64,000 nucleotides of DNA from Rhodopseudomonas pentothenatexigens (GTDB lineage: Bacteria > Pseudomonadota > Alphaproteobacteria > Rhizobiales > Xanthobacteraceae): positions 62,001 through 126,000 of the forward strand of contig NZ_UFQQ01000003.1 in assembly GCF_900218015.1 (NCBI RefSeq), written 5' to 3'. The notes below the pieces were generated by a model. It worked only from the letters and a program-made list of their open reading frames with translations. It made no database searches and was not told the DNA's origin. The translations under genes and the position numbers were made by a program. Positions 1 to 64,000 of the stretch are shown here, piece after piece (positions within the stretch are counted from its first letter, which is position 1; each line of letters opens with the position of its first letter).

Positions 1-63
1 CCACGGCAGACCAGCGCGCGGCCTCGCGCGGCGTCTATCCTCCTGCTGTGATACCCTCAATCC

Positions 64-1416
64 ATGCCTGCTCCAAGATTCGCCCAAGCTTCCGAGGTGC
101 CCGGCCTCGCTGCACGCCGCATTGCCGCGGATATTCTGGACGGGGTGCTGCAGAAGCGCCGCATGCTCGACGACCAGCTCGAAGGTCCGTCCGCACATCC
201 GGGACTGAAGGCGCTGTCGGATCGCGACCGCGCACTGATGCGCCGGCTGGTTGCGACCATCCTGCGCCGGCTCGGCACGTTGGAAGGTCTGCTGGCGAGG
301 CTGCTCGATCGAGGTGTGCCGACCGATGCGCCGCGCGCCAAGAGCGCGCTCTTGATCGGGGCCGCGCAAATTCTCTGGATGGACGTGCCGGATCACGCCG
401 CAGTCGACCTATCGGTGCGGCTGGTCCAGTCCGACCGCCGCGCAGCCAAATATGCCGGCCTCGTCAACGCTGTGCTGCGGCGCTGCGCGCGTGAAGGCCA
501 GCCGCTGGTCGAGGAACTGTCGGGCGGCACGCCCGACGTGCCGCAATGGCTGCTGGCACGCTGGAGTGCGCACTACGGAGCTGAAACCGCGCACGCGATT
601 GCGCAGGCGATCAGCCACGAACCGTCACTCGACCTGACGGTCAAATCCGACCCGGCGCATTGGGCCGCGCGACTGCATGGCGAAGTGCTGCCGACCGGCA
701 CCGTGCGCACCTTGCTGCAGGGCTCGGTGAGGATGCTGCCGGGTTTCGCCGAAGGCGAATGGTGGGTGCAGGATGCCGCTGCCGCATTGCCGGTGCGGCT
801 GTTCGGCGATCTTGAGGGCAAAGCCGTTGCCGATCTTTGTGCCGCCCCGGGCGGCAAGACTGCGCAGCTCGTGTCGGCAGGTGCGCGGGTGAGTGCGATC
901 GATCGTTCGCCGGCGCGCGTTGCGAGGTTGCGTGAAAATCTCGCGCGGCTGTCGCTCGAGGCCGAAACCGGCGTCGCGGACGCGGCCGAATGGCGAGGCG
1001 ATGCGATCACCGAGTTCGACGCGGTGCTGATCGACGCGCCCTGCGCCTCGACCGGCACGATCCGCCGCCATCCCGACGTCGCCTGGCTGAAGCAGGAGAG
1101 CGATATCGGCGCGCTCGCCGCGGTCCAGCACCGGTTGCTGACGAAAGCGGTGTCGCTGCTGCGACCCGGCGGTACGCTAGTATATTGCACCTGTTCGCTG
1201 GAGCCCGAGGAGGGTGAGCAGGCGATTGTCTCGCTGCTCGATGCCGAGCCATCGATGCGCCGTCAGCCGATCAATCCGGCGGAAGTCGCCGGACTCTCCG
1301 AGATCGTCACCCCCGATGGCGCGCTGCGGACCCTGCCGTGCCACCTCCCGCATGCCGATCCGCGGCTCGCAGGGCTCGACGGCTTTTACGCCGCACGGCT
1401 CGTGAAGTCGTTGTAA
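64..1416 (+). CDS. rsmB: 16S rRNA m5C methyltransferase, RsmB/Sun family
   Basis: Predicted S-adenosylmethionine-dependent rRNA cytosine-C5 methyltransferase of 450 residues acting on small-subunit rRNA in the cytoplasm. The N-terminal ~140 residues are a NusB-like helical domain. The catalytic half shows SAM motif I (CAAPGGKTAQ, about 259-268), the motif IV Pro-Cys pair in DAPCAST (about 325-330) and the motif VI cysteine in YCTCSLEPEEG (Cys377), the two cysteines used by m5C enzymes. Length fits the RsmB family (about 430-450). The ATG at 64 is the first start that gives the full NusB-like domain. It is followed on the same strand by a heparinase-like gene and purH. The family call is firm. 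The exact target cytosine (C967 in E. coli) is inferred. Confidence 0.9.
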   Translation: MPAPRFAQASEVPGLAARRIAADILDGVLQKRRMLDDQLEGPSAHPGLKALSDRDRALMRRLVATILRRLGTLEGLLARLLDRGVPTDAPRAKSALLIGAAQILWMDVPDHAAVDLSVRLVQSDRRAAKYAGLVNAVLRRCAREGQPLVEELSGGTPDVPQWLLARWSAHYGAETAHAIAQAISHEPSLDLTVKSDPAHWAARLHGEVLPTGTVRTLLQGSVRMLPGFAEGEWWVQDAAAALPVRLFGDLEGKAVADLCAAPGGKTAQLVSAGARVSAIDRSPARVARLRENLARLSLEAETGVADAAEWRGDAITEFDAVLIDAPCASTGTIRRHPDVAWLKQESDIGALAAVQHRLLTKAVSLLRPGGTLVYCTCSLEPEEGEQAIVSLLDAEPSMRRQPINPAEVAGLSEIVTPDGALRTLPCHLPHADPRLAGLDGFYAARLVKSL

Positions 1417-1582
1417 TTTCTCAAGTTTGACGGCTGTCGGGAAGTGGCGCGGCAGCGGCCGTCCACATTCGCCTATCGCCAGGGTGTGTGGAGCCCAAAT
1501 CCAGATTAAAAGGATTCGCAACGAATTTTCGTTAACTTGAGGTTGGTTTGGTTCCGAACATTCCTTCGTCTCCGCTGCGCGC

Positions 1583-3469
1583 ATGTCTGCAGAGCCGTTT
1601 CAGTCGAAGCTGTACCGGACTGGACGATTGTCCGACGTCTTGCGCGACCTGACGTCGGCCGTCCGCAGGGGGCAGCAACGTGATGCGTACCAACGATCCG
1701 GGGCTCTAGCGCAGGTGTCCGCCGCGCCCCGCAGACGGATTTCGACGCTGATCATGGGCCGCTTCGCGCGGACCGTGATGGCGCGCGCCTCCAGCGGTTC
1801 GGTGGCGATGACCCGGCTGTGGCCCGGCCGCACCGACCGGCTGATCATTGCGCCGCACGATCTGCGCACTGCGGACGCGACCCGCGCTGCCGAGATCTAT
1901 GCCGGCCGCTTCGTATTCGCCGGCAAGATCGTCACCTGCCACGGCCGCTCGATCTTCGACCTCGAACCGCCTTCCGACGATTGGGAAGCGGCACTGCTCG
2001 GCTTCGGCTGGCTGCGCCATCTGCGCGCCGCCGACACCGCGATTACCCGCGCCAACGCCCGCTCGCTGGTCGACGACTGGCTCAGCAATATGTCGCGCAC
2101 CGGCCCGGTCGGACGGCGGCCGGACGTTTTGGCGCGGCGGGTGATCTCGCTGCTGTCGCAAGCGCCGCTGGTGCTGTCCGACACCGATGGCAAGTTCTAT
2201 CGGCGCTACCTGCGCGGACTGACCCGCGAAATCCGCGCGCTGCGCTACGCACTGCTCGATGTGCAGGACGGCGTGCCGCGGCTGCAGGTGCTGATCGCGC
2301 TGTGCTACGCGTCGCTGTGCCTCGCCAATCAGGCGCGTCAGATCCGCGGCGCGACCAAGAAGCTGTCGGACGAGCTGCAGCGCCAGATCCTCCCGGACGG
2401 CGGCCACATCTCGCGCAATCCGGGCGCGCTGATCGAATTGTTGATCGACCTGTTGCCGCTGCGCCAGACCTTCGCGGCCCGCAACATCGCGCCGCCGCCG
2501 GCGCTGCTGAACGCGATCGACCGGATGATGCCGATGTTGCGGTTCTTCCGCCACGGCGACGGCAATTTCGCGCTGTTTAACGGCATGAGCGCGACGCCGT
2601 CCGATCTGCTCGCGACGCTGCTCGCCTATGACGACAGCCAGGGCACGCCGCTCGCCAGCATGCCGCATTCCGGCTACCAGCGGATCGACGCCGGCACGAC
2701 GCTGGTGATCGTCGATGCCGGCGCGCCGCCGCCCGCCAATGTCAGCCAGGAGGCGCATGCCGGCTGCCTGTCGTTCGAATTGTCGTCGGGCCCGTGCCGG
2801 ATCGTGATCAACAGCGGCATGCCGACCACCAATCGCGAGAGCTGGCGCGGGTTTGCCCGTTCGACCGTGGCGCATTCCACCGTCACCTGCCACGACACCT
2901 CATCCTGCAGTTTCGTCGAGCGCTCGGCGATGAAGCGCTTTCTGCACGGCGCGCCGGTGGTCGGCGGTCCGCGCCAGGTCGAAAACCGCCGCGAAGACGT
3001 CGCCGGCGGCGTGCTGCTGACGACGTCTCACGACGGCTACCGCGACAAATTCGGCGTGCTGCATCGGCGCGTCCTGATGGTGAAGCATGACGGCAGCCGG
3101 GTCGACGGTGAGGACAGTCTGTCCCCGGTGCAGGGCGGTCGCCACCGCGCCGCGCAGGCCGATTATGCCGTACGCTTCCATCTGCACCCGCTGGTCAAGG
3201 CCAGTCGTCTGCACGATGCGCGCGGCGTGATGCTGGTGCTGCCCAACCGCGAAGTTTGGACCTTCGAGGCGGCCGACGACAAGGTCGATCTCGAAGAGAC
3301 CGTGTTCCTGGCCGGCAATGACGGGCCGCGGCGCTCGACCCAGATCGTGATCCGCCAGAATTCGATCGAGGCGCCAAACCTGCGCTGGAGCCTGATCCGC
3401 TCCAATGCCTCGCCGCAGGCGACCAGCGCCCGTCGCGCCGCCCGCCACGAGCCCGAACTGCCGCTCTGA
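1583..3469 (+). CDS. heparinase II/III family protein
   Basis: Protein of 628 residues resembling the heparinase II/III-like family found between rsmB and purH in Bradyrhizobium relatives. The N-terminal half is rich in helix and Arg, as in the alpha/alpha toroid of polysaccharide lyases. The C-terminal half (about 330-600) looks like the beta-sandwich heparinase domain, with the stretches SFELSSGPCRIVINSG (about 394-409) and STVAHSTVTCHDTSS near 430. No convincing signal peptide is visible. Substrate is unknown: members act on acidic polysaccharides, and a role in envelope or capsule polysaccharide turnover is inference. The start at 1583 has a weak ribosome binding site, so an internal start is possible. 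Confidence 0.8.
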   Translation: MSAEPFQSKLYRTGRLSDVLRDLTSAVRRGQQRDAYQRSGALAQVSAAPRRRISTLIMGRFARTVMARASSGSVAMTRLWPGRTDRLIIAPHDLRTADATRAAEIYAGRFVFAGKIVTCHGRSIFDLEPPSDDWEAALLGFGWLRHLRAADTAITRANARSLVDDWLSNMSRTGPVGRRPDVLARRVISLLSQAPLVLSDTDGKFYRRYLRGLTREIRALRYALLDVQDGVPRLQVLIALCYASLCLANQARQIRGATKKLSDELQRQILPDGGHISRNPGALIELLIDLLPLRQTFAARNIAPPPALLNAIDRMMPMLRFFRHGDGNFALFNGMSATPSDLLATLLAYDDSQGTPLASMPHSGYQRIDAGTTLVIVDAGAPPPANVSQEAHAGCLSFELSSGPCRIVINSGMPTTNRESWRGFARSTVAHSTVTCHDTSSCSFVERSAMKRFLHGAPVVGGPRQVENRREDVAGGVLLTTSHDGYRDKFGVLHRRVLMVKHDGSRVDGEDSLSPVQGGRHRAAQADYAVRFHLHPLVKASRLHDARGVMLVLPNREVWTFEAADDKVDLEETVFLAGNDGPRRSTQIVIRQNSIEAPNLRWSLIRSNASPQATSARRAARHEPELPL

Positions 3470-3654
3470 AGCGCGTTCCTTAGAATATGAAGCTTGCGGC
3501 GACCTTGGTCGCCGTTGTCGAGGGCGGTGAAAACTGCTACCGAACCGACGCCTTGCGCGACTGGCGACGTTAGGATGGAGCACCATCGGGAAGCGCGGGA
3601 CGTATCTGCCGCGCGCCTGGGCATAGCTTTCCTTCCAACAGAAGATCGTGCCCC

Positions 3655-5247
3655 ATGACCCAGAATCCCCGTCGCGTCACCCGTGCCCTGTTGTCCGTCT
3701 CCGATAAGACCGGACTGATCGATTTCGCCCGTGCGCTCGCCGGCCACGGCGTCGAGCTCGTCTCGACCGGCGGCACCGCCAAGGCGATCGCTGCGGCCGG
3801 CCTGCCGGTCAAGGACGTCTCCGAGCTGACCGGCTTCCCCGAGATGATGGACGGCCGGGTCAAGACCCTGCACCCCAAGGTGCATGGCGGCCTCTTGGCG
3901 ATCCGCGACAATGACGAGCACAAGCAGGCGATGGCGGCGCACGGCATCCCGCAGATCGACCTGTTGGTGGTGAACCTGTATCCGTTCGAAGCCACCGTCG
4001 ACAAAGGTGCGTCCTACGAGGACTGCATCGAGAACATCGACATCGGCGGCCCGGCGATGATTCGCGCCGCGGCGAAGAACCACGACGACGTCGCGGTGGT
4101 GGTCGAAGCAAACGACTATCAGGCGGTGCTCGATGAGCTCGCAGCCAACAACGGCGCGACCACGCTGAACTTGCGCAAGCGGCTCGCCGCCAAGGCCTAC
4201 GCGCGCACCGCCGCCTACGATGCGGCGATCTCCAACTGGTTCGCGCTGCAGCTCAAGACCGACGCGCCGGACTTCCGCGCGATCGGTGGGCGGCTGATCC
4301 AGAGCCTGCGCTACGGCGAGAACCCGCACCAGACCGCGGCGTTCTACGCCACGCCGGAGAAGCGCCCGGGAGTCGCCACCGCACGCCAGGTGCAGGGCAA
4401 GGAGCTGTCCTACAACAACATCAACGACACCGATGCGGCCTATGAGTGTGTCGGGGAATTCGACGCGGCGCGCACCGCTGCCTGCGTCATCGTCAAGCAC
4501 GCCAATCCGTGTGGCGTCGCCGAGGGCGCGAGTCTGCTCGATGCCTATCGCAAGGCGTTGGCCTGCGACTCGGTGTCGGCGTTCGGCGGCATCGTGGCGC
4601 TCAACCGCACCCTCGATGCGGAAGCCGCGCGCGCCATCACCGAGATCTTCACCGAAGTGATCATCGCGCCCGACGCCACCGAGGAAGCGATCGCGATCGT
4701 CGCGGCGAAGAAGAATCTGCGGCTGTTGCTGGCGGGCGCACTGCCCGATCCGCGCGCCAACGGCCTGACCTACAAGACCGTCGCCGGCGGCCTTTTGGTG
4801 CAGAGCCGCGACAATGCGGTGGTCGACGACATGGCGCTGAAGGTCGTCACCAAGCGGCAGCCGACCGAAGCCGAGCTGCGCGACCTGAAGTTCGCGTTCC
4901 GCGTCGGCAAGCACGTCAAGTCGAACACCATCATCTACGCCAAGGACCTCGCCACTGTCGGCATCGGCGCCGGTCAGATGAGCCGCGTCGACTCCGCCCG
5001 CATCGCCGCCCGCAAGGCGCAGGATGCGGCGGCTGAGCTGAAGCTCGCGGCGCCGATGACCAAGGGTTCGGTCGTCGCGTCGGATGCGTTCTTCCCGTTC
5101 GCCGACGGCATGCTGGCCTGCATCGAGGCCGGCGCCACCGCGGTGATCCAGCCCGGCGGCTCGGTCCGCGACGACGAAGTGATCAAGGCTGCAGACGACG
5201 CCGGCATCGCCATGGTGTTCACCGGCACCCGGCACTTCCGGCACTGA
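3655..5247 (+). CDS. purH: bifunctional AICAR formyltransferase / IMP cyclohydrolase PurH
   Basis: Catalyses the last two steps of de novo purine synthesis, formylation of AICAR and ring closure to IMP. At 530 residues it has the normal family length. The N-terminal MGS-like cyclohydrolase domain (about 1-150) includes [15 protein letters not shown] near residue 70. The C-terminal transformylase domain carries RYGENPHQ and the conserved KHANPCGVA near 280. The ATG at 3655 begins the standard start of the family ([13 protein letters not shown] follows). It is separated by 185 bp from the heparinase-like gene, so it probably has its own promoter. Confidence 0.97.
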
Positions 5248-5287
5248 GGCGTTTGATAGCTTGAGCTCTGAAGCGTCGGCAACAAAC

Positions 5288-5400
5288 ACAGCCTCATGGT
5301 GAGGAGGCGCGAAGCGCCGTCTCGAACCATGCGCCGCTGGCAATGCGTGGCCCCATCCTTCGAGACGCCCGGCTTCGCCGGGCTCCTCAGGATGAGGACT
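5288..5400. repeat. intergenic palindromic repeat, 'CCTCAGGATGAGGA' type
   Basis: Between purH and the DAHP synthase gene. It contains GAGGCGCGAAGCGCCGTCTCG and further on ATCCTTCGAGACGC, CCGGCTTCGCCGGG and CTCCTCAGGATGAGGA, that is, several short stem-loops in a row. This wording is common between genes in Bradyrhizobium and Rhodopseudomonas. No coding potential is recognised. Confidence 0.55.
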
Positions 5401-5466
5401 CAGTGCACCTTGGATCGTATCGCTTCACTCAAGTCCTGCAGCGTCCTAACAACAGATGCGAAAACG

Positions 5467-5493
5467 GGGGCAGCGACCCGAGGTCGCTGTCCC
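5467..5493 (-). terminator. terminator-like hairpin after the DAHP synthase gene
   Basis: A 12-bp stem (GGGGCAGCGACC paired with GGTCGCTGTCCC, one G-U pair) with a 3-nt loop lies just past the stop codon of the minus-strand DAHP synthase gene. On the minus strand it is followed two bases later by TTTT. Consistent with an intrinsic terminator. Confidence 0.6.
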
Positions 5494-5505
5494 GCATTTA
5501 GCTGA

Positions 5506-6594
<1,089 letters not shown>

Positions 6595-6603
6595 GGCAGT
6601 TTG

Positions 6604-6617
6604 CTCCTGTTCAGGAG
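6604..6617 (-). promoter_or_regulatory. ribosome binding site of the DAHP synthase gene, inside a short palindrome
   Basis: CTCCTG-TT-CAGGAG is a perfect inverted repeat. Read on the minus strand its second arm CAGGAG is the Shine-Dalgarno sequence for the GTG at 6594. The repeat may weakly mask the site. The function of the masking is inference. Confidence 0.45.
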
Positions 6618-6633
6618 ACCTGCCGGCTGAAAC

Positions 6634-6659
6634 AAAAAAGCCGCCAGGTCTGGCGGCTT
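6634..6659 (-). terminator. attenuator terminator in the DAHP synthase leader
   Basis: On the minus strand AAGCCGCCA-GACC-TGGCGGCTT forms a perfect 9-bp stem with a 4-nt loop followed directly by a run of T. The hairpin lies between the aromatic leader peptide and the DAHP synthase start, so it would end transcription before the gene. On the plus strand there is no T-run, so it belongs to the minus-strand transcript. Its first arm is complementary to the element at 6704-6711 inside the leader-peptide gene, the expected antiterminator partner. Confidence 0.85.
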
Positions 6660-6681
6660 GTCGGATTTAATGCAGCAATCG

Positions 6682-6759
6682 TCAGATCGCGCGAAATCCT
6701 CCCGCCGCCAGCGAGCTGCTAAAGTAAAAGTACCAATACGAGGCGGTCAGGTGGATCAT
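6682..6759 (-). CDS. aromatic-rich leader peptide of the DAHP synthase attenuator
   Basis: A 25-residue ORF that starts at ATG 6759 and stops at TGA 6682. Codons 8-13 encode Tyr-Trp-Tyr-Phe-Tyr-Phe, six aromatic residues in a row; position 22 is another Phe. It precedes a perfect intrinsic terminator and then the first gene of aromatic biosynthesis, the classic arrangement of translation-coupled attenuation. An in-frame stop 6 bases upstream of the ATG fixes the start. The ribosome binding site (GAGCGG) is close to the ATG and weak. Seen: peptide, terminator, complementary arms. Inferred: stalling at uncharged Tyr, Trp or Phe tRNA allows read-through. Confidence 0.85.
   Translation of the reverse strand: MIHLTASYWYFYFSSSLAAGGFRAI
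6704..6711 (-). promoter_or_regulatory. antiterminator element of the DAHP synthase leader
   Basis: On the minus strand CTGGCGGC inside the leader peptide gene is the exact complement of GCCGCCAG, the first arm of the terminator at 6634-6659. The same element can also pair with CCGCC just upstream of the aromatic codons (about 6742-6746). This gives the two mutually exclusive folds needed for attenuation. Confidence 0.65.
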
Positions 6760-6808
6760 GCCCGCTCATATAGACCAGGTCGGCGTGTTTGTCCACGCAC
6801 CGGCGCGA

Positions 6809-8206
6809 TCAGTCCGCCGAGCCCCGAACCTGGGTCAGCAGCGCCAATCCGGCGACGAAGAACAGCACCAGCACGGCCATGCCGGCCTTCTGGCTGCTGG
6901 CCAACGCCGTGACGGTCGCGATCAGCAGCGGGCCGATGAACGACGTCACTTTGCCGGTAAGGGCGAACAGGCCGAAATACTGGGCGATCCGGTCCCGTGG
7001 GGCGATCCTGATCAGCAGCGTGCGCGATGCGGCCTGCAGCGGTCCGCCGGCGATGCCGATCAGGCAGCCGAGCAGCAGATAAGCGCGCTCCGCCGGTGAC
7101 GCGAACAATGCGCCTCCCGGTTGCGGCGGAGTCACTTCGATCAACAGAACATGGCTGGGATCGATCAGCAGGATGCCGGCGATTGCGACCAGCAGGAGGA
7201 GCAGCGAGCCGGCAATCACCCGTTTGGAACCGAACGCATCGTCGAGGCGGCCTCCGACGAACGCGCCGATGGTGGCTGCGATCGCCAGGATGATGCCGAA
7301 GGTGCCGATCTGGATCGTGCTCCAGCCGAAGGTGCCGGTGGCGTAGATGCCGCCGAACGCGAACAGCGACACCAGCCCGTCGGTGTAGATCATGTTGGCG
7401 AGCAGGAAGATTGCCAGCGAACGACGACGCGGCAGATCGCGCAGCGTCTCGCGGAGCTCGCGCAATCCTTCGCGGATCGCGGCCCGCGGCGCCAGCTTGG
7501 CCGGGAAGTCCGGCGTCAGCAGAAACATCGGCAGCACGAACACCACGAACCACACCGCTGTGAGTGGGCCGCTGATCCGATCGCCTTCGTGCTGCGCCGG
7601 ATCGAGTCCGAACCACGGTGCGATGCCGAGCAGCGTCTTGCCGGTGTCCGGGCTGGCGGCGAGGAAGCCGAGCACCAGGACGAGCGACAGGATGCCGCCG
7701 ACATAGCCGGTCGCCCAGCCGGTGCCGGACAGTCGGCCGATCTTCTCCGGCGGCACCAGATTGGGCATCATCGCGTTGTTGAACACGGTGGCGAATTCGA
7801 CCCCGATGGTGGCGATGGCGTAGGCGATCAGCAGCGGCAGAATCGTATGTGGTTCGCCCGGTTTGCCGAACCACATCAGCATCGATCCGATCACCAGCAT
7901 GGCGCCGAACAGCGCGATCCAGGGCTTGCGACGGCCGCTGGCATCTGCAATCGCGCCCAGCACCGGCGACGCCAAGGCGATGACGAATCCGCTCGCCGCG
8001 GTGGCGAAGCCCCACATCGATTGGCCGGTTGCCGGATCGGGCGCCACGTAGGTGGCAAAATAGGGCGCGAAAATGAAGGTGGTGATCAGCGTGAAGTAAG
8101 GCTGCGCCGCCCAGTCGAACAGGATCCAGCCGACGACGGCGCCCTGCGACGGATAGCGGATCGGTTCACGAGTTTGCGCGATGCCTTCCGCAAGCGACGA
8201 CGACAT
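6809..8206 (-). CDS. MFS transporter, UMF1/Atg22-like family
   Basis: Integral inner-membrane protein of 465 residues with about 12 hydrophobic segments, related to the UMF1 branch of the major facilitator superfamily. It begins with GWILFDWAAQPYFTLITTFIFAPYF, typical of the family, and has VLGAIADASGRRKPW in the loop between helices 2 and 3, the conserved MFS motif. The chosen ATG at 8206 is preceded by AAGGAA; a longer open frame upstream lacks family resemblance and overlaps the next gene's promoter. Substrate unknown. It is divergent from the gamma-glutamyltransferase gene (105 bp apart). Confidence 0.85.
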   Translation of the reverse strand: MSSSLAEGIAQTREPIRYPSQGAVVGWILFDWAAQPYFTLITTFIFAPYFATYVAPDPATGQSMWGFATAASGFVIALASPVLGAIADASGRRKPWIALFGAMLVIGSMLMWFGKPGEPHTILPLLIAYAIATIGVEFATVFNNAMMPNLVPPEKIGRLSGTGWATGYVGGILSLVLVLGFLAASPDTGKTLLGIAPWFGLDPAQHEGDRISGPLTAVWFVVFVLPMFLLTPDFPAKLAPRAAIREGLRELRETLRDLPRRRSLAIFLLANMIYTDGLVSLFAFGGIYATGTFGWSTIQIGTFGIILAIAATIGAFVGGRLDDAFGSKRVIAGSLLLLLVAIAGILLIDPSHVLLIEVTPPQPGGALFASPAERAYLLLGCLIGIAGGPLQAASRTLLIRIAPRDRIAQYFGLFALTGKVTSFIGPLLIATVTALASSQKAGMAVLVLFFVAGLALLTQVRGSAD

Positions 8207-8311
8207 CTTGTTCCTTCCGCGGGCCGGACCGCGTTTTGCCTCGCGGCTTCGATTGCCTATAGGATTCGTCCGGCGCGTGGCAGCCTGCGCCGCAGAAATC
8301 GGAGCCGTTCG

Positions 8312-10051
8312 ATGATCAGACTGCGCATCCCGCATCGCATTTTGATGACGCTGGCCGTGCTGGTGCTGGTGCTGGTGGTGAGTCCGCTTCCCGCGCCGGC
8401 CCAGGACATGCGGGGCGGCACGGCGCGCGAGCCGACCCAAGCCGTGGTCGCCAAACACGGCATGGTAGTGGCGCAGGAGCGGCTGGCCGCCGAAATCGGC
8501 GCGAGCTTTCTGGCCCGCGGCGGCAACGCGATCGATGCGGCGGTGGCGACCGGCTTCGCCATGGCGGTCACCTATCCGCGCGCCGGCAATCTCGGCGGCG
8601 GCGGCTTCATGGTGATCCATTCCGCGGCAAAGAATGAGGACGTGGCGATCGACTACCGCGAGACCGCGCCGCAGGCCGCCACACAGGACATGTTTTTGAC
8701 CGACGGCAAACCCGACCCGGACAAATCACGCAAATCGGCGCTCGGCATCGGCGTGCCCGGCACCGTGGCCGGGTTGGCGCTGGCGCTGGACACATACGGC
8801 TCCGGCAAGTTCAAGCTGGCGGACGTGATCGCGCCGGCAATCGCGCTGGCACGGGACGGCATCGAGGTCGCCGACGACACCGCCGATACGCTGCCGGATT
8901 GGCACCGCTGGCTGTCGCGCTGGCCGTCGACACGCAAGGTGTTCGCCCGCTCCGATGGTTCGCCGCTGCAGTCGGGTGACAGGCTGGTACAGCCCGATCT
9001 GGCTGCAACGCTCGAGGCGATCGCCAAACAGGGGCCGGACGGGTTCTATCGCGGGCCGGTCGCCGAGAAGCTGTCGCGCGGCGTGCGCGACGCCGGCGGG
9101 CTGATCACGCCCGAAGACCTTGCCGGCTATCGGCCGGTGCTGCGCACGCCGCTACGCGGCAGCTATCGCGGCTACGATATCGTGGCGATGCCGCAGCCGT
9201 CGTCCGGCGGCGTGGTGCTGATCGAAAGCCTGAACATCCTGGAAGGCTACGCGATGCGCGACCTTGGGCAGGGCACGCCGCCGTCGCTGCATTTGCTAAT
9301 CGAAGCGATGAAGCGCGCCTATGCGGATCGCGCCCGCTATCTCGGCGATCCGGCATTCAGCGCGGCGCCGGTGGCGAAGCTGCTGTCGAAAGACTACGCG
9401 GCTGCCCTGCGGGCCGGGGTCGATCCGGAGCGGGCCACCCCGGTCGCTGAGCCGCTGCCGCAGCCCCGCGAGGGCCAGAACACCACGCACTTCTCGGTCG
9501 CCGATGCCGCCGGTAACGCCGTCAGCAACACCTACACGCTGAACTTTTCCTACGGCGTCGGACTGGTGGCGGACGGCACCGGCGTGCTGCTCAACAACGA
9601 GCTCGACGATTTCACCGCCGCGCCCGGCGCCTCGAACGCCTATGGTCTGGTCGGATTCGCGGCCAATCTGCCGGCGCCCGGCAAACGCCCGCTGTCGTCG
9701 ATGTCGCCGACGATTCTGCTCAAGGACGGCAAGCCGGTGCTGGTCACCGGTTCGCCCGGCGGCAGCCGCATCATCTCTGCGGTGCTGCAGGTGATCGTCG
9801 ATGTGATCGATTACCGGATGAACGTCGCCGACGCCGTGGCGGCGCCGCGGCTGCATCATCAGTGGATGCCGGACGAGGTCCGGGTCGAAGCCGGCTTCCC
9901 CGATGCGACGCTCGATGCACTGCGCGCGATGGAGCACCGCATTGTCACCCCGCTCGGCCAGACCTCGGCGAACTCAATCTGGATCGACGGAGACGGCTTC
10001 CATGGCGCGCCGGACCCGCGAACACGGGGGGCGACGGCGGCGGGGAATTGA
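8312..10051 (+). CDS. ggt: gamma-glutamyltransferase precursor
   Basis: Periplasmic enzyme that cleaves or transfers the gamma-glutamyl group of glutathione. It has 579 residues with an N-terminal signal peptide (IRLRIPHRILM then a long Leu/Val core, ending PAPAQ at about residue 30). Autoprocessing into two subunits is expected at the Thr of NTTHFSVAD (Thr391, the same number as the E. coli nucleophile). GNLGGGGFM, GSPGGSRI and DYRETAP are also typical. The ATG at 8312 follows GGAG and gives a proper signal peptide. The reading frame stays open far upstream, but that part is antisense to the MFS gene and meaningless. Glutathione salvage is the usual role. Confidence 0.95.
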   Translation: MIRLRIPHRILMTLAVLVLVLVVSPLPAPAQDMRGGTAREPTQAVVAKHGMVVAQERLAAEIGASFLARGGNAIDAAVATGFAMAVTYPRAGNLGGGGFMVIHSAAKNEDVAIDYRETAPQAATQDMFLTDGKPDPDKSRKSALGIGVPGTVAGLALALDTYGSGKFKLADVIAPAIALARDGIEVADDTADTLPDWHRWLSRWPSTRKVFARSDGSPLQSGDRLVQPDLAATLEAIAKQGPDGFYRGPVAEKLSRGVRDAGGLITPEDLAGYRPVLRTPLRGSYRGYDIVAMPQPSSGGVVLIESLNILEGYAMRDLGQGTPPSLHLLIEAMKRAYADRARYLGDPAFSAAPVAKLLSKDYAAALRAGVDPERATPVAEPLPQPREGQNTTHFSVADAAGNAVSNTYTLNFSYGVGLVADGTGVLLNNELDDFTAAPGASNAYGLVGFAANLPAPGKRPLSSMSPTILLKDGKPVLVTGSPGGSRIISAVLQVIVDVIDYRMNVADAVAAPRLHHQWMPDEVRVEAGFPDATLDALRAMEHRIVTPLGQTSANSIWIDGDGFHGAPDPRTRGATAAGN

Positions 10052-10071
10052 TCGTAATGAGTAGTGCAAGG

Positions 10072-10160
10072 TGTCATTGCCGGGCTTGACCCGGCAATCC
10101 ATCTTCGTCCGACTTTTTCTTGCGAAGAGGATGGATGCGCGGGTCAAGCCCGCGCATGAC
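10072..10160. repeat. palindromic repeat, 'TGCCGGGCTTGACCCGGCA' type, copy 1
   Basis: Begins TGTCATTGCCGGGCTTGACC and ends GGGTCAAGCCCGCGCATGAC: two arms in inverted orientation that each contain a smaller palindrome (GCCGGGCTTGACCCGGC). A related copy lies at 33247-33386. A typical non-coding dispersed repeat of this genus. Confidence 0.7.
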
Positions 10161-10294
10161 GCCAACAGGCGCAACCTCTCGCCGCAAGTTGACCCGGCGG
10201 GCGCCTGCTAGCCTTCCGATGACTTCGATTTTCAGAGAACCGGCGCTACCCTCGCGGGAGAACGATCCGGTTTGCACGAGGGAGAGGACGTCAG

Positions 10295-11170
10295 ATGGCA
10301 CCACTAAAGGGCAAGACGCTGTTCATCACCGGGGCGAGCCGGGGCATTGGGCTCGCGATCGCGCTGCGGGCGGCGCGGGACGGGGCCAATGTGGCGATCG
10401 CGGCCAAGACCACCGAGCCGCATCCGAAGCTGAAGGGCACGATCTACACCGCCGCCGAAGAGATCGTCGCGGCCGGCGGCAAGGCGCTGCCGCTGGTCTG
10501 CGATATCCGCGACGAAGCGCAGGTGATCGACGCGATCGGCAAGACGGTGGCGGAGTTCGGCGTCATCGACATCTGCGTCAACAATGCCAGCGCGATCAGC
10601 CTGACCAATTCGCAGGCGACCGAGATGAAGCGCTACGACCTGATGATGGGGATCAACACCCGCGGCACCTTCATGGTGTCCAAATACTGCATCCCACATC
10701 TGAAGAAGGCCGCCAATCCGCACATCCTGATGCTGTCGCCGCCGCTCGACATGAAGGCAAAGTGGTTCGCGGCGTCGACCGCCTACACCATGGCGAAGTT
10801 CGGCATGAGCATGGTGGCGCTCGGCCTGTCCGGCGAGCTGAAGCAAGCCGGTGTCGCCGTCAACGCGCTGTGGCCGCGCACCACAATCGCCACGGCGGCG
10901 GTCGGCAATCTGCTCGGCGGCGACGCGATGATCCGCACCAGCCGCACGCCGGAGATCATGGGCGACGCCGCCCACGCGATCCTGACGAAGCCGGCACGCG
11001 ACTTCACCGGCCAGTTCTGCATCGACGACAGCGTGCTGTACGAGGCCGGCGTGCGCGACTTCGAGCCGTACCGGGTCGATCCGAGCGTGCAGCTGATGTC
11101 CGACTTCTTCGTCCCCGACGACGACGTTCCCCCGCCCGGCGTGACCGTCGCGCCGCTGCCGATGGGATAG
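10295..11170 (+). CDS. SDR family oxidoreductase (HSDL2-like)
   Basis: Short-chain dehydrogenase/reductase of 291 residues. It has the nucleotide motif TGASRGIG (12-19), the NNAS motif (about 96-99) and the catalytic Tyr164-x-x-x-Lys168 in AYTMAK. The insert around PHPKLKGTIYTAAEEI after the first Rossmann strands is characteristic of the HSDL2-like group linked to lipid or acyl metabolism. ATG 10295 follows GGGAGAGG. Substrate unknown. It sits close to a GST and a thioredoxin-fold isomerase, a neighbourhood that suggests xenobiotic or lipid metabolism, but this is weak evidence. Confidence 0.9.
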   Translation: MAPLKGKTLFITGASRGIGLAIALRAARDGANVAIAAKTTEPHPKLKGTIYTAAEEIVAAGGKALPLVCDIRDEAQVIDAIGKTVAEFGVIDICVNNASAISLTNSQATEMKRYDLMMGINTRGTFMVSKYCIPHLKKAANPHILMLSPPLDMKAKWFAASTAYTMAKFGMSMVALGLSGELKQAGVAVNALWPRTTIATAAVGNLLGGDAMIRTSRTPEIMGDAAHAILTKPARDFTGQFCIDDSVLYEAGVRDFEPYRVDPSVQLMSDFFVPDDDVPPPGVTVAPLPMG

Positions 11171-11190
11171 GCTCTCCCCAAGCACAGAGC

Positions 11191-11220
11191 GCTCCCTCTC
11201 CCGCGAGCGGGAGAGGGAGC
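11191..11220. terminator. bidirectional terminator-like hairpin / 'CCTCTCCCGC' repeat
   Basis: GCTCCCTCTCCCGC-GA-GCGGGAGAGGGAGC is a perfect 14-bp inverted repeat between two convergent genes. Variants occur at 60361-60382 and 60461-60484. It may serve as terminator for both genes, although no T-run follows. Confidence 0.6.
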
Positions 11221-11265
11221 TGTCGTGCTTGGCGCGTCGATCGTTGTTTTCATCGAAGCTGTTAC

Positions 11266-11934
11266 TTACGCCTTGCCGATCTCGTAAGGCCCGCCTTTTT
11301 CCAGCGCGCGGTTGTAGGCGGGGCGGGCGTGGATGCGTTCGAGCCAGGCCAGCGCCTTGGGATAGCGCTGGTCGAGACCGCCGCGTGAGGCGGCGGCTTC
11401 CAGCGGGAAACTCATCTGGATGTCGGCGGCGGTGAATTCGTCGCCGGCGAAATACGCGGCCTTGCCGAGTTCGCTCTCCCAATAATCCATATGCAGCTTG
11501 AGCTGCGGATCGACGAAGCCGGTCAGCGCGCCGGACGCCACCATCTTCACCAATGGCCGCACCAGCGCCGGCGCGCGCTTCGGCATCATCGAGAACAGCA
11601 GCTTCAGCAGCAGCGGCGGCATCGCCGATCCCTCGGCATAGTGCAGCCAGTAGGTGTAGCGCAGCCGTTCCGGAGTGTTTGGCGGCGGGATCAGCCGGCC
11701 GTCCCCGTAGGTGCCGACGATATATTCGATGATGGCGCCGGACTCGGCGATGGTGTTGCCGCTGTCGGTAATCACCGGGGACTTGCCGAGCGGATGCACG
11801 GCGCGCAGCTCCTTCGGCGCCATCATGTCCGGCTGCCGCTGATAGCGCTTGATCTCGTAAGGGGTGCCGAGCTCCTCCAGGAGCCACAGCACGCGTTGCG
11901 AGCGGGAGTTGTTGAGGTGATGGACGGTCAGCAT
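11266..11934 (-). CDS. glutathione S-transferase family protein
   Basis: Cytosolic GST of 222 residues from the ATG at 11934. The N-terminal thioredoxin-like domain starts LTVHHLNNSRSQRVLWLLEEL, with the Ser-Arg-Ser segment at the catalytic position, then GKSPVITDSGNTIAESGAIIEYI, which holds the cis-Pro and the glutathione-binding Glu-Ser pair. The all-helical C-terminal domain follows. A frame extension upstream to 12030 adds 32 residues without family resemblance and is rejected. Substrate unknown. Confidence 0.9.
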   Translation of the reverse strand: MLTVHHLNNSRSQRVLWLLEELGTPYEIKRYQRQPDMMAPKELRAVHPLGKSPVITDSGNTIAESGAIIEYIVGTYGDGRLIPPPNTPERLRYTYWLHYAEGSAMPPLLLKLLFSMMPKRAPALVRPLVKMVASGALTGFVDPQLKLHMDYWESELGKAAYFAGDEFTAADIQMSFPLEAAASRGGLDQRYPKALAWLERIHARPAYNRALEKGGPYEIGKA

Positions 11935-12149
11935 GTCGCGAAGATCCCGGATGTCTGTCAGTGATTGAAGCGGCACCAGCCGTGAGAACGTGCTCCGCCT
12001 TAGCAGAGTTTCCGCGGCGCGGGACATCACAGTTCCGAAGATTGCGGACCTCGCCCCCGACCCGGTTGATCGGTCGCGGCAGACGCGCTACGGTCTTCGT
12101 AGAATGACGACAATCATATAAGGCGACCCCGCCGCTGCCGGAGGAGACC

Positions 12150-12752
12150 ATGACCCAGCCCGCCCCGCAATTCCTGTTCGACTTCGGCAGCCCCAACGCC
12201 TTCCTGGCCCACGAGGCGATCCCGGCGATCGAGCGGCGGATCGGCGCCAAATTCGACTACGTGCCGGTGCTGCTCGGCGGCATCTTCAAGGCCACCAACA
12301 ACAAGTCCCCGGCGGAGACGCTGGCTGGCATCAAGAACAAGCGCGAATTCCACGCGCTCGAAACCGAGCGCTTCCTGAAGCGCTACGCGGTCAAGCCGTA
12401 TGTCTGGAATCCGCATTTTCCGGTCAACACGCTCAACCTGATGCGTGCCGCGGTCGCGGCGCAGCTCGAAGGCGTGTTCGAGGCGTATGTGGAGGCCGCG
12501 TTCCACCATATGTGGGTCGAGCCGAAGAAGATGGATGATCTCGAAGTCGCCGCGGCAGCGCTGTCGTCCTCCGGGCTCGACGGCAAGGCCCTGCTGACCC
12601 GTGCGCAGGAGCCGGAGGTGAAGGCGAAGCTGATCGCCAACACCGAAGACGCCGTGCAGCGCGGCGCGTTCGGCTCGCCGACCTTCTTCGTCGGCAAGGA
12701 GATGTTCTTCGGCAAGGAACAGCTTCGCGACGTCGAAGAGATGTACGGCTAG
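12150..12752 (+). CDS. 2-hydroxychromene-2-carboxylate isomerase family (DsbA-like thioredoxin fold)
   Basis: Protein of 200 residues of the kappa-GST/2-hydroxychromene-2-carboxylate isomerase family. It opens with FLFDFGSPNAFLAHEA, where the Ser of the FxSP-like motif is the catalytic glutathione-contacting residue in the family. It ends with GAFGSPTFFVGKEMFFGKEQL, the conserved cis-Pro region with FGxxxL. A strong ribosome binding site (GGAGGAG) precedes ATG 12150. In naphthalene degraders the enzyme is NahD; here no other naphthalene genes are present, so a general glutathione-dependent isomerase or oxidoreductase role is all that can be said. Divergent from the GST gene. Confidence 0.85.
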   Translation: MTQPAPQFLFDFGSPNAFLAHEAIPAIERRIGAKFDYVPVLLGGIFKATNNKSPAETLAGIKNKREFHALETERFLKRYAVKPYVWNPHFPVNTLNLMRAAVAAQLEGVFEAYVEAAFHHMWVEPKKMDDLEVAAAALSSSGLDGKALLTRAQEPEVKAKLIANTEDAVQRGAFGSPTFFVGKEMFFGKEQLRDVEEMYG

Positions 12753-12801
12753 CTTCAATCGAGATCTGCGCTCGCAACGACGGGGACAACGGGAGACGCC
12801 A

Positions 12802-13539
12802 ATGCAGCCACGCAACGCCACCGTCGCGGTGATCGGAGCCGGCGATTACATCGGGGCGGAAATCGCCAAGAAGTTTGCTGCCGAGGGCTTCACCGTGTTC
12901 GCCGGCCGGCGCAACGGGGAGAAGCTTGCGCCGCTGGTGGCGGAGATCGAGGCGGCCGGCGGCAAGATCGTCGCGCGCTCGCTCGATGCACGCAAAGAAG
13001 ACGAGGTGACGGCATTCCTCAACGACGCCGACGCCCATGCGCCGCTGGAGGTGACGATCTTCAACGTCGGCGCCAACGTCAATTTCCCGATCCTGGAGAC
13101 CACCGATCGGGTGTTCCGCAAGGTCTGGGAGATGGCGTGCTGGGCCGGCTTCGTGTCGGGACGGGAGTCGGCGCGGCTGATGCTGGCGCGCGGGCAGGGC
13201 AAGATCTTCTTCACTGGCGCGACCGCGTCCCTGCGCGGCGGCTCGGGCTTCGCCGCCTTCGCCTCCGCCAAATTCGGGCTGCGGGCGGTGGCGCAGTCGA
13301 TGGCGCGTGAGCTGATGCCGAAGAATATCCATGTCGCGCATCTGATCATCGATTCCGGCGTCGACACCGCCTGGGTGCGCGAGCGCCGCGAGCAGATGTT
13401 CGGCAAGGACGCCCTCGCCAACCCAGATTTGCTGATGCCGCCGGCAGCCGTCGCCGGCGCCTATTGGCAGCTCTATCAGCAGCCGAAAAGCGCCTGGACC
13501 TTCGAGATGGAGATCCGTCCCTACGGCGAGAAGTGGTGA
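12802..13539 (+). CDS. SDR-fold protein with altered active site
   Basis: Rossmann-fold protein of 245 residues, clearly of the short-chain dehydrogenase superfamily by layout. The usual TGxxxGIG reads IGAGDYIG (11-18) and NNAG reads FNVG (87-90). The catalytic YxxxK reads FASAK (Phe153, Lys157), so the Tyr proton donor is missing. A Ser-containing stretch TGATASLRGG precedes it as usual. Start ATG 12802 has GGGAGA upstream. It follows the isomerase gene by 49 bp and is probably in the same transcript. Either a non-canonical enzyme or a binding protein; substrate unknown. Confidence 0.8.
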   Translation: MQPRNATVAVIGAGDYIGAEIAKKFAAEGFTVFAGRRNGEKLAPLVAEIEAAGGKIVARSLDARKEDEVTAFLNDADAHAPLEVTIFNVGANVNFPILETTDRVFRKVWEMACWAGFVSGRESARLMLARGQGKIFFTGATASLRGGSGFAAFASAKFGLRAVAQSMARELMPKNIHVAHLIIDSGVDTAWVRERREQMFGKDALANPDLLMPPAAVAGAYWQLYQQPKSAWTFEMEIRPYGEKW

Positions 13540-14053
13540 GGGGCATTTCTGCCGCCAGGTGCGCTGGCGCGGCTGCGGCCTGTTGCGTGCCGAGGAGCAT
13601 GTCGAAGGCGTTCTGGGATCGACCGGTCAGGGGAGGCGAGGCGGCCAAGCCGCCGGTGATCCAGTCGCGAGTAAGGAGTGCCGCCCGGCTCGGTTCCGTG
13701 GCTGCGGTTGATCCATACTCGTCTTGAGGCCTGCGCGCTGGACTGCGGCGGAGCGTCAGCGCACCCTCGAATGGGCGAATGAAAGTCATTCGCTGAGTTT
13801 TGCCTCATTCTTTGGTCTAGGGCCGTGATCCGGCGCTCCGGCCAACCTCGTGCGCAGCCGAGGGTGACAGACGCAAGTCGTGATGGTTCTTGCAATTTCG
13901 AGGCATTTCATCGAAAAGCACGAGGTGTCGATCGCACCGCACAAAACGCCCATTGCAGTGGCGCGAATTTGGGCATTTTGATCTCGATCAAACGTGCGGT
14001 CCCGAAACCGGGGATGGTGCAGTCACCTGCCCGCCGAAGAAAAGATTGATCAG
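13540..14053. other. non-coding stretch upstream of fixN
   Basis: About 510 bp with no credible gene. It holds an 8-bp hairpin (GCGAATGA-AAG-TCATTCGC at 13775-13793, followed by TGAGTTTT), which could end the upstream transcript, and near its right end the FNR/FixK box of the fix operon (separate entry). Short open frames here lack ribosome binding sites and recognisable products. Confidence 0.6.
13978..13991 (+). promoter_or_regulatory. FNR/FixK-type operator of fixNOQP
   Basis: TTGATCTCGATCAA is a perfect match to the FNR/FixK consensus TTGAT-N4-ATCAA. It lies 63-76 bp upstream of the fixN ATG. If it acts at the usual -41.5 position the transcript would begin near 14026. This implies oxygen-dependent activation by an FNR- or FixK-type regulator, which is not encoded in this window. 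Confidence 0.9.
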
Positions 14054-15700
14054 ATGAATCAAGCCCTGAATTCGAAGCGGATCACCCTTGGCGAGGGTGG
14101 TCTCACGGTCGTGTTCGCATTGACCACGGTCCTGTCCATCTACGCGGCGATCTTCGCCAAGGATGCTCCCTTCGCATTTCATGCCGCGCTCGCGGCTGCG
14201 TTCAGCGCCTGGGCGGTGTTCGCGATCATCGTTCGGCACCGCAGCCGCTCGGGGCTGCCGCCGCAGGAGATCAACGGGGTTCCGAATTACAACCTCGGAC
14301 CGATCAAGTTCATGTCCTTCATGGCGATGTTCTGGGGCATCGCCGGCTTCACCGCCGGCCTCTACATCGCTCTGGAACTGGCCTATCCCGGCCTCAACAT
14401 CGCCCAATGGGTGAATTTCGGGCGGCTGCGGCCGCTGCACACCTCGGCGGTGATCTTCGCCTTCGGCGGCAACGTGCTGCTGGCGACCTCGTTCTACGTC
14501 GTCCAGAAGACGACGCGGGCGCGCCTCGCCGGTGACCTCGCCCCCTGGTTCGTCGCCATCGGCTACAACTTCTTCATCGTGATCGCCGGCACCGGCTATC
14601 TGCTCGGCGTCACCCAATCGAAAGAATACGCCGAGCCGGAATGGTACGCCGACCTGTGGCTGACCATCGTCTGGGTCACCTATCTGCTGGTGTTCCTGGC
14701 GACGCTGATGAAGCGCAAAGAGCCGCACATCTACGTGGCGAACTGGTTCTATCTCGCCTTCATCATCACCATCGCGGTGCTGCATCTCGGCAACAACCCG
14801 ACGCTGCCGGTCAGCCTGCTCGGCTCGAAGTCCTACATCGCCTGGTCGGGCGTGCAGGACGCGATGTTCCAGTGGTGGTACGGCCACAACGCGGTCGGCT
14901 TCTTCCTGACCGCCGGCTTCCTCGGCATCATGTACTACTTCATCCCGAAGCGGGCGGAGCGGCCGGTGTATTCCTATCGGCTGTCGATCATCCACTTTTG
15001 GGCGCTGATCTTCCTGTACATCTGGGCCGGTCCGCATCATCTGCACTACACGGCTCTGCCGGATTGGACGCAGACGCTGGGCATGACGTTCTCGATCATG
15101 CTGTGGATGCCGTCCTGGGGCGGCATGATCAACGGTCTGATGACGCTGTCGGGCGCGTGGGATAAGCTCCGCACCGACCCCGTGCTGCGCATGATGGTGG
15201 TGTCGGTCGCCTTCTACGGCATGTCGACCTTCGAAGGTCCGATGATGGCCATCAAGGCGGTCAACTCGCTCAGCCACTACACCGACTGGACCATCGGACA
15301 CGTCCACTCCGGCGCGCTCGGCTGGGTCGGCTTCGTGTCGTTCGGCGCGCTGTACTGCCTGGTGCCGTGGATCTGGGGCCGCAAGCAGCTCTACAGCATC
15401 CGACTGGTGAACTGGCACTTCTGGATCGCCACCCTCGGCATCGTGCTCTACATCTCGGCGATGTGGGTGTCGGGCATCCTGCAGGGCCTGATGTGGCGAG
15501 CCTACACCTCGCTCGGCTTCCTGGAATACTCGTTCATCGAGACCGTCGAAGCCATGCATCCGTTCTACGCCATCCGCGCCGCCGGCGGCGGGTTGTTCCT
15601 GATCGGCGCGCTGATCATGGCCTACAATCTCTGGATGACGGTTCGCGTCGGCGAGTCGTCCGAGGCCGAGCCTCGGGTCGCCCTGCAGCCCGCCGAGTAA
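14054..15700 (+). CDS. fixN (ccoN): cytochrome c oxidase cbb3-type, subunit I
   Basis: Catalytic subunit of the high-affinity cbb3 oxidase in the inner membrane, carrying the low-spin heme b and the heme b3-CuB centre. The 548 residues have about 12 membrane spans. Conserved pieces include [27 protein letters not shown] (CuB ligand His with the cross-linked Tyr region), [14 protein letters not shown] (His-His of CuB) and the late histidines in [21 protein letters not shown]. The ATG at 14054 is preferred; a GTG start just after the FNR box would lie inside the promoter. First gene of fixNOQP. Confidence 0.97.
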
Positions 15701-15712
15701 GGAGAGCAATTC

Positions 15713-16447
15713 ATGTCTATCTGGGCTCGGCACAAAATCTTCGAGACCAACTCCGTCGTTCTGATCGTCGGCATTCTGATCGTCGTCGCGATCGGCGGTC
15801 TGGTCGAGATCACGCCGCTTTTCTACCTGAAGAGCACGATCGAAAAGGTGGACGGGATGCGTCCCTACACCCCGCTCGAGCTCGCCGGGCGCAACGTCTA
15901 CATCCGCGAGGGGTGCTATCTGTGCCACTCGCAGATGATCCGTCCGCTGCGCGACGAAATCGAGCGCTACGGCCACTACTCGCTGGCCGCGGAATCGATG
16001 TACGATCATCCGTTCCAGTGGGGCTCCAAGCGCACCGGTCCGGACCTCGCGCGGGTCGGCGGCAAGTACTCCGACGACTGGCACGTGGCGCATCTGAAGA
16101 ATCCGCGCTCGATCGTGCCGCAGTCGGTGATGCCGAACTACGCCTTCCTGGCCGACAGCAAGGTCGATCTCGCGAGCCTCGCCGATCACCTCAAGACCAA
16201 CCGCACCCTCGGCGTTCCCTATACCGACGAGGACATCGCCAAGGCGGCGTCCGACGCCAAGGCGCAGCTCGATCCCGAGGGCGCCGAAGCGGCGGACCTG
16301 ATGAAGCGCTACCCGAAGGCTGTGGTGCGCAATTTCGACGGTCAGTCCGGCGATCCGACGGAGCTCGACGCGCTGGTCGCCTACCTGCAGATGCTCGGCA
16401 CCCTGGTCGACTTCAAGCTGTACGACGAAAAAGCCAACCTTCGCTGA
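15713..16447 (+). CDS. fixO (ccoO): cytochrome c oxidase cbb3-type, subunit II (mono-heme)
   Basis: Membrane-anchored mono-heme cytochrome c subunit, 244 residues. One N-terminal membrane helix (about 13-35), then a periplasmic domain with the heme site CYLCH (Cys68 to His72) and the family sequence [10 protein letters not shown] right after it. The axial Met is probably in SVMPNYAF. Start ATG 15713 has AAGGAGAG in the 12-bp gap after fixN, so translation is tightly linked. Electrons pass from FixP through FixO to FixN. Confidence 0.97.
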
Positions 16448-16456
16448 GGCGGCGAC

Positions 16457-16621
16457 ATGAAAGCGATCATCTACTTCGACAATATCGCGTCCAGTCTGGT
16501 CACGAGCTGGTGGACGCCGCTGTTCATGGCCATCTTCGTCGCCATCGTGGTGTATGCGCTCTGGCCGAAAAACCAGAAGGCGTTCGACGAGGCCGCCCGG
16601 ATGCCGCTGCGAGAGGACTGA
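16457..16621 (+). CDS. fixQ (ccoQ): cbb3 oxidase small subunit IV
   Basis: Small membrane protein of 54 residues between fixO and fixP. One hydrophobic segment (about 20-36, TPLFMAIFVAIVVYALWP) is followed by a charged tail that includes NQKAFDEAARMPLRED, typical of CcoQ. It stabilises the oxidase complex in other bacteria. ATG 16457 follows GGCGAC, 9 bp after the fixO stop. Confidence 0.93.
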   Translation: MKAIIYFDNIASSLVTSWWTPLFMAIFVAIVVYALWPKNQKAFDEAARMPLRED

Positions 16622-16627
16622 GACGTC

Positions 16628-17509
16628 ATGGCTGACCACGCACACCACGCCGAAATCGACAAGGTTACCGGCACCGCCACCACCGGCCACGAATGGGACG
16701 GTATCAAGGAACTGAACACGCCGCTGCCGCGGTGGTGGATCTGGACCTTCTACGCCACCATCATCTGGTCGATCGGCTACTTCATCGTCTATCCGGCCTG
16801 GCCGATGATGAATGGCTATACCCGCGGCCTGTTCGGCTACTCGTCGCGCGCGGAGCTCGATGTCGATCTGGCCAAGCTGAATCAGGTTCGCGGTGAGAAG
16901 ATGGCGGCGCTGTCGACCGCCTCGCTCGAGGAGATCGAGAAGAACCCCGCGCTGCTGGCGCTGGCTCGTGCCAAGGGCAAGGTGGTGTTCGGCGATAATT
17001 GCGCGCCGTGCCACGGCTCCGGTGCCGCCGGCGGCAAGGGGTTCCCGAACCTGAACGACGACGATTGGCTCTGGGGCGGCTCGCTCGAGCAGATCGAGAA
17101 GACCATCAAGTACGGCGCCCGCTCCGGCAACGACGATGGCCACATGGGCAACATGCTGGCGTTCGGCAAGGACGGCGTGCTGACCAAGGAGCAGATCGTC
17201 GAGGTCGCCAACTACGTTCGTTCGCTGTCCGGTCTGTCGACCCGGCCGGGTGTCGATCTCGCCGCCGGCAAGCAGGTCTTCGCCGACAATTGCGTCGCCT
17301 GTCACGGCGAGGACGCCAAGGGCAATCAGGAGCTCGGCGCGCCGAACCTGACCGACCGGATCTGGCTGTACGGCAGCGACGAGGCGACGATCATCGAAAC
17401 CGTCACCAACGGCCGTGCCGGCGTGATGCCGGCGTGGATCGGACGTCTCGATCCGACGACCATCAAGGCGATGGCGGTCTACGTCCACTCGCTCGGCGGC
17501 GGCAAATAG
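16628..17509 (+). CDS. fixP (ccoP): cytochrome c oxidase cbb3-type, subunit III (di-heme)
   Basis: Di-heme cytochrome c subunit of 293 residues that receives electrons from soluble cytochrome c or bc1. The cytoplasmic N-terminus holds ELNTPLPRWW, followed by one membrane helix (about 38-58, WTFYATIIWSIGYFIVYPAW). The heme sites are CAPCH (125-129) and CVACH (222-226), each in its own cytochrome c domain. It starts 6 bp after fixQ. The stop codon sits inside a GC-rich hairpin (separate entry). Confidence 0.97.
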   Translation: MADHAHHAEIDKVTGTATTGHEWDGIKELNTPLPRWWIWTFYATIIWSIGYFIVYPAWPMMNGYTRGLFGYSSRAELDVDLAKLNQVRGEKMAALSTASLEEIEKNPALLALARAKGKVVFGDNCAPCHGSGAAGGKGFPNLNDDDWLWGGSLEQIEKTIKYGARSGNDDGHMGNMLAFGKDGVLTKEQIVEVANYVRSLSGLSTRPGVDLAAGKQVFADNCVACHGEDAKGNQELGAPNLTDRIWLYGSDEATIIETVTNGRAGVMPAWIGRLDPTTIKAMAVYVHSLGGGK

Positions 17510-17516
17510 CCGCCGC
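17496..17516 (+). other. intercistronic hairpin at the end of fixP
   Basis: GCGGCGGC-AAATA-GCCGCCGC, a perfect 8-bp stem that contains the fixP stop codon in its loop region. No T-run follows, so it is more likely an mRNA-stability or partial-termination element between fixNOQP and fixGHIS than a true terminator. Confidence 0.45.
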
Positions 17517-17622
17517 TCCGACGGGCGCGCGGGACCTGCGTGTTGGGGGGCACGCGAGGATTTGATCCGCGCGCTCGGAATAGAGCTTGCGCTCGACGCT
17601 GGAAGGGAAAAGAACCCTCGCT

Positions 17623-19086
17623 ATGAACAAGCCCCTGCGCGCGGCCGATCTGCAGCCCGACGACGATGGTCCGCTGTACACGGCACAGAAGAAAATCTTC
17701 CCGCAAAGCGTCTCCGGTCCGTTCCGGCGGATCAAATGGATCCTGATGGCGGTCTGCCTCGGGATCTATTACTTTTTGCCGTTCGTGCGCTGGAACCGCG
17801 GTCTGGGCGCGCCCGATCAGGCGGTGCTGATCGACCTCGCCAACAACCGGTTCTATTTCTTCGCCATCGAGCTGTGGCCGCAGGAAATCTATTATTTCAC
17901 CGGCCTGCTGATCGTCGCCGCCATCGTGCTGTTCCTGATGAATGCGCTCGGCGGCCGGGTGTGGTGCGGCTATCTCTGCCCGCAGACGGTGTGGACCGAC
18001 CTGTTCTACGCGGTCGAACGGTTCGTCGAGGGCGACCGCCGCGAGCGGATGCGTAAAGCCGGCGAAGGCTTCAAGCTGCAGCGCGCCGCTGAAGTGGCGC
18101 TCAAGCACTCGATTTGGCTGATGATCGCCTGGTGGACCGGCGGCGCCTGGGTGTTGTACTTCGCCGATGCGCCGACCCTGATCAAGGAACTGGTCACCTT
18201 CGACGCGCCGATGGTGGCATATATCTGGATCGGCATCCTTACCTTCACGACCTACACGCTGGCCGGCTTCATGCGGGAGCAGGTCTGCGTCTACATGTGC
18301 CCGTGGCCGCGAATCCAAGCGGCGCTCACCGACGAATGGGCGCTCAACGTCACCTACAAATACGACCGCGGCGAAAAACGCTCGTCGCTGAAGAAGGCGG
18401 CGCAGCTGCGCGCGCTCGGGGAGCCGGTCGGCGATTGCGTCGACTGCAACCAGTGCGTCGCGGTGTGTCCGACCGGGATCGACATCCGCAACGGGCCGCA
18501 GCTCGACTGCATCCAGTGCGGCCTGTGCATCGATGCCTGCGACAACGTGATGAAGAAGATCGGCCGCCCGACCCGGCTGATCGGCTACGACAACGACATC
18601 AACATCCATCGCAGGATGGAAGGCAAGCCGGAGATCTTCAAGCCGATCCGCGCCCGCACGGTGGTTTACACGCTGATCATCGTCGCGATCGGCGGCGCCA
18701 TGCTGTACAAGCTGGCGAACCGCACCCTGCTCGACGTCAACGTTCTGCACGACCGCAACCCGGTCGCGGTGCGGCTGTCCGATGGCTCGGTCCGAAACGG
18801 CTACACCATCCGCTTCCTGAACAAGCGCGGATTCGATCGCGTCGTCGCGGTCGACGTCGAGGGGCCGCCGAACGCGGTGATCCACGTGGTCGGTGCGGAC
18901 TCGATCACCCCGGATCGGCCGATGATCGTGCTCGGGCGCGACACCACCACCGAACTGCGGGTGCTGGTCGACTCCAATACCAATGCCAATGACGACGTGC
19001 CGCAGTCGGTACCGGTGACGTTCCACGTCACCGATATCGGACTCGGCGAGGTCGCCTCCACCAAGGATGTGTTCGTCACGCCCTGA
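17623..19086 (+). CDS. fixG (ccoG): cytochrome c oxidase accessory protein, 4Fe-4S ferredoxin type
   Basis: Membrane protein of 487 residues needed for cbb3 assembly, in known cases as a cupric reductase that supplies Cu(I). Several membrane helices lie in the first ~220 residues, including GGRVWCGYLCPQTVWTD and EQVCVYMCPWPRIQ with conserved Cys-Pro pairs. Two 4Fe-4S clusters follow: CVDCNQCVAVCPTG (272-285) and CIQCGLCIDACD. An Ig-like C-terminal domain is on the periplasmic side. ATG 17623 gives the usual start; an upstream in-frame start adds 12 residues only. Confidence 0.95.
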   Translation: MNKPLRAADLQPDDDGPLYTAQKKIFPQSVSGPFRRIKWILMAVCLGIYYFLPFVRWNRGLGAPDQAVLIDLANNRFYFFAIELWPQEIYYFTGLLIVAAIVLFLMNALGGRVWCGYLCPQTVWTDLFYAVERFVEGDRRERMRKAGEGFKLQRAAEVALKHSIWLMIAWWTGGAWVLYFADAPTLIKELVTFDAPMVAYIWIGILTFTTYTLAGFMREQVCVYMCPWPRIQAALTDEWALNVTYKYDRGEKRSSLKKAAQLRALGEPVGDCVDCNQCVAVCPTGIDIRNGPQLDCIQCGLCIDACDNVMKKIGRPTRLIGYDNDINIHRRMEGKPEIFKPIRARTVVYTLIIVAIGGAMLYKLANRTLLDVNVLHDRNPVAVRLSDGSVRNGYTIRFLNKRGFDRVVAVDVEGPPNAVIHVVGADSITPDRPMIVLGRDTTTELRVLVDSNTNANDDVPQSVPVTFHVTDIGLGEVASTKDVFVTP

Positions 19087-19106
19087 TTCGAAGTCGGAGC
19101 CGTCTC

Positions 19107-19607
19107 ATGAACCGATCGGAACCATCGCCTCGTCCTCTCACCGGCAAGGTCGTCCTGGCGCTGCTCGTCGCCTTCTTCGGCATCGTGTTCGGCGTCAACG
19201 GACTGATGATGGCGCTGGCGATCAAGACGCTGCCGGGCACCGAGGTCGACAGCGCTTACGCCGCCAGTCTGGCTTACGAACGCGAGATCATCGCCGCGCG
19301 CGACCAGGATCGGCGCGGCTGGAAGGTCGACGCCAAGGTCGAGCGCAAACCGAACGGCGCCGCGGTGCTTCAGGTCGAGGCGCGCGACAAGGCCGGCCTG
19401 CCACTGGCCGGTCTGAGCTTCTTCGGCCGTCTGGAGCGGCCGTCCGACAAGCGGTTCGACCGCGAGGTGACGTTGGCGGAAGTCGGCGGCGGGATCTATC
19501 GCGGCAACGCCGATAGTGTGCTGCCCGGGCGCTGGGATCTGGTGCTGGAAGGGGATCAAGGCGGCATCCGCATGTTCCTCTCCAAGAACAAGCTGTTGCT
19601 GAACTGA
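19107..19607 (+). CDS. fixH (ccoH): cbb3 oxidase assembly protein FixH
   Basis: Single-span membrane protein of 166 residues. The N-terminal helix (about 14-41, KVVLALLVAFFGIVFGVNGLMMA) has the usual short polar lead. The rest is a periplasmic beta-rich domain with the family pattern SLAYEREIIAARDQDRRGW. It is required for cbb3 oxidase maturation and found between fixG and fixI as expected. Start ATG 19107 lies 20 bp after fixG. Confidence 0.93.
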   Translation: MNRSEPSPRPLTGKVVLALLVAFFGIVFGVNGLMMALAIKTLPGTEVDSAYAASLAYEREIIAARDQDRRGWKVDAKVERKPNGAAVLQVEARDKAGLPLAGLSFFGRLERPSDKRFDREVTLAEVGGGIYRGNADSVLPGRWDLVLEGDQGGIRMFLSKNKLLLN

Positions 19608-19640
19608 CGCCGATCCGGCAGGCGTGACGAGGATCGCCGA

Positions 19641-21839
19641 ATGCTGCAGACGCGGGATTTCTCTCATTACGTGAAGGATGTCGACGGCCGGATCGCGCAT
19701 CTCGACCTCGCGGTAGAAGGCGTGCACTGCGCGAGCTGTATGGCCAAGATCGAGCGCGGGTTGCAATCGATTCCGGACGTGACTCTCGCCCGCGTCAATC
19801 TCACCGATCGCCGTCTCGCGGTGGAGTGGAACAAGGGCAGCGCGCTGGAGCCGGGCCAGTTCATCGATCGCCTCGCCGAACTCGGCTACAAGGCCTATCC
19901 CTACGAACCTGTGCGGGCCGAGGTCGAAGAGGCCGAGCGCAGCAAGTACTTGCTGCGCTGCCTCGGCGTCGCAGCCTTCGCCACCATGAACGTGATGATG
20001 CTGTCGGTGCCGGTGTGGTACGGCGGCGATCTGAGCCCCGAGGCGCGCGACTTCTTCCATTGGCTGTCGGCGCTGGTGGCGCTGCCCTGCGCCGCTTATG
20101 CGGGTCAGCCGTTCTTCCAGTCGGCGTTCCGCGCGCTCAAGGCCAAGAGCGTCAACATGGACGTGCCGATCACGATCGGCATCACGCTGGCGCTCGGCAT
20201 GTCGCTGGTCGAGACCATCAATCACGCCGAGCACGCGTATTTCGACGCCGCCGTGATGCTGATCGCCTTCCTGCTGGCGGGTCGTTTCCTCGACCAGAAG
20301 ATGCGGCAGAGGACACGCGCGGTCGCCGGCAATCTGGCCGCGCTGAAGGCCGAGACTGCGACCAAATTCGTCGGCCCCGACGAAATCGCGGAGGTGCCGA
20401 TCGCCGCGGTGCGGTCCGGCGACATCGTGCTGCTGCGGCCGGGAGAGCGCTGCGCGGTCGACGGCACCGTGGTCGACGGCCGATCCGAAATCGACCAGAG
20501 CCTGATCACCGGCGAGACGCTGCATGTGCCGGCCGAGCGCGGCACCCAGGTCTATGCCGGTACGCTCAATATTTCCGGAACGCTTCGGGTCCGGGTGGCC
20601 GCGGCCGCGGAAGGCACCCTGCTGTCCGAGATCACCCGGTTGCTCGACCATGCGCTGCAGGCCCGCTCGCGCTATGTCCAGCTGGCCGACCGTGCCTCCC
20701 GACTGTATGCACCGGTGGTGCACGCCACCGCGCTGCTCACTATCATCGGCTGGATGTTGGCCGGTGCGAGCTGGCACGATGCGATCGTGATCGGCATCGC
20801 AGTCCTGATCATCACCTGTCCCTGTGCGCTCGGCCTGGCAATTCCGGCGGTGCAGACGGTCGCCTCCGGCGCTATGTTCCGGGCCGGGGTGCTGCTCAAT
20901 GCCGGTGACGCGATCGAGCGAGCCGCAGCCGTCGACACCATCGTGTTCGACAAGACCGGCACGCTGACGCTGCCTGAGCTCGATGTCGTCAACGCGGCCA
21001 GCGTGCCGCCGGACGTGTTCGACCTCGCCGGCCGACTGGCGCTCGCCAGCCACCATCCGGTCGCCGCCGCGGTGGCCCGCGCAGCGCAAGCCAAGTCGCC
21101 GCTGGCCGGCGTGGTGGAAGAGCCGGGCCGTGGTGTCCGCGCCTTGTTCGGCGGTGAGGAACTGCGACTGGGCAGCCCGTCGTTCTGTGGCGCGGATGCC
21201 GAGGCCAACAAGATCCTCAGCGAAGACCCGGAAGTTTCGGTGGTGGCGTTCAGTCGCGGCGAACACAGGGTAGTGTTCGCGGTCCGGCAGCTGCTGCGGC
21301 CCGATGCCGCCAAGACGATCGACGCGCTGACCAACCGCGGGATCGCCGTCGAGCTGTTGTCCGGCGATCGCGAACCGGCGGTGCGCCACGCCGCTGACGC
21401 GCTCGGGGTGTCCGCCTGGCGCGCCGGGGTCACGCCCGCTGAGAAGATCGCCCACATCGAGGCGCTGAAGAAACAGGGCCGGACCGTGATGATGGTCGGC
21501 GACGGCATGAACGACGCGCCCTCGCTCGCCGCCGCCCATGTGTCGATGTCGCCGATCAGCGCCACGCATCTCAGCCAGGCCACCGCCGATCTGGTGTTCC
21601 TCGGCAAGGAGCTGGCGCCGGTGCTTGCGGCGGTGGATTATTCGCGCAAGGCGATGGCGGTGATGCGCGAGAACCTCGGTCTTGCCATAGGCTACAACGT
21701 GCTGGCGGTGCCGATCGCGATCGCCGGTTACGCCACCCCGCTGATCGCTGCGCTGGCAATGTCCGGATCGTCGCTGCTGGTGATGCTGAATGCGATGCGG
21801 GCGCGCCGTGTCCGCCAGGGAGGCGCACCATGGAAGTGA
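19641..21839 (+). CDS. fixI (ccoI): copper-translocating P1B-type ATPase for cbb3 oxidase
   Basis: Heavy-metal pump of 732 residues that supplies copper for the FixN active site. An N-terminal heavy-metal-binding domain has GVHCASC (Cys30, Cys33), and eight membrane spans are expected. The ion-path motif is CPC (393-395) in ITCPCALGL, the phosphorylation site is DKTGT (Asp437), and MVGDGMNDAPSL marks the hinge of the P domain. The HP motif of P1B pumps is in SHHPVAAAV. It overlaps fixS by 10 bp. Confidence 0.96.
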   Translation: MLQTRDFSHYVKDVDGRIAHLDLAVEGVHCASCMAKIERGLQSIPDVTLARVNLTDRRLAVEWNKGSALEPGQFIDRLAELGYKAYPYEPVRAEVEEAERSKYLLRCLGVAAFATMNVMMLSVPVWYGGDLSPEARDFFHWLSALVALPCAAYAGQPFFQSAFRALKAKSVNMDVPITIGITLALGMSLVETINHAEHAYFDAAVMLIAFLLAGRFLDQKMRQRTRAVAGNLAALKAETATKFVGPDEIAEVPIAAVRSGDIVLLRPGERCAVDGTVVDGRSEIDQSLITGETLHVPAERGTQVYAGTLNISGTLRVRVAAAAEGTLLSEITRLLDHALQARSRYVQLADRASRLYAPVVHATALLTIIGWMLAGASWHDAIVIGIAVLIITCPCALGLAIPAVQTVASGAMFRAGVLLNAGDAIERAAAVDTIVFDKTGTLTLPELDVVNAASVPPDVFDLAGRLALASHHPVAAAVARAAQAKSPLAGVVEEPGRGVRALFGGEELRLGSPSFCGADAEANKILSEDPEVSVVAFSRGEHRVVFAVRQLLRPDAAKTIDALTNRGIAVELLSGDREPAVRHAADALGVSAWRAGVTPAEKIAHIEALKKQGRTVMMVGDGMNDAPSLAAAHVSMSPISATHLSQATADLVFLGKELAPVLAAVDYSRKAMAVMRENLGLAIGYNVLAVPIAIAGYATPLIAALAMSGSSLLVMLNAMRARRVRQGGAPWK

Positions 21840-22015
21840 TGGTGATCCTGGTCCCGCTGGCGCTCGGGCTCGGCCTGCTCGGACTGATCGGGTTTCTGTG
21901 GTCGCTGAAGAGCGGCCAATTCGAAGATCTCGACGGAGCCGCCTGGCGAGCCATCGCCGACGACGATCCGCCTTTGCCGCCGCCGGCCGAATCGCCGGCA
22001 GAAAAGCGAGGCTGA
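21830..22015 (+). CDS. fixS (ccoS): cbb3 oxidase maturation protein FixS
   Basis: 61-residue membrane protein with one N-terminal helix (about 3-25) and the family signature FLWSLKSGQFEDLDG. It is required for insertion of heme b and copper in FixN in known systems. Its ATG overlaps the end of fixI by 10 bp, so the two are translationally coupled. The tail is rich in Asp, Pro and Glu. Confidence 0.94.
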   Translation: MEVMVILVPLALGLGLLGLIGFLWSLKSGQFEDLDGAAWRAIADDDPPLPPPAESPAEKRG

Positions 22016-22016
22016 C

Positions 22017-22256
22017 ATGGCGATGCTCGCCTATGACGACCTGCCACGGGTCGCCCCCATGGTCGCCCCCGTGGAACGCGCCGCCGGCCCCGTGGAGCTA
22101 TCTCCGCCTGCCGAACCCGAATTGTCGATCGAACCCGATGACGACGTGCAGGAACGCTGGCTGCAGGCGCAGCCGTGGCCGCGCCGCTGGTTTGCACGGT
22201 TCTACCGGGCGCTACGCAAGCTGCAGCCGGCGTTTCCGCCGATGTCCTGCTGCTGA
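22017..22256 (+). CDS. small protein of unknown function at the end of the fix operon
   Basis: 79-residue ORF that starts one base after the fixS stop (TGACATG), with GCGAGG inside the end of fixS as ribosome binding site. It has no membrane helix or known domain. The first half is Pro/Val/Ala-rich (LPRVAPMVAPVERAAG), the middle is acidic (PDDDVQER), and the C-terminal half is basic and aromatic (WPRRWFARFYRALRKL), ending in a Cys-Cys pair. The position suggests co-expression with cbb3 maturation genes, and a terminal Cys-Cys could bind copper, but that is speculation. Confidence 0.7.
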   Translation: MAMLAYDDLPRVAPMVAPVERAAGPVELSPPAEPELSIEPDDDVQERWLQAQPWPRRWFARFYRALRKLQPAFPPMSCC

Positions 22257-22393
22257 CCGGCCGGTTCCCTCCGCCTCGACACATCGTCGCAGGATCAAAG
22301 CTTTAAGCGGGTTTCATTCGGCTGAAACAGTGCGGGGCTATCAGGCCGGCGTACCGCTCGATCGGGCGAGTCGCCGACCAAAGAAGTGCCGCC

Positions 22394-22603
22394 ATGTCCC
22401 ATGCCTTCATTATCGAAGTCGATTCACGCGCCGCAGGTATCGTGGTGCGTGACGGCCGCAGCTTCCGTTTCCATTCCGCGTGCGACGACTTCTCCGGACT
22501 CGAGGGGCAGGGCTTCCGCTCGCCTGGCGACGCCCAGAAAGCGGCGGTCCGCCATCTCGAGACATCCCCTCGGAGCCGCGGCCCCAAGCTCCAGGTCGCC
22601 TGA
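22394..22603 (+). CDS. conserved-looking hypothetical protein, 69 residues
   Basis: Small cytosolic protein that begins SHAFIIEVDSRAAGIVVRDG, continues FRFHSACDDFSGLEGQGF and then PGDAQKAAVRHL. The pattern of beta-strands then a helix looks like a folded domain rather than a chance frame, and similar short proteins are familiar from Bradyrhizobium genomes. The ATG at 22394 follows AAAGAAGTG. No function can be assigned. Confidence 0.65.
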   Translation: MSHAFIIEVDSRAAGIVVRDGRSFRFHSACDDFSGLEGQGFRSPGDAQKAAVRHLETSPRSRGPKLQVA

Positions 22604-22675
22604 GCGGCAGCAAATCGCCCTGCTGCAAGACGGTCCGGGAAGCCCTGCTCCCGGAACTTGCAACTTGCGGGAAAT

Positions 22676-22719
22676 TTTCTTCCACTTATGATGCTACGAA
22701 ACATCATCTTTGGAAGAAA
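22676..22719. promoter_or_regulatory. nested inverted repeat upstream of an Lrp/AsnC-type gene
   Basis: Outer arms TTTCTTCCA (22676-22684) and TGGAAGAAA (22711-22719), inner arms ATGATG (22688-22693) and CATCAT (22702-22707). It ends 12 bp before the regulator's ATG and overlaps its ribosome binding region. Likely an autoregulatory operator; Lrp-family proteins commonly bind inverted repeats in their own promoters. Confidence 0.55.
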
Positions 22720-22731
22720 GTTCTCCATCAA

Positions 22732-23241
22732 ATGGCTGAGACCGAAAGCAGTGCCGCCGAGCCAATTCGACGGCTTGATGCCATCGACCGCAAGATCCTG
22801 GCGGTGCTGCAGCAGGACGCCTCGTTGTCAGTGGCCGAAATCGGCGACCGGGTGGGCTTATCCTCGACGCCGTGCTGGAAGCGCATCCAGCGGCTCGAAG
22901 CCGATGGCGTGATCACCAAAAGGGTGGCGCTGGTCGACCAGGACAAGATCGGGCTGGGGTTGTCGGTGTTCGTCTCGATCGAGAGCGGCGATCACTCCGA
23001 CGCTTGGCTCGAGGCCTTCGCCGACGCCGTCAGCGCGATGCCCGAGGTGATCGAATTCTATCGGATGGCTGGAGACGTCGACTACATGCTGCGTGTCGTC
23101 GTCGCCGACATGCGCGCCTACGACCAGTTCTACAAGAAGCTGATTGGCACCGTGCCGCTGAAGAACGTCACGTCGCGTTTCGCCATGGAGAAGATCAAGT
23201 CGGTGACGGCGCTGCCGGTGCCGCCGCCGGGTGCTGGTTAG
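22732..23241 (+). CDS. Lrp/AsnC family transcriptional regulator
   Basis: DNA-binding protein of 169 residues. The N-terminal winged helix-turn-helix (about 12-65) contains LDAIDRKILAVLQQDASLSVAEIGDRVGLSSTPCWKRIQRLE. The C-terminal RAM/AsnC ligand-binding domain follows, with PEVIEFYRMAGDVDYMLRVV as the typical ligand-site strand. The SSTPCWKR recognition helix resembles that of Lrp-like amino-acid-responsive regulators. ATG 22732 is preceded by GGAAGAAAG. The ligand is not predictable from the sequence. Confidence 0.93.
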   Translation: MAETESSAAEPIRRLDAIDRKILAVLQQDASLSVAEIGDRVGLSSTPCWKRIQRLEADGVITKRVALVDQDKIGLGLSVFVSIESGDHSDAWLEAFADAVSAMPEVIEFYRMAGDVDYMLRVVVADMRAYDQFYKKLIGTVPLKNVTSRFAMEKIKSVTALPVPPPGAG

Positions 23242-23332
23242 GGCGCCGGAACACCGGTTCGCAGGCACGATCGGCGCCGCCGTTCGCGAGCGCGATCCCG
23301 ACGATGGTCTGCTGGCGACGTTGCAAGGCCGC

Positions 23333-23770
23333 TCAGGCTGTGAGCTGGCCCTCAGCTTCCGCGATCATTGCCCGCAACTCTTCGGGCACGCGAACCGTCG
23401 CGTGTGTGGTCTGGTCGGTGTACACCCACACGATCTCGCCAATGGCGTAAAGCCTGTCGTCGCCTTTACCGAAGATCGCCAGATCGAAGCTCAGGCTGGA
23501 ATTGCCGATCCGCCCGACCCGCACCCCGACCTCGATCTCCTGATCGAAACGGATCGGCGCCTTGTACTCGACGAGCGATTTCACGGTGTGGAAATCGACA
23601 CCGGTGGTGTTCACGGCGGCGACGTAGTCGTAGCCGAGCCGGCGGAAGAATTCGGTGATCGACGTGTCGTAATACGTCAAATAATGCGCGTTGAAGACTA
23701 CCCCCTGGCCGTCCACCTCGGAGTATCTGACCCGGAACGGAAAGAAGAACCCGAAATCCCCGCGTTGCAT
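23333..23770 (-). CDS. acyl-CoA thioesterase, 4HBT (hotdog) family
   Basis: 145-residue hotdog-fold thioesterase. It has the 4-hydroxybenzoyl-CoA thioesterase-type active site in VRYSEVDGQGVVFNAHYLTYYD, where the Asp (YSEVD) is the catalytic residue in the family. Probably cytosolic and tetrameric. Substrate unknown; YbgC-like short-chain or aromatic acyl-CoAs are possible. It sits alone on the minus strand between two plus-strand regulators. Confidence 0.9.
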   Translation of the reverse strand: MQRGDFGFFFPFRVRYSEVDGQGVVFNAHYLTYYDTSITEFFRRLGYDYVAAVNTTGVDFHTVKSLVEYKAPIRFDQEIEVGVRVGRIGNSSLSFDLAIFGKGDDRLYAIGEIVWVYTDQTTHATVRVPEELRAMIAEAEGQLTA

Positions 23771-24080
23771 GTTGCCCCCTTGCGCATTGCGTACAGTGTC
23801 TCACACCGCCGCGATAAGGCGCAAGCAGCGCGGCCGCGGGCCGCATCAAATGGGGTCGCTTGCAGGTTCGTGGTCCGTCGGGATGTTCGCCAGCTCTGCG
23901 GGCCGGTCGTAGCCCGCCGATCTCGCCGCGGGAGTCAGGTAGCGTCGACACCTGATGATCGTCGCCGTAACGCAAGAGTCGCGAAATCGTTCCGCGCCGG
24001 AGGCTCAGGATTTTCGCTTCGCGTGCTCTAGGCAGCGAGTTCCTGTTCTCTTACAACTCGGAAAACGAACCTGTGTTGTG
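23771..24080. other. non-coding stretch upstream of kaiC
   Basis: 310 bp between the divergent thioesterase and kaiC genes. An open frame runs from 23955 into kaiC, but it adds 42 residues with no resemblance to KaiC, so it is left out. No repeat, FNR box or clear promoter was recognised. Confidence 0.5.
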
Positions 24081-25772
24081 ATGGCTGACGGCATATCCAA
24101 ATCCCTGACGGGGATCGAAGGTTTCGACGATCTCACCCTCGGCGGCTTACCCTCCGGGCGGCCGAGTCTGGTCTGCGGCTCGGCCGGCTGCGGCAAGACG
24201 CTGTTCGCCTCGACCTTTCTGATCAACGGCGCCCGGCTGTATGGCGAGCCCGGCGTGTTCGTGACCTTCGAAGAGCGTCCGGTCGACATCGTCGACAACG
24301 TCGCATCACTCGGGTTCGATCTGCAGGGGCTGATCGAGCAAGAGCGGGTTCTGATCGAGCATATCGCGCTCGATCCGACCGAGGTCGCCGAGGTCGGCGA
24401 TTACGACCTGGAAGCACTGTTTCTGCGGCTCGAATTCGCGGTCGATCAAATCGGCGCCAAGCGGATCGTGCTCGATACCATCGAGAGCCTGTTCTCGGCC
24501 TTTCAAAATCCGGCCGTACTGCGCGCCGAAATCCGTAGGCTGTTCGATTGGCTGAAGCAGAAGGGGCTGACCGCGGTCATCACCGGCGAGCGCGGCGACG
24601 GCACGCTGACCAGGCAGGGCCTCGAAGAATATGTCTCGGACTGCGTCATCCTGCTCGATCACCGCGTCGACAATCAGATTTCCACTCGCCGGCTGCGCAT
24701 CGTCAAATATCGCGGGACCGCGCATGGCACCAACGAGTACCCGTTTCTGATCGACGAAGACGGCTTCAGCGTGCTGCCGGTGTCGTCGCTCGGCCTGTCG
24801 CACAAGGTCTATCAGGACCGGATTTCGACCGGCGTCGACGACCTCGACGCGATGATGTCCGGCGGAGGTTTCTTTCGCGGAACCAGCGTCCTGATCAGCG
24901 GCGTCGCAGGCTCGGGCAAGAGTTCGCTGGCCTGCATGATGGTCGATGCCGCCTGCCGCCGCGGCGACAGGGCGCTGTATCTGTCCTTCGAGGAATCGGA
25001 AGCTCAGACCGTCCGCAACATGAGGTCGGTCGGCACCGATCTCGAACGTTGGCTGCAGGGCGGCAAGCTCCGCTACATCGCGGCCCGCCCGACCTTCTAC
25101 AGCCTGGAAATGCATCTGGCGGTGATGCTGCGCGAGGTCGCGCGCTTCAAGCCGGACATCGTGGTGCTCGATCCGATCTCCGCATTCACCGAAAGCGGGC
25201 AGATCGGCGAAGTGCAGGCGATGCTGCTGCGCATGGTCGACTATTTGAAATCCAAAGGCATTACCGGCGTGTTCACCCATCTGGCGCACGGCGCTCAGAC
25301 CGAGACCGATGCCGGTCTGTCGTCGCTGATGGACGCCTGGATCCTGCTGCTGAATCGTGAGGCGCATGGCGAATTCAATCGCGAGCTTTATCTGCTGAAG
25401 GCGCGCGGCATCGCGCACTCCAATCAGGTGCGCGAATTTGTGATGTCCAATGACGGTATTCATCTGCTGCCGCCGTATCTCGGCGACGGGGGCGCAGTGA
25501 CCGGATCGGCACGCCGAGCCGAAGAGGCCAAGGCAAGACGCGCCGAGAACGAGCGGCGCACCGAGGTGGCGCGTCTGCAGGATCAGATCGAGCAGCGCCG
25601 CCGCCGTGCACTCGCGCAGATCGACGCGTTGCAGGCGGATCTCGCGGTGGACGAAGCCGAGTTGCGCCGGCTGACGCAGGCCGAAGCCAGTTTCCGCGCG
25701 CAGAGCGAACGCGATGCGTCCGAGATGGCGCTGAGCCGGGGCTTCGCCGGGTCGGCCGGCGGTACGGAGTAA
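24081..25772 (+). CDS. kaiC: KaiC family timekeeping ATPase/autokinase with C-terminal coiled coil
   Basis: RecA-fold double ATPase of 563 residues. The CI domain has P-loop GSAGCGKT (33-40) and catalytic glutamates TFEE (64-65). The CII domain has P-loop GVAGSGKS (274-281) and SFEE (304-305). The place of the Ser431-Thr432 phosphosites of Synechococcus KaiC reads TDAGLSSLMDAW, so the pair is Ser414-Ser415. After about residue 475 an Arg/Glu/Ala-rich extension (about 478-547) looks like a coiled coil, as in the longer KaiC of Rhodobacter sphaeroides. kaiB follows 9 bp later, and no kaiA is present. KaiC of R. palustris is known to support a proto-circadian timer; cycling here is inferred from that. 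Confidence 0.94.
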   Translation: MADGISKSLTGIEGFDDLTLGGLPSGRPSLVCGSAGCGKTLFASTFLINGARLYGEPGVFVTFEERPVDIVDNVASLGFDLQGLIEQERVLIEHIALDPTEVAEVGDYDLEALFLRLEFAVDQIGAKRIVLDTIESLFSAFQNPAVLRAEIRRLFDWLKQKGLTAVITGERGDGTLTRQGLEEYVSDCVILLDHRVDNQISTRRLRIVKYRGTAHGTNEYPFLIDEDGFSVLPVSSLGLSHKVYQDRISTGVDDLDAMMSGGGFFRGTSVLISGVAGSGKSSLACMMVDAACRRGDRALYLSFEESEAQTVRNMRSVGTDLERWLQGGKLRYIAARPTFYSLEMHLAVMLREVARFKPDIVVLDPISAFTESGQIGEVQAMLLRMVDYLKSKGITGVFTHLAHGAQTETDAGLSSLMDAWILLLNREAHGEFNRELYLLKARGIAHSNQVREFVMSNDGIHLLPPYLGDGGAVTGSARRAEEAKARRAENERRTEVARLQDQIEQRRRRALAQIDALQADLAVDEAELRRLTQAEASFRAQSERDASEMALSRGFAGSAGGTE

Positions 25773-25781
25773 GGGACGACG

Positions 25782-26066
25782 ATGGCCGATCCGATCAAAC
25801 TTGTGCTGTATGTCGCGGGCGAGACACCCAAATCGCTGGCCGCGATCCGTAATCTCGAAAAGATCTGTGCCGAGCACCTGGCCGGCAAGTACCGGGTCGA
25901 GGTGATCGATCTGAAGAAGTCACCTCAGCTCGCCCGCGAGCACGGCATCGTCGCGATCCCGACCCTGGTGAAGGAGCTGCCGGTGCCGATCCGCAAGATC
26001 ATCGGCGACCTGTCCGACACGCCGAAAGTGCTGGTCCATCTTGCGGTGGAGGAATCGTCCTCGTGA
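25782..26066 (+). CDS. kaiB: KaiB family protein
   Basis: 94-residue partner of KaiC with a thioredoxin-like or fold-switched KaiB fold. It shows [24 protein letters not shown], then [28 protein letters not shown] with the conserved Pro after Ile. It starts 9 bp after kaiC with GGGACG as ribosome binding site, so kaiC-kaiB order is the reverse of cyanobacteria. It ends in an overlap with the downstream kinase gene. Confidence 0.94.
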
Positions 26067-27514
26067 CATCGGCGGTCGCGGCGCTGAGCAGGGCGGAGTT
26101 GGAGGCTCGGCTGGAAGAGGCCGAGGAAACGCTGCGGGCGATCCGTGACGGCGAAATCGATGCGGTCGTGGTACGCGGCGCCGACGCCGAGCAGGTGTTC
26201 ACGCTCGAAGGCGGTGGCCAGTCCTATCGCACCTTCATGGAGGCGATGGATGTCGGCGCCGCGGCGTTCGATCAGGACGGGCAGCTGCTTTACGCCAACC
26301 AGGCGCTGTGCGCGTTGCTGGATTGCGCGCACGGTTCGCTCACCGCGCCAGCGCTCATTGCCCTGCTGGATCCGGTCAACCAGGCGGCGTTCCGAGGTCT
26401 GCAGGCGCAGGCGCAGCGCGAGCGGCAGTCGGCCGAGATCCATCTGCGGGTCGGCGATGCCGAGCGCAGCATGTTGCTCACCGGCACCCCGCTGGAGTTC
26501 GGCGTGGTCCGCGGGGCCGCGATCACCTTCACGGATATCAGCGAACGCGAGCAGGCCGCCGCGGCCCGGGAGTCGGAGCGGCTGGCGCGCGCGATCCTCG
26601 CCTCCGCCAATGAGGCGGTGATCGTCTGCGACCGGGCCGGCCGCGTCACCCACCTCAATGGCGCGGCAACGCGGATCTGTGCGGAGGCCCCGGTCGGCAA
26701 GACCTTTGCGGAGGCGATCGCGCTCGGCTTTCCCGAAGCGTCCGAGCTGATGAGCAGCGATGATATCGTCGCGATGGCGACCGCGGGTCTTCCGGTGCAG
26801 GGATTGGAAGCGGCGGTCCGCACGCCGTCGGCGACGATTACCGATGTGATGATCAGCGCGGCGCCGCTGATGGTGTCCGGCGAGCGCACTCAGGGCTGCG
26901 TCGTCACGCTGATCGATCTGTCGCAGCGCAAGGCCGCCGAGCGGCACCAGGCGCTGCTGATGGGCGAGCTCGACCACCGCGTCAAGAACACGCTGACGAT
27001 GGTGATGGCGATCTGCGCGCGGACCGCCGCGCACGAGCGCACCATCGAGGACTTCCAGAAATCCTTCACCGGCCGGATCCAGGCGCTGGCGGCCACGCAC
27101 ACGCTGCTGTCGAACGCCTCGTGGCAGAGCCTGCAGATCAGGGACCTGCTCGCTGCCGAACTGGCGCCGTTCGCGTCGCTGTCCGGCGGCCGGATCGTCA
27201 CCGAGGGGCTCGACATCGCGGTGGAGGCGAGGACCGCGGTCTCGCTGGGACTGGTGTTTCACGAGCTCACCACCAACGCTGTCAAATACGGCGCGCTGTC
27301 TGTCCCGTCCGGAAGGATATCGGTGCGCCGGGTCGAGACCGGCGACGAGTCGCTGACCATCGAGTGGCAGGAACATGACGGACCGCCGGTCGCGCCGCCG
27401 CAAAGCTCAGGTTTCGGGCAAACGTTGATCTCGCGCAGCCTCGGCAGCGGCGGGGCGACCTTGGAATTCCGCCCTGCCGGGGTGGTCTGCCGCATCTCGA
27501 TCCCACGGAGCTGA
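26063..27514 (+). CDS. PAS-containing HWE-family histidine kinase, coupled to kaiB
   Basis: Cytosolic sensor kinase of 483 residues without membrane segments. A short N-terminal coiled coil (about 6-26) is followed by the [13 protein letters not shown] segment often seen before PAS domains, then two PAS-like regions (about 55-165 and 172-288). The HWE-type phosphoacceptor segment [11 protein letters not shown] has His305, and the ATP-binding domain has [15 protein letters not shown] (400-413). The start is GTG 26063, whose last bases overlap the kaiB stop (GTGA), so translation is coupled. No response regulator lies next to it. It is a candidate output or input kinase of the KaiBC timer. Confidence 0.9.
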
Positions 27515-27565
27515 TCGACGACGGCCCCGGCGGGGGTGATCAGTCTCCAGGGAGCGCCGGGCGAA

Positions 27566-28045
27566 TCAACCGTTCGCGAGCTGCTTCAGCGGCAGCCGCG
27601 CGCTATCCTTGAGGCGGTCGAGCACGATCGACGAGCGCACATGCGCGACGCTCTGGTGCGGCATCAGCACGTTGTTGACCAGGTCGGACAAGCCCTTGAG
27701 GTCGCGCAGCACGGCCTTGAGCACGTAGTCCGCGTCGCCGGTCAGGGAGTAGGCCTCCTGGACTGCATCGATGCGGCCGACCAGTGACCGGAACCGCTCG
27801 GCATTGTCCGGTGAGTGGGTCGCCAGCGTGATCTGGATGAAGGCGACCACACCGAAGCCGAGCGCGTCGCTCGCCAGCTCGGCCCGATAGCCGGTGATGA
27901 CGTTGTCCTGCTCCAGCCGCATCCGTCGCCGCGAGCATTGCGACGGCGACAGCTGCACGCGGTCGGCCAGCTCCTGGTTGGTGAGGCGGCCGTCGTCCTG
28001 CAGCGCGCTCAGAATTTTCAGATCGAAGGCATCGACCGATATCAT
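27566..28045 (-). CDS. Lrp/AsnC family regulator, divergent from hpd
   Basis: 159-residue regulator with an N-terminal winged helix (DAFDLKILSALQDDGRLTNQELADRVQLSPSQCSRRRMRLE) and a C-terminal RAM domain (YSLTGDADYVLKAVLRD). Start ATG 28045 is preferred because GGATGG lies nine bases upstream; an ATG at 28069 would add eight residues. It is transcribed away from hpd across a 125-bp region with a strong inverted repeat, so it probably controls hpd and itself, with an aromatic amino acid as likely ligand (inference). Confidence 0.93.
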   Translation of the reverse strand: MISVDAFDLKILSALQDDGRLTNQELADRVQLSPSQCSRRRMRLEQDNVITGYRAELASDALGFGVVAFIQITLATHSPDNAERFRSLVGRIDAVQEAYSLTGDADYVLKAVLRDLKGLSDLVNNVLMPHQSVAHVRSSIVLDRLKDSARLPLKQLANG

Positions 28046-28074
28046 GCGCAGAAGCCATCCTTGATGCATGGATC

Positions 28075-28109
28075 GTGCACAAGCTAGCGCGAACGGCTAG
28101 CATTTGCAC
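28075..28109. promoter_or_regulatory. operator-like inverted repeat between the AsnC-type gene and hpd
   Basis: Arms GTGCACAAGCTAGC (28075-28088) and GCTAGCATTTGCAC (28096-28109) are inverted repeats with 12 of 14 positions matching, separated by 7 bp. The repeat lies 30 bp from the regulator's ATG and 62 bp from the hpd ATG, a good place for a shared operator. Confidence 0.7.
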
Positions 28110-28170
28110 GCTCCTTGCGTGTCGTGCGGATCATACTACCGGCTAAAGAACCAACCTGGAGGAGCCGCCG

Positions 28171-29289
<1,119 letters not shown>

Positions 29290-29333
29290 CTTCGCGAAGC
29301 GCGACGCCGATCGAACGGTCCTAAGTGTTTTCG

Positions 29334-29364
29334 CGTCATGGCCGGGACGAGCCCGGCCATGACG
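29334..29364. repeat. palindromic hairpin 'GTCATGGCCGGG', possible hpd terminator
   Basis: CGTCATGGCCGGG-ACGAG-CCCGGCCATGACG, a perfect 13-bp stem. It lies 45 bp after hpd. This palindrome is a common intergenic repeat of the group and may stop or stabilise the hpd transcript. Confidence 0.65.
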
Positions 29365-29403
29365 GGTCAAACGTAGCGACGTTCCAAGCGCAAGACCTGC
29401 GCA

Positions 29404-29428
29404 CTCGAGGCTCGTGTCGAGCCTCGAG
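29404..29428 (-). terminator. hairpin downstream of gyrB
   Basis: CTCGAGGCTCG-TGT-CGAGCCTCGAG, a perfect 11-bp stem just beyond the gyrB stop codon. It lacks a T-run on either strand, so termination is plausible but not certain. Confidence 0.5.
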
Positions 29429-29440
29429 GATGCGAACCGT

Positions 29441-31963
<2,523 letters not shown>

Positions 31964-32098
31964 TCACCAGTGCAAAGTCGTGGCATTCAAACCTTTGAAG
32001 ATATAAGGTTTTTTGTCGTCGACGCAAGGTGCTCCAAGGCCGATTCGGCGTCCGCAGCGCACAGCGGCGAAGCGGCCGCTTGTGCGCGGCTCGAACGC

Positions 32099-33238
32099 TC
32101 ATCCGCGCGGCGTGATTCGGCTGTTCTCGACGTCGAAAATCGCCGCCGCCGGCCCGATCTCGGCGAACGCCAAAGGGTCCGCGCCGGTCATCCAGACCTG
32201 CGCGCCGAGCTTGCCGAGCTCGGCGAACAGCGCTTTTCGGCGGTCGGGGTCGAGATGCGCCACCACTTCGTCGAGCAGCAGCAGCGGGATGATCGAGGTG
32301 GTCTCGGCGACGAGCTGGGCGTGCGCCAACACCAGGCCGATCAGCAGCGCCTTCTGCTCGCCGGTGGAAGCGTCGCGCGCCGGCATCGCCTTGGGCGCAT
32401 AGACGACTTCGAGATCGGTCAGATGCGGTCCGTTCAGTGTGCGGCCGGCGGCGGCGTCGCGGCCGCGGTTGTCGCGGAGGATGGCACGATAGCGGTCTTC
32501 GACAGTGGTGGCCGGTTCGGAGGCCAGGGCATTTTCCATCCATCCGTCCAGCATGATCCTGGCTGATGGGAATGCCGACGTGGCGCCGCGGGCGTCGAGC
32601 ATCGCGGTGAGCTTGAGTGCAGTCTGGCCGCGCTGCGCCGCGACTGCAATCGCGAGTTCCGCAGTTTCACGCTCGATGGCGTCGAGCCAGTGCGAGTCGG
32701 CATTGCGGATGTCTTCCAACAGGCGGTTGCGCGACCGCAGGCTGCGGTCGAGCGCGGAGACCCGGGCCGAATGACCGCTGTCGATCGCCAGTACCAGGCG
32801 ATCGAAGAACCGCCGCCTCTCGGAGGCAGCGCCCACGAACAGCCCGTCCATTGCCGGTGTCAGCCACACCATGCGCAGATGATCACCGAAGGCGGCGGCA
32901 GAGCCGACCGGCTCGCGGTCGATGCGGCAGCGCCGCGCCGTCGCCGTCTCGCCGCGCGGCGGCTCGATCCCGGTGCCGAGAGTCGCCAGCCCGAGCGCAC
33001 CCTCGACCTCCGCCGACACCGCCCACGAGCCGTCGCCCTCGTGATCTGCGACGTCTTCCAGTCTGGCCCGGCGCAAGCCGCGGCCCGGCGACAGAAAAGA
33101 GATCGCCTCCAGGCAGTTGGTCTTGCCGGCCCCGTTCGGCCCGACCAGCACCACCTGGTCGCGCTGCGTCGTCAGCGATGCAGCGCGATAGCTCCGAAAA
33201 TGCGTCAGCGTCAGGCGTGTGATGCGGGCGGCGATCAT
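32099..33238 (-). CDS. recF: DNA replication and repair protein RecF
   Basis: SMC-like ATPase of 379 residues for recombinational repair at gaps. Walker [14 protein letters not shown] (about 33-45), ABC-type signature [19 protein letters not shown] and Walker [14 protein letters not shown] are all present. ATG 33238 gives the family start [16 protein letters not shown]. No good ribosome binding site precedes it because a palindromic repeat begins only 8 bp upstream. The gap to dnaN is 199 bp, most of it repeat. Confidence 0.96.
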
Positions 33239-33246
33239 GATGAGGG

Positions 33247-33386
33247 TGTCATTGCCGGGCTTGACCCGGCAATCCAGCGTCCGCGCCAGCGGACAAAATT
33301 ATCGTCGAGATCCTGCGACGTCTCGCTCGCCGCAACGCTTGGGCCACACGAAGAAGATGGATTGCCGGATCAAGCCCGGCAATGAC
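33247..33386. repeat. palindromic repeat, 'TGCCGGGCTTGACCCGGCA' type, copy 2, between dnaN and recF
   Basis: Starts TGTCATTGCCGGGCTTGACC and ends with TGGATTGCCGGATCAAGCCC plus GGCAATGAC, so the outer arms are inverted copies of each other about 90 bp apart. The same element as at 10072-10160, with a different spacer. It sits inside the conserved dnaN-recF pair. Confidence 0.75.
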
Positions 33387-33437
33387 GAATTCGGCTGCAA
33401 CCGGGCGATGACGATGGTGCTATTGAAGCGGCTCGTA

Positions 33438-34556
33438 TTACACCCGCATCGGCATCAGCACGTACAGGGCGCTCTTGGAATCGCGGTCCTGGATCAGGGT
33501 CGGCGAGCCCGGGTCGGCGAGCTTCAGCACCGCGACTTCGCCTTCGATCTGTGCGGCGATGTCGAGCAGATAGCGGGAATTGAAGCCGATATCGATCGGA
33601 TCGGAAGCGTATTCGACCTCGAGCTCTTCGGTGGCGCTCCCGGAATCCGGATTGGTCACCGACAGCACCAGCTTTCCGGCCGACAGCGCCAGCTTCACCG
33701 CGCGGCCGCGCTCCGAGGAAATCGTCGAGACACGGTCGACCGCGGCCTCGAAGTCCTTCTTGTCGACCAGCAGTTCCTTGTCGTTGTTCTGCGGGATCAC
33801 CCGGCCGTAGTCCGGAAAGGTGCCGTCGATCAGCTTGGAGGTCAGCACCACGTTGCCGAGCGTGAAGCGGATCTTGCCGGTCGACAGCTCGATGCCGATT
33901 TCGGCTTCGGTGTCTTCGATCAGTCGTTGCACTTCGCCCACGGTCTTGCGCGGCACGATCACGCCCGGCATGCCGCCCGCTCCGCTCGGCAGGGCCAGAT
34001 CGAGCTGCGCCAGGCGGTGTCCGTCGGTGGCGACCGCCCGCAGTGTCGAAGCAGTGGCGGTGCCGGCGGCGTGCAGATAGATGCCGTTGAGATAGTAGCG
34101 GGTCTCTTCGGTCGAGATCGCGAACTGGGTGCGATCGATCAGCCGCTTGACGTCAGACGCCGGCAGCCGGAAGGCGTGGCTCATCTCGCCGGCGGCGAGA
34201 TCCGGGAAATCACTCTCCGGCAGCGTCTGCAGCGTGAACCGTGAGCGGCCGGCGCGGATCGCCAGCACCGATCGGTCGCCGTCGCTCTCCAATACGATCT
34301 GCGAACCGTCCGGCAGCTTGCGGACGATGTCGTAGAACATGTGAGCCGGCACCGTCGTCGAGCCGGCTGTCGCGGTTTCGGCCGGCAAGGTTTCGGTGAC
34401 CTCGAGGTCGAGATCGGTCGCCTTCAGCGCGAGCTGCGCGTTTTCGGCGCGCACCAGCACGTTGCCGAGGATCGGGATGGTGTTGCGGCGCTCGACCACG
34501 CGATGCACGTGGCTCAGCGACTTCAACAGTTGCGCGCGTTCGACCGTGACCTTCAT
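33438..34556 (-). CDS. dnaN: DNA polymerase III beta subunit (sliding clamp)
   Basis: 372-residue clamp made of three similar domains. It begins MKVTVERAQLLKSLSHVHRVVERRNTIPILGNVLV, the family's standard start, and ends with the typical LYVLMPMRV. An upstream extension of the frame (62 residues, Arg/Pro-rich) is non-coding spill into the dnaA-dnaN gap. It lies 241 bp downstream of dnaA on the same strand. Confidence 0.97.
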   Translation of the reverse strand: MKVTVERAQLLKSLSHVHRVVERRNTIPILGNVLVRAENAQLALKATDLDLEVTETLPAETATAGSTTVPAHMFYDIVRKLPDGSQIVLESDGDRSVLAIRAGRSRFTLQTLPESDFPDLAAGEMSHAFRLPASDVKRLIDRTQFAISTEETRYYLNGIYLHAAGTATASTLRAVATDGHRLAQLDLALPSGAGGMPGVIVPRKTVGEVQRLIEDTEAEIGIELSTGKIRFTLGNVVLTSKLIDGTFPDYGRVIPQNNDKELLVDKKDFEAAVDRVSTISSERGRAVKLALSAGKLVLSVTNPDSGSATEELEVEYASDPIDIGFNSRYLLDIAAQIEGEVAVLKLADPGSPTLIQDRDSKSALYVLMPMRV

Positions 34557-34797
34557 TGCAAAACCCGCCTGCTCCGCGCCCGCATCGTGTGATGAAGCTG
34601 CCGGATATGATGGAGGGGCCTGGCAGCCGGATGCGGCGCCAAGGCCATTGGCACCCGCTGAGGTCGCCCGGACCCGCGAGGGGTCCGCAGGGTGGCGTGG
34701 TTGTGCGATCGGCGCAAGAGCACGGGACCGCCGCCGGCGCAAATTTCCCCGAGATTCGGCTGAAAGTGACGCCGACTGCTGCGGAGTGCCGAAGAGC

Positions 34798-36216
34798 CTA
34801 CTCCTGAAGCTGGCGCTTCAGGGATTCGACTTCATCGGACAGTGTGGTGTCCTTGGACACCAGGCCTTCGATCTTGCGCACGGCGTGCAGCACCGTGGTG
34901 TGGTCGCGGCCGCCGAACCGCCGACCGATCTCCGGCAGCGAACGCAGCGTCAGCGTCTTGGCCAGATACATCGCGACCTGACGCGGCCGCACCACATTGG
35001 CAGTCCGGCGCGACGACAGCAGATCGGAGCGGCTGACATTGTACTGCCGCGCGACGATGCGCTGGATGTCTTCGATCTTGATGCGCTTCGGCTCGGAGGG
35101 GCGGATCAGGTCGCGCACCTCGTGCTCGGCCATCTCCAGCGTCACCGGCTGATTGTTCAGCTTGGAATGCGCCAGCAGGCGATTGATCGCGCCTTCGAGA
35201 TCGCGGCCGTTATGGGTGATGCTGCGGGCGAGATATTCGAGCACCGGCTGCGGCACGTCGAAGCTGGCGTGATGGGCGCGCGCTGCGACCACGCGCGAGC
35301 GCAGGATGCCGAGGCGCAGATCTTCGCCGAGCGGCGCCATTTCGACGACGAGACCACCGGCGAGCCGCGAGCGTACCCGCTCGTCGAGGCTTTCCAGATC
35401 GGCCGGTGGTCGGTCGGCGGCCACGACCACTTGGCGGCCGGCGTCGATCAGCGCGTTCAGGGTGTGGCAGAACTCGGCCTGGGTGGTCTTGCCCTGCAGG
35501 AACTGCAAATCGTCGATCACTAGCACGTCGATGCCGCGCAGCGCTTCCTTGAAGGCGAGCGAGGTCTGCGTCTTCAGCGCCGCGACGAAGCCGTACATGA
35601 ACTTCTCGGCGGTGAGATACAGCACCTTGCGTTCGGTGCCGGCATTGCCGGCCCAGGTGACGGCCTGCAGCAGATGGGTTTTGCCGAGGCCGACGCCGGA
35701 GTGGATGTACAGCGGGTTGAACATCACCGGGTCGCCGCGGCGGCCTTCGGCCACCTGCTTGGCGGCGGCGTGCGCCAGGGTATTGGAACGGCCGACCACG
35801 AAGCTGGCGAATGTCAGTCGCGGATCGAGCGGCGAGCCGCCGAGCGCATCGTGATTGGATGTCGCCGGTGCCGCACCATTGCTGCGCTCGGTGGCGGGCC
35901 GCGGCTCGTCACGGCGACCATCGGCGGCTGCCGGCATTTCCTTGGCCGGCGTGGAGCATCGCACCGGAGAGCGCACGGTGACGTCGATGCGATTCACCTC
36001 CGGCAGTTCGGCCTGCCAACACGACAGCACCTTGTCGGAGTAGTGCGTCTGGATCCAGCTCTTCAGAAATCGGGTCGGGACCGACAGGTGCACGCTTTCG
36101 TCTTGAACACTCTCGAGGTCCATCCGCGCAAACCAGCTCGAATACACGTCCTCGCCGACGCTCGAGCGCAAACGGCCTTTCACGCGAGACCAGCGATCCT
36201 GTTCCATGTTGGACAT
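34798..36216 (-). CDS. dnaA: chromosomal replication initiator protein DnaA
   Basis: 472-residue AAA+ initiator. Domain I (1-~85) includes [21 protein letters not shown]. Domain II is a Pro/Ala-rich linker (~88-130). Domain III has Walker A GVGLGKTH (174-181), Walker B VLVIDD (231-236) and sensor regions. Domain IV binds DnaA boxes with the signature [19 protein letters not shown]. Two ATGs (36216, 36207) are both possible; neither has a strong ribosome binding site. First gene of the replication block. Confidence 0.98.
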
Positions 36217-36374
36217 TTCAGCAACTTTTCAGTTTCAGAGTTTCGGGCCGTCGCCGCGGCGAAGTCATGAGGACTCACGCCATCGCTGCGACTAGCGAGT
36301 TGGTTTCGGCCATGGCTCCGCCATTCGGCTGGATCAGCCGACGTCAGATCTGGACCGACACGAGGTGAAAAGGG

Positions 36375-36512
36375 TCAGCTCAGCGGAGGACTCGACGGAT
36401 AGACCGGAGTGTGAGCGCTGCAATGAAAGATCGAAAAGACATGATCGGCGAACGCGAAAAACTCAACCGCAGGATCGGCAGGCTCGAATGATACGTCGGA
36501 TACGGTGCTCAT
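36375..36512 (-). CDS. small ORF of unknown function upstream of dnaA, 45 residues
   Basis: ATG at 36512, TGA at 36375, preceded by a near-ideal ribosome binding site (GGGGGAGG, four bases before the ATG), one of the strongest in the window. The peptide starts MSTVSDVSFEPADPAVEFF, continues FADHVFSIFHC and ends TPVYPSSPPLS: acidic and aromatic in the first half, Pro/Ser-rich at the end. No known domain. Codon third positions show no strong G/C excess, which lowers confidence. It is on the same strand as dnaA, 158 bp upstream of it. Confidence 0.45.
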   Translation of the reverse strand: MSTVSDVSFEPADPAVEFFAFADHVFSIFHCSAHTPVYPSSPPLS

Positions 36513-37455
36513 GAAACCTCCCCCTCTCGTCGCGCTGACGCGCGACCAGACGTCGCCAAAACCAAAAACCCCGTTGCTGCTTTTCCTCAGCCGATCACTG
36601 CAAGTTCAGCGGATCGCCGATGTCGCCATTCGCTCAGACGCTACTTCGCTGTGACGAAGGCATCCACATGAATTCGGACAAGGCTTCGCCATCCCCATAT
36701 TGCTATGAGTTGCAGGTCGACCGTCATTTGGAAAAGCCGCCAACATGCATACCGCCGCCGATCTGCATGTCCGCCCTTGGTTCTCAAACCGCGCTGATCT
36801 GAAGAGCCGCGGGCGTCGCGGGTGGACTATGAAAACCACGACGGCTCTTCGGCTGCAATGGATATGATTCCGAGGGGACGGCGCGGATTTCGCCTCGAGC
36901 GCCGTCGGAACAGGCAACTAATCGTCTCCGCAGCGACAAGATTTTGAATCTGTGCACAGAATCGAAGTGTGCCGGCGGCGTGACATTTTGGCCGCGCGCC
37001 CAAAAGAACTTCATGAATCCTTTACCTTTGACCGTCGGGCGGGCGGCTTTTCCAAACGCTCTCCCGCGCTTTGTCGATAAGTGGTTCGCTCGCCGCGGAT
37101 TTTCGTGAGCGCTCGGACAGGGTAACCCTTGTCACCAACAAACGCGTAGTTGCACGAGGAAAGGCATTCGGAGAGTCAAGCGAGCGGCGCAAGGGCAACA
37201 GTTCCCGCTGTGCCGCAGCGGTTTCTTAAGGCGCGCGTCAAGCCTGATTGACGCTTCCCGGTGAAGTGTTCCGGAACGGGGCAGGTGGTGCCGAAAACGC
37301 GTCGCGCGATTCAAATTATGAGCGAGCGCGTACAGCAATCGAGTGAGCAACTACATGCGCCGGCCGTGAAGGTACACCGTGCCTGCGGGCGGTCGCTGAA
37401 AAAGAAAATGCCCGGCAAGGCCGGGCATTGAAACCATCCGAGATGATGAAGCGAA
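36513..37455. other. long non-coding region between dnaA and rpsT
   Basis: More than 900 bp without a recognisable gene. It has lower GC content than the surrounding genes and one near-consensus DnaA box (TTATCGACA read on the minus strand, inside TTGTCGATAA at 37071-37080). A short palindrome TCTGTGCACAGA lies near 36949-36960. Position next to dnaA makes it a candidate for, or neighbour of, the replication origin, but a cluster of DnaA boxes or an AT-rich unwinding element was not seen. Open frames at 36606-36917 and 36784-37014 (minus strand) lack ribosome binding sites and family resemblance. Confidence 0.4.
37407..37429 (-). terminator. intrinsic terminator of rpsT
   Basis: On the minus strand AATGCCCGGC-CTT-GCCGGGCATT is a perfect 10-bp stem with a 3-nt loop followed by TTTTCTTT. 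It lies 27 bp after the rpsT stop codon. Confidence 0.9.
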
Positions 37456-37722
37456 TTACTGTGCCAGCTTGGCGATGCTGTGCGTCAGGCGCGACACCTT
37501 CCGGCTCGCAGCGTTCCGGTGAATGATGTTGCGCTGCGCAGCGCGCATCAGTTCCGGCTCGGCGCGGGCCATCGCCTTCAACGCTGCCTCGCGGTCGCCG
37601 TTGGCGATCGCCTCTTCGACGGTCCGGACAGACCCACGCATCTGAGTCCGGCGTGACTTGTTCACCGCGGTGCGCCGGGCGATCTTGCGGGTCGCTTTCT
37701 TGGCGGAAGACGTATTGGCCAT
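37456..37722 (-). CDS. rpsT: 30S ribosomal protein S20
   Basis: 88-residue basic ribosomal protein. It begins [30 protein letters not shown] and ends [22 protein letters not shown], the standard S20 frame of helices rich in Lys and Arg. Monocistronic, with its own terminator. Its place upstream of dnaA is typical of this family of bacteria. Confidence 0.97.
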
Positions 37723-38085
37723 GGTCTCTCAAATCCTGCAGCGGCCTCTGCTCGAGCGGCCGGGCTGAATGGCGAAGCCGCTTGATCGCGACGCGCCGTG
37801 TGTTCCGGATGTTGCTGAAGATGCTCCCGGAGCCGACACGGCCGCAGTCCGCGGCGCCGCCCAAAGAACAGCGGCGGCAGGATCGCCCCCACCGCCATCG
37901 GCCGCCTTATAAGGGCAGTACTCGGAGGCGTCAACGGGCACGAGCGCGGGGAGGGCGGCGGCCCGGCAGGCCGGCCGCCCCTCGACCCTCGGGTCAATGT
38001 CCAAGTAGCTGGCGAGGTTGAATTTTGTTGCTTTGCCCGGTAAGCCCGCCTGGGGCAGAAGCGAAATCTGATCGGGGTGGTTAAG
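37723..38085. other. non-coding stretch upstream of rpsT
   Basis: About 360 bp between divergent rpsT and the next small membrane protein. It probably holds the rpsT promoter. A GC-rich imperfect hairpin (GGCGGCCCGG with CCGGCCGCC) lies at about 37954-37979. Nothing else was recognised. Confidence 0.5.
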
Positions 38086-38403
38086 ATGATCCGCGGCTTT
38101 TTTCGGCTGATCGGCCTGCTGTTCTTGACCGGAGGGTTCATTTTCCTGGTCTATGACGGCGCCCGATCGGTCGCCGACAACGCGCTGCAGTGGACCAAGC
38201 TGGGGGATTTCTGGAACGACGTCCACCAGGCGAGCCAGCAGGCGTTCCGCGACTGGCTGGAACAGACCGCGCCCTGGCTTTGGACCCACGTTGCCAAGTT
38301 CGTGCTGGCACAGCCCACCTTTGCGGTGCTGGGCGTGATCGGAGTGGCGCTGATGCTGCTGTTCCGCCCGCGCAAGCCGCTGATCGGGTACGCCCGCGAC
38401 TGA
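38086..38403 (+). CDS. conserved hypothetical membrane protein, 105 residues
   Basis: Two hydrophobic segments: one at the N-terminus (about 5-25, FRLIGLLFLTGGFIFLVYDG) and one near the C-terminus (about 77-94, FAVLGVIGVALMLLF), joined by a Trp-rich amphipathic loop. It ends RPRKPLIGYARD. ATG 38086 has a weak upstream GGGG; a GTG at 38077 is an alternative that adds three residues. Function unknown. Confidence 0.75.
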   Translation: MIRGFFRLIGLLFLTGGFIFLVYDGARSVADNALQWTKLGDFWNDVHQASQQAFRDWLEQTAPWLWTHVAKFVLAQPTFAVLGVIGVALMLLFRPRKPLIGYARD

Positions 38404-38559
38404 GGTGTAACAATCTCGTCGCCGCAGCGAAGATACCTATATCCTGAAATTGAGTTGAGAGCCGATTGCACCAGCGTCATGCTGGGTTCCGCTATCGCCA
38501 ACATGCGTGCGCGCTCGAGCGGCGATCTGCCGTCGTCGGCCGCGCCGGGAGGTTGTTCG

Positions 38560-39222
38560 ATGTTCTTCATGCGCAAATCGACCGCGATGCCGAGTGCCGC
38601 CGAGGCGTTGCCGGGGCGGCCGACGCCGATCCCGACGGCGCGGACCCATTTCGTCAACGGCCACCGATTGCAGCCGCCGTTTCCGGAAGGTCTGCAGCAG
38701 GCGGTGTTCGGGCTCGGCTGTTTCTGGGGGGCCGAGCGCAAGTTCTGGCAGCTCGGCGACGGCGTGTACTCGACCGCGGTCGGCTACGCCGGCGGCTTCA
38801 CGCCGAATCCGACCTACGAGGAGGTTTGTTCGGGCCGCACCGGCCACACCGAAGTGGTGCTGGTGGTGTTCGATCCGGCCAAGATCTCCTACGACGAGCT
38901 GCTCAAGACGTTCTGGGAGAGCCACGATCCGACCCAGGGGATGCGGCAGGGCAACGACGTCGGCTCGCAATATCGCTCGGCGATCTACAGCTTCGGCGAC
39001 GATCAGAAGCGCGCAGCGGAGGCGTCGCGCGACACCTATGCCGACGCTTTGAAGGCCAAGGGCTATGGGCCGATCACCACCGAGATCGCGCCGTCAGGCG
39101 CCTTCTATTACGCCGAGGACTACCACCAGCAATATCTCGCCAAGAATCCCGGCGGCTATTGCGGGCTTGGCGGCACCGGTGTGTCGTGCCCGGTCGGGGT
39201 CGGCGTCGGCGTCACCGCCTGA
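38560..39222 (+). CDS. msrA: peptide-methionine (S)-S-oxide reductase
   Basis: Repairs oxidised methionine in proteins. 220 residues from ATG 38560, chosen because GGGAGG lies eight bases upstream; the frame stays open further but without resemblance. The catalytic motif GCFWG has Cys54, and [21 protein letters not shown] and [14 protein letters not shown] are conserved. Recycling cysteines are likely Cys201 and Cys210 near the C-terminus. A long N-terminal extension of about 45 residues compared with short MsrA is normal for the E. coli-like type. A perfect 11-bp hairpin lies just after the stop (39231-39258). Confidence 0.95.
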
Positions 39223-39230
39223 CGATCGCT

Positions 39231-39258
39231 TCGTCCGCCGCCGGGATGCGGCGGACGA
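39231..39258 (+). terminator. hairpin downstream of msrA
   Basis: TCGTCCGCCGC-CGGGAT-GCGGCGGACGA, a perfect 11-bp stem 8 bp after the msrA stop. No T-run follows, so it is terminator-like only. Confidence 0.5.
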
Positions 39259-39345
39259 TCCTCGCTGCCTTACGAGGATGCGCGCCGAGCCAAAACCGTT
39301 TGTTAACCCTAACGGGGCATAAACGAAGCCGTCTCCGTGGCGAGG

Positions 39346-40005
39346 ATGGCTCCAGTGCGTGTCGTAAGCGCGTTTCAAGTATCGATGATCATCGTGGCGA
39401 CCGCGCTCGCACTCGGCGGCTGCATGCGCCGGCCAGGCCCGGTCGCGATGGTGCAGCCACAGAACAGCCTCGACGCCATTGCCTATGGCGGACGCACGGC
39501 GCCGCCGCCGATGGTTGCGGCCTATGCGGCGCCGGGCGGTGCGGAGCCGGCCTATCGGCTCGACGCCGGCGATCGGCTGCGGGTCGTCGTGTACGGTCAG
39601 GAAGGCCTGACCAATACCTATTCGATCGACGCGGCGGGCTCGATCACCATGCCGCTGATCGGCGCGGTGCCGGCGCGCGGCCGCACGCCCGCCGGACTGG
39701 CCGCCGAGATCACCGCGCGGCTGCGCCGCGGCTTCATCCGCGAACCTTCAGTCGCGGTCGAAGTGGAGTCGTATCGGCCGTTCTTCATCCTCGGCGAGGT
39801 CACTGCGCCCGGCCAATACCCCTACGTGCCGCATATGAGCGTGGAAAGCGCCGTGGCGATCGCCGGCGGCTTCACGCCGCGGGCGCAGCGCGATCGGGTG
39901 ACCGTGACGCATCCGGAAGGGGGCGGCATGGTGCGCGAGGTGGTGCCGCTCGGCACCCCGCTCAGCCCCGGCGACACTGTCTATGTCGGCGAACGCTGGT
40001 TCTGA
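39346..40005 (+). CDS. polysaccharide export lipoprotein, Wza-like
   Basis: Outer-membrane polysaccharide export protein, about 219 residues. A lipoprotein signal peptide ends in the lipobox LALGGC. The poly-export domain begins YRLDAGDRLRVVVYGQEGLTNTYSIDAAGSITMPLIG. An SLBB-like part follows with FFILGEVTAPGQYPYVPHMSVESAVAIAGGFTPRA. Starts at GTG 39337, ATG 39346 or GTG 39355 are possible; GTG 39355 has the best-spaced GCGAGG. No other export or glycosyltransferase genes are next to it, so it is an orphan here. Confidence 0.88.
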   Translation: MAPVRVVSAFQVSMIIVATALALGGCMRRPGPVAMVQPQNSLDAIAYGGRTAPPPMVAAYAAPGGAEPAYRLDAGDRLRVVVYGQEGLTNTYSIDAAGSITMPLIGAVPARGRTPAGLAAEITARLRRGFIREPSVAVEVESYRPFFILGEVTAPGQYPYVPHMSVESAVAIAGGFTPRAQRDRVTVTHPEGGGMVREVVPLGTPLSPGDTVYVGERWF

Positions 40006-40032
40006 CCGGAGGCCGGCTTCGCTTCCCGATCG

Positions 40033-40704
40033 CTATTTCAGATAGGTGGCGAAGAACGCCAGGCTGCGCTGCCAAGCGAGGTCTGAACTCGGCTTGTCGT
40101 AGCTCGCCCGCTCGTCGCAGCCGAAGCCGTGTTGCGCGCCCGGATAGACGAATATCTCGACTTCCGGCCGCTTGGCCCGGATGGTGTCGACGTCGCTGAG
40201 CGGAATTCCGGAATCCTTTTCGCCGAAATGCAATTGTGTCGGCACCGCCGGCGTGTCGTCGGCGAAACGGACGATGGCGCCGCCGTAATAGCCCACCGCC
40301 CCTTTCAGCCCGTGAAGCTTGGTCGCCGCCGCATAGGCGACGCTGCCGCCGAGGCAAAAACCGATGATGCCGACCGGGCCGATCCCCTGCGCCGCGTCGA
40401 TCGCCGCCTGGGTGTCGCGCAGCATCGCCGGCCAATCCGGATCGGCGACGAATTTGCGTGCTACGGCGATCTCCTCCGCAGAATAGCCGCTCCGGAAGTT
40501 GCGTTCGGTGCGATCGAAGATCGACGGCGCGAGCACAACGTAGCCTACCGCTGCGAGGCGATCGCAGACGTTGCGGATGTGATGGTTGACGCCGAAGATC
40601 TCCTGGATCACCACGATCGCGGCCTTCGGCGTGCCTGTGGGATCGACCCGATAGCCGCCGAGTTCGAAGCCGTCGGCAGCCTTCAGCGTGATGTCGTGTC
40701 CCAC
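40033..40704 (-). CDS. dienelactone hydrolase family protein
   Basis: Alpha/beta-hydrolase of 223 residues. It has QEIFGVN with the Glu35 seen in dienelactone hydrolases, the nucleophile Cys117 in GFCLGGS, and a late His in YPGAQHGFGCD. The Cys nucleophile in place of Ser is typical of the family. In degraders it hydrolyses dienelactone in chloroaromatic pathways; here no such cluster is present, so the substrate is unknown. Confidence 0.9.
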   Translation of the reverse strand: MGHDITLKAADGFELGGYRVDPTGTPKAAIVVIQEIFGVNHHIRNVCDRLAAVGYVVLAPSIFDRTERNFRSGYSAEEIAVARKFVADPDWPAMLRDTQAAIDAAQGIGPVGIIGFCLGGSVAYAAATKLHGLKGAVGYYGGAIVRFADDTPAVPTQLHFGEKDSGIPLSDVDTIRAKRPEVEIFVYPGAQHGFGCDERASYDKPSSDLAWQRSLAFFATYLK

Positions 40705-40755
40705 GGGCGATCCTTTGCGAAGAGTGGCAGCGGTTCGGTCGAGCGGATAGCGGCG

Positions 40756-41118
40756 CTATTGCCACATCCAGTTGCGGCCCCAGTCGCCCTTCCAGCCGGC
40801 CAGCCGGCCGTGACGGAACTGCAGATACAGCCGGTCGCGGCGGTCGAAGAAGCCGGTGCCGCCCTCGGTGCGGATCACCAGGAAGATCTCGTCGCCGGGC
40901 TTTCCGCTGACATAGTTGAGCGGCATGCCGAGCACGGCCGCCGCCTCGTGGGCATCCATGCCGAACACCAGCGGCGTGGTGTTCGACAGCGTCGCAACAA
41001 ACGGCGGCGGGGCCGTCACTGCGGGTTGCTGAGCGAAGCACGGTGCGGCCGACAGCAGCACGACCATCACTGCAGTCACGCCGCGCCGCGCCGCCATCGC
41101 AGATGATGTCGCTGTCAT
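40756..41118 (-). CDS. secreted hypothetical protein, SmpA/OmlA-like small domain
   Basis: 120 residues from ATG 41118 (GCGGGGACC upstream). An N-terminal signal peptide ends around PCFAQ. The mature part, with PLVFGMDAHEAAAVLGMPLNYVSGKPGDEIFLVIR, resembles the short beta-lactamase-inhibitor/SmpA-type fold in which a helix and strands read a small ligand, but the match is weak. It ends in WMWQ. Function unknown. Confidence 0.65.
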   Translation of the reverse strand: MTATSSAMAARRGVTAVMVVLLSAAPCFAQQPAVTAPPPFVATLSNTTPLVFGMDAHEAAAVLGMPLNYVSGKPGDEIFLVIRTEGGTGFFDRRDRLYLQFRHGRLAGWKGDWGRNWMWQ

Positions 41119-41333
41119 CGGTCCCCGCTCCGCGTTGGTTTCATTGCAGTCGGGCACGCATCATAACGCTGCCGCGGGCGAGCGCGAGTCCTGGCGTATT
41201 CACGGTTTTGACATTGTATCAAATGTGCTTCGCTTCGGTTACGGGGCATTAACAACGCCCATTAATCTCAGGGAACCGATTTCTCGTTAGTGTAAGGACA
41301 TTACCTGCCCACGGTAGCAATCCGGTGACCTTC

Positions 41334-42437
41334 ATGAATGCACTAGCCCGACAACCAGCGTCCAACCCTGCGACGCGCCGGCGTTTGTTGCTGGCGTCCG
41401 ATCGTCGCGATCGCAGCGTCGACATTGCGGGCATTCTGTCGAGTGTGGCGGAGGTCGAGACCGTACCGACAGCTCACCTGCCGGACGCGCCGGCGCGCGA
41501 TCTGTCGGGGATCGTGGTCGACATCAATCTGCGGTCGGCCGACAGCGTGCAACTTGTGCGGCGCAAGCTGCTCGGCGGCGCCTATCAGCCGATGCCGCGG
41601 CTGTTCGTGCTCGCCGACGAGTTGCATCACGGTTCGATGCAGGCGTGGGCACTCGGTGCCACCGACACGATCGCCCGCCCGTTCGATCCGCGCGACCTGT
41701 TGCAGCGCGTTCGCTCGGCGTTTCCGGATCCTTCCGAAGACACCGCGACGGCCCGCGCCGAAGCGCTCAGCGACGGTGTCACGGCCGCCCACAAGGTGCT
41801 GGTCAAGATGTTCGAGCGGCTGCACGGCAAGCCGCTGACGTTTCAGGACGTGATGCAGGCGGAGGGTCCGATCCTGAAGGCGATCAGGCGCTCGTCGCTG
41901 CGCGAGTGGCTCGCCACCGTCGGCCGTCATCACGACGAGAGTTACCGACTCTGCCTGTTCGCGACGGGCTTTGCGGTGGCGTTCGCGCAGCATCTCGGCA
42001 TGCGCGAGGAGGATCAGCGCAGGCTGACCCGTGCGGCTCTGTTGTACGATGTCGGCAAAGCCTATGTGGACGTCTCGGCGCTCGACAACCTCGACAATCT
42101 AATCGGCGATACGCTGCGCAAATATCGCGAGCATCCGCGGCTCGGCTACGAGGCGCTGGTCGCCGAAGGAAGCTTCCCGCGCGAGACGCTCGATGTCGTG
42201 CTGCACCATCACGAACTGCTCGATGGGTCGGGCTATCCGGACGGGCTGCACGGCGATCAGGTGGCCGACATCGTCCGGATCACCACCATCGTCGACATCT
42301 TCGCGTCGCTGGTCGCGCCACGCAAGAACCACACCCCGAAGACACCGCTGCAGGCGTTCATCGCGATGGAGAACATGGGCGACAAGATCGATCAGCGCCT
42401 GCTGCAGGCGTTCCGTCCTGTGGCGATGGGCGGCTGA
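41334..42437 (+). CDS. HD-GYP-like protein with N-terminal receiver-like domain, His to Tyr change at the HD motif
   Basis: 367 residues. The N-terminal ~130 residues resemble a response-regulator receiver (RLLLASDRRDRS start, VVDINLRS with a candidate Asp63). The C-terminal HD-GYP domain (about 150-350) has HHDESYR, HHHELLDGSGYPDGL (291-305) and a conserved VDIFASL. The HD pair that normally reads LLHDxGK is LLYDVGK (Tyr238-Asp239), so a metal ligand of the cyclic-di-GMP phosphodiesterase centre is replaced. Such a change could make it a c-di-GMP sensor rather than an enzyme (inference). GTG 41325 is an alternative start. Confidence 0.82.
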   Translation: MNALARQPASNPATRRRLLLASDRRDRSVDIAGILSSVAEVETVPTAHLPDAPARDLSGIVVDINLRSADSVQLVRRKLLGGAYQPMPRLFVLADELHHGSMQAWALGATDTIARPFDPRDLLQRVRSAFPDPSEDTATARAEALSDGVTAAHKVLVKMFERLHGKPLTFQDVMQAEGPILKAIRRSSLREWLATVGRHHDESYRLCLFATGFAVAFAQHLGMREEDQRRLTRAALLYDVGKAYVDVSALDNLDNLIGDTLRKYREHPRLGYEALVAEGSFPRETLDVVLHHHELLDGSGYPDGLHGDQVADIVRITTIVDIFASLVAPRKNHTPKTPLQAFIAMENMGDKIDQRLLQAFRPVAMGG

Positions 42438-42456
42438 TCGGGCTCTGTCAATTCCA

Positions 42457-42540
42457 GGACGCGCGAAGCGGATCGGAATCGCTGCGTCCCGAACCTCGAG
42501 ATTCCGGGTTCGCGCCTCGCGGCGCGCCCCGGAATGACGT
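42457..42540. repeat. intergenic repeat with 'CATTCCGGGGCGCGCC' (reverse strand)
   Basis: Reads CGCGAAGCGGATCGGAATCG, then CCTCGAGATTCCGGGTTCGCGCC and CGGCGCGCCCCGGAATGACG on the plus strand. The inner arms ATTCCGGG and CCCGGAAT are inverted. This is a typical dispersed repeat of the Bradyrhizobium family, found here between convergent genes. Confidence 0.55.
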
Positions 42541-42549
42541 AAGTGACGA

Positions 42550-44136
42550 TTACTCAGTCAGCATTTTGCGGAGTTCGGCCTTCGCCACTTTCTCCAGCGT
42601 GGAGCGCGGCATGTCGTCGACCAAGCGCACTTCGCGCGGTCGCTTGAAGTCGGCGAGCGACGCCGCGCAGGCAGCCGTGATGCGATCGGCGAAATCCGGC
42701 GGCGCCGCGGCGACGCCTCCTTGCGGGATCACGAACACCACCGGCACCTCGTCGAGCATCGGGTGCTTCTTGGCCACCACCGCCGCCTCGCGCACGCCCG
42801 GCACGGTGATCACCACCTGCTCGATCTCGGAGGCCGCGACGTTCTCGCCGCCGACCTTGAGCATGTCCTTGGCGCGGTCGCCGAACCGGATCGCGCCGTG
42901 CTCGAGCAGCGTGACGCGGTCGCCGGTGACGAAGTAACCGAATTCGTCGAAGCTGTCGCGCGTCGCGGATTCGTTGTGGAGATACTCTTTGAACAGCGAC
43001 AGCCCCGGCACGCCCTTGATCAGCAGATTGCCGGTGTCACCGACCTTGGTCGGGGTGCCGTCGTCGCCGACGATGCGAATTGCGTATTCGGGCGCGGCGC
43101 GGCCGATCGACATCGGCGCGTTGGGCTGGTCGGCCTCGGCGATGATGCCGTGGGTGATGGTTTCGGTCATGCCCCACCAGCCGATGGTCTTGATGCCGAA
43201 CGAGGCGAACACCGGAGGATCCGCCACTGCGGTGCCCCACATCCGGAACCGATGCGCGGCCGGCCGCTCCTGGTCGAGCAGCGCCTTCAGGCAGAAGGCG
43301 ATCGTCGAGTTCCAGGTGCAGCCGTGCTCGGTTGCGACCATCCAGTAGCGGCTCGCCGAGAATCGCGGCTGTACCACCACGGAGCCGCCGACCCACAGCG
43401 TCGACAGCATCGAATAGGCCAGCGCGTTGGTGTGGAACAGCGGCAGATACAGAAGGTGCACATCGTCGGCGCGCAGCGTCTGATGCGCGGCGTTGATCTT
43501 GGCGCCCCACAGCGCATTGGCATGGGTCCACAGCACCGCCTTCGGCCGCGACGTGGTGCCCGAGGTGTACTGCACGCTGCACGGTGCCAGCGGATCGGTG
43601 GCGCGGCGCGGCCGGTCGGCACTGTCGCCGAACAGGCTGTCGAAGGAATCCGCCTTGGCGGCCGGCTGCGCAGCGATCGCCGCGCCTGGATCGTGTCCGA
43701 TCACCGCGATCCATTTCAGGTTCTTGCAGTTGGCGGCCACGAGATCGGCATAGGCCGGCTGGGTGATGGCGGCGACCGCGCCGCAATGCGCGGCGAAATA
43801 CTCGATCTCGGCCGCAGCCGAGCGAGTGTTGGTGGTGACCGCGATCGCACCGAGCTCGGTGCAGGCGAACCAGGCGAGCAGAAATTCGACGCAATTGTCG
43901 AGGTGGATCAGAAGGTAGTCGCCCGGCCTGACGCCGCGCTTGACGAGGCCGGCGGCGAGCGCACCGACGCGGTCGTGGAATTCGCCGTAGCTCCAGCTTC
44001 GAGACGGGGCGTCGAACGGCGCCCAGATCACGAACGGATGATCGCGCCGCGCTTCGGCATGCAGCTTCAGCAGCCACGGCACATCCATCCCATCGAACGG
44101 CGTCACCACACCCGGTGCGTCACCATGCAGCGGCAT
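42550..44136 (-). CDS. AMP-dependent acyl-CoA synthetase
   Basis: Adenylate-forming acyl-CoA ligase of 528 residues from ATG 44136, which has a strong GGGGAGGG ribosome binding site; the upstream frame extension is dropped. P-loop-like motif YTSGTTSRPKA, aromatic-pocket motif GWWGMTETITHG, and the late motifs YFVTGDR and RAKDMLKVGGENVAASEIE are all present. Carboxylic-acid substrate unknown (crotonobetaine/carnitine- or long-chain-like ligases look similar). Confidence 0.92.
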   Translation of the reverse strand: MPLHGDAPGVVTPFDGMDVPWLLKLHAEARRDHPFVIWAPFDAPSRSWSYGEFHDRVGALAAGLVKRGVRPGDYLLIHLDNCVEFLLAWFACTELGAIAVTTNTRSAAAEIEYFAAHCGAVAAITQPAYADLVAANCKNLKWIAVIGHDPGAAIAAQPAAKADSFDSLFGDSADRPRRATDPLAPCSVQYTSGTTSRPKAVLWTHANALWGAKINAAHQTLRADDVHLLYLPLFHTNALAYSMLSTLWVGGSVVVQPRFSASRYWMVATEHGCTWNSTIAFCLKALLDQERPAAHRFRMWGTAVADPPVFASFGIKTIGWWGMTETITHGIIAEADQPNAPMSIGRAAPEYAIRIVGDDGTPTKVGDTGNLLIKGVPGLSLFKEYLHNESATRDSFDEFGYFVTGDRVTLLEHGAIRFGDRAKDMLKVGGENVAASEIEQVVITVPGVREAAVVAKKHPMLDEVPVVFVIPQGGVAAAPPDFADRITAACAASLADFKRPREVRLVDDMPRSTLEKVAKAELRKMLTE

Positions 44137-44420
44137 ATTCCCTCCCCTATACGATTCTGTCGGCGCATTCGCGCTGTTGTTGTCGCTTGGCAGGCGGCGG
44201 ATCTGCCGCTTGCGTCGTGTTGTCGCGATGTTTGCCACTCGGAGGCCGCCTGCGCAATCGACCAGGGCGCGCGGCGCGATGCGTCACGCGCAAGGCTCGA
44301 AGACTTCAGCGCGATCGGCTGCGTCGCAACGCCTCAGTGAAGGATTTGTGAATCGATATCCGGAACGTCGCCGCGCTGCACTCGTTCATCCGCATATCGA
44401 CCACGACAGAGGAGAACGAG

Positions 44421-44699
44421 ATGCGATATTTGGCAATGGCGGCAATCGCGGTCGGCGCGCTGGGCGCGTCGCAACTGATCGACGCTAAGCCGGCGCAGGC
44501 GACGGTGAACTATCCGTACTGCATGCAGGGCGCGCTGCAGGGCTATCCTGGTGACTGCAACTACTCGACCTTTGCATCGTGCCGCTACACCGCGAACGGC
44601 ACTGGTGGCAACTGTGTCGCGAATCCGCGCTACAGCGCATGGGATCGCGGCTACGACAGCTACGGCTATGCGCCGGCCAATGATTATCCGGTCTATTGA
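44421..44699 (+). CDS. small secreted DUF3551-type protein
   Basis: 92-residue secreted protein common in Bradyrhizobium relatives. The signal peptide (MRYLAMAAIAVGALGASQL) is cleaved near AKPAQA. The mature part has the family layout NYPYCMQG, GDCNYSTFASCRYTANGTGGNC with four Cys that probably form disulfides. It is Tyr-rich at the end. ATG 44421 follows GGAGAACGAG. Function unknown. Confidence 0.85.
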   Translation: MRYLAMAAIAVGALGASQLIDAKPAQATVNYPYCMQGALQGYPGDCNYSTFASCRYTANGTGGNCVANPRYSAWDRGYDSYGYAPANDYPVY

Positions 44700-44732
44700 T
44701 CGGTTCGCGGAGACTTAGCAGGAGCGCGGTGA

Positions 44733-44960
44733 CTAAAGGCCGCGCTCCTTGCGGCTGAAGTTCGACAAATGCCCCTCGCGCGCCGCTTGGGCGCGTGCGG
44801 CTTTGATCAGACCCTTGCTCTTGCCGGGCGGGGCCGGGCGCGACACCAGCCGCTCCATCCGCCGGCTGCCGCAGGCCGGGCAGGGCGGCTTGTCGTCGAA
44901 CCCGACCAGCAATTCGCAGTCCTTGTCGCATTGCTTACAATGGAAGCCGTAAAGCGGCAT
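44733..44960 (-). CDS. FmdB-like zinc ribbon protein
   Basis: 75 residues. It starts MPLYGFHCKQCDKDCELLV, and a second Cys pair is in PPCPACGSRRMERLVSRP, which gives a rubredoxin/FmdB-type zinc ribbon. A basic tail follows. Start ATG 44960. Possibly a transcription-associated small regulator; function unknown. Confidence 0.85.
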   Translation of the reverse strand: MPLYGFHCKQCDKDCELLVGFDDKPPCPACGSRRMERLVSRPAPPGKSKGLIKAARAQAAREGHLSNFSRKERGL

Positions 44961-45030
44961 CGCGACACCTCCTGAACTCCGTCAGGAGAGGCTTTGCAGG
45001 ATCCGGACCAGTTCCTTGCAAAGGCGCCGG

Positions 45031-46881
45031 CTAGCGCCGCTCCCCGATCACCGCGAGCAACTCGGCCCCGTAGTGCTCAAGCTTCTTGTCGCCAATCCCC
45101 GGGATGCCGCGCAGTTCGTCCAGAGTCCGCGGCTTGGCGGCCGCAAGACCGTCGAGGGTGGCATCGTGCAGCACCACATAGGCCGGGACACCGCGTTGGC
45201 GCGCTACCCCGGCGCGCCAGGCTTTCAGAGCCGCGAACAACTCCGGATCGCCGCTGGTTTCGCGCGGCGCGCCGCCAGCCAGATCGCCGCGGCGGGATTT
45301 CGCTCGCGGCGGACGGCCGGTCTGTTCGCGCAGCATCACCTGGGTTTCGCCCTTGAGCACCGCCCGTGAGGTCTCGGTCAGCTTCAAGGCGCCGAATGCC
45401 TCGCTGTCCGGCACCAGATGGCCGAGCGACACCAGTTGGCGGATCACCGCGCGCCATTGTTTCTCGTTGAACTCGCCGCCGATGCCGAAAACCGACAGTT
45501 TGTCGTGGCCGAATTGAGCGACGCGATCAGTCAGCCGGCCGAGCAGCACGTCGATCAGGTGCTGGGCGCCGAACCGCTGCCCGGTGCGATAGGCGCAGGA
45601 CAAAAGCTTCTGCGCCGGCACGGTGCCGTCGATCACCTTCGGCGGGGTGAGGCAGTTGTCGCAATTGCCGCAGCTCTCGTGTTGCGCCGTCTCGCCGAAA
45701 TAGCCGAGCAGCCGGGTGCGGCGGCAGCCGGTGGATTCGCACAGGCCGACCAGGGCGTCGAGCTTGCCCATCGAGACCCGCTTGAACGCGTCGGAGCCAG
45801 AGCTTTCGTCGATCATCCGGCGCTGCTGGACGATGTCGGACAGCCCATAGGCCATCCAGGCATCGGACGGCTTGCCGTCGCGGCCGGCGCGTCCGGTTTC
45901 CTGGTAATACGCCTCGATGCTCTTGGGCAGGTCGAGATGGGCGACGAAGCGGACGTCCGGCTTGTCGATCCCCATGCCGAACGCGATGGTAGCGACGATC
46001 ACGATGCCGTCCTCGTTGAGGAAGCGGTCCTGATTGCGCGCGCGAATGTCGGCCGGTAGCCCGGCGTGATACGGCAGCGCGGTGAGCCCGGACCTGCTCA
46101 GCGTCTCGGCGATGTCCTCGACCTTGGCGCGCGACAGGCAATACACCACGCCGGATTGGCCGCGGTGGCGTTCGTCGATGAAGGCTTTGAGCTGGGCCGG
46201 TGCGTTCTGCTTGTCGACGATGCTGTAGCGGATGTTCGGCCGGTCGAAGCTCGACACGAAGCACGGCGCATCGGTCAGCGCCAGCCGCTCTGCGATCTCG
46301 CGGCGGGTCAGCGCATCGGCGGTCGCGGTCAGCGCGATCCGCGGCACATTCGGAAATTTCTCGGCGATCGCCGAGAGGCCGACATATTCGGGCCGGAAGT
46401 CGTGGCCCCATTGCGACACGCAATGCGCCTCGTCGATCGCGAACAGCGCGATCTTCGCCCGCGCCAGCAGGCCGAGGCAGCGCGGCGTCAGCAGCCGCTC
46501 CGGCGCGACATAGAGCAGGTCGAGCTCGCCTTTCAGCAGTTGCTGCTCGATCGCATTCGCCTCGTCGTAGGACAATGCCGAATTCAGCGCCGCGGCGCGC
46601 ACGCCGCTCTCCAGCAGCCCGGCCACTTGGTCGCGCATCAACGCGATCAGCGGCGACACCACCACGCCGCAGCCGTCGCGCAGCAGCGCCGGCAACTGAT
46701 AGCACAGCGACTTACCGCCGCCGGTCGGCATCAGCACCAGCGCATCGCCGCCATCGGCGACATGCCGCACGATCGCCTCCTGCTGGCCGCGGAACGACGA
46801 CATGCCGAACACATGGTTCAGCGTCGACAGCATCCGAGCGTCGAGTTCGTCGTCGGTTTCGCGGGGCGCGGTGCGGGTCAT
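45031..46881 (-). CDS. recQ: ATP-dependent DNA helicase RecQ
   Basis: 3'-5' helicase of 616 residues for recombination and repair. Walker A MPTGGGKSLCYQLP, DEAH-type box AIDEAHCVSQWGHDFRPEY, and motif VI YYQETGRAGRDGKPSDA. The zinc-binding region CESTGCRRTRLLGYFGE... ESCGNCDNC has four Cys. The RQC and C-terminal HRDC (about 535-616) domains are present. Single gene with no obvious operon. Confidence 0.97.
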   Translation of the reverse strand: MTRTAPRETDDELDARMLSTLNHVFGMSSFRGQQEAIVRHVADGGDALVLMPTGGGKSLCYQLPALLRDGCGVVVSPLIALMRDQVAGLLESGVRAAALNSALSYDEANAIEQQLLKGELDLLYVAPERLLTPRCLGLLARAKIALFAIDEAHCVSQWGHDFRPEYVGLSAIAEKFPNVPRIALTATADALTRREIAERLALTDAPCFVSSFDRPNIRYSIVDKQNAPAQLKAFIDERHRGQSGVVYCLSRAKVEDIAETLSRSGLTALPYHAGLPADIRARNQDRFLNEDGIVIVATIAFGMGIDKPDVRFVAHLDLPKSIEAYYQETGRAGRDGKPSDAWMAYGLSDIVQQRRMIDESSGSDAFKRVSMGKLDALVGLCESTGCRRTRLLGYFGETAQHESCGNCDNCLTPPKVIDGTVPAQKLLSCAYRTGQRFGAQHLIDVLLGRLTDRVAQFGHDKLSVFGIGGEFNEKQWRAVIRQLVSLGHLVPDSEAFGALKLTETSRAVLKGETQVMLREQTGRPPRAKSRRGDLAGGAPRETSGDPELFAALKAWRAGVARQRGVPAYVVLHDATLDGLAAAKPRTLDELRGIPGIGDKKLEHYGAELLAVIGERR

Positions 46882-47026
46882 CGGAGCGGGCGGGGGAGCG
46901 GGGACATGAGGTCCCTATAGCCCATTCTCACCGATTCTGCCCATGAGGCAGCGACTCTCCCCCGGCACAGCGCGCCCCCGCTCCCACAAGCGGGAGAGGC
47001 AGTGCGCCGTGCTGCGACGCTCCGCC

Positions 47027-48577
47027 TCAAACGATTCGACTGTTCTTGTTACCCCAATATTTGTCGCGCAGCAGGCGCTTGTAGAGTTTGCCGGTGGGCA
47101 GGCGCGGCATTTCGTCGGTGAAGTCGATCGAGCGCGGTACTTTCTGGCGCGACAGCGATTGGGCGCAGAACGCCAGCAGTTCCTGCTCCAGCTCGGCACC
47201 GGCGGCCACACCCTCGACCGGCTGCACCACCGCTTTCACCTCCTCACCGAGATCTTCGTTCGGCACGCCGAACACCGCGGCGTCCGCCACTTTGGGGTGG
47301 GTGATCAGGAGGTTCTCGCACTCCTGCGGATAGATGTTCACGCCGCCGGAGATGATCATGAAGGTGGCGCGGTCGGTGAGGTGCAGATAGCCGTCATCGT
47401 CGACATAGCCGACGTCGCCGACGGTGCTCATGCTGCCGTCTTGGGATCGGGCTTCCTGGGTCTTCTTCGGGTCGTTGAAATACTCGAACGGCGTCGCGGT
47501 CTTGAACCAGATCTGGCCGGGCGTGCCTTTCGGGCACGGCTTCATGCCGTCGTCGAGAATATGCAGGTCGCCGAACATCACCTTGCCGACGGTGCCGCGA
47601 TGCGCCAGCCATTCGGCGCTGTTGCAGGCGGTGAAGCCGAGGCCTTCGGTGGCGCCGTAATATTCGTGGATGATCGGCCCCCACCATTCGATCATCTGTT
47701 CCTTCACCTGCGGCGGGCAGGGCGCCGCGGCATGGATCGCGACCTCCAGGGTGGACAGACCGTAGCGCTTGCGGACCTCCTCGGGCAGCTTCAGCATCCG
47801 CGAGAACATCGTCGGCACGAGCTGGCTGTGCGTCACCTTGTACTTCTCGATCAGCGCCAGATACTGCTCCGGATCGAAATGCTCCATGATGACCACGGTG
47901 CCGCCCACCCGGATGGTGAGGCCGACCGCCGCCTGCGGCGCCGAGTGATACAGCGGCGCCGGCGACAGGTAGATCATGCCGTCGCGATACTTCCACAGCA
48001 TGTTGAGGAAGTGGAACAGCGGCAGCGGCTCGGACGGCGGCTGCTCCGGCAGCGGCCGCAGGATGCCCTTCGGCCGGCCGGTGGTGCCGGACGAATACAG
48101 CATCGCGGTGCCGAGGCTTTCGTCGGCGATCGGCGTGCCCGGCAGATCCTTGGTCGCTTCGGCGAGCCCGACGATCCGTTCGCTCTCGCCGTCGCCGTCG
48201 ACGACCACGCACAGCGTGACGTTGGGACATTCCTTCAGGGCCTCGCGGGCGACGTCGAGCTTGGCCTTCGAGGTGATTAGCGCGCGGGATTCGCTGTTGG
48301 TCAGGATGTAGGCGAGCTCGGCCGGCGTCAGATAGGAATTGACGCAGGTGTAGTAACAGCCGCTGCGCTCGCCGGCGCCGCACGCCTCGATGTAGCGATT
48401 GTTGTTCTCCATGAAGATCGAATAATGGTCGAGCCGCCGCAGGCCATGATTGCGCAGCAGATGCGCCAGACGGTTGCTGCGGGCTTCGAGCTCCGCATAG
48501 CTCACGGTCTCGCCGGTCGAGGCCATGATGAAGGCGGGATGGTCGGGACGGGTCTTCGCGAACTGGCCGGGATACAT
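47027..48577 (-). CDS. AMP-dependent acyl-CoA synthetase
   Basis: 516-residue adenylate-forming ligase. ATG 48577 is chosen over 48634 because GAGGAG lies just upstream and the family begins MYPGQFAKTRPDHPAFI. Motifs: YSSGTTGRPKGILRP, YYGATEGLGFTAC, YLHLTDRATFMIISGGVNIYPQECE and the C-terminal PRLPTGKLYKRLLRD with the catalytic Lys. Resembles long-chain or aryl acyl-CoA synthetases of FadD type. Substrate unknown. Confidence 0.92.
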   Translation of the reverse strand: MYPGQFAKTRPDHPAFIMASTGETVSYAELEARSNRLAHLLRNHGLRRLDHYSIFMENNNRYIEACGAGERSGCYYTCVNSYLTPAELAYILTNSESRALITSKAKLDVAREALKECPNVTLCVVVDGDGESERIVGLAEATKDLPGTPIADESLGTAMLYSSGTTGRPKGILRPLPEQPPSEPLPLFHFLNMLWKYRDGMIYLSPAPLYHSAPQAAVGLTIRVGGTVVIMEHFDPEQYLALIEKYKVTHSQLVPTMFSRMLKLPEEVRKRYGLSTLEVAIHAAAPCPPQVKEQMIEWWGPIIHEYYGATEGLGFTACNSAEWLAHRGTVGKVMFGDLHILDDGMKPCPKGTPGQIWFKTATPFEYFNDPKKTQEARSQDGSMSTVGDVGYVDDDGYLHLTDRATFMIISGGVNIYPQECENLLITHPKVADAAVFGVPNEDLGEEVKAVVQPVEGVAAGAELEQELLAFCAQSLSRQKVPRSIDFTDEMPRLPTGKLYKRLLRDKYWGNKNSRIV

Positions 48578-48641
48578 CGTTCTCCTCGTGCTGATGCGTG
48601 CCTGAGTTTCTGGTTTTTTGAACGGTTCAGTCATTCGCCGC

Positions 48642-48724
48642 CGTCATTGCGAGGAGGCGAAGCCGACGAAGCAACCCAGCTCGGTGCACCGGGCTTCTGG
48701 ATTGCTTCGCTGCACTCGCAATGC
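48642..48724. repeat. palindromic repeat 'CATTGCGAGGAGGCGAAG', copy 1
   Basis: Begins CGTCATTGCGAGGAGGCGAAG and ends with TGGATTGCTTCGCTGCACTC plus GCAATGC. The ends are inverted copies. A closely related copy lies at 51063-51145. Confidence 0.65.
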
Positions 48725-48750
48725 CGGCCCCCTCTTGGTGGATGCGGTGA

Positions 48751-49893
48751 CTACGCTGCCATCTCCAAAATCTCTCGCACCTGCGCCGGCCCTTCGATGG
48801 TGCGCGGATTGCGCGGCACCCAGGGCGTGCCCATCGCCTGGGTGGCGATCCGCTCGAAATGTTCGGGGCCGACATTCACCTCGCGCAAGCTGCGCGGCAT
48901 GCCGAGCACCCGGATCAGCGCATCGAGCACGTCGCCGGCGTCTTCGCCGGCATGGCCCATCGCGGCGGCGACCAGCGCCTGACGGTCGTGATTGGCGGCC
49001 TTGTTCCAGCGCATCACCGCCGGCAGCATGATGCAGGAGGTGTGGCCGTGTGGCACGTCGAACACAGCGCCGAGCACGTAGCCGATGCCGTGGCTGGCGC
49101 CCATTGGAACGCCGGCCGACAGCGCGCCCATCGACAGCCAGGTGCCGATCTGACAGTCGAGCCGGGCGTCGAGATCGGTCGGGTCGGCCTTCACCCGCGG
49201 CAGCCCGGCTGCCAGCATCGCGAGGCCGCGCAGCGCCTGGGCGTCGCCGTAAGGATGCGCCTCGCGCGAGCAGATCGCCTCGACGCAGTGATCGACCGCG
49301 CGGATGCCGGTCGACAGAAACAGCCATTCCGGCGTGTGCAGCGTAATCGTCGGATCGAGGATCGCGGCGCGCGGCATCACCAGCGGATGGGCGAACTTCT
49401 CCTTGACCCGCGTCGCCTCGTTGGTAACGCCGGCTATCGCGCTGAACTCGCCGCCCGAGATCGTGGTCGGCACGCTGATCTGCCGCACTTTCGGCGCGAC
49501 CGGCGATGCCTGATTGGCGACGCGGTCCATGTCGGCGGTGGTTCTGATGTCGTTGGCGAGGCAGATCTGCACCGCTTTGGCGCCGTCGGTGATCGAGCCG
49601 CCGCCGATGGTGACGACGAGGTCGGCCTGGATGGCGCGGGCCTGTTCGGTGGCGGCGATCACTGCTGCGCGCGGCGTATGCGCCGGCATCGCGTCGAACA
49701 CCCCGGCGCAACGGCCGCCGAGCGCGTCCTTGATCTTGGCGATTTCGTCGGTGGTGCGGTTCAGCGTGCCCGACACCATCAGCAGCGCGCGCTGCGCGCC
49801 GATCCGGTCGAGCTGTTCGGTGACGGCGGCCGCAGCCGGCTGGCCGTAGACGACCTCCTCCATGGCGCCGAACACGACGCGTCCCGTGATCAC
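48751..49893 (-). CDS. iron-containing alcohol dehydrogenase / maleylacetate reductase family
   Basis: 380-residue group III alcohol dehydrogenase. It has the NAD-binding GGGSITDGAKAV and the metal ligands in AVDHCVEA, SHGIGY and PHGHTSC. Best general likeness is to maleylacetate reductase-type enzymes (2-helix pattern starting RVVFGAMEEV), but no aromatic-cleavage genes are next to it, so the substrate stays open. Start ATG 49893. Confidence 0.85.
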   Translation of the reverse strand: MITGRVVFGAMEEVVYGQPAAAAVTEQLDRIGAQRALLMVSGTLNRTTDEIAKIKDALGGRCAGVFDAMPAHTPRAAVIAATEQARAIQADLVVTIGGGSITDGAKAVQICLANDIRTTADMDRVANQASPVAPKVRQISVPTTISGGEFSAIAGVTNEATRVKEKFAHPLVMPRAAILDPTITLHTPEWLFLSTGIRAVDHCVEAICSREAHPYGDAQALRGLAMLAAGLPRVKADPTDLDARLDCQIGTWLSMGALSAGVPMGASHGIGYVLGAVFDVPHGHTSCIMLPAVMRWNKAANHDRQALVAAAMGHAGEDAGDVLDALIRVLGMPRSLREVNVGPEHFERIATQAMGTPWVPRNPRTIEGPAQVREILEMAA

Positions 49894-50181
49894 GTTGTTT
49901 CACTCCCGGTTGGCCGCTTTTGCGTGGCCTTAGCGATGATCCTAATCCGATCGTCGCAGCTTCGGGAACAGGAAAATTCGTCGCGGCGGCGCCCCATGTC
50001 GGTTCGCAGTGGGGGGCGGCCAGCGCGGTAAGATAAGACGTTTGGCTGATCCGCCGTCGTAAGGGGTTGTCGCTGCCCCGCCCGCATGTTGAATGCGGCG
50101 GCAGAATTTGTTGTGACGCGTTTTCTTCACGCGAACCGGTGACCATTTCGCGCGGAAACGCTGTCGTCGGGGAGACAATCC

Positions 50182-51057
50182 ATGACCAAGGCCGTGCTCG
50201 GCATTATCGGCGGCTCCGGAATCTACGATTTGCCGGGGCTGGAAGACGTCCGTGAGGAAGCGATCGCGAGCCCGTGGGGCGAGCCGTCTTCCGCGGTGCG
50301 GCGCGGCAATATCGCCGGTCTGCCGATCGTGTTCATGCCGCGCCACGACAAGGGCCACCGGCTGTCGCCCTCCGACATCAACTACCGTGCCAATATCGAC
50401 GTGCTGAAACGCGCCGGGGTCACCGACCTGATCTCGCTGTCGGCCTGCGGCTCGTTCAAGGAAGAACTGCCGCCCGGCACCTTCGTGCTGGTCGATCAGT
50501 TCGTCGACCGCACCTACAAGCGCGAAAGCTCGTTCTTCGGCAAAGGCTGCGTCGCCCACGTGTCGATGGCGCACCCGGTGAGCCCGCGGCTGCGCATCCA
50601 TCTTGCGGCCGCCGCGGACGCGGAGGGCATTCCGGTGGCGCGCGGCGGCACTTATCTCTGCATGGAAGGGCCGCAGTTCTCCAGCTATGCGGAGAGCATG
50701 ACCTACAAGCAGCTTGGCTATTCGGTGATCGGCATGACCAACATGCCGGAGGCCAAGCTCGCCCGCGAGGCGGAAATCTGCTACGCGACGGTGGCGATGG
50801 TCACCGATTTCGACTGCTGGCACCCGGACCACGACGCCGTCACGGTGCAGGACATCGTCCGGGTTCTGACCTCCAACGCCGAGAAGGCCAAGAGCCTGGT
50901 GGCGCGGCTGGCACAGGACTTCCCGCGCGAGCACGAGGAATGCCCGATCGGCTCCGACCGCGCCCTCGACGCCGCCTTCATCACCGCGCCAGAAGCGCGC
51001 GATCCGGAACTGCTGAAGAAGCTCGACGCGGTGGCCGGGCGGGTTCTGAAGGCGTAA
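50182..51057 (+). CDS. mtnP: S-methyl-5'-thioadenosine phosphorylase
   Basis: 291-residue purine-nucleoside phosphorylase superfamily enzyme. It splits methylthioadenosine into adenine and methylthioribose 1-phosphate. Motifs: IGGSGIYDLPG at the start, FMPRHDKGHRLSPSDINYRANI, CMEGPQFSSYAES and NMPEAKLAREAEICY with the phosphate- and purine-site residues. ATG 50182 follows GGGGAGA. Immediately upstream of mtnA, the next step. Confidence 0.96.
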   Translation: MTKAVLGIIGGSGIYDLPGLEDVREEAIASPWGEPSSAVRRGNIAGLPIVFMPRHDKGHRLSPSDINYRANIDVLKRAGVTDLISLSACGSFKEELPPGTFVLVDQFVDRTYKRESSFFGKGCVAHVSMAHPVSPRLRIHLAAAADAEGIPVARGGTYLCMEGPQFSSYAESMTYKQLGYSVIGMTNMPEAKLAREAEICYATVAMVTDFDCWHPDHDAVTVQDIVRVLTSNAEKAKSLVARLAQDFPREHEECPIGSDRALDAAFITAPEARDPELLKKLDAVAGRVLKA

Positions 51058-51062
51058 ACCGC

Positions 51063-51145
51063 GTCATGGCGAGGAGCGGAAGCGACGAAGCAATCCAGTG
51101 CTCGTGCGTGAACTTCTGGATTGCTTCGCTTCGCTCGCAATGACG
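51063..51145. repeat. palindromic repeat 'CATTGCGAGG...', copy 2, between mtnP and mtnA
   Basis: Starts CGTCATGGCGAGGAGCGGAAG and ends ATTGCTTCGCTTCGCTCGCAATGACG: inverted ends, the same family as 48642-48724. It fills most of the 110-bp mtnP-mtnA gap. Confidence 0.7.
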
Positions 51146-51167
51146 GATTCGATGTTAGCGAGGCACC

Positions 51168-52292
51168 ATGAAAGTCGACGGCACACCTACCCGCACGATC
51201 TGGCTCGAGGCTGACGGCTGGACCGTCGGCACCATCGATCAGCGCCGGCTGCCGCACGACTACGTCGTGGTGAAGCTGACCAGCTCCGATGAGGCGGCAG
51301 ATGCGATCCGCACCATGCTGGTGCGCGGCGCGCCGCTGATCGGGGCGACCGCGGCCTACGGCATGGCGCTGGCGATGCGCGAGGATGCCTCCGACGCCGG
51401 GCTCGAAGCCGCCTATCAGAAGCTGGTCGCGACCCGGCCGACCGCCATCAATCTGAAATGGGCGCTCGACGAGATGCGCCGTGCGCTCGCCCCGGTGCAG
51501 CCGGCGGATCGCAATGCTGCGGCCTATCGGCGTGCCGGCGAGATCGCCGACGAGGACGTCGCCATCAATCAGGCGATCGGCGCCAGCGGCCTGAACCTGA
51601 TCGAAGCGATCGCAGCGACCAAGAAGCCCGGCGAGCGCGTCAACGTGCTGACCCATTGCAACGCCGGCTGGCTCGCCACCGTCGACTGGGGCACTGCGAC
51701 CGCGCCGATCTATCAGGCGTTCGATGCCGGCATCCCAATCCACGTCTATGCGGACGAGACGAGGCCGCGGAATCAGGGCGCGTCGCTGACCGCCTGGGAG
51801 CTCGGCCATCACGGCGTCGACCACACCGTGATTCCGGACAATACCGGCGGTCATCTGATGCAGCACGGGCTGGTCGACCTCGTCATCGTCGGCACCGACC
51901 GCGTCACCGCCGACGGCGATGTCTGCAACAAGATCGGCACCTATCTGAAAGCGCTGGCGGCGGCCGACAACAAGGTGCCGTTCTACGTCGCTCTGCCGTC
52001 GCCGACGATCGACTTCACCATCCACGACGGCGTGAAGGAGATCCCGATCGAGCAGCGCGAGGCCGCGGAAGTGACCGACATGACCGGTCGCACCCGCGAT
52101 GGCCGGATCGAGACGGTGCGGATCGTGCCGCAAGGCTCCAAGGTCGCCAATTACGGCTTCGACGTCACCCCGGCGCGGCTCGTCACCGGCCTGATCACCG
52201 AGCGCGGCGTGCTGAAAGCCGACCGTGCCGCGCTGGCCGCTGCCTTTCCGGAGCGGGTGGCCCAGGCCAAGGAACTCCTGCGGGCGTCCTGA
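51168..52292 (+). CDS. mtnA: methylthioribose-1-phosphate isomerase
   Basis: 374-residue eIF2B-like isomerase that makes methylthioribulose 1-phosphate. Motifs: [36 protein letters not shown] with the catalytic Cys region, [16 protein letters not shown] and [22 protein letters not shown] with the catalytic Asp. Follows mtnP, but the later steps of a full methionine salvage cycle (mtnBCDE) are not in the window. In R. palustris this pair is known to feed a RubisCO-like-protein route; here that is inference. Confidence 0.95.
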
Positions 52293-52476
52293 GTTCGCTA
52301 GAATGCGGCTGCTTGGCCGCAGCGTGAGCCAGCTCGGCGGTATTGCAGCATCGAAACAGTGTGTCGCGCGGCCGATCGCCGCGTAACCTCTGTGGAAAGG
52401 CTCTCGCGCCCGCCACTTTTGTGGCTATGCTGATTCGCGCCGGAGCCGAGCCTCGCGCGCCCCAAGGACTCGCATC

Positions 52477-52785
52477 ATGACCGATCAATCCAGGCCGCCG
52501 GAGCGGCCGCGCTATGAGCCGGAGATCATTCCGCCCGGACAGACCCATGATCCGCTGGGGACGCGGATTTTCATCGACCAGAACACCACCGAGCACGTCT
52601 TCGTCGGCAAGGTTGGTCCGCTCGGCTTGTTCCTGATGGCGCTGGCGATCGGTGCGGTGATTGCTGTGGTGCTGGTGCTGCTGCTCGGGGCGTTCCTGTT
52701 GTGGATTCCGGTGGTGGGGCTGCTGGTCGCCGCGGGGCTGGTGGCCGGCGTGTTGCGGCCGCTGTTTGCGCGCAACGGGGGCTGA
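52477..52785 (+). CDS. small membrane protein of unknown function, 102 residues
   Basis: A Pro-rich, polar N-terminus (DQSRPPERPRYEPEIIPPG) is followed by hydrophobic segments at about 50-95 (FLMALAIGAVIAVVLVLLLGAFLLW and GLLVAAGLVAGVLRPLF). ATG 52477 follows AAGGA. It comes 90 bp before the PepSY/two-component operon but may be separate. No family recognised. Confidence 0.7.
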   Translation: MTDQSRPPERPRYEPEIIPPGQTHDPLGTRIFIDQNTTEHVFVGKVGPLGLFLMALAIGAVIAVVLVLLLGAFLLWIPVVGLLVAAGLVAGVLRPLFARNGG

Positions 52786-52875
52786 CGCCGGATCTACCGG
52801 TTCGACCACTGTCAGCGAGCGGTCAGCGGCCACGCGCCACACTGGCGGTGTCCGAAGGAGCTGGCCGGTATCTCG

Positions 52876-53214
52876 ATGAGGCGCCTGTTCATTCTCACAC
52901 TCGCAGCCCTGATCGCCGCGGCATCGCTGCCGTCGGCGCGCTTGCTCGCGCATGACCATATTCACGGCGCCCACGATCGCCGCCACGACCATGACGAAGC
53001 CCGGCGCGCAGTCGAACGCGGCGAAATCCGGCCGCTCACCGAACTGCTGGCGATGGTCCGCGACAAGCTGCCCGGCGAGATTACCGGCGTCGAGATCGAG
53101 CGTCACCACGACCGCTGGCTGTACGAATTCATCGTGGTCGACAAGGCGGGCCGGCTGTACGAAGTCTATCTCGATGCGCTGAGTGGCGAGATCCGTCGCA
53201 CCAGGGAGAAGTGA
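52876..53214 (+). CDS. PepSY-domain periplasmic protein with His-rich stretch
   Basis: 112-residue secreted protein. Signal peptide (about 1-25, LFILTLAALIAAASLPS). A His/Asp-rich segment HDHIHGAHDRRHDHDE (26-41) could bind metal. The rest is a PepSY domain with LLAMVRDKLPGEITGVEIERHH and VYLDALSGEIRRTR. Its stop overlaps the ATG of the response regulator (TGATG), so the three genes form one operon. Similar PepSY-TCS units often respond to metals, inferred only. Confidence 0.85.
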   Translation: MRRLFILTLAALIAAASLPSARLLAHDHIHGAHDRRHDHDEARRAVERGEIRPLTELLAMVRDKLPGEITGVEIERHHDRWLYEFIVVDKAGRLYEVYLDALSGEIRRTREK

Positions 53215-53879
53215 TGCGGGTGCTGGTGGTCGAGGACGACAGCCGGATCGCGTCGGAGCTGGGGCGCGGTCTGGGCGAGGCCGGCTACCTCGCTGAAATC
53301 GTCGGCGACGGCGAGGAGGCGTGGTTTCGCGGCGACACCGAGGACTACGCCGCCATCATTCTCGACCTCGGCCTGCCGGGTCTCGACGGCCTCACCATCC
53401 TGAAGCGCTGGCGCGACAACGGCCGCCTGACCCCGGTGCTGATCCTCACCGCCCGCGGCAGCTGGGCCGAACGGGTCGACGGTATCGATGCCGGTGCCGA
53501 CGACTACCTGCCGAAGCCGTTCCAGATGCAGGAGCTGCTGGCGCGGCTGCGCTCGATCGTGCGGCGCTCGGCCGGTCATGCATCGTCGGTGGTCAGCATT
53601 GGCGAGGTCACGCTCGACGAGCGGCAGATGCAGGTCAGCGTTGGCGGTAAGCCTGTGTCGCTGTCGCCCCTGGAGTATCGGCTGGCGTCCTACCTGGTGC
53701 TGCATCGCGGCCGGGTGGTGTCGCAATATGAACTCGCCGAGAACATCTACGGCCAGGACGACGCCCACGATTCCAACGCCATCGAGGTGCTGGTCGGCCG
53801 GGTCCGCCGCAAGATCGGGGTCGACCTGATCGAGACCCGCCGCGGCTTCGGCTACATTGTGGCGGACGAGCGTCCATGA
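53214..53879 (+). CDS. response regulator, OmpR/PhoB family
   Basis: 221 residues. Receiver domain with phosphoacceptor Asp51 and Lys101 (PKPF), and acidic residues in VVEDDS. The C-terminal winged helix (about 125-220) contains LSPLEYRLASYLVLHRGRVVSQYELAENIY. A GTG at 53211 is an alternative start. Overlaps the sensor gene (ATGA), so the pair is co-translated. Resembles PhoP/QseB type. Confidence 0.94.
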   Translation: MRVLVVEDDSRIASELGRGLGEAGYLAEIVGDGEEAWFRGDTEDYAAIILDLGLPGLDGLTILKRWRDNGRLTPVLILTARGSWAERVDGIDAGADDYLPKPFQMQELLARLRSIVRRSAGHASSVVSIGEVTLDERQMQVSVGGKPVSLSPLEYRLASYLVLHRGRVVSQYELAENIYGQDDAHDSNAIEVLVGRVRRKIGVDLIETRRGFGYIVADERP

Positions 53880-55255
53880 GGCACAGCTCGCTGCGGCTGC
53901 GGCTGATCGCCGGCGGGGCCGGGGCGATCCTGATCGCGCTCAGCATCGCCGGCTTCGCGCTCACCATTCTGTTCGAGCGCCACATCACCCGCACCATCGC
54001 GGACGATCTGGAAGTGTCGCTTAAGCAGCTGCTCGCCGGCATCGAGGCCGGGCCGGACGGCCGGCTCGCGGTGGTGCGGCCGCCGACCGACCCGCGGTTT
54101 TCGGAGCCGCTGTCGGGGTTGTACTGGCAGGTCGGCGACGATGGCGATCAACTGGTGCGGTCGCGGTCGCTGTGGGACGATCGGCTGACGGTGCCGATCG
54201 ATCAGCCCGGGCCCGGCGAGGTGCATCACCACGACATCGCCGGCCCGTTCGGCTCGCGGCTGTCGATCGTCGAGCGCCGGGTGCTGCTCACCTTGGGTGG
54301 CAAGAGCGTCCCGATCCGCGCTGCCGTGGCGGTCGACTTGGCGCGGGTCGACGCCGCCGGCAAGGCGTTTGCCCGCGATCTCGTGGTGGCGCTCGGCCTG
54401 CTCGGCGCGGTGCTGGCGCTCGCCACCTCGGTGCAGGTGATGCTCGGCCTCCGGCCGCTCGCGGCGCTGCGCCGCGACGTTGCCGCAATCCGCTCCGGCC
54501 GCAGCCGCCGGCTGCCCGAGGCGGTGCCGGACGAAGTCCGCCCGCTGGTCGAGGAGGTCAACGCGCTATTGGACGCGCAGGCGCACGAGATCGAACGCTC
54601 GCGCGACCGCGCTGCCGATCTTGCCCACGGGCTGAAGACACCACTGGCAGCCCTCGCGGGCGATGCGGCGCGGCTGCGCGAGCGCGGCGAGGACAAGCTC
54701 GCCCGCGACATCGAGGCGGTCGGCGCGGCGATGAGCCGGCACGTCGACCGCGAGCTGGCGCGGGCGAGGCTGCGCGGCGCCGCGCGGCGTGGCGAAAGCG
54801 TCGCGGTGGAGCTGCTGCCGTTGGTGAGATCGCTGGTGACGATTCAATCGCGCACGCCCGCGGGCCGTTCGATCGCCTACGAAATCGAGGTCGCCGACTA
54901 TGTGGCGGTGCCGATCGAGCGCACCGACCTCGCCGAAGTGCTCGGCAATCTGCTCGACAATGCCACCCGTCACGCCAAATCCCGGGTGCGGATCGGCACC
55001 GCCTGCGACGCCGACGAATTCTGCGTCATGATCGAGGACGACGGCGAGGGGCTGGACGAGGCGGCGCGCACCGAAGTGCTGTCGCGCGGCATCCGGCTCG
55101 ACCAGCGCGGCGAGGGGGCAGGGCTGGGGCTGGCGATCGTCCAGGACGTGCTCGACGCCTATGGCTGGAGCCTGCGGCTGACGCGTTCCGATCTCGGCGG
55201 CCTCAAGGCCTGCTGCTGCGCGGCGGTGGCCTCGGCCGGGCCGGGCCGGTTCTGA
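53876..55255 (+). CDS. sensor histidine kinase, PhoQ/QseC-like
   Basis: 459-residue membrane kinase. Helix 1 at about 12-34, a periplasmic part to ~165 containing LYWQVGDDGD and a His cluster (GEVHHHD, 114-120), helix 2 at about 168-190. HAMP region, then HisKA with His251 in ADLAHGLKTPLAAL. The ATP domain has NLLDNATRHAKSRV and GLGLAIVQDVLDAYG. The late tail carries a triple Cys (KACCCAAV). The ligand is not identified. Confidence 0.93.
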   Translation: MRHSSLRLRLIAGGAGAILIALSIAGFALTILFERHITRTIADDLEVSLKQLLAGIEAGPDGRLAVVRPPTDPRFSEPLSGLYWQVGDDGDQLVRSRSLWDDRLTVPIDQPGPGEVHHHDIAGPFGSRLSIVERRVLLTLGGKSVPIRAAVAVDLARVDAAGKAFARDLVVALGLLGAVLALATSVQVMLGLRPLAALRRDVAAIRSGRSRRLPEAVPDEVRPLVEEVNALLDAQAHEIERSRDRAADLAHGLKTPLAALAGDAARLRERGEDKLARDIEAVGAAMSRHVDRELARARLRGAARRGESVAVELLPLVRSLVTIQSRTPAGRSIAYEIEVADYVAVPIERTDLAEVLGNLLDNATRHAKSRVRIGTACDADEFCVMIEDDGEGLDEAARTEVLSRGIRLDQRGEGAGLGLAIVQDVLDAYGWSLRLTRSDLGGLKACCCAAVASAGPGRF

Positions 55256-55342
55256 ACCGGCGCCGCCACCTTGCCATCGCGCGCGCCCGCGCTATATCCC
55301 GATTTTCCCTCACATTCCTTCTGCAGGACCAGCGAATTCGCC

Positions 55343-57229
55343 ATGACCATGACTGATACCGCCAGCGAGACGAAGCCGTTCCAGGCCGAAGTTGCCGAGC
55401 TTTTGAACCTGATGGTGCACTCGGTCTATTCAGAGACCGACATCTTCCTGCGCGAGCTGATCTCGAACGCCTCCGACGCGCTCGACAAGCTGCGCTATGA
55501 ATCGATCGCAAAGCCCGAGCTGATGGAGAAGGGCGGCGAACCGAGCATCCGGATCATTCCGAAGAAGGCGCCCGACACCCTGACGATCGTCGACAACGGC
55601 ATCGGCATGGATCGCCAGGAACTGATCGACAATCTCGGCACCATCGCCAAGTCCGGCACCAAATCGTTCATTTCCAAGCTCGCCGAATCCAAGGACAGCG
55701 CCGGCCTGATCGGCCAGTTCGGCGTCGGCTTCTATGCCGCCTTCATGGTGGCGGACAAGATCACCGTCACCAGCCGCCGCGCCGGATCGGACGACGTCTG
55801 GACCTGGACGTCCGCGGGCGGCGCCGGGTTCGAGATCGGCCGGGCCTCCGACGAGGATGCGGCGCGGGTCGAACGCGGCACCGAGATCGTGCTGCATCTG
55901 AAGCCCGACGCCTCGAAATATCTCGAAGACTGGCAGATCGAGCGGATCGTCACCGAATATTCCGACAACATCCAGTTCCCGATTTTGCTGGTGCCGGAGG
56001 AAGGCGAGCCGCGCCAGATCAATTCGGCCAGCGCGCTGTGGCAGCGCTCGAAGTCGGAGCTGAGCGAGGACGATTACAAGCAGGCCTACAAGCAGATCGC
56101 GGGCGCATTCGACGAGCCGGCGATGACGCTGCATTATCGCGCCGAGGGCCGGCAGTCCTACGCGGTGCTGCTGTTCGCGCCGTCGACCAAGCCGTTCGAC
56201 CTGTTCGAGCCGGAGCGCAAGGGCAAGATCAAGCTCTACGTCCGCCGCGTCTTCATCACCTCTGAAGCCGAGATGCTGCCGCCTTATCTGCGCTTCCTGC
56301 GCGGGGTGATCGATTCGGAGGATCTGCCGCTCAATCTGTCGCGCGAGATGCTGCAGAAGAATCCGCAGCTCGCGCAGATCCGCAGTGCGGTGACCGGCAA
56401 GGTGATCGGCGAGCTGGAAAGCCTCGCCGACAAGAAGCCGGAGGACTTCGCAAAGATCTGGGACGCGTTCGGACCGGTGCTGAAGGAAGGCCTGTACGAG
56501 GACTTCGAGCGCCGCGAAAAGCTGCTGTCGCTGGCGCGCTTCACCACCACGGCCGGCGAAAAGCGGTCGCTGAAGCAGTATGTCGAGGCGATGAAGGAGA
56601 ACCAGACCGAGATCTATTATCTGGTCGGCGACTCGCTGGAGCGGCTGAAATCCAACCCAAAGCTGGAATCCGCCGCCGCGCGCGGCATCGAAGTGCTGCT
56701 GCTGACCGATCCGGTCGATGCGTTCTGGACCTCCGCGCAGCTCGATTTCGGCGGCAAGCCGCTGAAGTCGCTGAGCCAGGGCGACGTCAATTTCGATCTG
56801 ATTCCGAAGCTCGATCAGGACCAGGACAAGGACGGCAGCGACGACACCAAGGCCGACGAGGCGACCGTGATCGCGGTGATCAAGGACGCGCTCGGCGATC
56901 GCGTCTCCGACGTCAAGGCGTCGCAGCGGCTGACATCGAGCGCATCGTGTCTGGTTGCGGGCGGCATGGGCCCGGACCGCGAACTCGAGAAGATGCTGGC
57001 GCGCGCCAACAAGGGCGCCGGCTCCAAGCCGATCCTTGAGATCAATTTGAAGCATCCGCTGGTCGCGGCGCTCGGCAGGGCAAAGGACGACAAGGCCGAA
57101 GCGGCCGATCTGTCGTTCCTGCTGCTGGAGCAGGCGCAGATTCTCGACGGCGAATTGCCCGAAGACCCCGCTGCGTTCGCCGGCCGTCTCAACCGGCTGG
57201 TGCTGCGCGGTCTCGTCCCGCATGGTTAG
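55343..57229 (+). CDS. htpG: chaperone HtpG (Hsp90)
   Basis: 628-residue Hsp90 homologue, an ATP-driven chaperone dimer. The N-terminal ATPase domain shows [43 protein letters not shown] and [15 protein letters not shown]. The middle domain has the conserved [11 protein letters not shown] 55343 gives the standard start; a longer frame upstream is left out. Monocistronic. Confidence 0.97.
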
Positions 57230-57318
57230 CGGCCGGCTAACAAACACGGTTACCGGAATTTTAAGCACTCGCATCGATACTGGCTGGCATCGAATTGCCA
57301 GCCAATGGTGTGAGTCCG

Positions 57319-58995
57319 ATGCGTCGCAGTCTCGTTGTCGCCACCGCCTTGACGGCGGCCCTGTCACCTGCAGCCGCTGCCGACCTGCCGAGGTTGCTTC
57401 CCGCCGCACCGGTGCAATGGAACTGGACCGGGCTGTATTGGGGTGCACATGTCGGCGGCAGCTTCGCGCAGTCGCAGTTTCCCGATCCGCTCGGCGCCTC
57501 GCTGTATGGCGGCACCGTCCGCACACCTGCGGCATCGGCCGGCATCCAGGTCGGCTACAATCTGCAGCGCGGCCGCTGGGTGATCGGCGCCGAGGCCGAC
57601 ATCAGCGCGATGAACGGCAATGGCACCAACACCTGCATGGCCTCGTCCGGTTTGTTCATCTCGGCGAATTGCCGGGTACGTCAGGACGCATTGGCGACGC
57701 TCACCGCGCGCGTGGGTCTGGTCACGGGTCCCGGCGGCCGAACGTTGCTGTACGGCAAGGGCGGCGCAGCATATCTGAGCGAGCGAATCGACATCACCGC
57801 CGGCAATCCGCTGCAGTCATCGACCGAGCACAATGAAGGGCGATGGGGCTGGACCGTCGGTGCCGGTGTCGAGCAGGCGTTGGCGCCGGCCTGGTCCGTC
57901 AAGGTCGAATACGACTATGCCGACTTCGGCAGCAGCCAGATGGCGACGCCGGCGAGCTTCGCGCTTGCGCCCGGATTCGGCTACTTCCCGACGCCACAGG
58001 GGATCACCAATGTGCGCCAGGATCTTCATGGTGTGAAGGTCGGGCTCAATCTGAAATTCGGCGGCGATACCGAGGCGCGCTTCGACGACTTTCATCTGCG
58101 CGGATCGCTGCGCGGCCAGGATGCGCCGACGCTCGCCGACGCCGAGATCGGCGCCCGGGTCTGGTATAGCTTCGGCAGATTCCAGAAAGACCTCGGTGCG
58201 GGCGTCGATCCGGGTCGGCAGAATCGGCTGATCTCGCGATTGACCTACCAGAGCACTTCGGCGTCCGGTGAAGTGTTCGGTCGTGTCGACGGTCCTTACG
58301 ATCTCTTCCTCAAGGGCTTTGCCGGCGGCGGGACGCTCGTGAGCGGCCATATGAACGACGAAGACTGGATCGCTAGCGACGGCATCCCCTATTCAAATAC
58401 GTTGTCGGATCCCGTCAAGGGCAGCATCGCCTATGCGACGCTCGACGTCGGCTACAATCTGCTGCGCGGACCCGACTACAAGTTCGGTGGCTTCGTCGGC
58501 TACAACTACTATCGCGAAAACAAATCGGCCTATGGCTGCGTGCAGACCGCCGGCGCGACCGCATCGCCAATCTGCGGCTCGCCGATCGCGAACAGCGTTC
58601 TGGCCATGACCGAGAACGACACTTGGCATTCGCTGCGGCTCGGCTTCAACGGCGAACTCGGGCTGGGCCGTGGTCTCAAGCTTTCCGCCGATGCCGCCTA
58701 TCTGCCTTATGTGAAGATGTTCGGAACCGACAACCACGTGATGCGCACCGATGTCAGCGATACCGTCTCGCCGGAGCGGGGAACCGGGCAGGGTGTACAG
58801 CTCGAAGCGATCCTGTCGTATCAGGTCTCGAATGCGTTCAGCGTCGGAGCCGGCGCGCGGTATTGGGCGATGTGGGCCACCACCAACGCCTACACCAACA
58901 TTTTCGGTTCGGAGTGCCCGTGCCAGACGTTGCCGACGCGCACCGAGCGATATGGAACTTTCTTGCAAGCAGCGTACAAATTCGATGGCCTCTAA
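57319..58995 (+). CDS. outer membrane protein with two tandem beta-barrel domains
   Basis: 558 residues. Signal peptide cleaved after ALSPAAAA, then WNWTGLYWGAHVGGSFAQSQF as in porin-family OMP_b-brl proteins common in Rhizobiales. The first barrel domain (about 35-250) ends at GVKVGLNLKFGG, which alone would be a complete protein. A second barrel-like domain of about 300 residues follows, with alternating aromatic residues (RFDDFHLRGSLRG... GARVWYSFGRFQ) and ends AAYKFDGL. It resembles a protochlamydial- or omptin-like barrel. Function unknown; the two-domain build is unusual. Confidence 0.8.
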   Translation: MRRSLVVATALTAALSPAAAADLPRLLPAAPVQWNWTGLYWGAHVGGSFAQSQFPDPLGASLYGGTVRTPAASAGIQVGYNLQRGRWVIGAEADISAMNGNGTNTCMASSGLFISANCRVRQDALATLTARVGLVTGPGGRTLLYGKGGAAYLSERIDITAGNPLQSSTEHNEGRWGWTVGAGVEQALAPAWSVKVEYDYADFGSSQMATPASFALAPGFGYFPTPQGITNVRQDLHGVKVGLNLKFGGDTEARFDDFHLRGSLRGQDAPTLADAEIGARVWYSFGRFQKDLGAGVDPGRQNRLISRLTYQSTSASGEVFGRVDGPYDLFLKGFAGGGTLVSGHMNDEDWIASDGIPYSNTLSDPVKGSIAYATLDVGYNLLRGPDYKFGGFVGYNYYRENKSAYGCVQTAGATASPICGSPIANSVLAMTENDTWHSLRLGFNGELGLGRGLKLSADAAYLPYVKMFGTDNHVMRTDVSDTVSPERGTGQGVQLEAILSYQVSNAFSVGAGARYWAMWATTNAYTNIFGSECPCQTLPTRTERYGTFLQAAYKFDGL

Positions 58996-59080
58996 CAATT
59001 TCCGCTGCTGAACAATCCGCTGGGCAGCGGCAACTTTCCTAACTAAGCTGCGCGCCAACCAAAACACTGGGAGGCACGTC

Positions 59081-60274
59081 ATGAAACTCGGACTTCTTTC
59101 CGCCGCGCTCGCGGCTACGGCTCTTGTCGCCGTCTCGCAGGCCTCAGCGCAGGGTGTCAAGATCGGCATTCTCAACGATCAGTCCGGCGTCTACGCCGAC
59201 TACGGCGGCAAGTGGTCGCTCGAAGCCGCCAAGATGGCGGTCGAGGATTTCGGCGGCGAAGTGCTGGGGCAGAAGATCGAGATCGTTTCCGCCGATCATC
59301 AGAACAAGCCCGACAATGCGGTCGCGATCGCGCGCAAGTGGTACGACGTCGACGGCGTCGACATGATCACGGAGCTCACCACCTCCTCGGTGGCGCTGGC
59401 GATCCAGGATCTGTCGAAGGAAAAGAAGAAGATCGACATCGTGGTCGGTGCCGCGACCTCGCGAATCACCGGCGATGCCTGTCAGCCCTACGGGTTTCAT
59501 TGGGCGTTCGACACCCACGCACTGGCAGTCGGAACCGGTGGTGCGCTGGTCAAGGCCGGCGGCGACAGCTGGTTCTTCCTCACCGCCGACTACGCGTTCG
59601 GCTATGCGCTGGAGAAAGATACCAGCGAGATCGTGCTCGCCAATGGCGGCAAGGTGCTCGGTTCGGTACGGCATCCGCTGAATTCGTCGGACTTCTCCTC
59701 GTTCCTGCTGCAGGCGCAGGCTTCCAAGGCCAAGGTTGTCGGCCTCGCCAATGCCGGTCTCGACACCGCCAATTCGATCAAGCAGGCCTCTGAGTTCGGC
59801 ATCGTGGCCGGCGGCCAGAAGCTGGCCGGGCTGCTGATGACACTGGCCGAAGTGCACGGCCTCGGCCTCAAGGCCGCGCAGGGGCTGGTGCTGACCGAAG
59901 CCTACTACTGGGATCGCGACGACAAATCGCGGCAGTTCGCCGAGCGTTTCTTCAAGCGCACCAACCGGATGCCGAGCATGATCCAGGCCGGCACCTATTC
60001 GGCGACGCTGTCCTATCTGAAGGCCGTCAAGGCAGCCGGCACCAAGGATACCGAGGCGGTGGCCAAGAAGCTGAAGGAATTGCCGGTCGACGACGCGTTC
60101 GCGTCCGGCAAGGTGCTGGCCAACGGCCGCTTCGTCCACGACATGTATCTGTTCGAGGTCAAGAAGCCGGAAGAATCCAAGAAGCCGTGGGACTACTACA
60201 AGCTGCTCGCCACCGTGCCGGGGGACAAGGCGTTCCCGACTGCGGCGGAAAGCGGCTGTCCGCTGACGAAGTAA
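59081..60274 (+). CDS. ABC transporter substrate-binding protein, branched-chain amino acid type
   Basis: 397-residue periplasmic binding protein (Peripla_BP_6). Signal peptide LLSAALAATALVAVSQASAQ. The mature part starts GVKIGILNDQSGVYADYGGKWSLEAAKMAVEDFGGEV. Other pieces: SADHQNKPDNAVAIARKW, AYYWDRDDKSRQFAERF. ATG 59081 has GGGAGG at a good distance. No permease or ATPase genes follow, so its transport partners are elsewhere. R. palustris has many such proteins for aromatic acids; the ligand here is unknown. Confidence 0.92.
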   Translation: MKLGLLSAALAATALVAVSQASAQGVKIGILNDQSGVYADYGGKWSLEAAKMAVEDFGGEVLGQKIEIVSADHQNKPDNAVAIARKWYDVDGVDMITELTTSSVALAIQDLSKEKKKIDIVVGAATSRITGDACQPYGFHWAFDTHALAVGTGGALVKAGGDSWFFLTADYAFGYALEKDTSEIVLANGGKVLGSVRHPLNSSDFSSFLLQAQASKAKVVGLANAGLDTANSIKQASEFGIVAGGQKLAGLLMTLAEVHGLGLKAAQGLVLTEAYYWDRDDKSRQFAERFFKRTNRMPSMIQAGTYSATLSYLKAVKAAGTKDTEAVAKKLKELPVDDAFASGKVLANGRFVHDMYLFEVKKPEESKKPWDYYKLLATVPGDKAFPTAAESGCPLTK

Positions 60275-60360
60275 GCGCCGATCGATGGTTCGAGACGACA
60301 GTCGGCGCTCCGCAAGGGCCGCCGGTTTTGTCTCGAGAGGCTGAGCCGAGCGTTGCGCAA

Positions 60361-60484
60361 CCTCTCCCGCTTGCGGGAGAGGTCGGACCGCGTAGCGATT
60401 TGGGTGAGGGCACTCCTCTCAGCGATCGATGACTCACTGCCTCGGGCGCCCTCACCCCAGCCCTCTCCCGCAAGCGGGAGAGGG
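60361..60484. repeat. 'CCTCTCCCGC' palindromic repeat pair
   Basis: Two copies: CCTCTCCCGC-TT-GCGGGAGAGG at 60361-60382 and CCCTCTCCCGC-AA-GCGGGAGAGGG at 60461-60484, in the gap between convergent genes, plus the linked motif GCCCTCACCCCAG. A third copy is at 11191-11220 and a degenerate half at about 46981-46999. Confidence 0.7.
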
Positions 60485-60501
60485 AGCCGGCGCTGCTTGG
60501 G

Positions 60502-60894
60502 TCACGCCCCCAGCATCTGGTGCACCACGCCGTAGACCGAGCCGCCCCACAGGAAGGCGGTGGCCACCATCTGCACTGCAAAGCCGACGCCGCGCTTCTC
60601 GGCGGCTTCGGCGTAGCCGAGCATGTAGAGGATCCGTCCGATGATCCACACCGCGCCGGCGGCGGCCGCGAAGGCGTCGCTGAGATAGTAGGCGAACAGC
60701 CACAGCGACGGCAGGAAGATCGGCATCCACTCCAGCGTATTGGCCTGGACGCGGAACACCCGCTCGAATTCGGGATGGCCGGAGGTCGCCGGCGCCTTGA
60801 CGCCGTACAGCATGCGCGCCCGCGCGACCTGCACCGAGGTGTAGAAGTAGAACATCAACGCCAGAAGGGTGGCGATCGTGGTGTAATGAAACAT
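60502..60894 (-). CDS. MAPEG family membrane protein
   Basis: 130-residue protein with four hydrophobic segments (starting ATIATLLALMFYFYTSVQVARARM). It has the MAPEG pattern ERVFRVQANTLEWMPIFLPSLWLFAYYL. Related to microsomal glutathione S-transferase and leukotriene synthase; membrane-bound glutathione-dependent detoxification is a possible role. Start ATG 60894. Confidence 0.9.
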   Translation of the reverse strand: MFHYTTIATLLALMFYFYTSVQVARARMLYGVKAPATSGHPEFERVFRVQANTLEWMPIFLPSLWLFAYYLSDAFAAAAGAVWIIGRILYMLGYAEAAEKRGVGFAVQMVATAFLWGGSVYGVVHQMLGA

Positions 60895-60960
60895 CCAAGG
60901 GCTCCCAGACGAGATTCGTTCGTGCCCGGCTGATGGCCGCCGGTTGCGTGCAGCTTGAAC

Positions 60961-62046
60961 TCAATATCCGGTCATCTCAAGATATCCGACACCGCTCCGG
61001 TTACCGTTGAAGGCGATCGGCCCCTCCCAATACGGGAAGCTGGTCTCCATCCAGCTCGTCGGGTTGAGCGGCGTGGTTTCGATTGCAACATCCTGGCCGG
61101 CGACCGCCACGCGCCAGCGCGTCGGAATCTGGCGGGTGCCGATCGCGGTGAAGCCGAGTGGTTCGAGCCGGATCTGATCCGGTGACAGCGGCACGGAGCG
61201 GCCGTCGGTGCCGATCCAATTGCCGGCGAAGTAGTTTCTGCCGTCGCGCTGCCGCAGCCGAAACAGCATCGCCTTGTCACCGGACGACAGATGCAGCGAG
61301 AACCAGTCCCAGCCGGTCTGGTCGGAGGCGAGCGGCTGGCTCGACCATTCACGGTCCATCCAGGCCGTCCCCTCCACCGGAGTCGAGCGGTCGTCGAGGG
61401 AGAGCATACCGGACGCGGTGAAATACGGCTGGCTATAATAATAGGACGCCTGGCCCCGTTCGGACTTGCGCGAGTAGCCGTTGTCGCCTTGCAGCACCAG
61501 CGGCCGGTTCGCGCTCAGTCGCAGCGCGTAGCTGAAATCGGCGGCGCGCGCGGTCACTTCCAGCGGCGACAGCGTTGCGGCTTCCATCGCTGGACCGCCC
61601 TGCATCGCCCAGTCGTCGATGATCGCTTTGAAAGGTGTCGCTTCGACGTCCGCGACGCCGACGCCACCCCGCGAAAACTTCTCGGCAAAGCGATGAGTGT
61701 GGTCGCTGGTGACGGCGGCATGCGCCATCCAGATCTGCTGGTTGGCCCAGCCGCTGCGTTGCGGGCCCGGCGTCATCGCCTGGCGGAACAAAGTCCACTG
61801 CGCCCCATAGGCGTTGCCTGCGGCATCCTTCAGGTTCGCGGTGAGGTACCACCACTCGATCCGGAAGTCGGGATGCGGACCATGATCGTCGGGAAACGCC
61901 AGCCTGCGGCCGGGCACCACAGGTGCAAATCCGCCGGCGTCGCTGCCGAGACCGGCGAAGCCTTGCGCCGAAGCGCGCGGCGACGCGGCGGCCGCGGCGA
62001 GCAGGCCGGCCGTGAACGCGCGGCGGTTGATGCGGCTATCGTTCAT
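60961..62046 (-). CDS. AttH-like / carotenoid 1,2-hydratase-like lipocalin-domain protein
   Basis: 361 residues. The N-terminus (NDSRINRRAFTAGLLAAAA) is a Tat-type signal with the twin Arg. The mature part is a lipocalin-like AttH domain: FPDDHGPHPDFRIEWWYLTANL, WTLFRQAM, SHHTHRFAEK-like segment and WMDREWSSQPLASDQTGWDWFSLHL, which are features of hydroxyneurosporene synthase (CrtC) and AttH. Because of the coupled FtsX-type permease an AttFGH-type export role is more likely than carotenoid synthesis. It overlaps the permease end by 11 bp. TTG 62052 is an alternative start. Confidence 0.87.
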   Translation of the reverse strand: MNDSRINRRAFTAGLLAAAAASPRASAQGFAGLGSDAGGFAPVVPGRRLAFPDDHGPHPDFRIEWWYLTANLKDAAGNAYGAQWTLFRQAMTPGPQRSGWANQQIWMAHAAVTSDHTHRFAEKFSRGGVGVADVEATPFKAIIDDWAMQGGPAMEAATLSPLEVTARAADFSYALRLSANRPLVLQGDNGYSRKSERGQASYYYSQPYFTASGMLSLDDRSTPVEGTAWMDREWSSQPLASDQTGWDWFSLHLSSGDKAMLFRLRQRDGRNYFAGNWIGTDGRSVPLSPDQIRLEPLGFTAIGTRQIPTRWRVAVAGQDVAIETTPLNPTSWMETSFPYWEGPIAFNGNRSGVGYLEMTGY

Positions 62047-64000
62047 CGGCAAACACCTTGACCAGCCGGGCCGGCTGCATCCGCATCAGCTTCAAGATCG
62101 GTAGCGCCGCCGCCAGCAGCGTCGCCAGCAGCGCGACGCCGACCAGCTTCGCCAGTTCGAACGGAAACATTTCGAACGGCAGCCGCCACCCGAACGCCTT
62201 CACGTTCACCACCGCGATCAGGCACCATGCCACCATCAGGCCGAGCGGCAGCGCCACCAGCGCGGTGATCGCCGCCATCGCCAGCGTCTTCATCAGCTCG
62301 ATCAACGCCAGCCGGCGGCGGGTGAGGCCGATCGCCCACAGCGGCGCGAGCTGCGGCAGCCGCGAAGCGCCCAGCGTCAGCAGGCTGGTCAGCAGCGCCA
62401 CGCCGGCGATGCCGAGCGTGAAGGCGTTGAGCGCGGTCGTCACCGCGAAGGTGCGGCTGAAGATCTGCTTGGAGATCGCCTTCAGCGTCGCCTGGTCGGC
62501 GAGGCTGCGTTCGCCGAACGCGAAGTTTTCGCGCAACGCCTCGATCAATGCCGGCACCCGGGCCGGATCGACCCGCAGGCCGAGCCGGGTCCTGGCGATG
62601 TCGGGGAAATGCCCAGTCAGCGCGTCGAACGCGACGCCGAGCTGGCCGCGCGGATTGCCGTAGTCGGCATAGATCGCCACCACCTCGACCGGCCATGGTC
62701 CGCGGTCGGTCGGCACCACGATGCGGTCGCCGAGCTTCACGCCCAGCCGGCGCCAGAGCTGCTCGCTGACCAGCGCCGCATCGCCGCGCGCGACGCGGTC
62801 CCAGACGTCGGAAGTGTGTTCGAGCAGCGGCCAGTGATCCCGATAGGTGGCGTCGTCGGCGAACCCGATCAGTTCCACCGGCTGGCCCTGCAGCTTGACT
62901 TCGGCGCGGGCGCCCGGCAGCAGAGCGGTGACTTCCGGGCGTCCCTTCAGCCATGTGCGGATTTCGGCGGCCTGCTGGTTGTTGGCGGCGTTGAGATACA
63001 CTTCCGCGGCGAGCCGCCCGTCGAGCCAGCGCTGGAAGGTCCGGCTGAAACTCTCGACCATGGTGCCGACGCCGACATTGACCCCCAGCGCCAGCAGCAG
63101 CGCCATCAGCGCCAGCGACAGGCCGGAAAGCTGCAGCCGGCTGTCGGCCCAGAACCAGGTCGTCAGTGGTCCGCGCGCCAGCTTCTCGCCGAGCGCCAGC
63201 ACCAGTCCGAGGATTGCCGGCAGGCCGAGCGCGGCGCCGAGCAGGATTGCGGCCAGCACCGCGAACCCGGATAGCAGCGAATCGCCGAACCACAGAAAGA
63301 TGAGGCCGGCGGCGAACACCGCGAGTGCGGCTGTTGCCTGCACGACCAGCCAGCGATGCTGCGCCTGCTGCCAGGCGTAAGACTGCGCCGCCGTCAGCAC
63401 CGGCAGCCGTGCTGCTTTGATCAGCGAGGCTGAGGCGGCAGCGAGCGTGCCGAGAATGCTGATGGCGATGCCAGCGAGCCACCACTCCGGCCGCAGCGAC
63501 AACTCTCCGGGAATCTGCGCGCCGTAAAGTCCGCGCAAGGTGGCGGCGACGTCCGGCAGCAATGTGGCGGCGATCAGATAGCCGCAGACCAGACCGATCA
63601 GCCCGGCGAACAGCGCGATCAGGCACAATTCGATCACCATCACGGCGTTGAGCTGCCGCGCCGAGGCGCCGCAGGCGCGCAGCGTGCGCAGCATCTGCCG
63701 GCGTTGCTCGAAGGCCAGCCCGATCGCCGAATTGACGATGAATAGTCCGACCAAAAACGACAGCAGACCGAACGCGGTGAGGTTGAGATGGAAGCTGTCG
63801 GTGAGCCGCTCCAGCTCGGTGGTGGCGTCGGGCTGATCGAGCTGCAGCGCGTCGCCGACGACCTGTTGCAGAGGCGGCCGCGGAGCGGCGGCCCTGCTGC
63901 CGACCAGCAGCCGCGACAGCCTGCCCGGCATGTCGAGCAGCGTCTGTGCGATGCCGATGTCGACCACCAGCACGCCGGGCGCGATTTCGGCCTGCGGCCG
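62036..64000 (-). CDS. ABC transporter permease, FtsX family (5' end beyond the window)
   Basis: At least 654 residues, open to the right edge, so the N-terminal part is missing. Two FtsX-like domains are visible as groups of four helices: about FLVGLFIVNSAIGLAF to YLIAATLLP, then the second block near ALNAFTLGIAGVALLTSLLT, plus a periplasmic insert (SVRTWLKG-like). The C-terminus LAAALPILKLMRMQPARLVK is typical. By analogy to AttFG/LolC-type systems an ATPase gene should lie just upstream, outside the window. Overlaps the AttH-like gene by 11 bp, so translation is coupled. Confidence 0.9.
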   Translation of the reverse strand, partial: RPQAEIAPGVLVVDIGIAQTLLDMPGRLSRLLVGSRAAAPRPPLQQVVGDALQLDQPDATTELERLTDSFHLNLTAFGLLSFLVGLFIVNSAIGLAFEQRRQMLRTLRACGASARQLNAVMVIELCLIALFAGLIGLVCGYLIAATLLPDVAATLRGLYGAQIPGELSLRPEWWLAGIAISILGTLAAASASLIKAARLPVLTAAQSYAWQQAQHRWLVVQATAALAVFAAGLIFLWFGDSLLSGFAVLAAILLGAALGLPAILGLVLALGEKLARGPLTTWFWADSRLQLSGLSLALMALLLALGVNVGVGTMVESFSRTFQRWLDGRLAAEVYLNAANNQQAAEIRTWLKGRPEVTALLPGARAEVKLQGQPVELIGFADDATYRDHWPLLEHTSDVWDRVARGDAALVSEQLWRRLGVKLGDRIVVPTDRGPWPVEVVAIYADYGNPRGQLGVAFDALTGHFPDIARTRLGLRVDPARVPALIEALRENFAFGERSLADQATLKAISKQIFSRTFAVTTALNAFTLGIAGVALLTSLLTLGASRLPQLAPLWAIGLTRRRLALIELMKTLAMAAITALVALPLGLMVAWCLIAVVNVKAFGWRLPFEMFPFELAKLVGVALLATLLAAALPILKLMRMQPARLVKVFADER

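Follow-up and report, generated by a model that had tools for sequence, protein, structure and literature searches.

An aromatic leader peptide and a probable transcription attenuator before class I DAHP synthase in Rhodopseudomonas and other Proteobacteria

In Rhodopseudomonas pentothenatexigens, the gene for class I DAHP synthase is preceded by a short ORF with a row of aromatic codons and by an intrinsic terminator, which raises the question of whether translation of this ORF decides transcription of the gene. An earlier note on this DNA had read the arrangement as a classic leader-peptide attenuator. We followed up this reading in the window, by which we mean the whole analysed stretch of 64,000 nucleotides (contig NZ_UFQQ01000003.1, assembly GCF_900218015.1), and in related loci across the Proteobacteria. 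We are highly confident that a ribosome-mediated transcription attenuator controls class I DAHP synthase.

Layout of the locus and its putative promoter

All parts lie on the minus strand (Table 1). The 25-codon ORF with six consecutive aromatic codons, the 8-nt element within it that is exactly complementary to the first terminator arm, the perfect 9-bp terminator with its T-run and the palindrome over the ribosome-binding site were each found as the earlier note had described them. The downstream gene belongs to the aroFGH family, and its product stayed under the AroG equivalog cut-off (541.8 versus 568). The genome carries one class I DAHP synthase match and one class II DAHP synthase, and a leader search before the latter found none.

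Table 1. Features of the leader and the DAHP synthase gene in the window
Feature	Position	Strand	Description
Predicted -35 hexamer TGGACA	6790-6795	-	17-nt spacer to -10
Predicted -10 hexamer TATATG	6767-6772	-	ends 7 nt before leader AUG
Leader ORF MIHLTASYWYFYFSSSLAAGGFRAI	6759-6682	-	25 codons, stop UGA
Candidate region 1, CCGCC	6746-6742	-	could pair with region 2
Aromatic codons TAT TGG TAC TTT TAC TTT (Y W Y F Y F)	6738-6721	-	six consecutive codons, proposed stall sites
Region 2, CTGGCGGC	6711-6704	-	8-nt element within leader ORF, antiterminator 5' arm; exact complement of region 3
GGATTT	6694-6699	-	antiterminator extension, partner AAATCC
AAATCC	6663-6668	-	partner of GGATTT in antiterminator
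Region 3, GCCGCCAG	6657-6650	-	common to antiterminator and terminator
Intrinsic terminator	6659-6634	-	9-bp stem, 4-nt loop, six T; 3' arm is region 4
Terminator stem-loop AAGCCGCCA-GACC-TGGCGGCTT	6659-6638	-	
T tract	6639-6634	-	
Second occurrence of CTGGCGGC	6647-6640	-	spans end of terminator loop and second arm
Palindrome CTCCT/AGGAG	6617-6613 / 6608-6604	-	covers Shine-Dalgarno
Putative hairpin over Shine-Dalgarno (6608-6604)	6594-6625	-	extends to first base of DAHP synthase start codon
Class I DAHP synthase (aroFGH family)	5506-6594	-	GTG start; TIGR00034 528.3 bits, cut-off 173.2

In an Rfam search of the window and 15 loci, nothing at the leader exceeded the gathering score, and since only sub-threshold or unrelated hits were returned, the leader was assigned to no known RNA family. 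One sub-threshold hit of the window, Proteo-phage-1 RNA at 7465-7536 on the plus strand (31.1 bits, cut-off 42), lies inside the neighbouring MFS transporter-like gene and is probably a chance match. Separately, a glycine riboswitch pair was found near the DAHP locus of [Pseudomonas] boreopolis (L076:3448-3641, minus strand; 52.4 and 31.8 bits, gathering score 32).

A scan with the strict sigma-70 consensus found no promoter at the window leader; the hexamers in Table 1 come from a search that takes the best-scoring position and admits weaker hexamers than that consensus. Of 100 distinct leaders from Alphaproteobacteria, 93 had a best promoter-like site whose -10 element stops 6-8 nt short of the AUG (505 of 4000 shuffles), and 90 had a -10 there with a score of at least 8 (20 of 4000 shuffles). 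The leaders from outside this class, according to our own division by record titles and kinship data, had the -10 at this distance in 21 of 60 cases (269 of 2400 shuffles) and with a score of at least 8 in 11 of 60 (49 of 2400); the best promoter-like site of 32 of these 60 leaders lay 20-39 nt upstream. Because the -10 element ends 6-8 nt before the AUG in Alphaproteobacteria, the leader mRNA in this class is probably leaderless or nearly so, and the RNA of the window would start at about 6759.

Aromatic codons and distribution of the leader

An aromatic run is nothing rare when taken alone. In the 5.38-Mb genome that contains the window, TWYTGGTWYTWYTWY occurred twice and the same pattern read backwards, used as a control, three times; the second TWYTGGTWYTWYTWY occurrence is not taken as a leader, since it falls within an ORF of 332 aa. 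What exceeds chance is the placement of the run within a short ORF that is followed by a matching terminator, together with its conservation. When 162 regions upstream of DAHP synthase genes were searched for ORFs of 8-60 codons, one with at least six aromatic residues in eight was present in 97 of them. None of the 162 regions had one on the reverse strand, and there were 2 among 3240 Markov-resampled sequences; at a threshold of four in eight, the counts were 146 real regions, 12 reverse strands and 260 of 3240 resampled sequences. This set includes two mis-anchored loci on contigs that start near the gene: L154, which the contig end cuts just before the terminator, and L157, which keeps the terminator and the element and whose leader is below the detection threshold.

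Constraint was also seen at the codon level. The six positions hold aromatic codons without exception in 14 genomes of the genus (84 of 84), and these codons differ only by synonymous changes or Tyr/Phe exchanges. Among 157 distinct leaders with a terminator, the run holds Trp, Tyr and Phe codons in 124, lacks Trp in 32 and lacks Tyr in one, indicating that Phe and Tyr are nearly universal and that Trp is common but dispensable. Simultaneous sensing of Tyr, Trp and Phe, as the earlier note had proposed, may occur, codon content being no proof of the amino acid that is sensed.

We then asked how far the arrangement extends, using a strict rule that combines leader, terminator and region 2:3 complementarity. 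Of the 16 genomes of the genus, 14 encode class I DAHP synthase, and all 14 carry the attenuator arrangement; the two genomes lacking the gene gave no match to a leader covariance model. The order survey found the gene in 59 of 397 genomes, with the arrangement in 59 of 59, and the class survey found it in 14 of 385, of which 12 were new; 10 of these passed and the other two keep a terminator. Sixty of 80 named loci, the best 80 of a longer match list, also passed, including Mesorhizobium, Bradyrhizobium, Devosia, Xanthomonas, Rhodanobacter, Dyella, Bordetella, Burkholderia, Caballeronia and Massilia. At the phylum level the gene was present in 225 of 398 genomes, and 21 of 50 further loci passed (10 of the 50 were obtained as loci and the other 40 selected by hand for spread). 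In total, 163 of 214 loci passed and 51 failed (L175 was left out as the same gene as L153), with many Beta- and Gammaproteobacteria among those that passed. The named Citrobacter, Serratia, Erwinia, Pectobacterium and Entomohabitans loci failed, as did various others, and the 20 named failures include L100, which has only 52 nt of upstream sequence. The rule also misses the leaders L197, L198, L204 and L216 of family f236, in which the hairpins have large loops. Relatives thus keep the aromatic codons, the start, the frame and the complementary arms together, in agreement with the reading as a leader-peptide attenuator, for which the earlier note had proposed this comparison as a check. Outside the passing set, a contig of an Anaerolineae MAG (L103) carries an aromatic-rich leader (MSRYFSFFSWYGYFAAGQ...) before DAHP synthase that fails the strict rule, reflecting either a binning error or an independent origin.

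The covariance model, built from 41 leaders, was searched against the order genomes and matched in 57 of 397. Apart from DAHP synthase loci, these matches included five genomes of family f41, which gave no class I DAHP synthase match and in which a terminator and a leader of the type MIKTAATFVYFYYVTSIPAAA stand before a tyrS-like gene (L259-L263, from G152, G336, G413, G307 and G290); these leaders are rich in Tyr and Phe, and the terminator is of the form GCCGCC/GGCGGC. The gene downstream of L259 is a tyrosine-tRNA ligase (TIGR00234, 353.5 bits), and the other four look alike. Of the five genomes, the TyrS survey covered G152 alone; it has a second TyrS elsewhere in its genome, so the leader precedes one of two, and among 30 fetched tyrS loci only that of G152 has a Tyr/Phe leader. 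In the genus f16/g103 (L045 and L047, about 2657-3913), the attenuated DAHP synthase gene is directly followed by tyrS, and therefore the attenuator may also feed tRNA charging there.

A second copy of the DAHP leader was seen in a Bradyrhizobium-type genome (L258:307-830). Its aromatic run has decayed (RRFWHFTHR), and behind it the first 24 residues of a DAHP synthase run into another ORF. Tblastn with the window DAHP synthase found nothing in L258 at E 1e-3, and the remnant is visible only with the protein of the same genome. We take the joined ORF to resemble a DUF1127 protein, judging by eye; an NCBIfam search of it gave no hit.

Alternative pairing and rival explanations

In the mechanism that we favour, transcription would start at or beside the leader AUG. 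With charged aromatic tRNAs in short supply, the ribosome would stall on the Y-W-Y-F-Y-F codons and leave region 2 free, which would capture region 3; the terminator would then not form, and RNA polymerase would read into the DAHP synthase gene. With aromatic tRNAs plentiful, the ribosome would cover region 2, region 3 would pair with region 4, and transcription would end about 128 nt from its start.

The window leader folds better than chance would give: the stretch running from the AUG to the end of the terminator had a lower energy than 200 of 200 shuffles (z -3.7). We then modelled the fold with an assumed ribosome footprint, at equilibrium and with no kinetics. In nascent RNA ending inside the terminator, the predicted probability of the antiterminator was at least 0.99 with the A site on codons 8 to 12, 0.01 at codon 13 and 0 to 0.21 at codons 14, 15, 17, 20 and 24. 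The last aromatic codon (13) is borderline, since a slightly shorter nascent RNA, scored on the five-base core alone, still gave 0.9 there. In full-length RNA, the antiterminator reached 0.98 with the A site on codons 8-9, fell to 0.51 on codon 10 and was lost from codon 11, and the terminator stood at 0.90-0.91 with the ribosome at codons 11-12 and at 0.92 with no ribosome. Among 149 distinct leaders, a ribosome on the first aromatic codon left the antiterminator core at 0.5 or more in 134, and a ribosome covering region 2 brought it below 0.1 in all 149; at full length with no ribosome, a terminator of at least 0.5 was predicted in 147 (L085 being an exception, with an antiterminator of 0.93).

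Some results of the folding ran the other way. Full-length RNA of the window, as given above, favoured the terminator as soon as the ribosome stood at codons 11-12, and nascent RNA formed the antiterminator at 0.97 with no ribosome, which slightly lowers our confidence in the attenuator, and at 0.85 with a ribosome at the stop codon. Pairing of regions 1 and 2 alone would thus not keep region 2 from region 3 at equilibrium, and termination in replete cells must rely on a ribosome over region 2, or on the order of folding, rather than on the stability of this pairing. The earlier note had also proposed CCGCC, just upstream of the aromatic codons, as the arm of the alternative fold. The motif is present where described, and its pairing with region 2 is only partly conserved and gains no support from covariation: 77.8% of region 1:2 positions paired, no better than in shuffles, and the duplex score was in weak excess (mean 18.4 versus 16.8).

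The pairing of regions 2 and 3 exceeded chance. A duplex score of at least 20 was reached by 89 of 157 distinct leaders, versus 487 of 7850 dinucleotide shuffles of region 2, and with a narrower terminator finder by 68 of 143, versus 16 of 2860 when the arms were shuffled. An exchange of terminator arms among loci lowered the mean score only from 17.8 to 16.9 (11.9 for a shuffled arm), a poor control because the arms are alike. Of 164 loci with a terminator, 162 have the five-base core of region 2, and in 156 of these it can pair with region 3. Next to the core, flank position -1 co-varies, pairing in 57 of 83 distinct blocks against a permutation mean of 48.5, and 0 of 2000 permutations reached this count, relatedness being uncorrected; positions -2 (445 of 2000) and +5 (125 of 2000) do not stand out, and +6 is below the mean (1867 of 2000). 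In the 41 leaders of three genera, 89.0% of antiterminator positions were paired versus 88.0% in shuffles (0 of 500 as high), and the covariation score was reached in 20 of 500 shuffles; pairs changed on both sides were fewer than in shuffles (2 versus 2.9). The terminator pairs are nearly invariant and the core GGCGG/CCGCC is almost unvarying, and covariation therefore says little for the core helices.

Control might instead be mainly translational, with the hairpin over the Shine-Dalgarno as the gate and the upstream terminator secondary. Between the terminator and the gene, GCCGGCAGGT before the start and GCCGTG at the start hardly vary among the 41 sequences from three genera; the two segments pair around the Shine-Dalgarno, which stays paired through differing partners. 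The hairpin energy had a mean z of -2.4 versus shuffles both in 14 loci of the genus and in 20 Bradyrhizobium-type loci; in 11 Mesorhizobium-type loci, however, the mean z was only -0.7, not clearly better than shuffles. Moreover, a 9-bp intrinsic terminator with a T tract stands before the hairpin, and pairing of the hairpin with regions 1-4 is not established. We consider mainly translational control improbable, and the hairpin may be a separate translational element beside the attenuator.

It has also to be weighed whether the terminator is constitutive, or the locus a gene for a small RNA, in which case the aromatic ORF would encode a small protein of its own function and the alternative pairing would be incidental. 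The C-terminal part of the peptide is well conserved too (LAAGG, PLAEEG), the trpL leader peptide of S. meliloti is reported to regulate other genes (PMC7298713), and rnTrpL has been called a dual-function sRNA (PMC10117765). The conserved C-terminal part, however, coincides with region 2 at the RNA level, region 2 matches the terminator arm above shuffles, and the run stays aromatic through synonymous and Tyr/Phe changes, all of which leaves this explanation with very little probability. A T-box or metabolite riboswitch sensing the aromatic tRNA or amino acid directly is hardly credible, for although tyrosine genes are reported under T-box control in other bacteria (PMC1262725), the locus has no Rfam T-box or riboswitch match and its two sub-threshold hits are of other kinds. 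Ribosome-mediated transcription attenuation thus remains the reading that we prefer.

Known leaders and implications

Leaders that respond to several amino acids are known from the ilv and thr operons, and E. coli pheL and trpL have an architecture of stall codons, antiterminator and terminator. The leader described here shares these elements, whereas pheL and trpL serve one amino acid each before other genes, homology being judged only by the missing Rfam match; both are named as leaders in a review (PMC11802643). Similar in position is the AroR leader before aroF, a DAHP synthase gene, of C. glutamicum, for which ribosome-mediated attenuation with a Phe-Tyr-Phe motif is described (PMC4046766, PMC11802643) and which, despite this motif, is reported in the review to respond to Phe and not to Tyr (PMC11802643). 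Both are aromatic leader peptides before a DAHP synthase gene; AroR, however, is actinobacterial and has no Trp in its named motif, and the two are likened by description and not by sequence.

Among alphaproteobacterial attenuators, S. meliloti trpL (rnTrpL/peTrpL) has an mRNA that is reported to begin with the AUG (PMC10117765), as is predicted here. It serves Trp only and precedes trpE, whereas the present leader has Tyr, Trp and Phe codons before DAHP synthase. The motif uORFC-13-1 before aroF in Acholeplasma is likewise a candidate uORF attenuator upstream of a DAHP synthase gene (PMC8632094); it is reported only from Acholeplasma and environmental sequences, and is set apart from our leader by description. 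Attenuation has also been suggested before the DAHP synthase genes aroF and aroH in Shewanella, Vibrio and E. coli (PMC2659441, PMC1173090), with Tyr or an unknown signal as the input; this comparison, too, is by description only. A search of the open-access literature found these related aroF leaders and no description of the leader studied here, which key older surveys outside that search could mention; PMC2965389, PMC5082802 and PMC1273637 yielded nothing of relevance. On this ground the aromatic leader before DAHP synthase appears new and is widespread, the type of attenuation itself being already known.

A far-reaching extension of these results, which we put forward tentatively and regard as rather unlikely to hold as a whole, is that one old attenuator family is a main, so far unreported control of the first step of the shikimate pathway in much of the non-enteric Proteobacteria. 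It would read all three aromatic tRNAs in most lineages, be leaderless in Alphaproteobacteria, act together with a further gate on translation where the DAHP synthase gene starts and be reused with a Tyr/Phe leader before a tyrosyl-tRNA synthetase gene, and its terminated RNA and peptide may act in trans like rnTrpL.

The TyrR/TrpR picture of aromatic control was drawn for gammaproteobacteria (PMC5343134), and the attenuator would give a control circuit for the entry into aromatic amino-acid synthesis outside the TyrR/TrpR lineages. With six mixed codons, which of the three amino acids the composite leader senses is directly testable. The leaderless start in Alphaproteobacteria, if true, would be a natural case of transcription-translation coupling without a ribosome-binding site.
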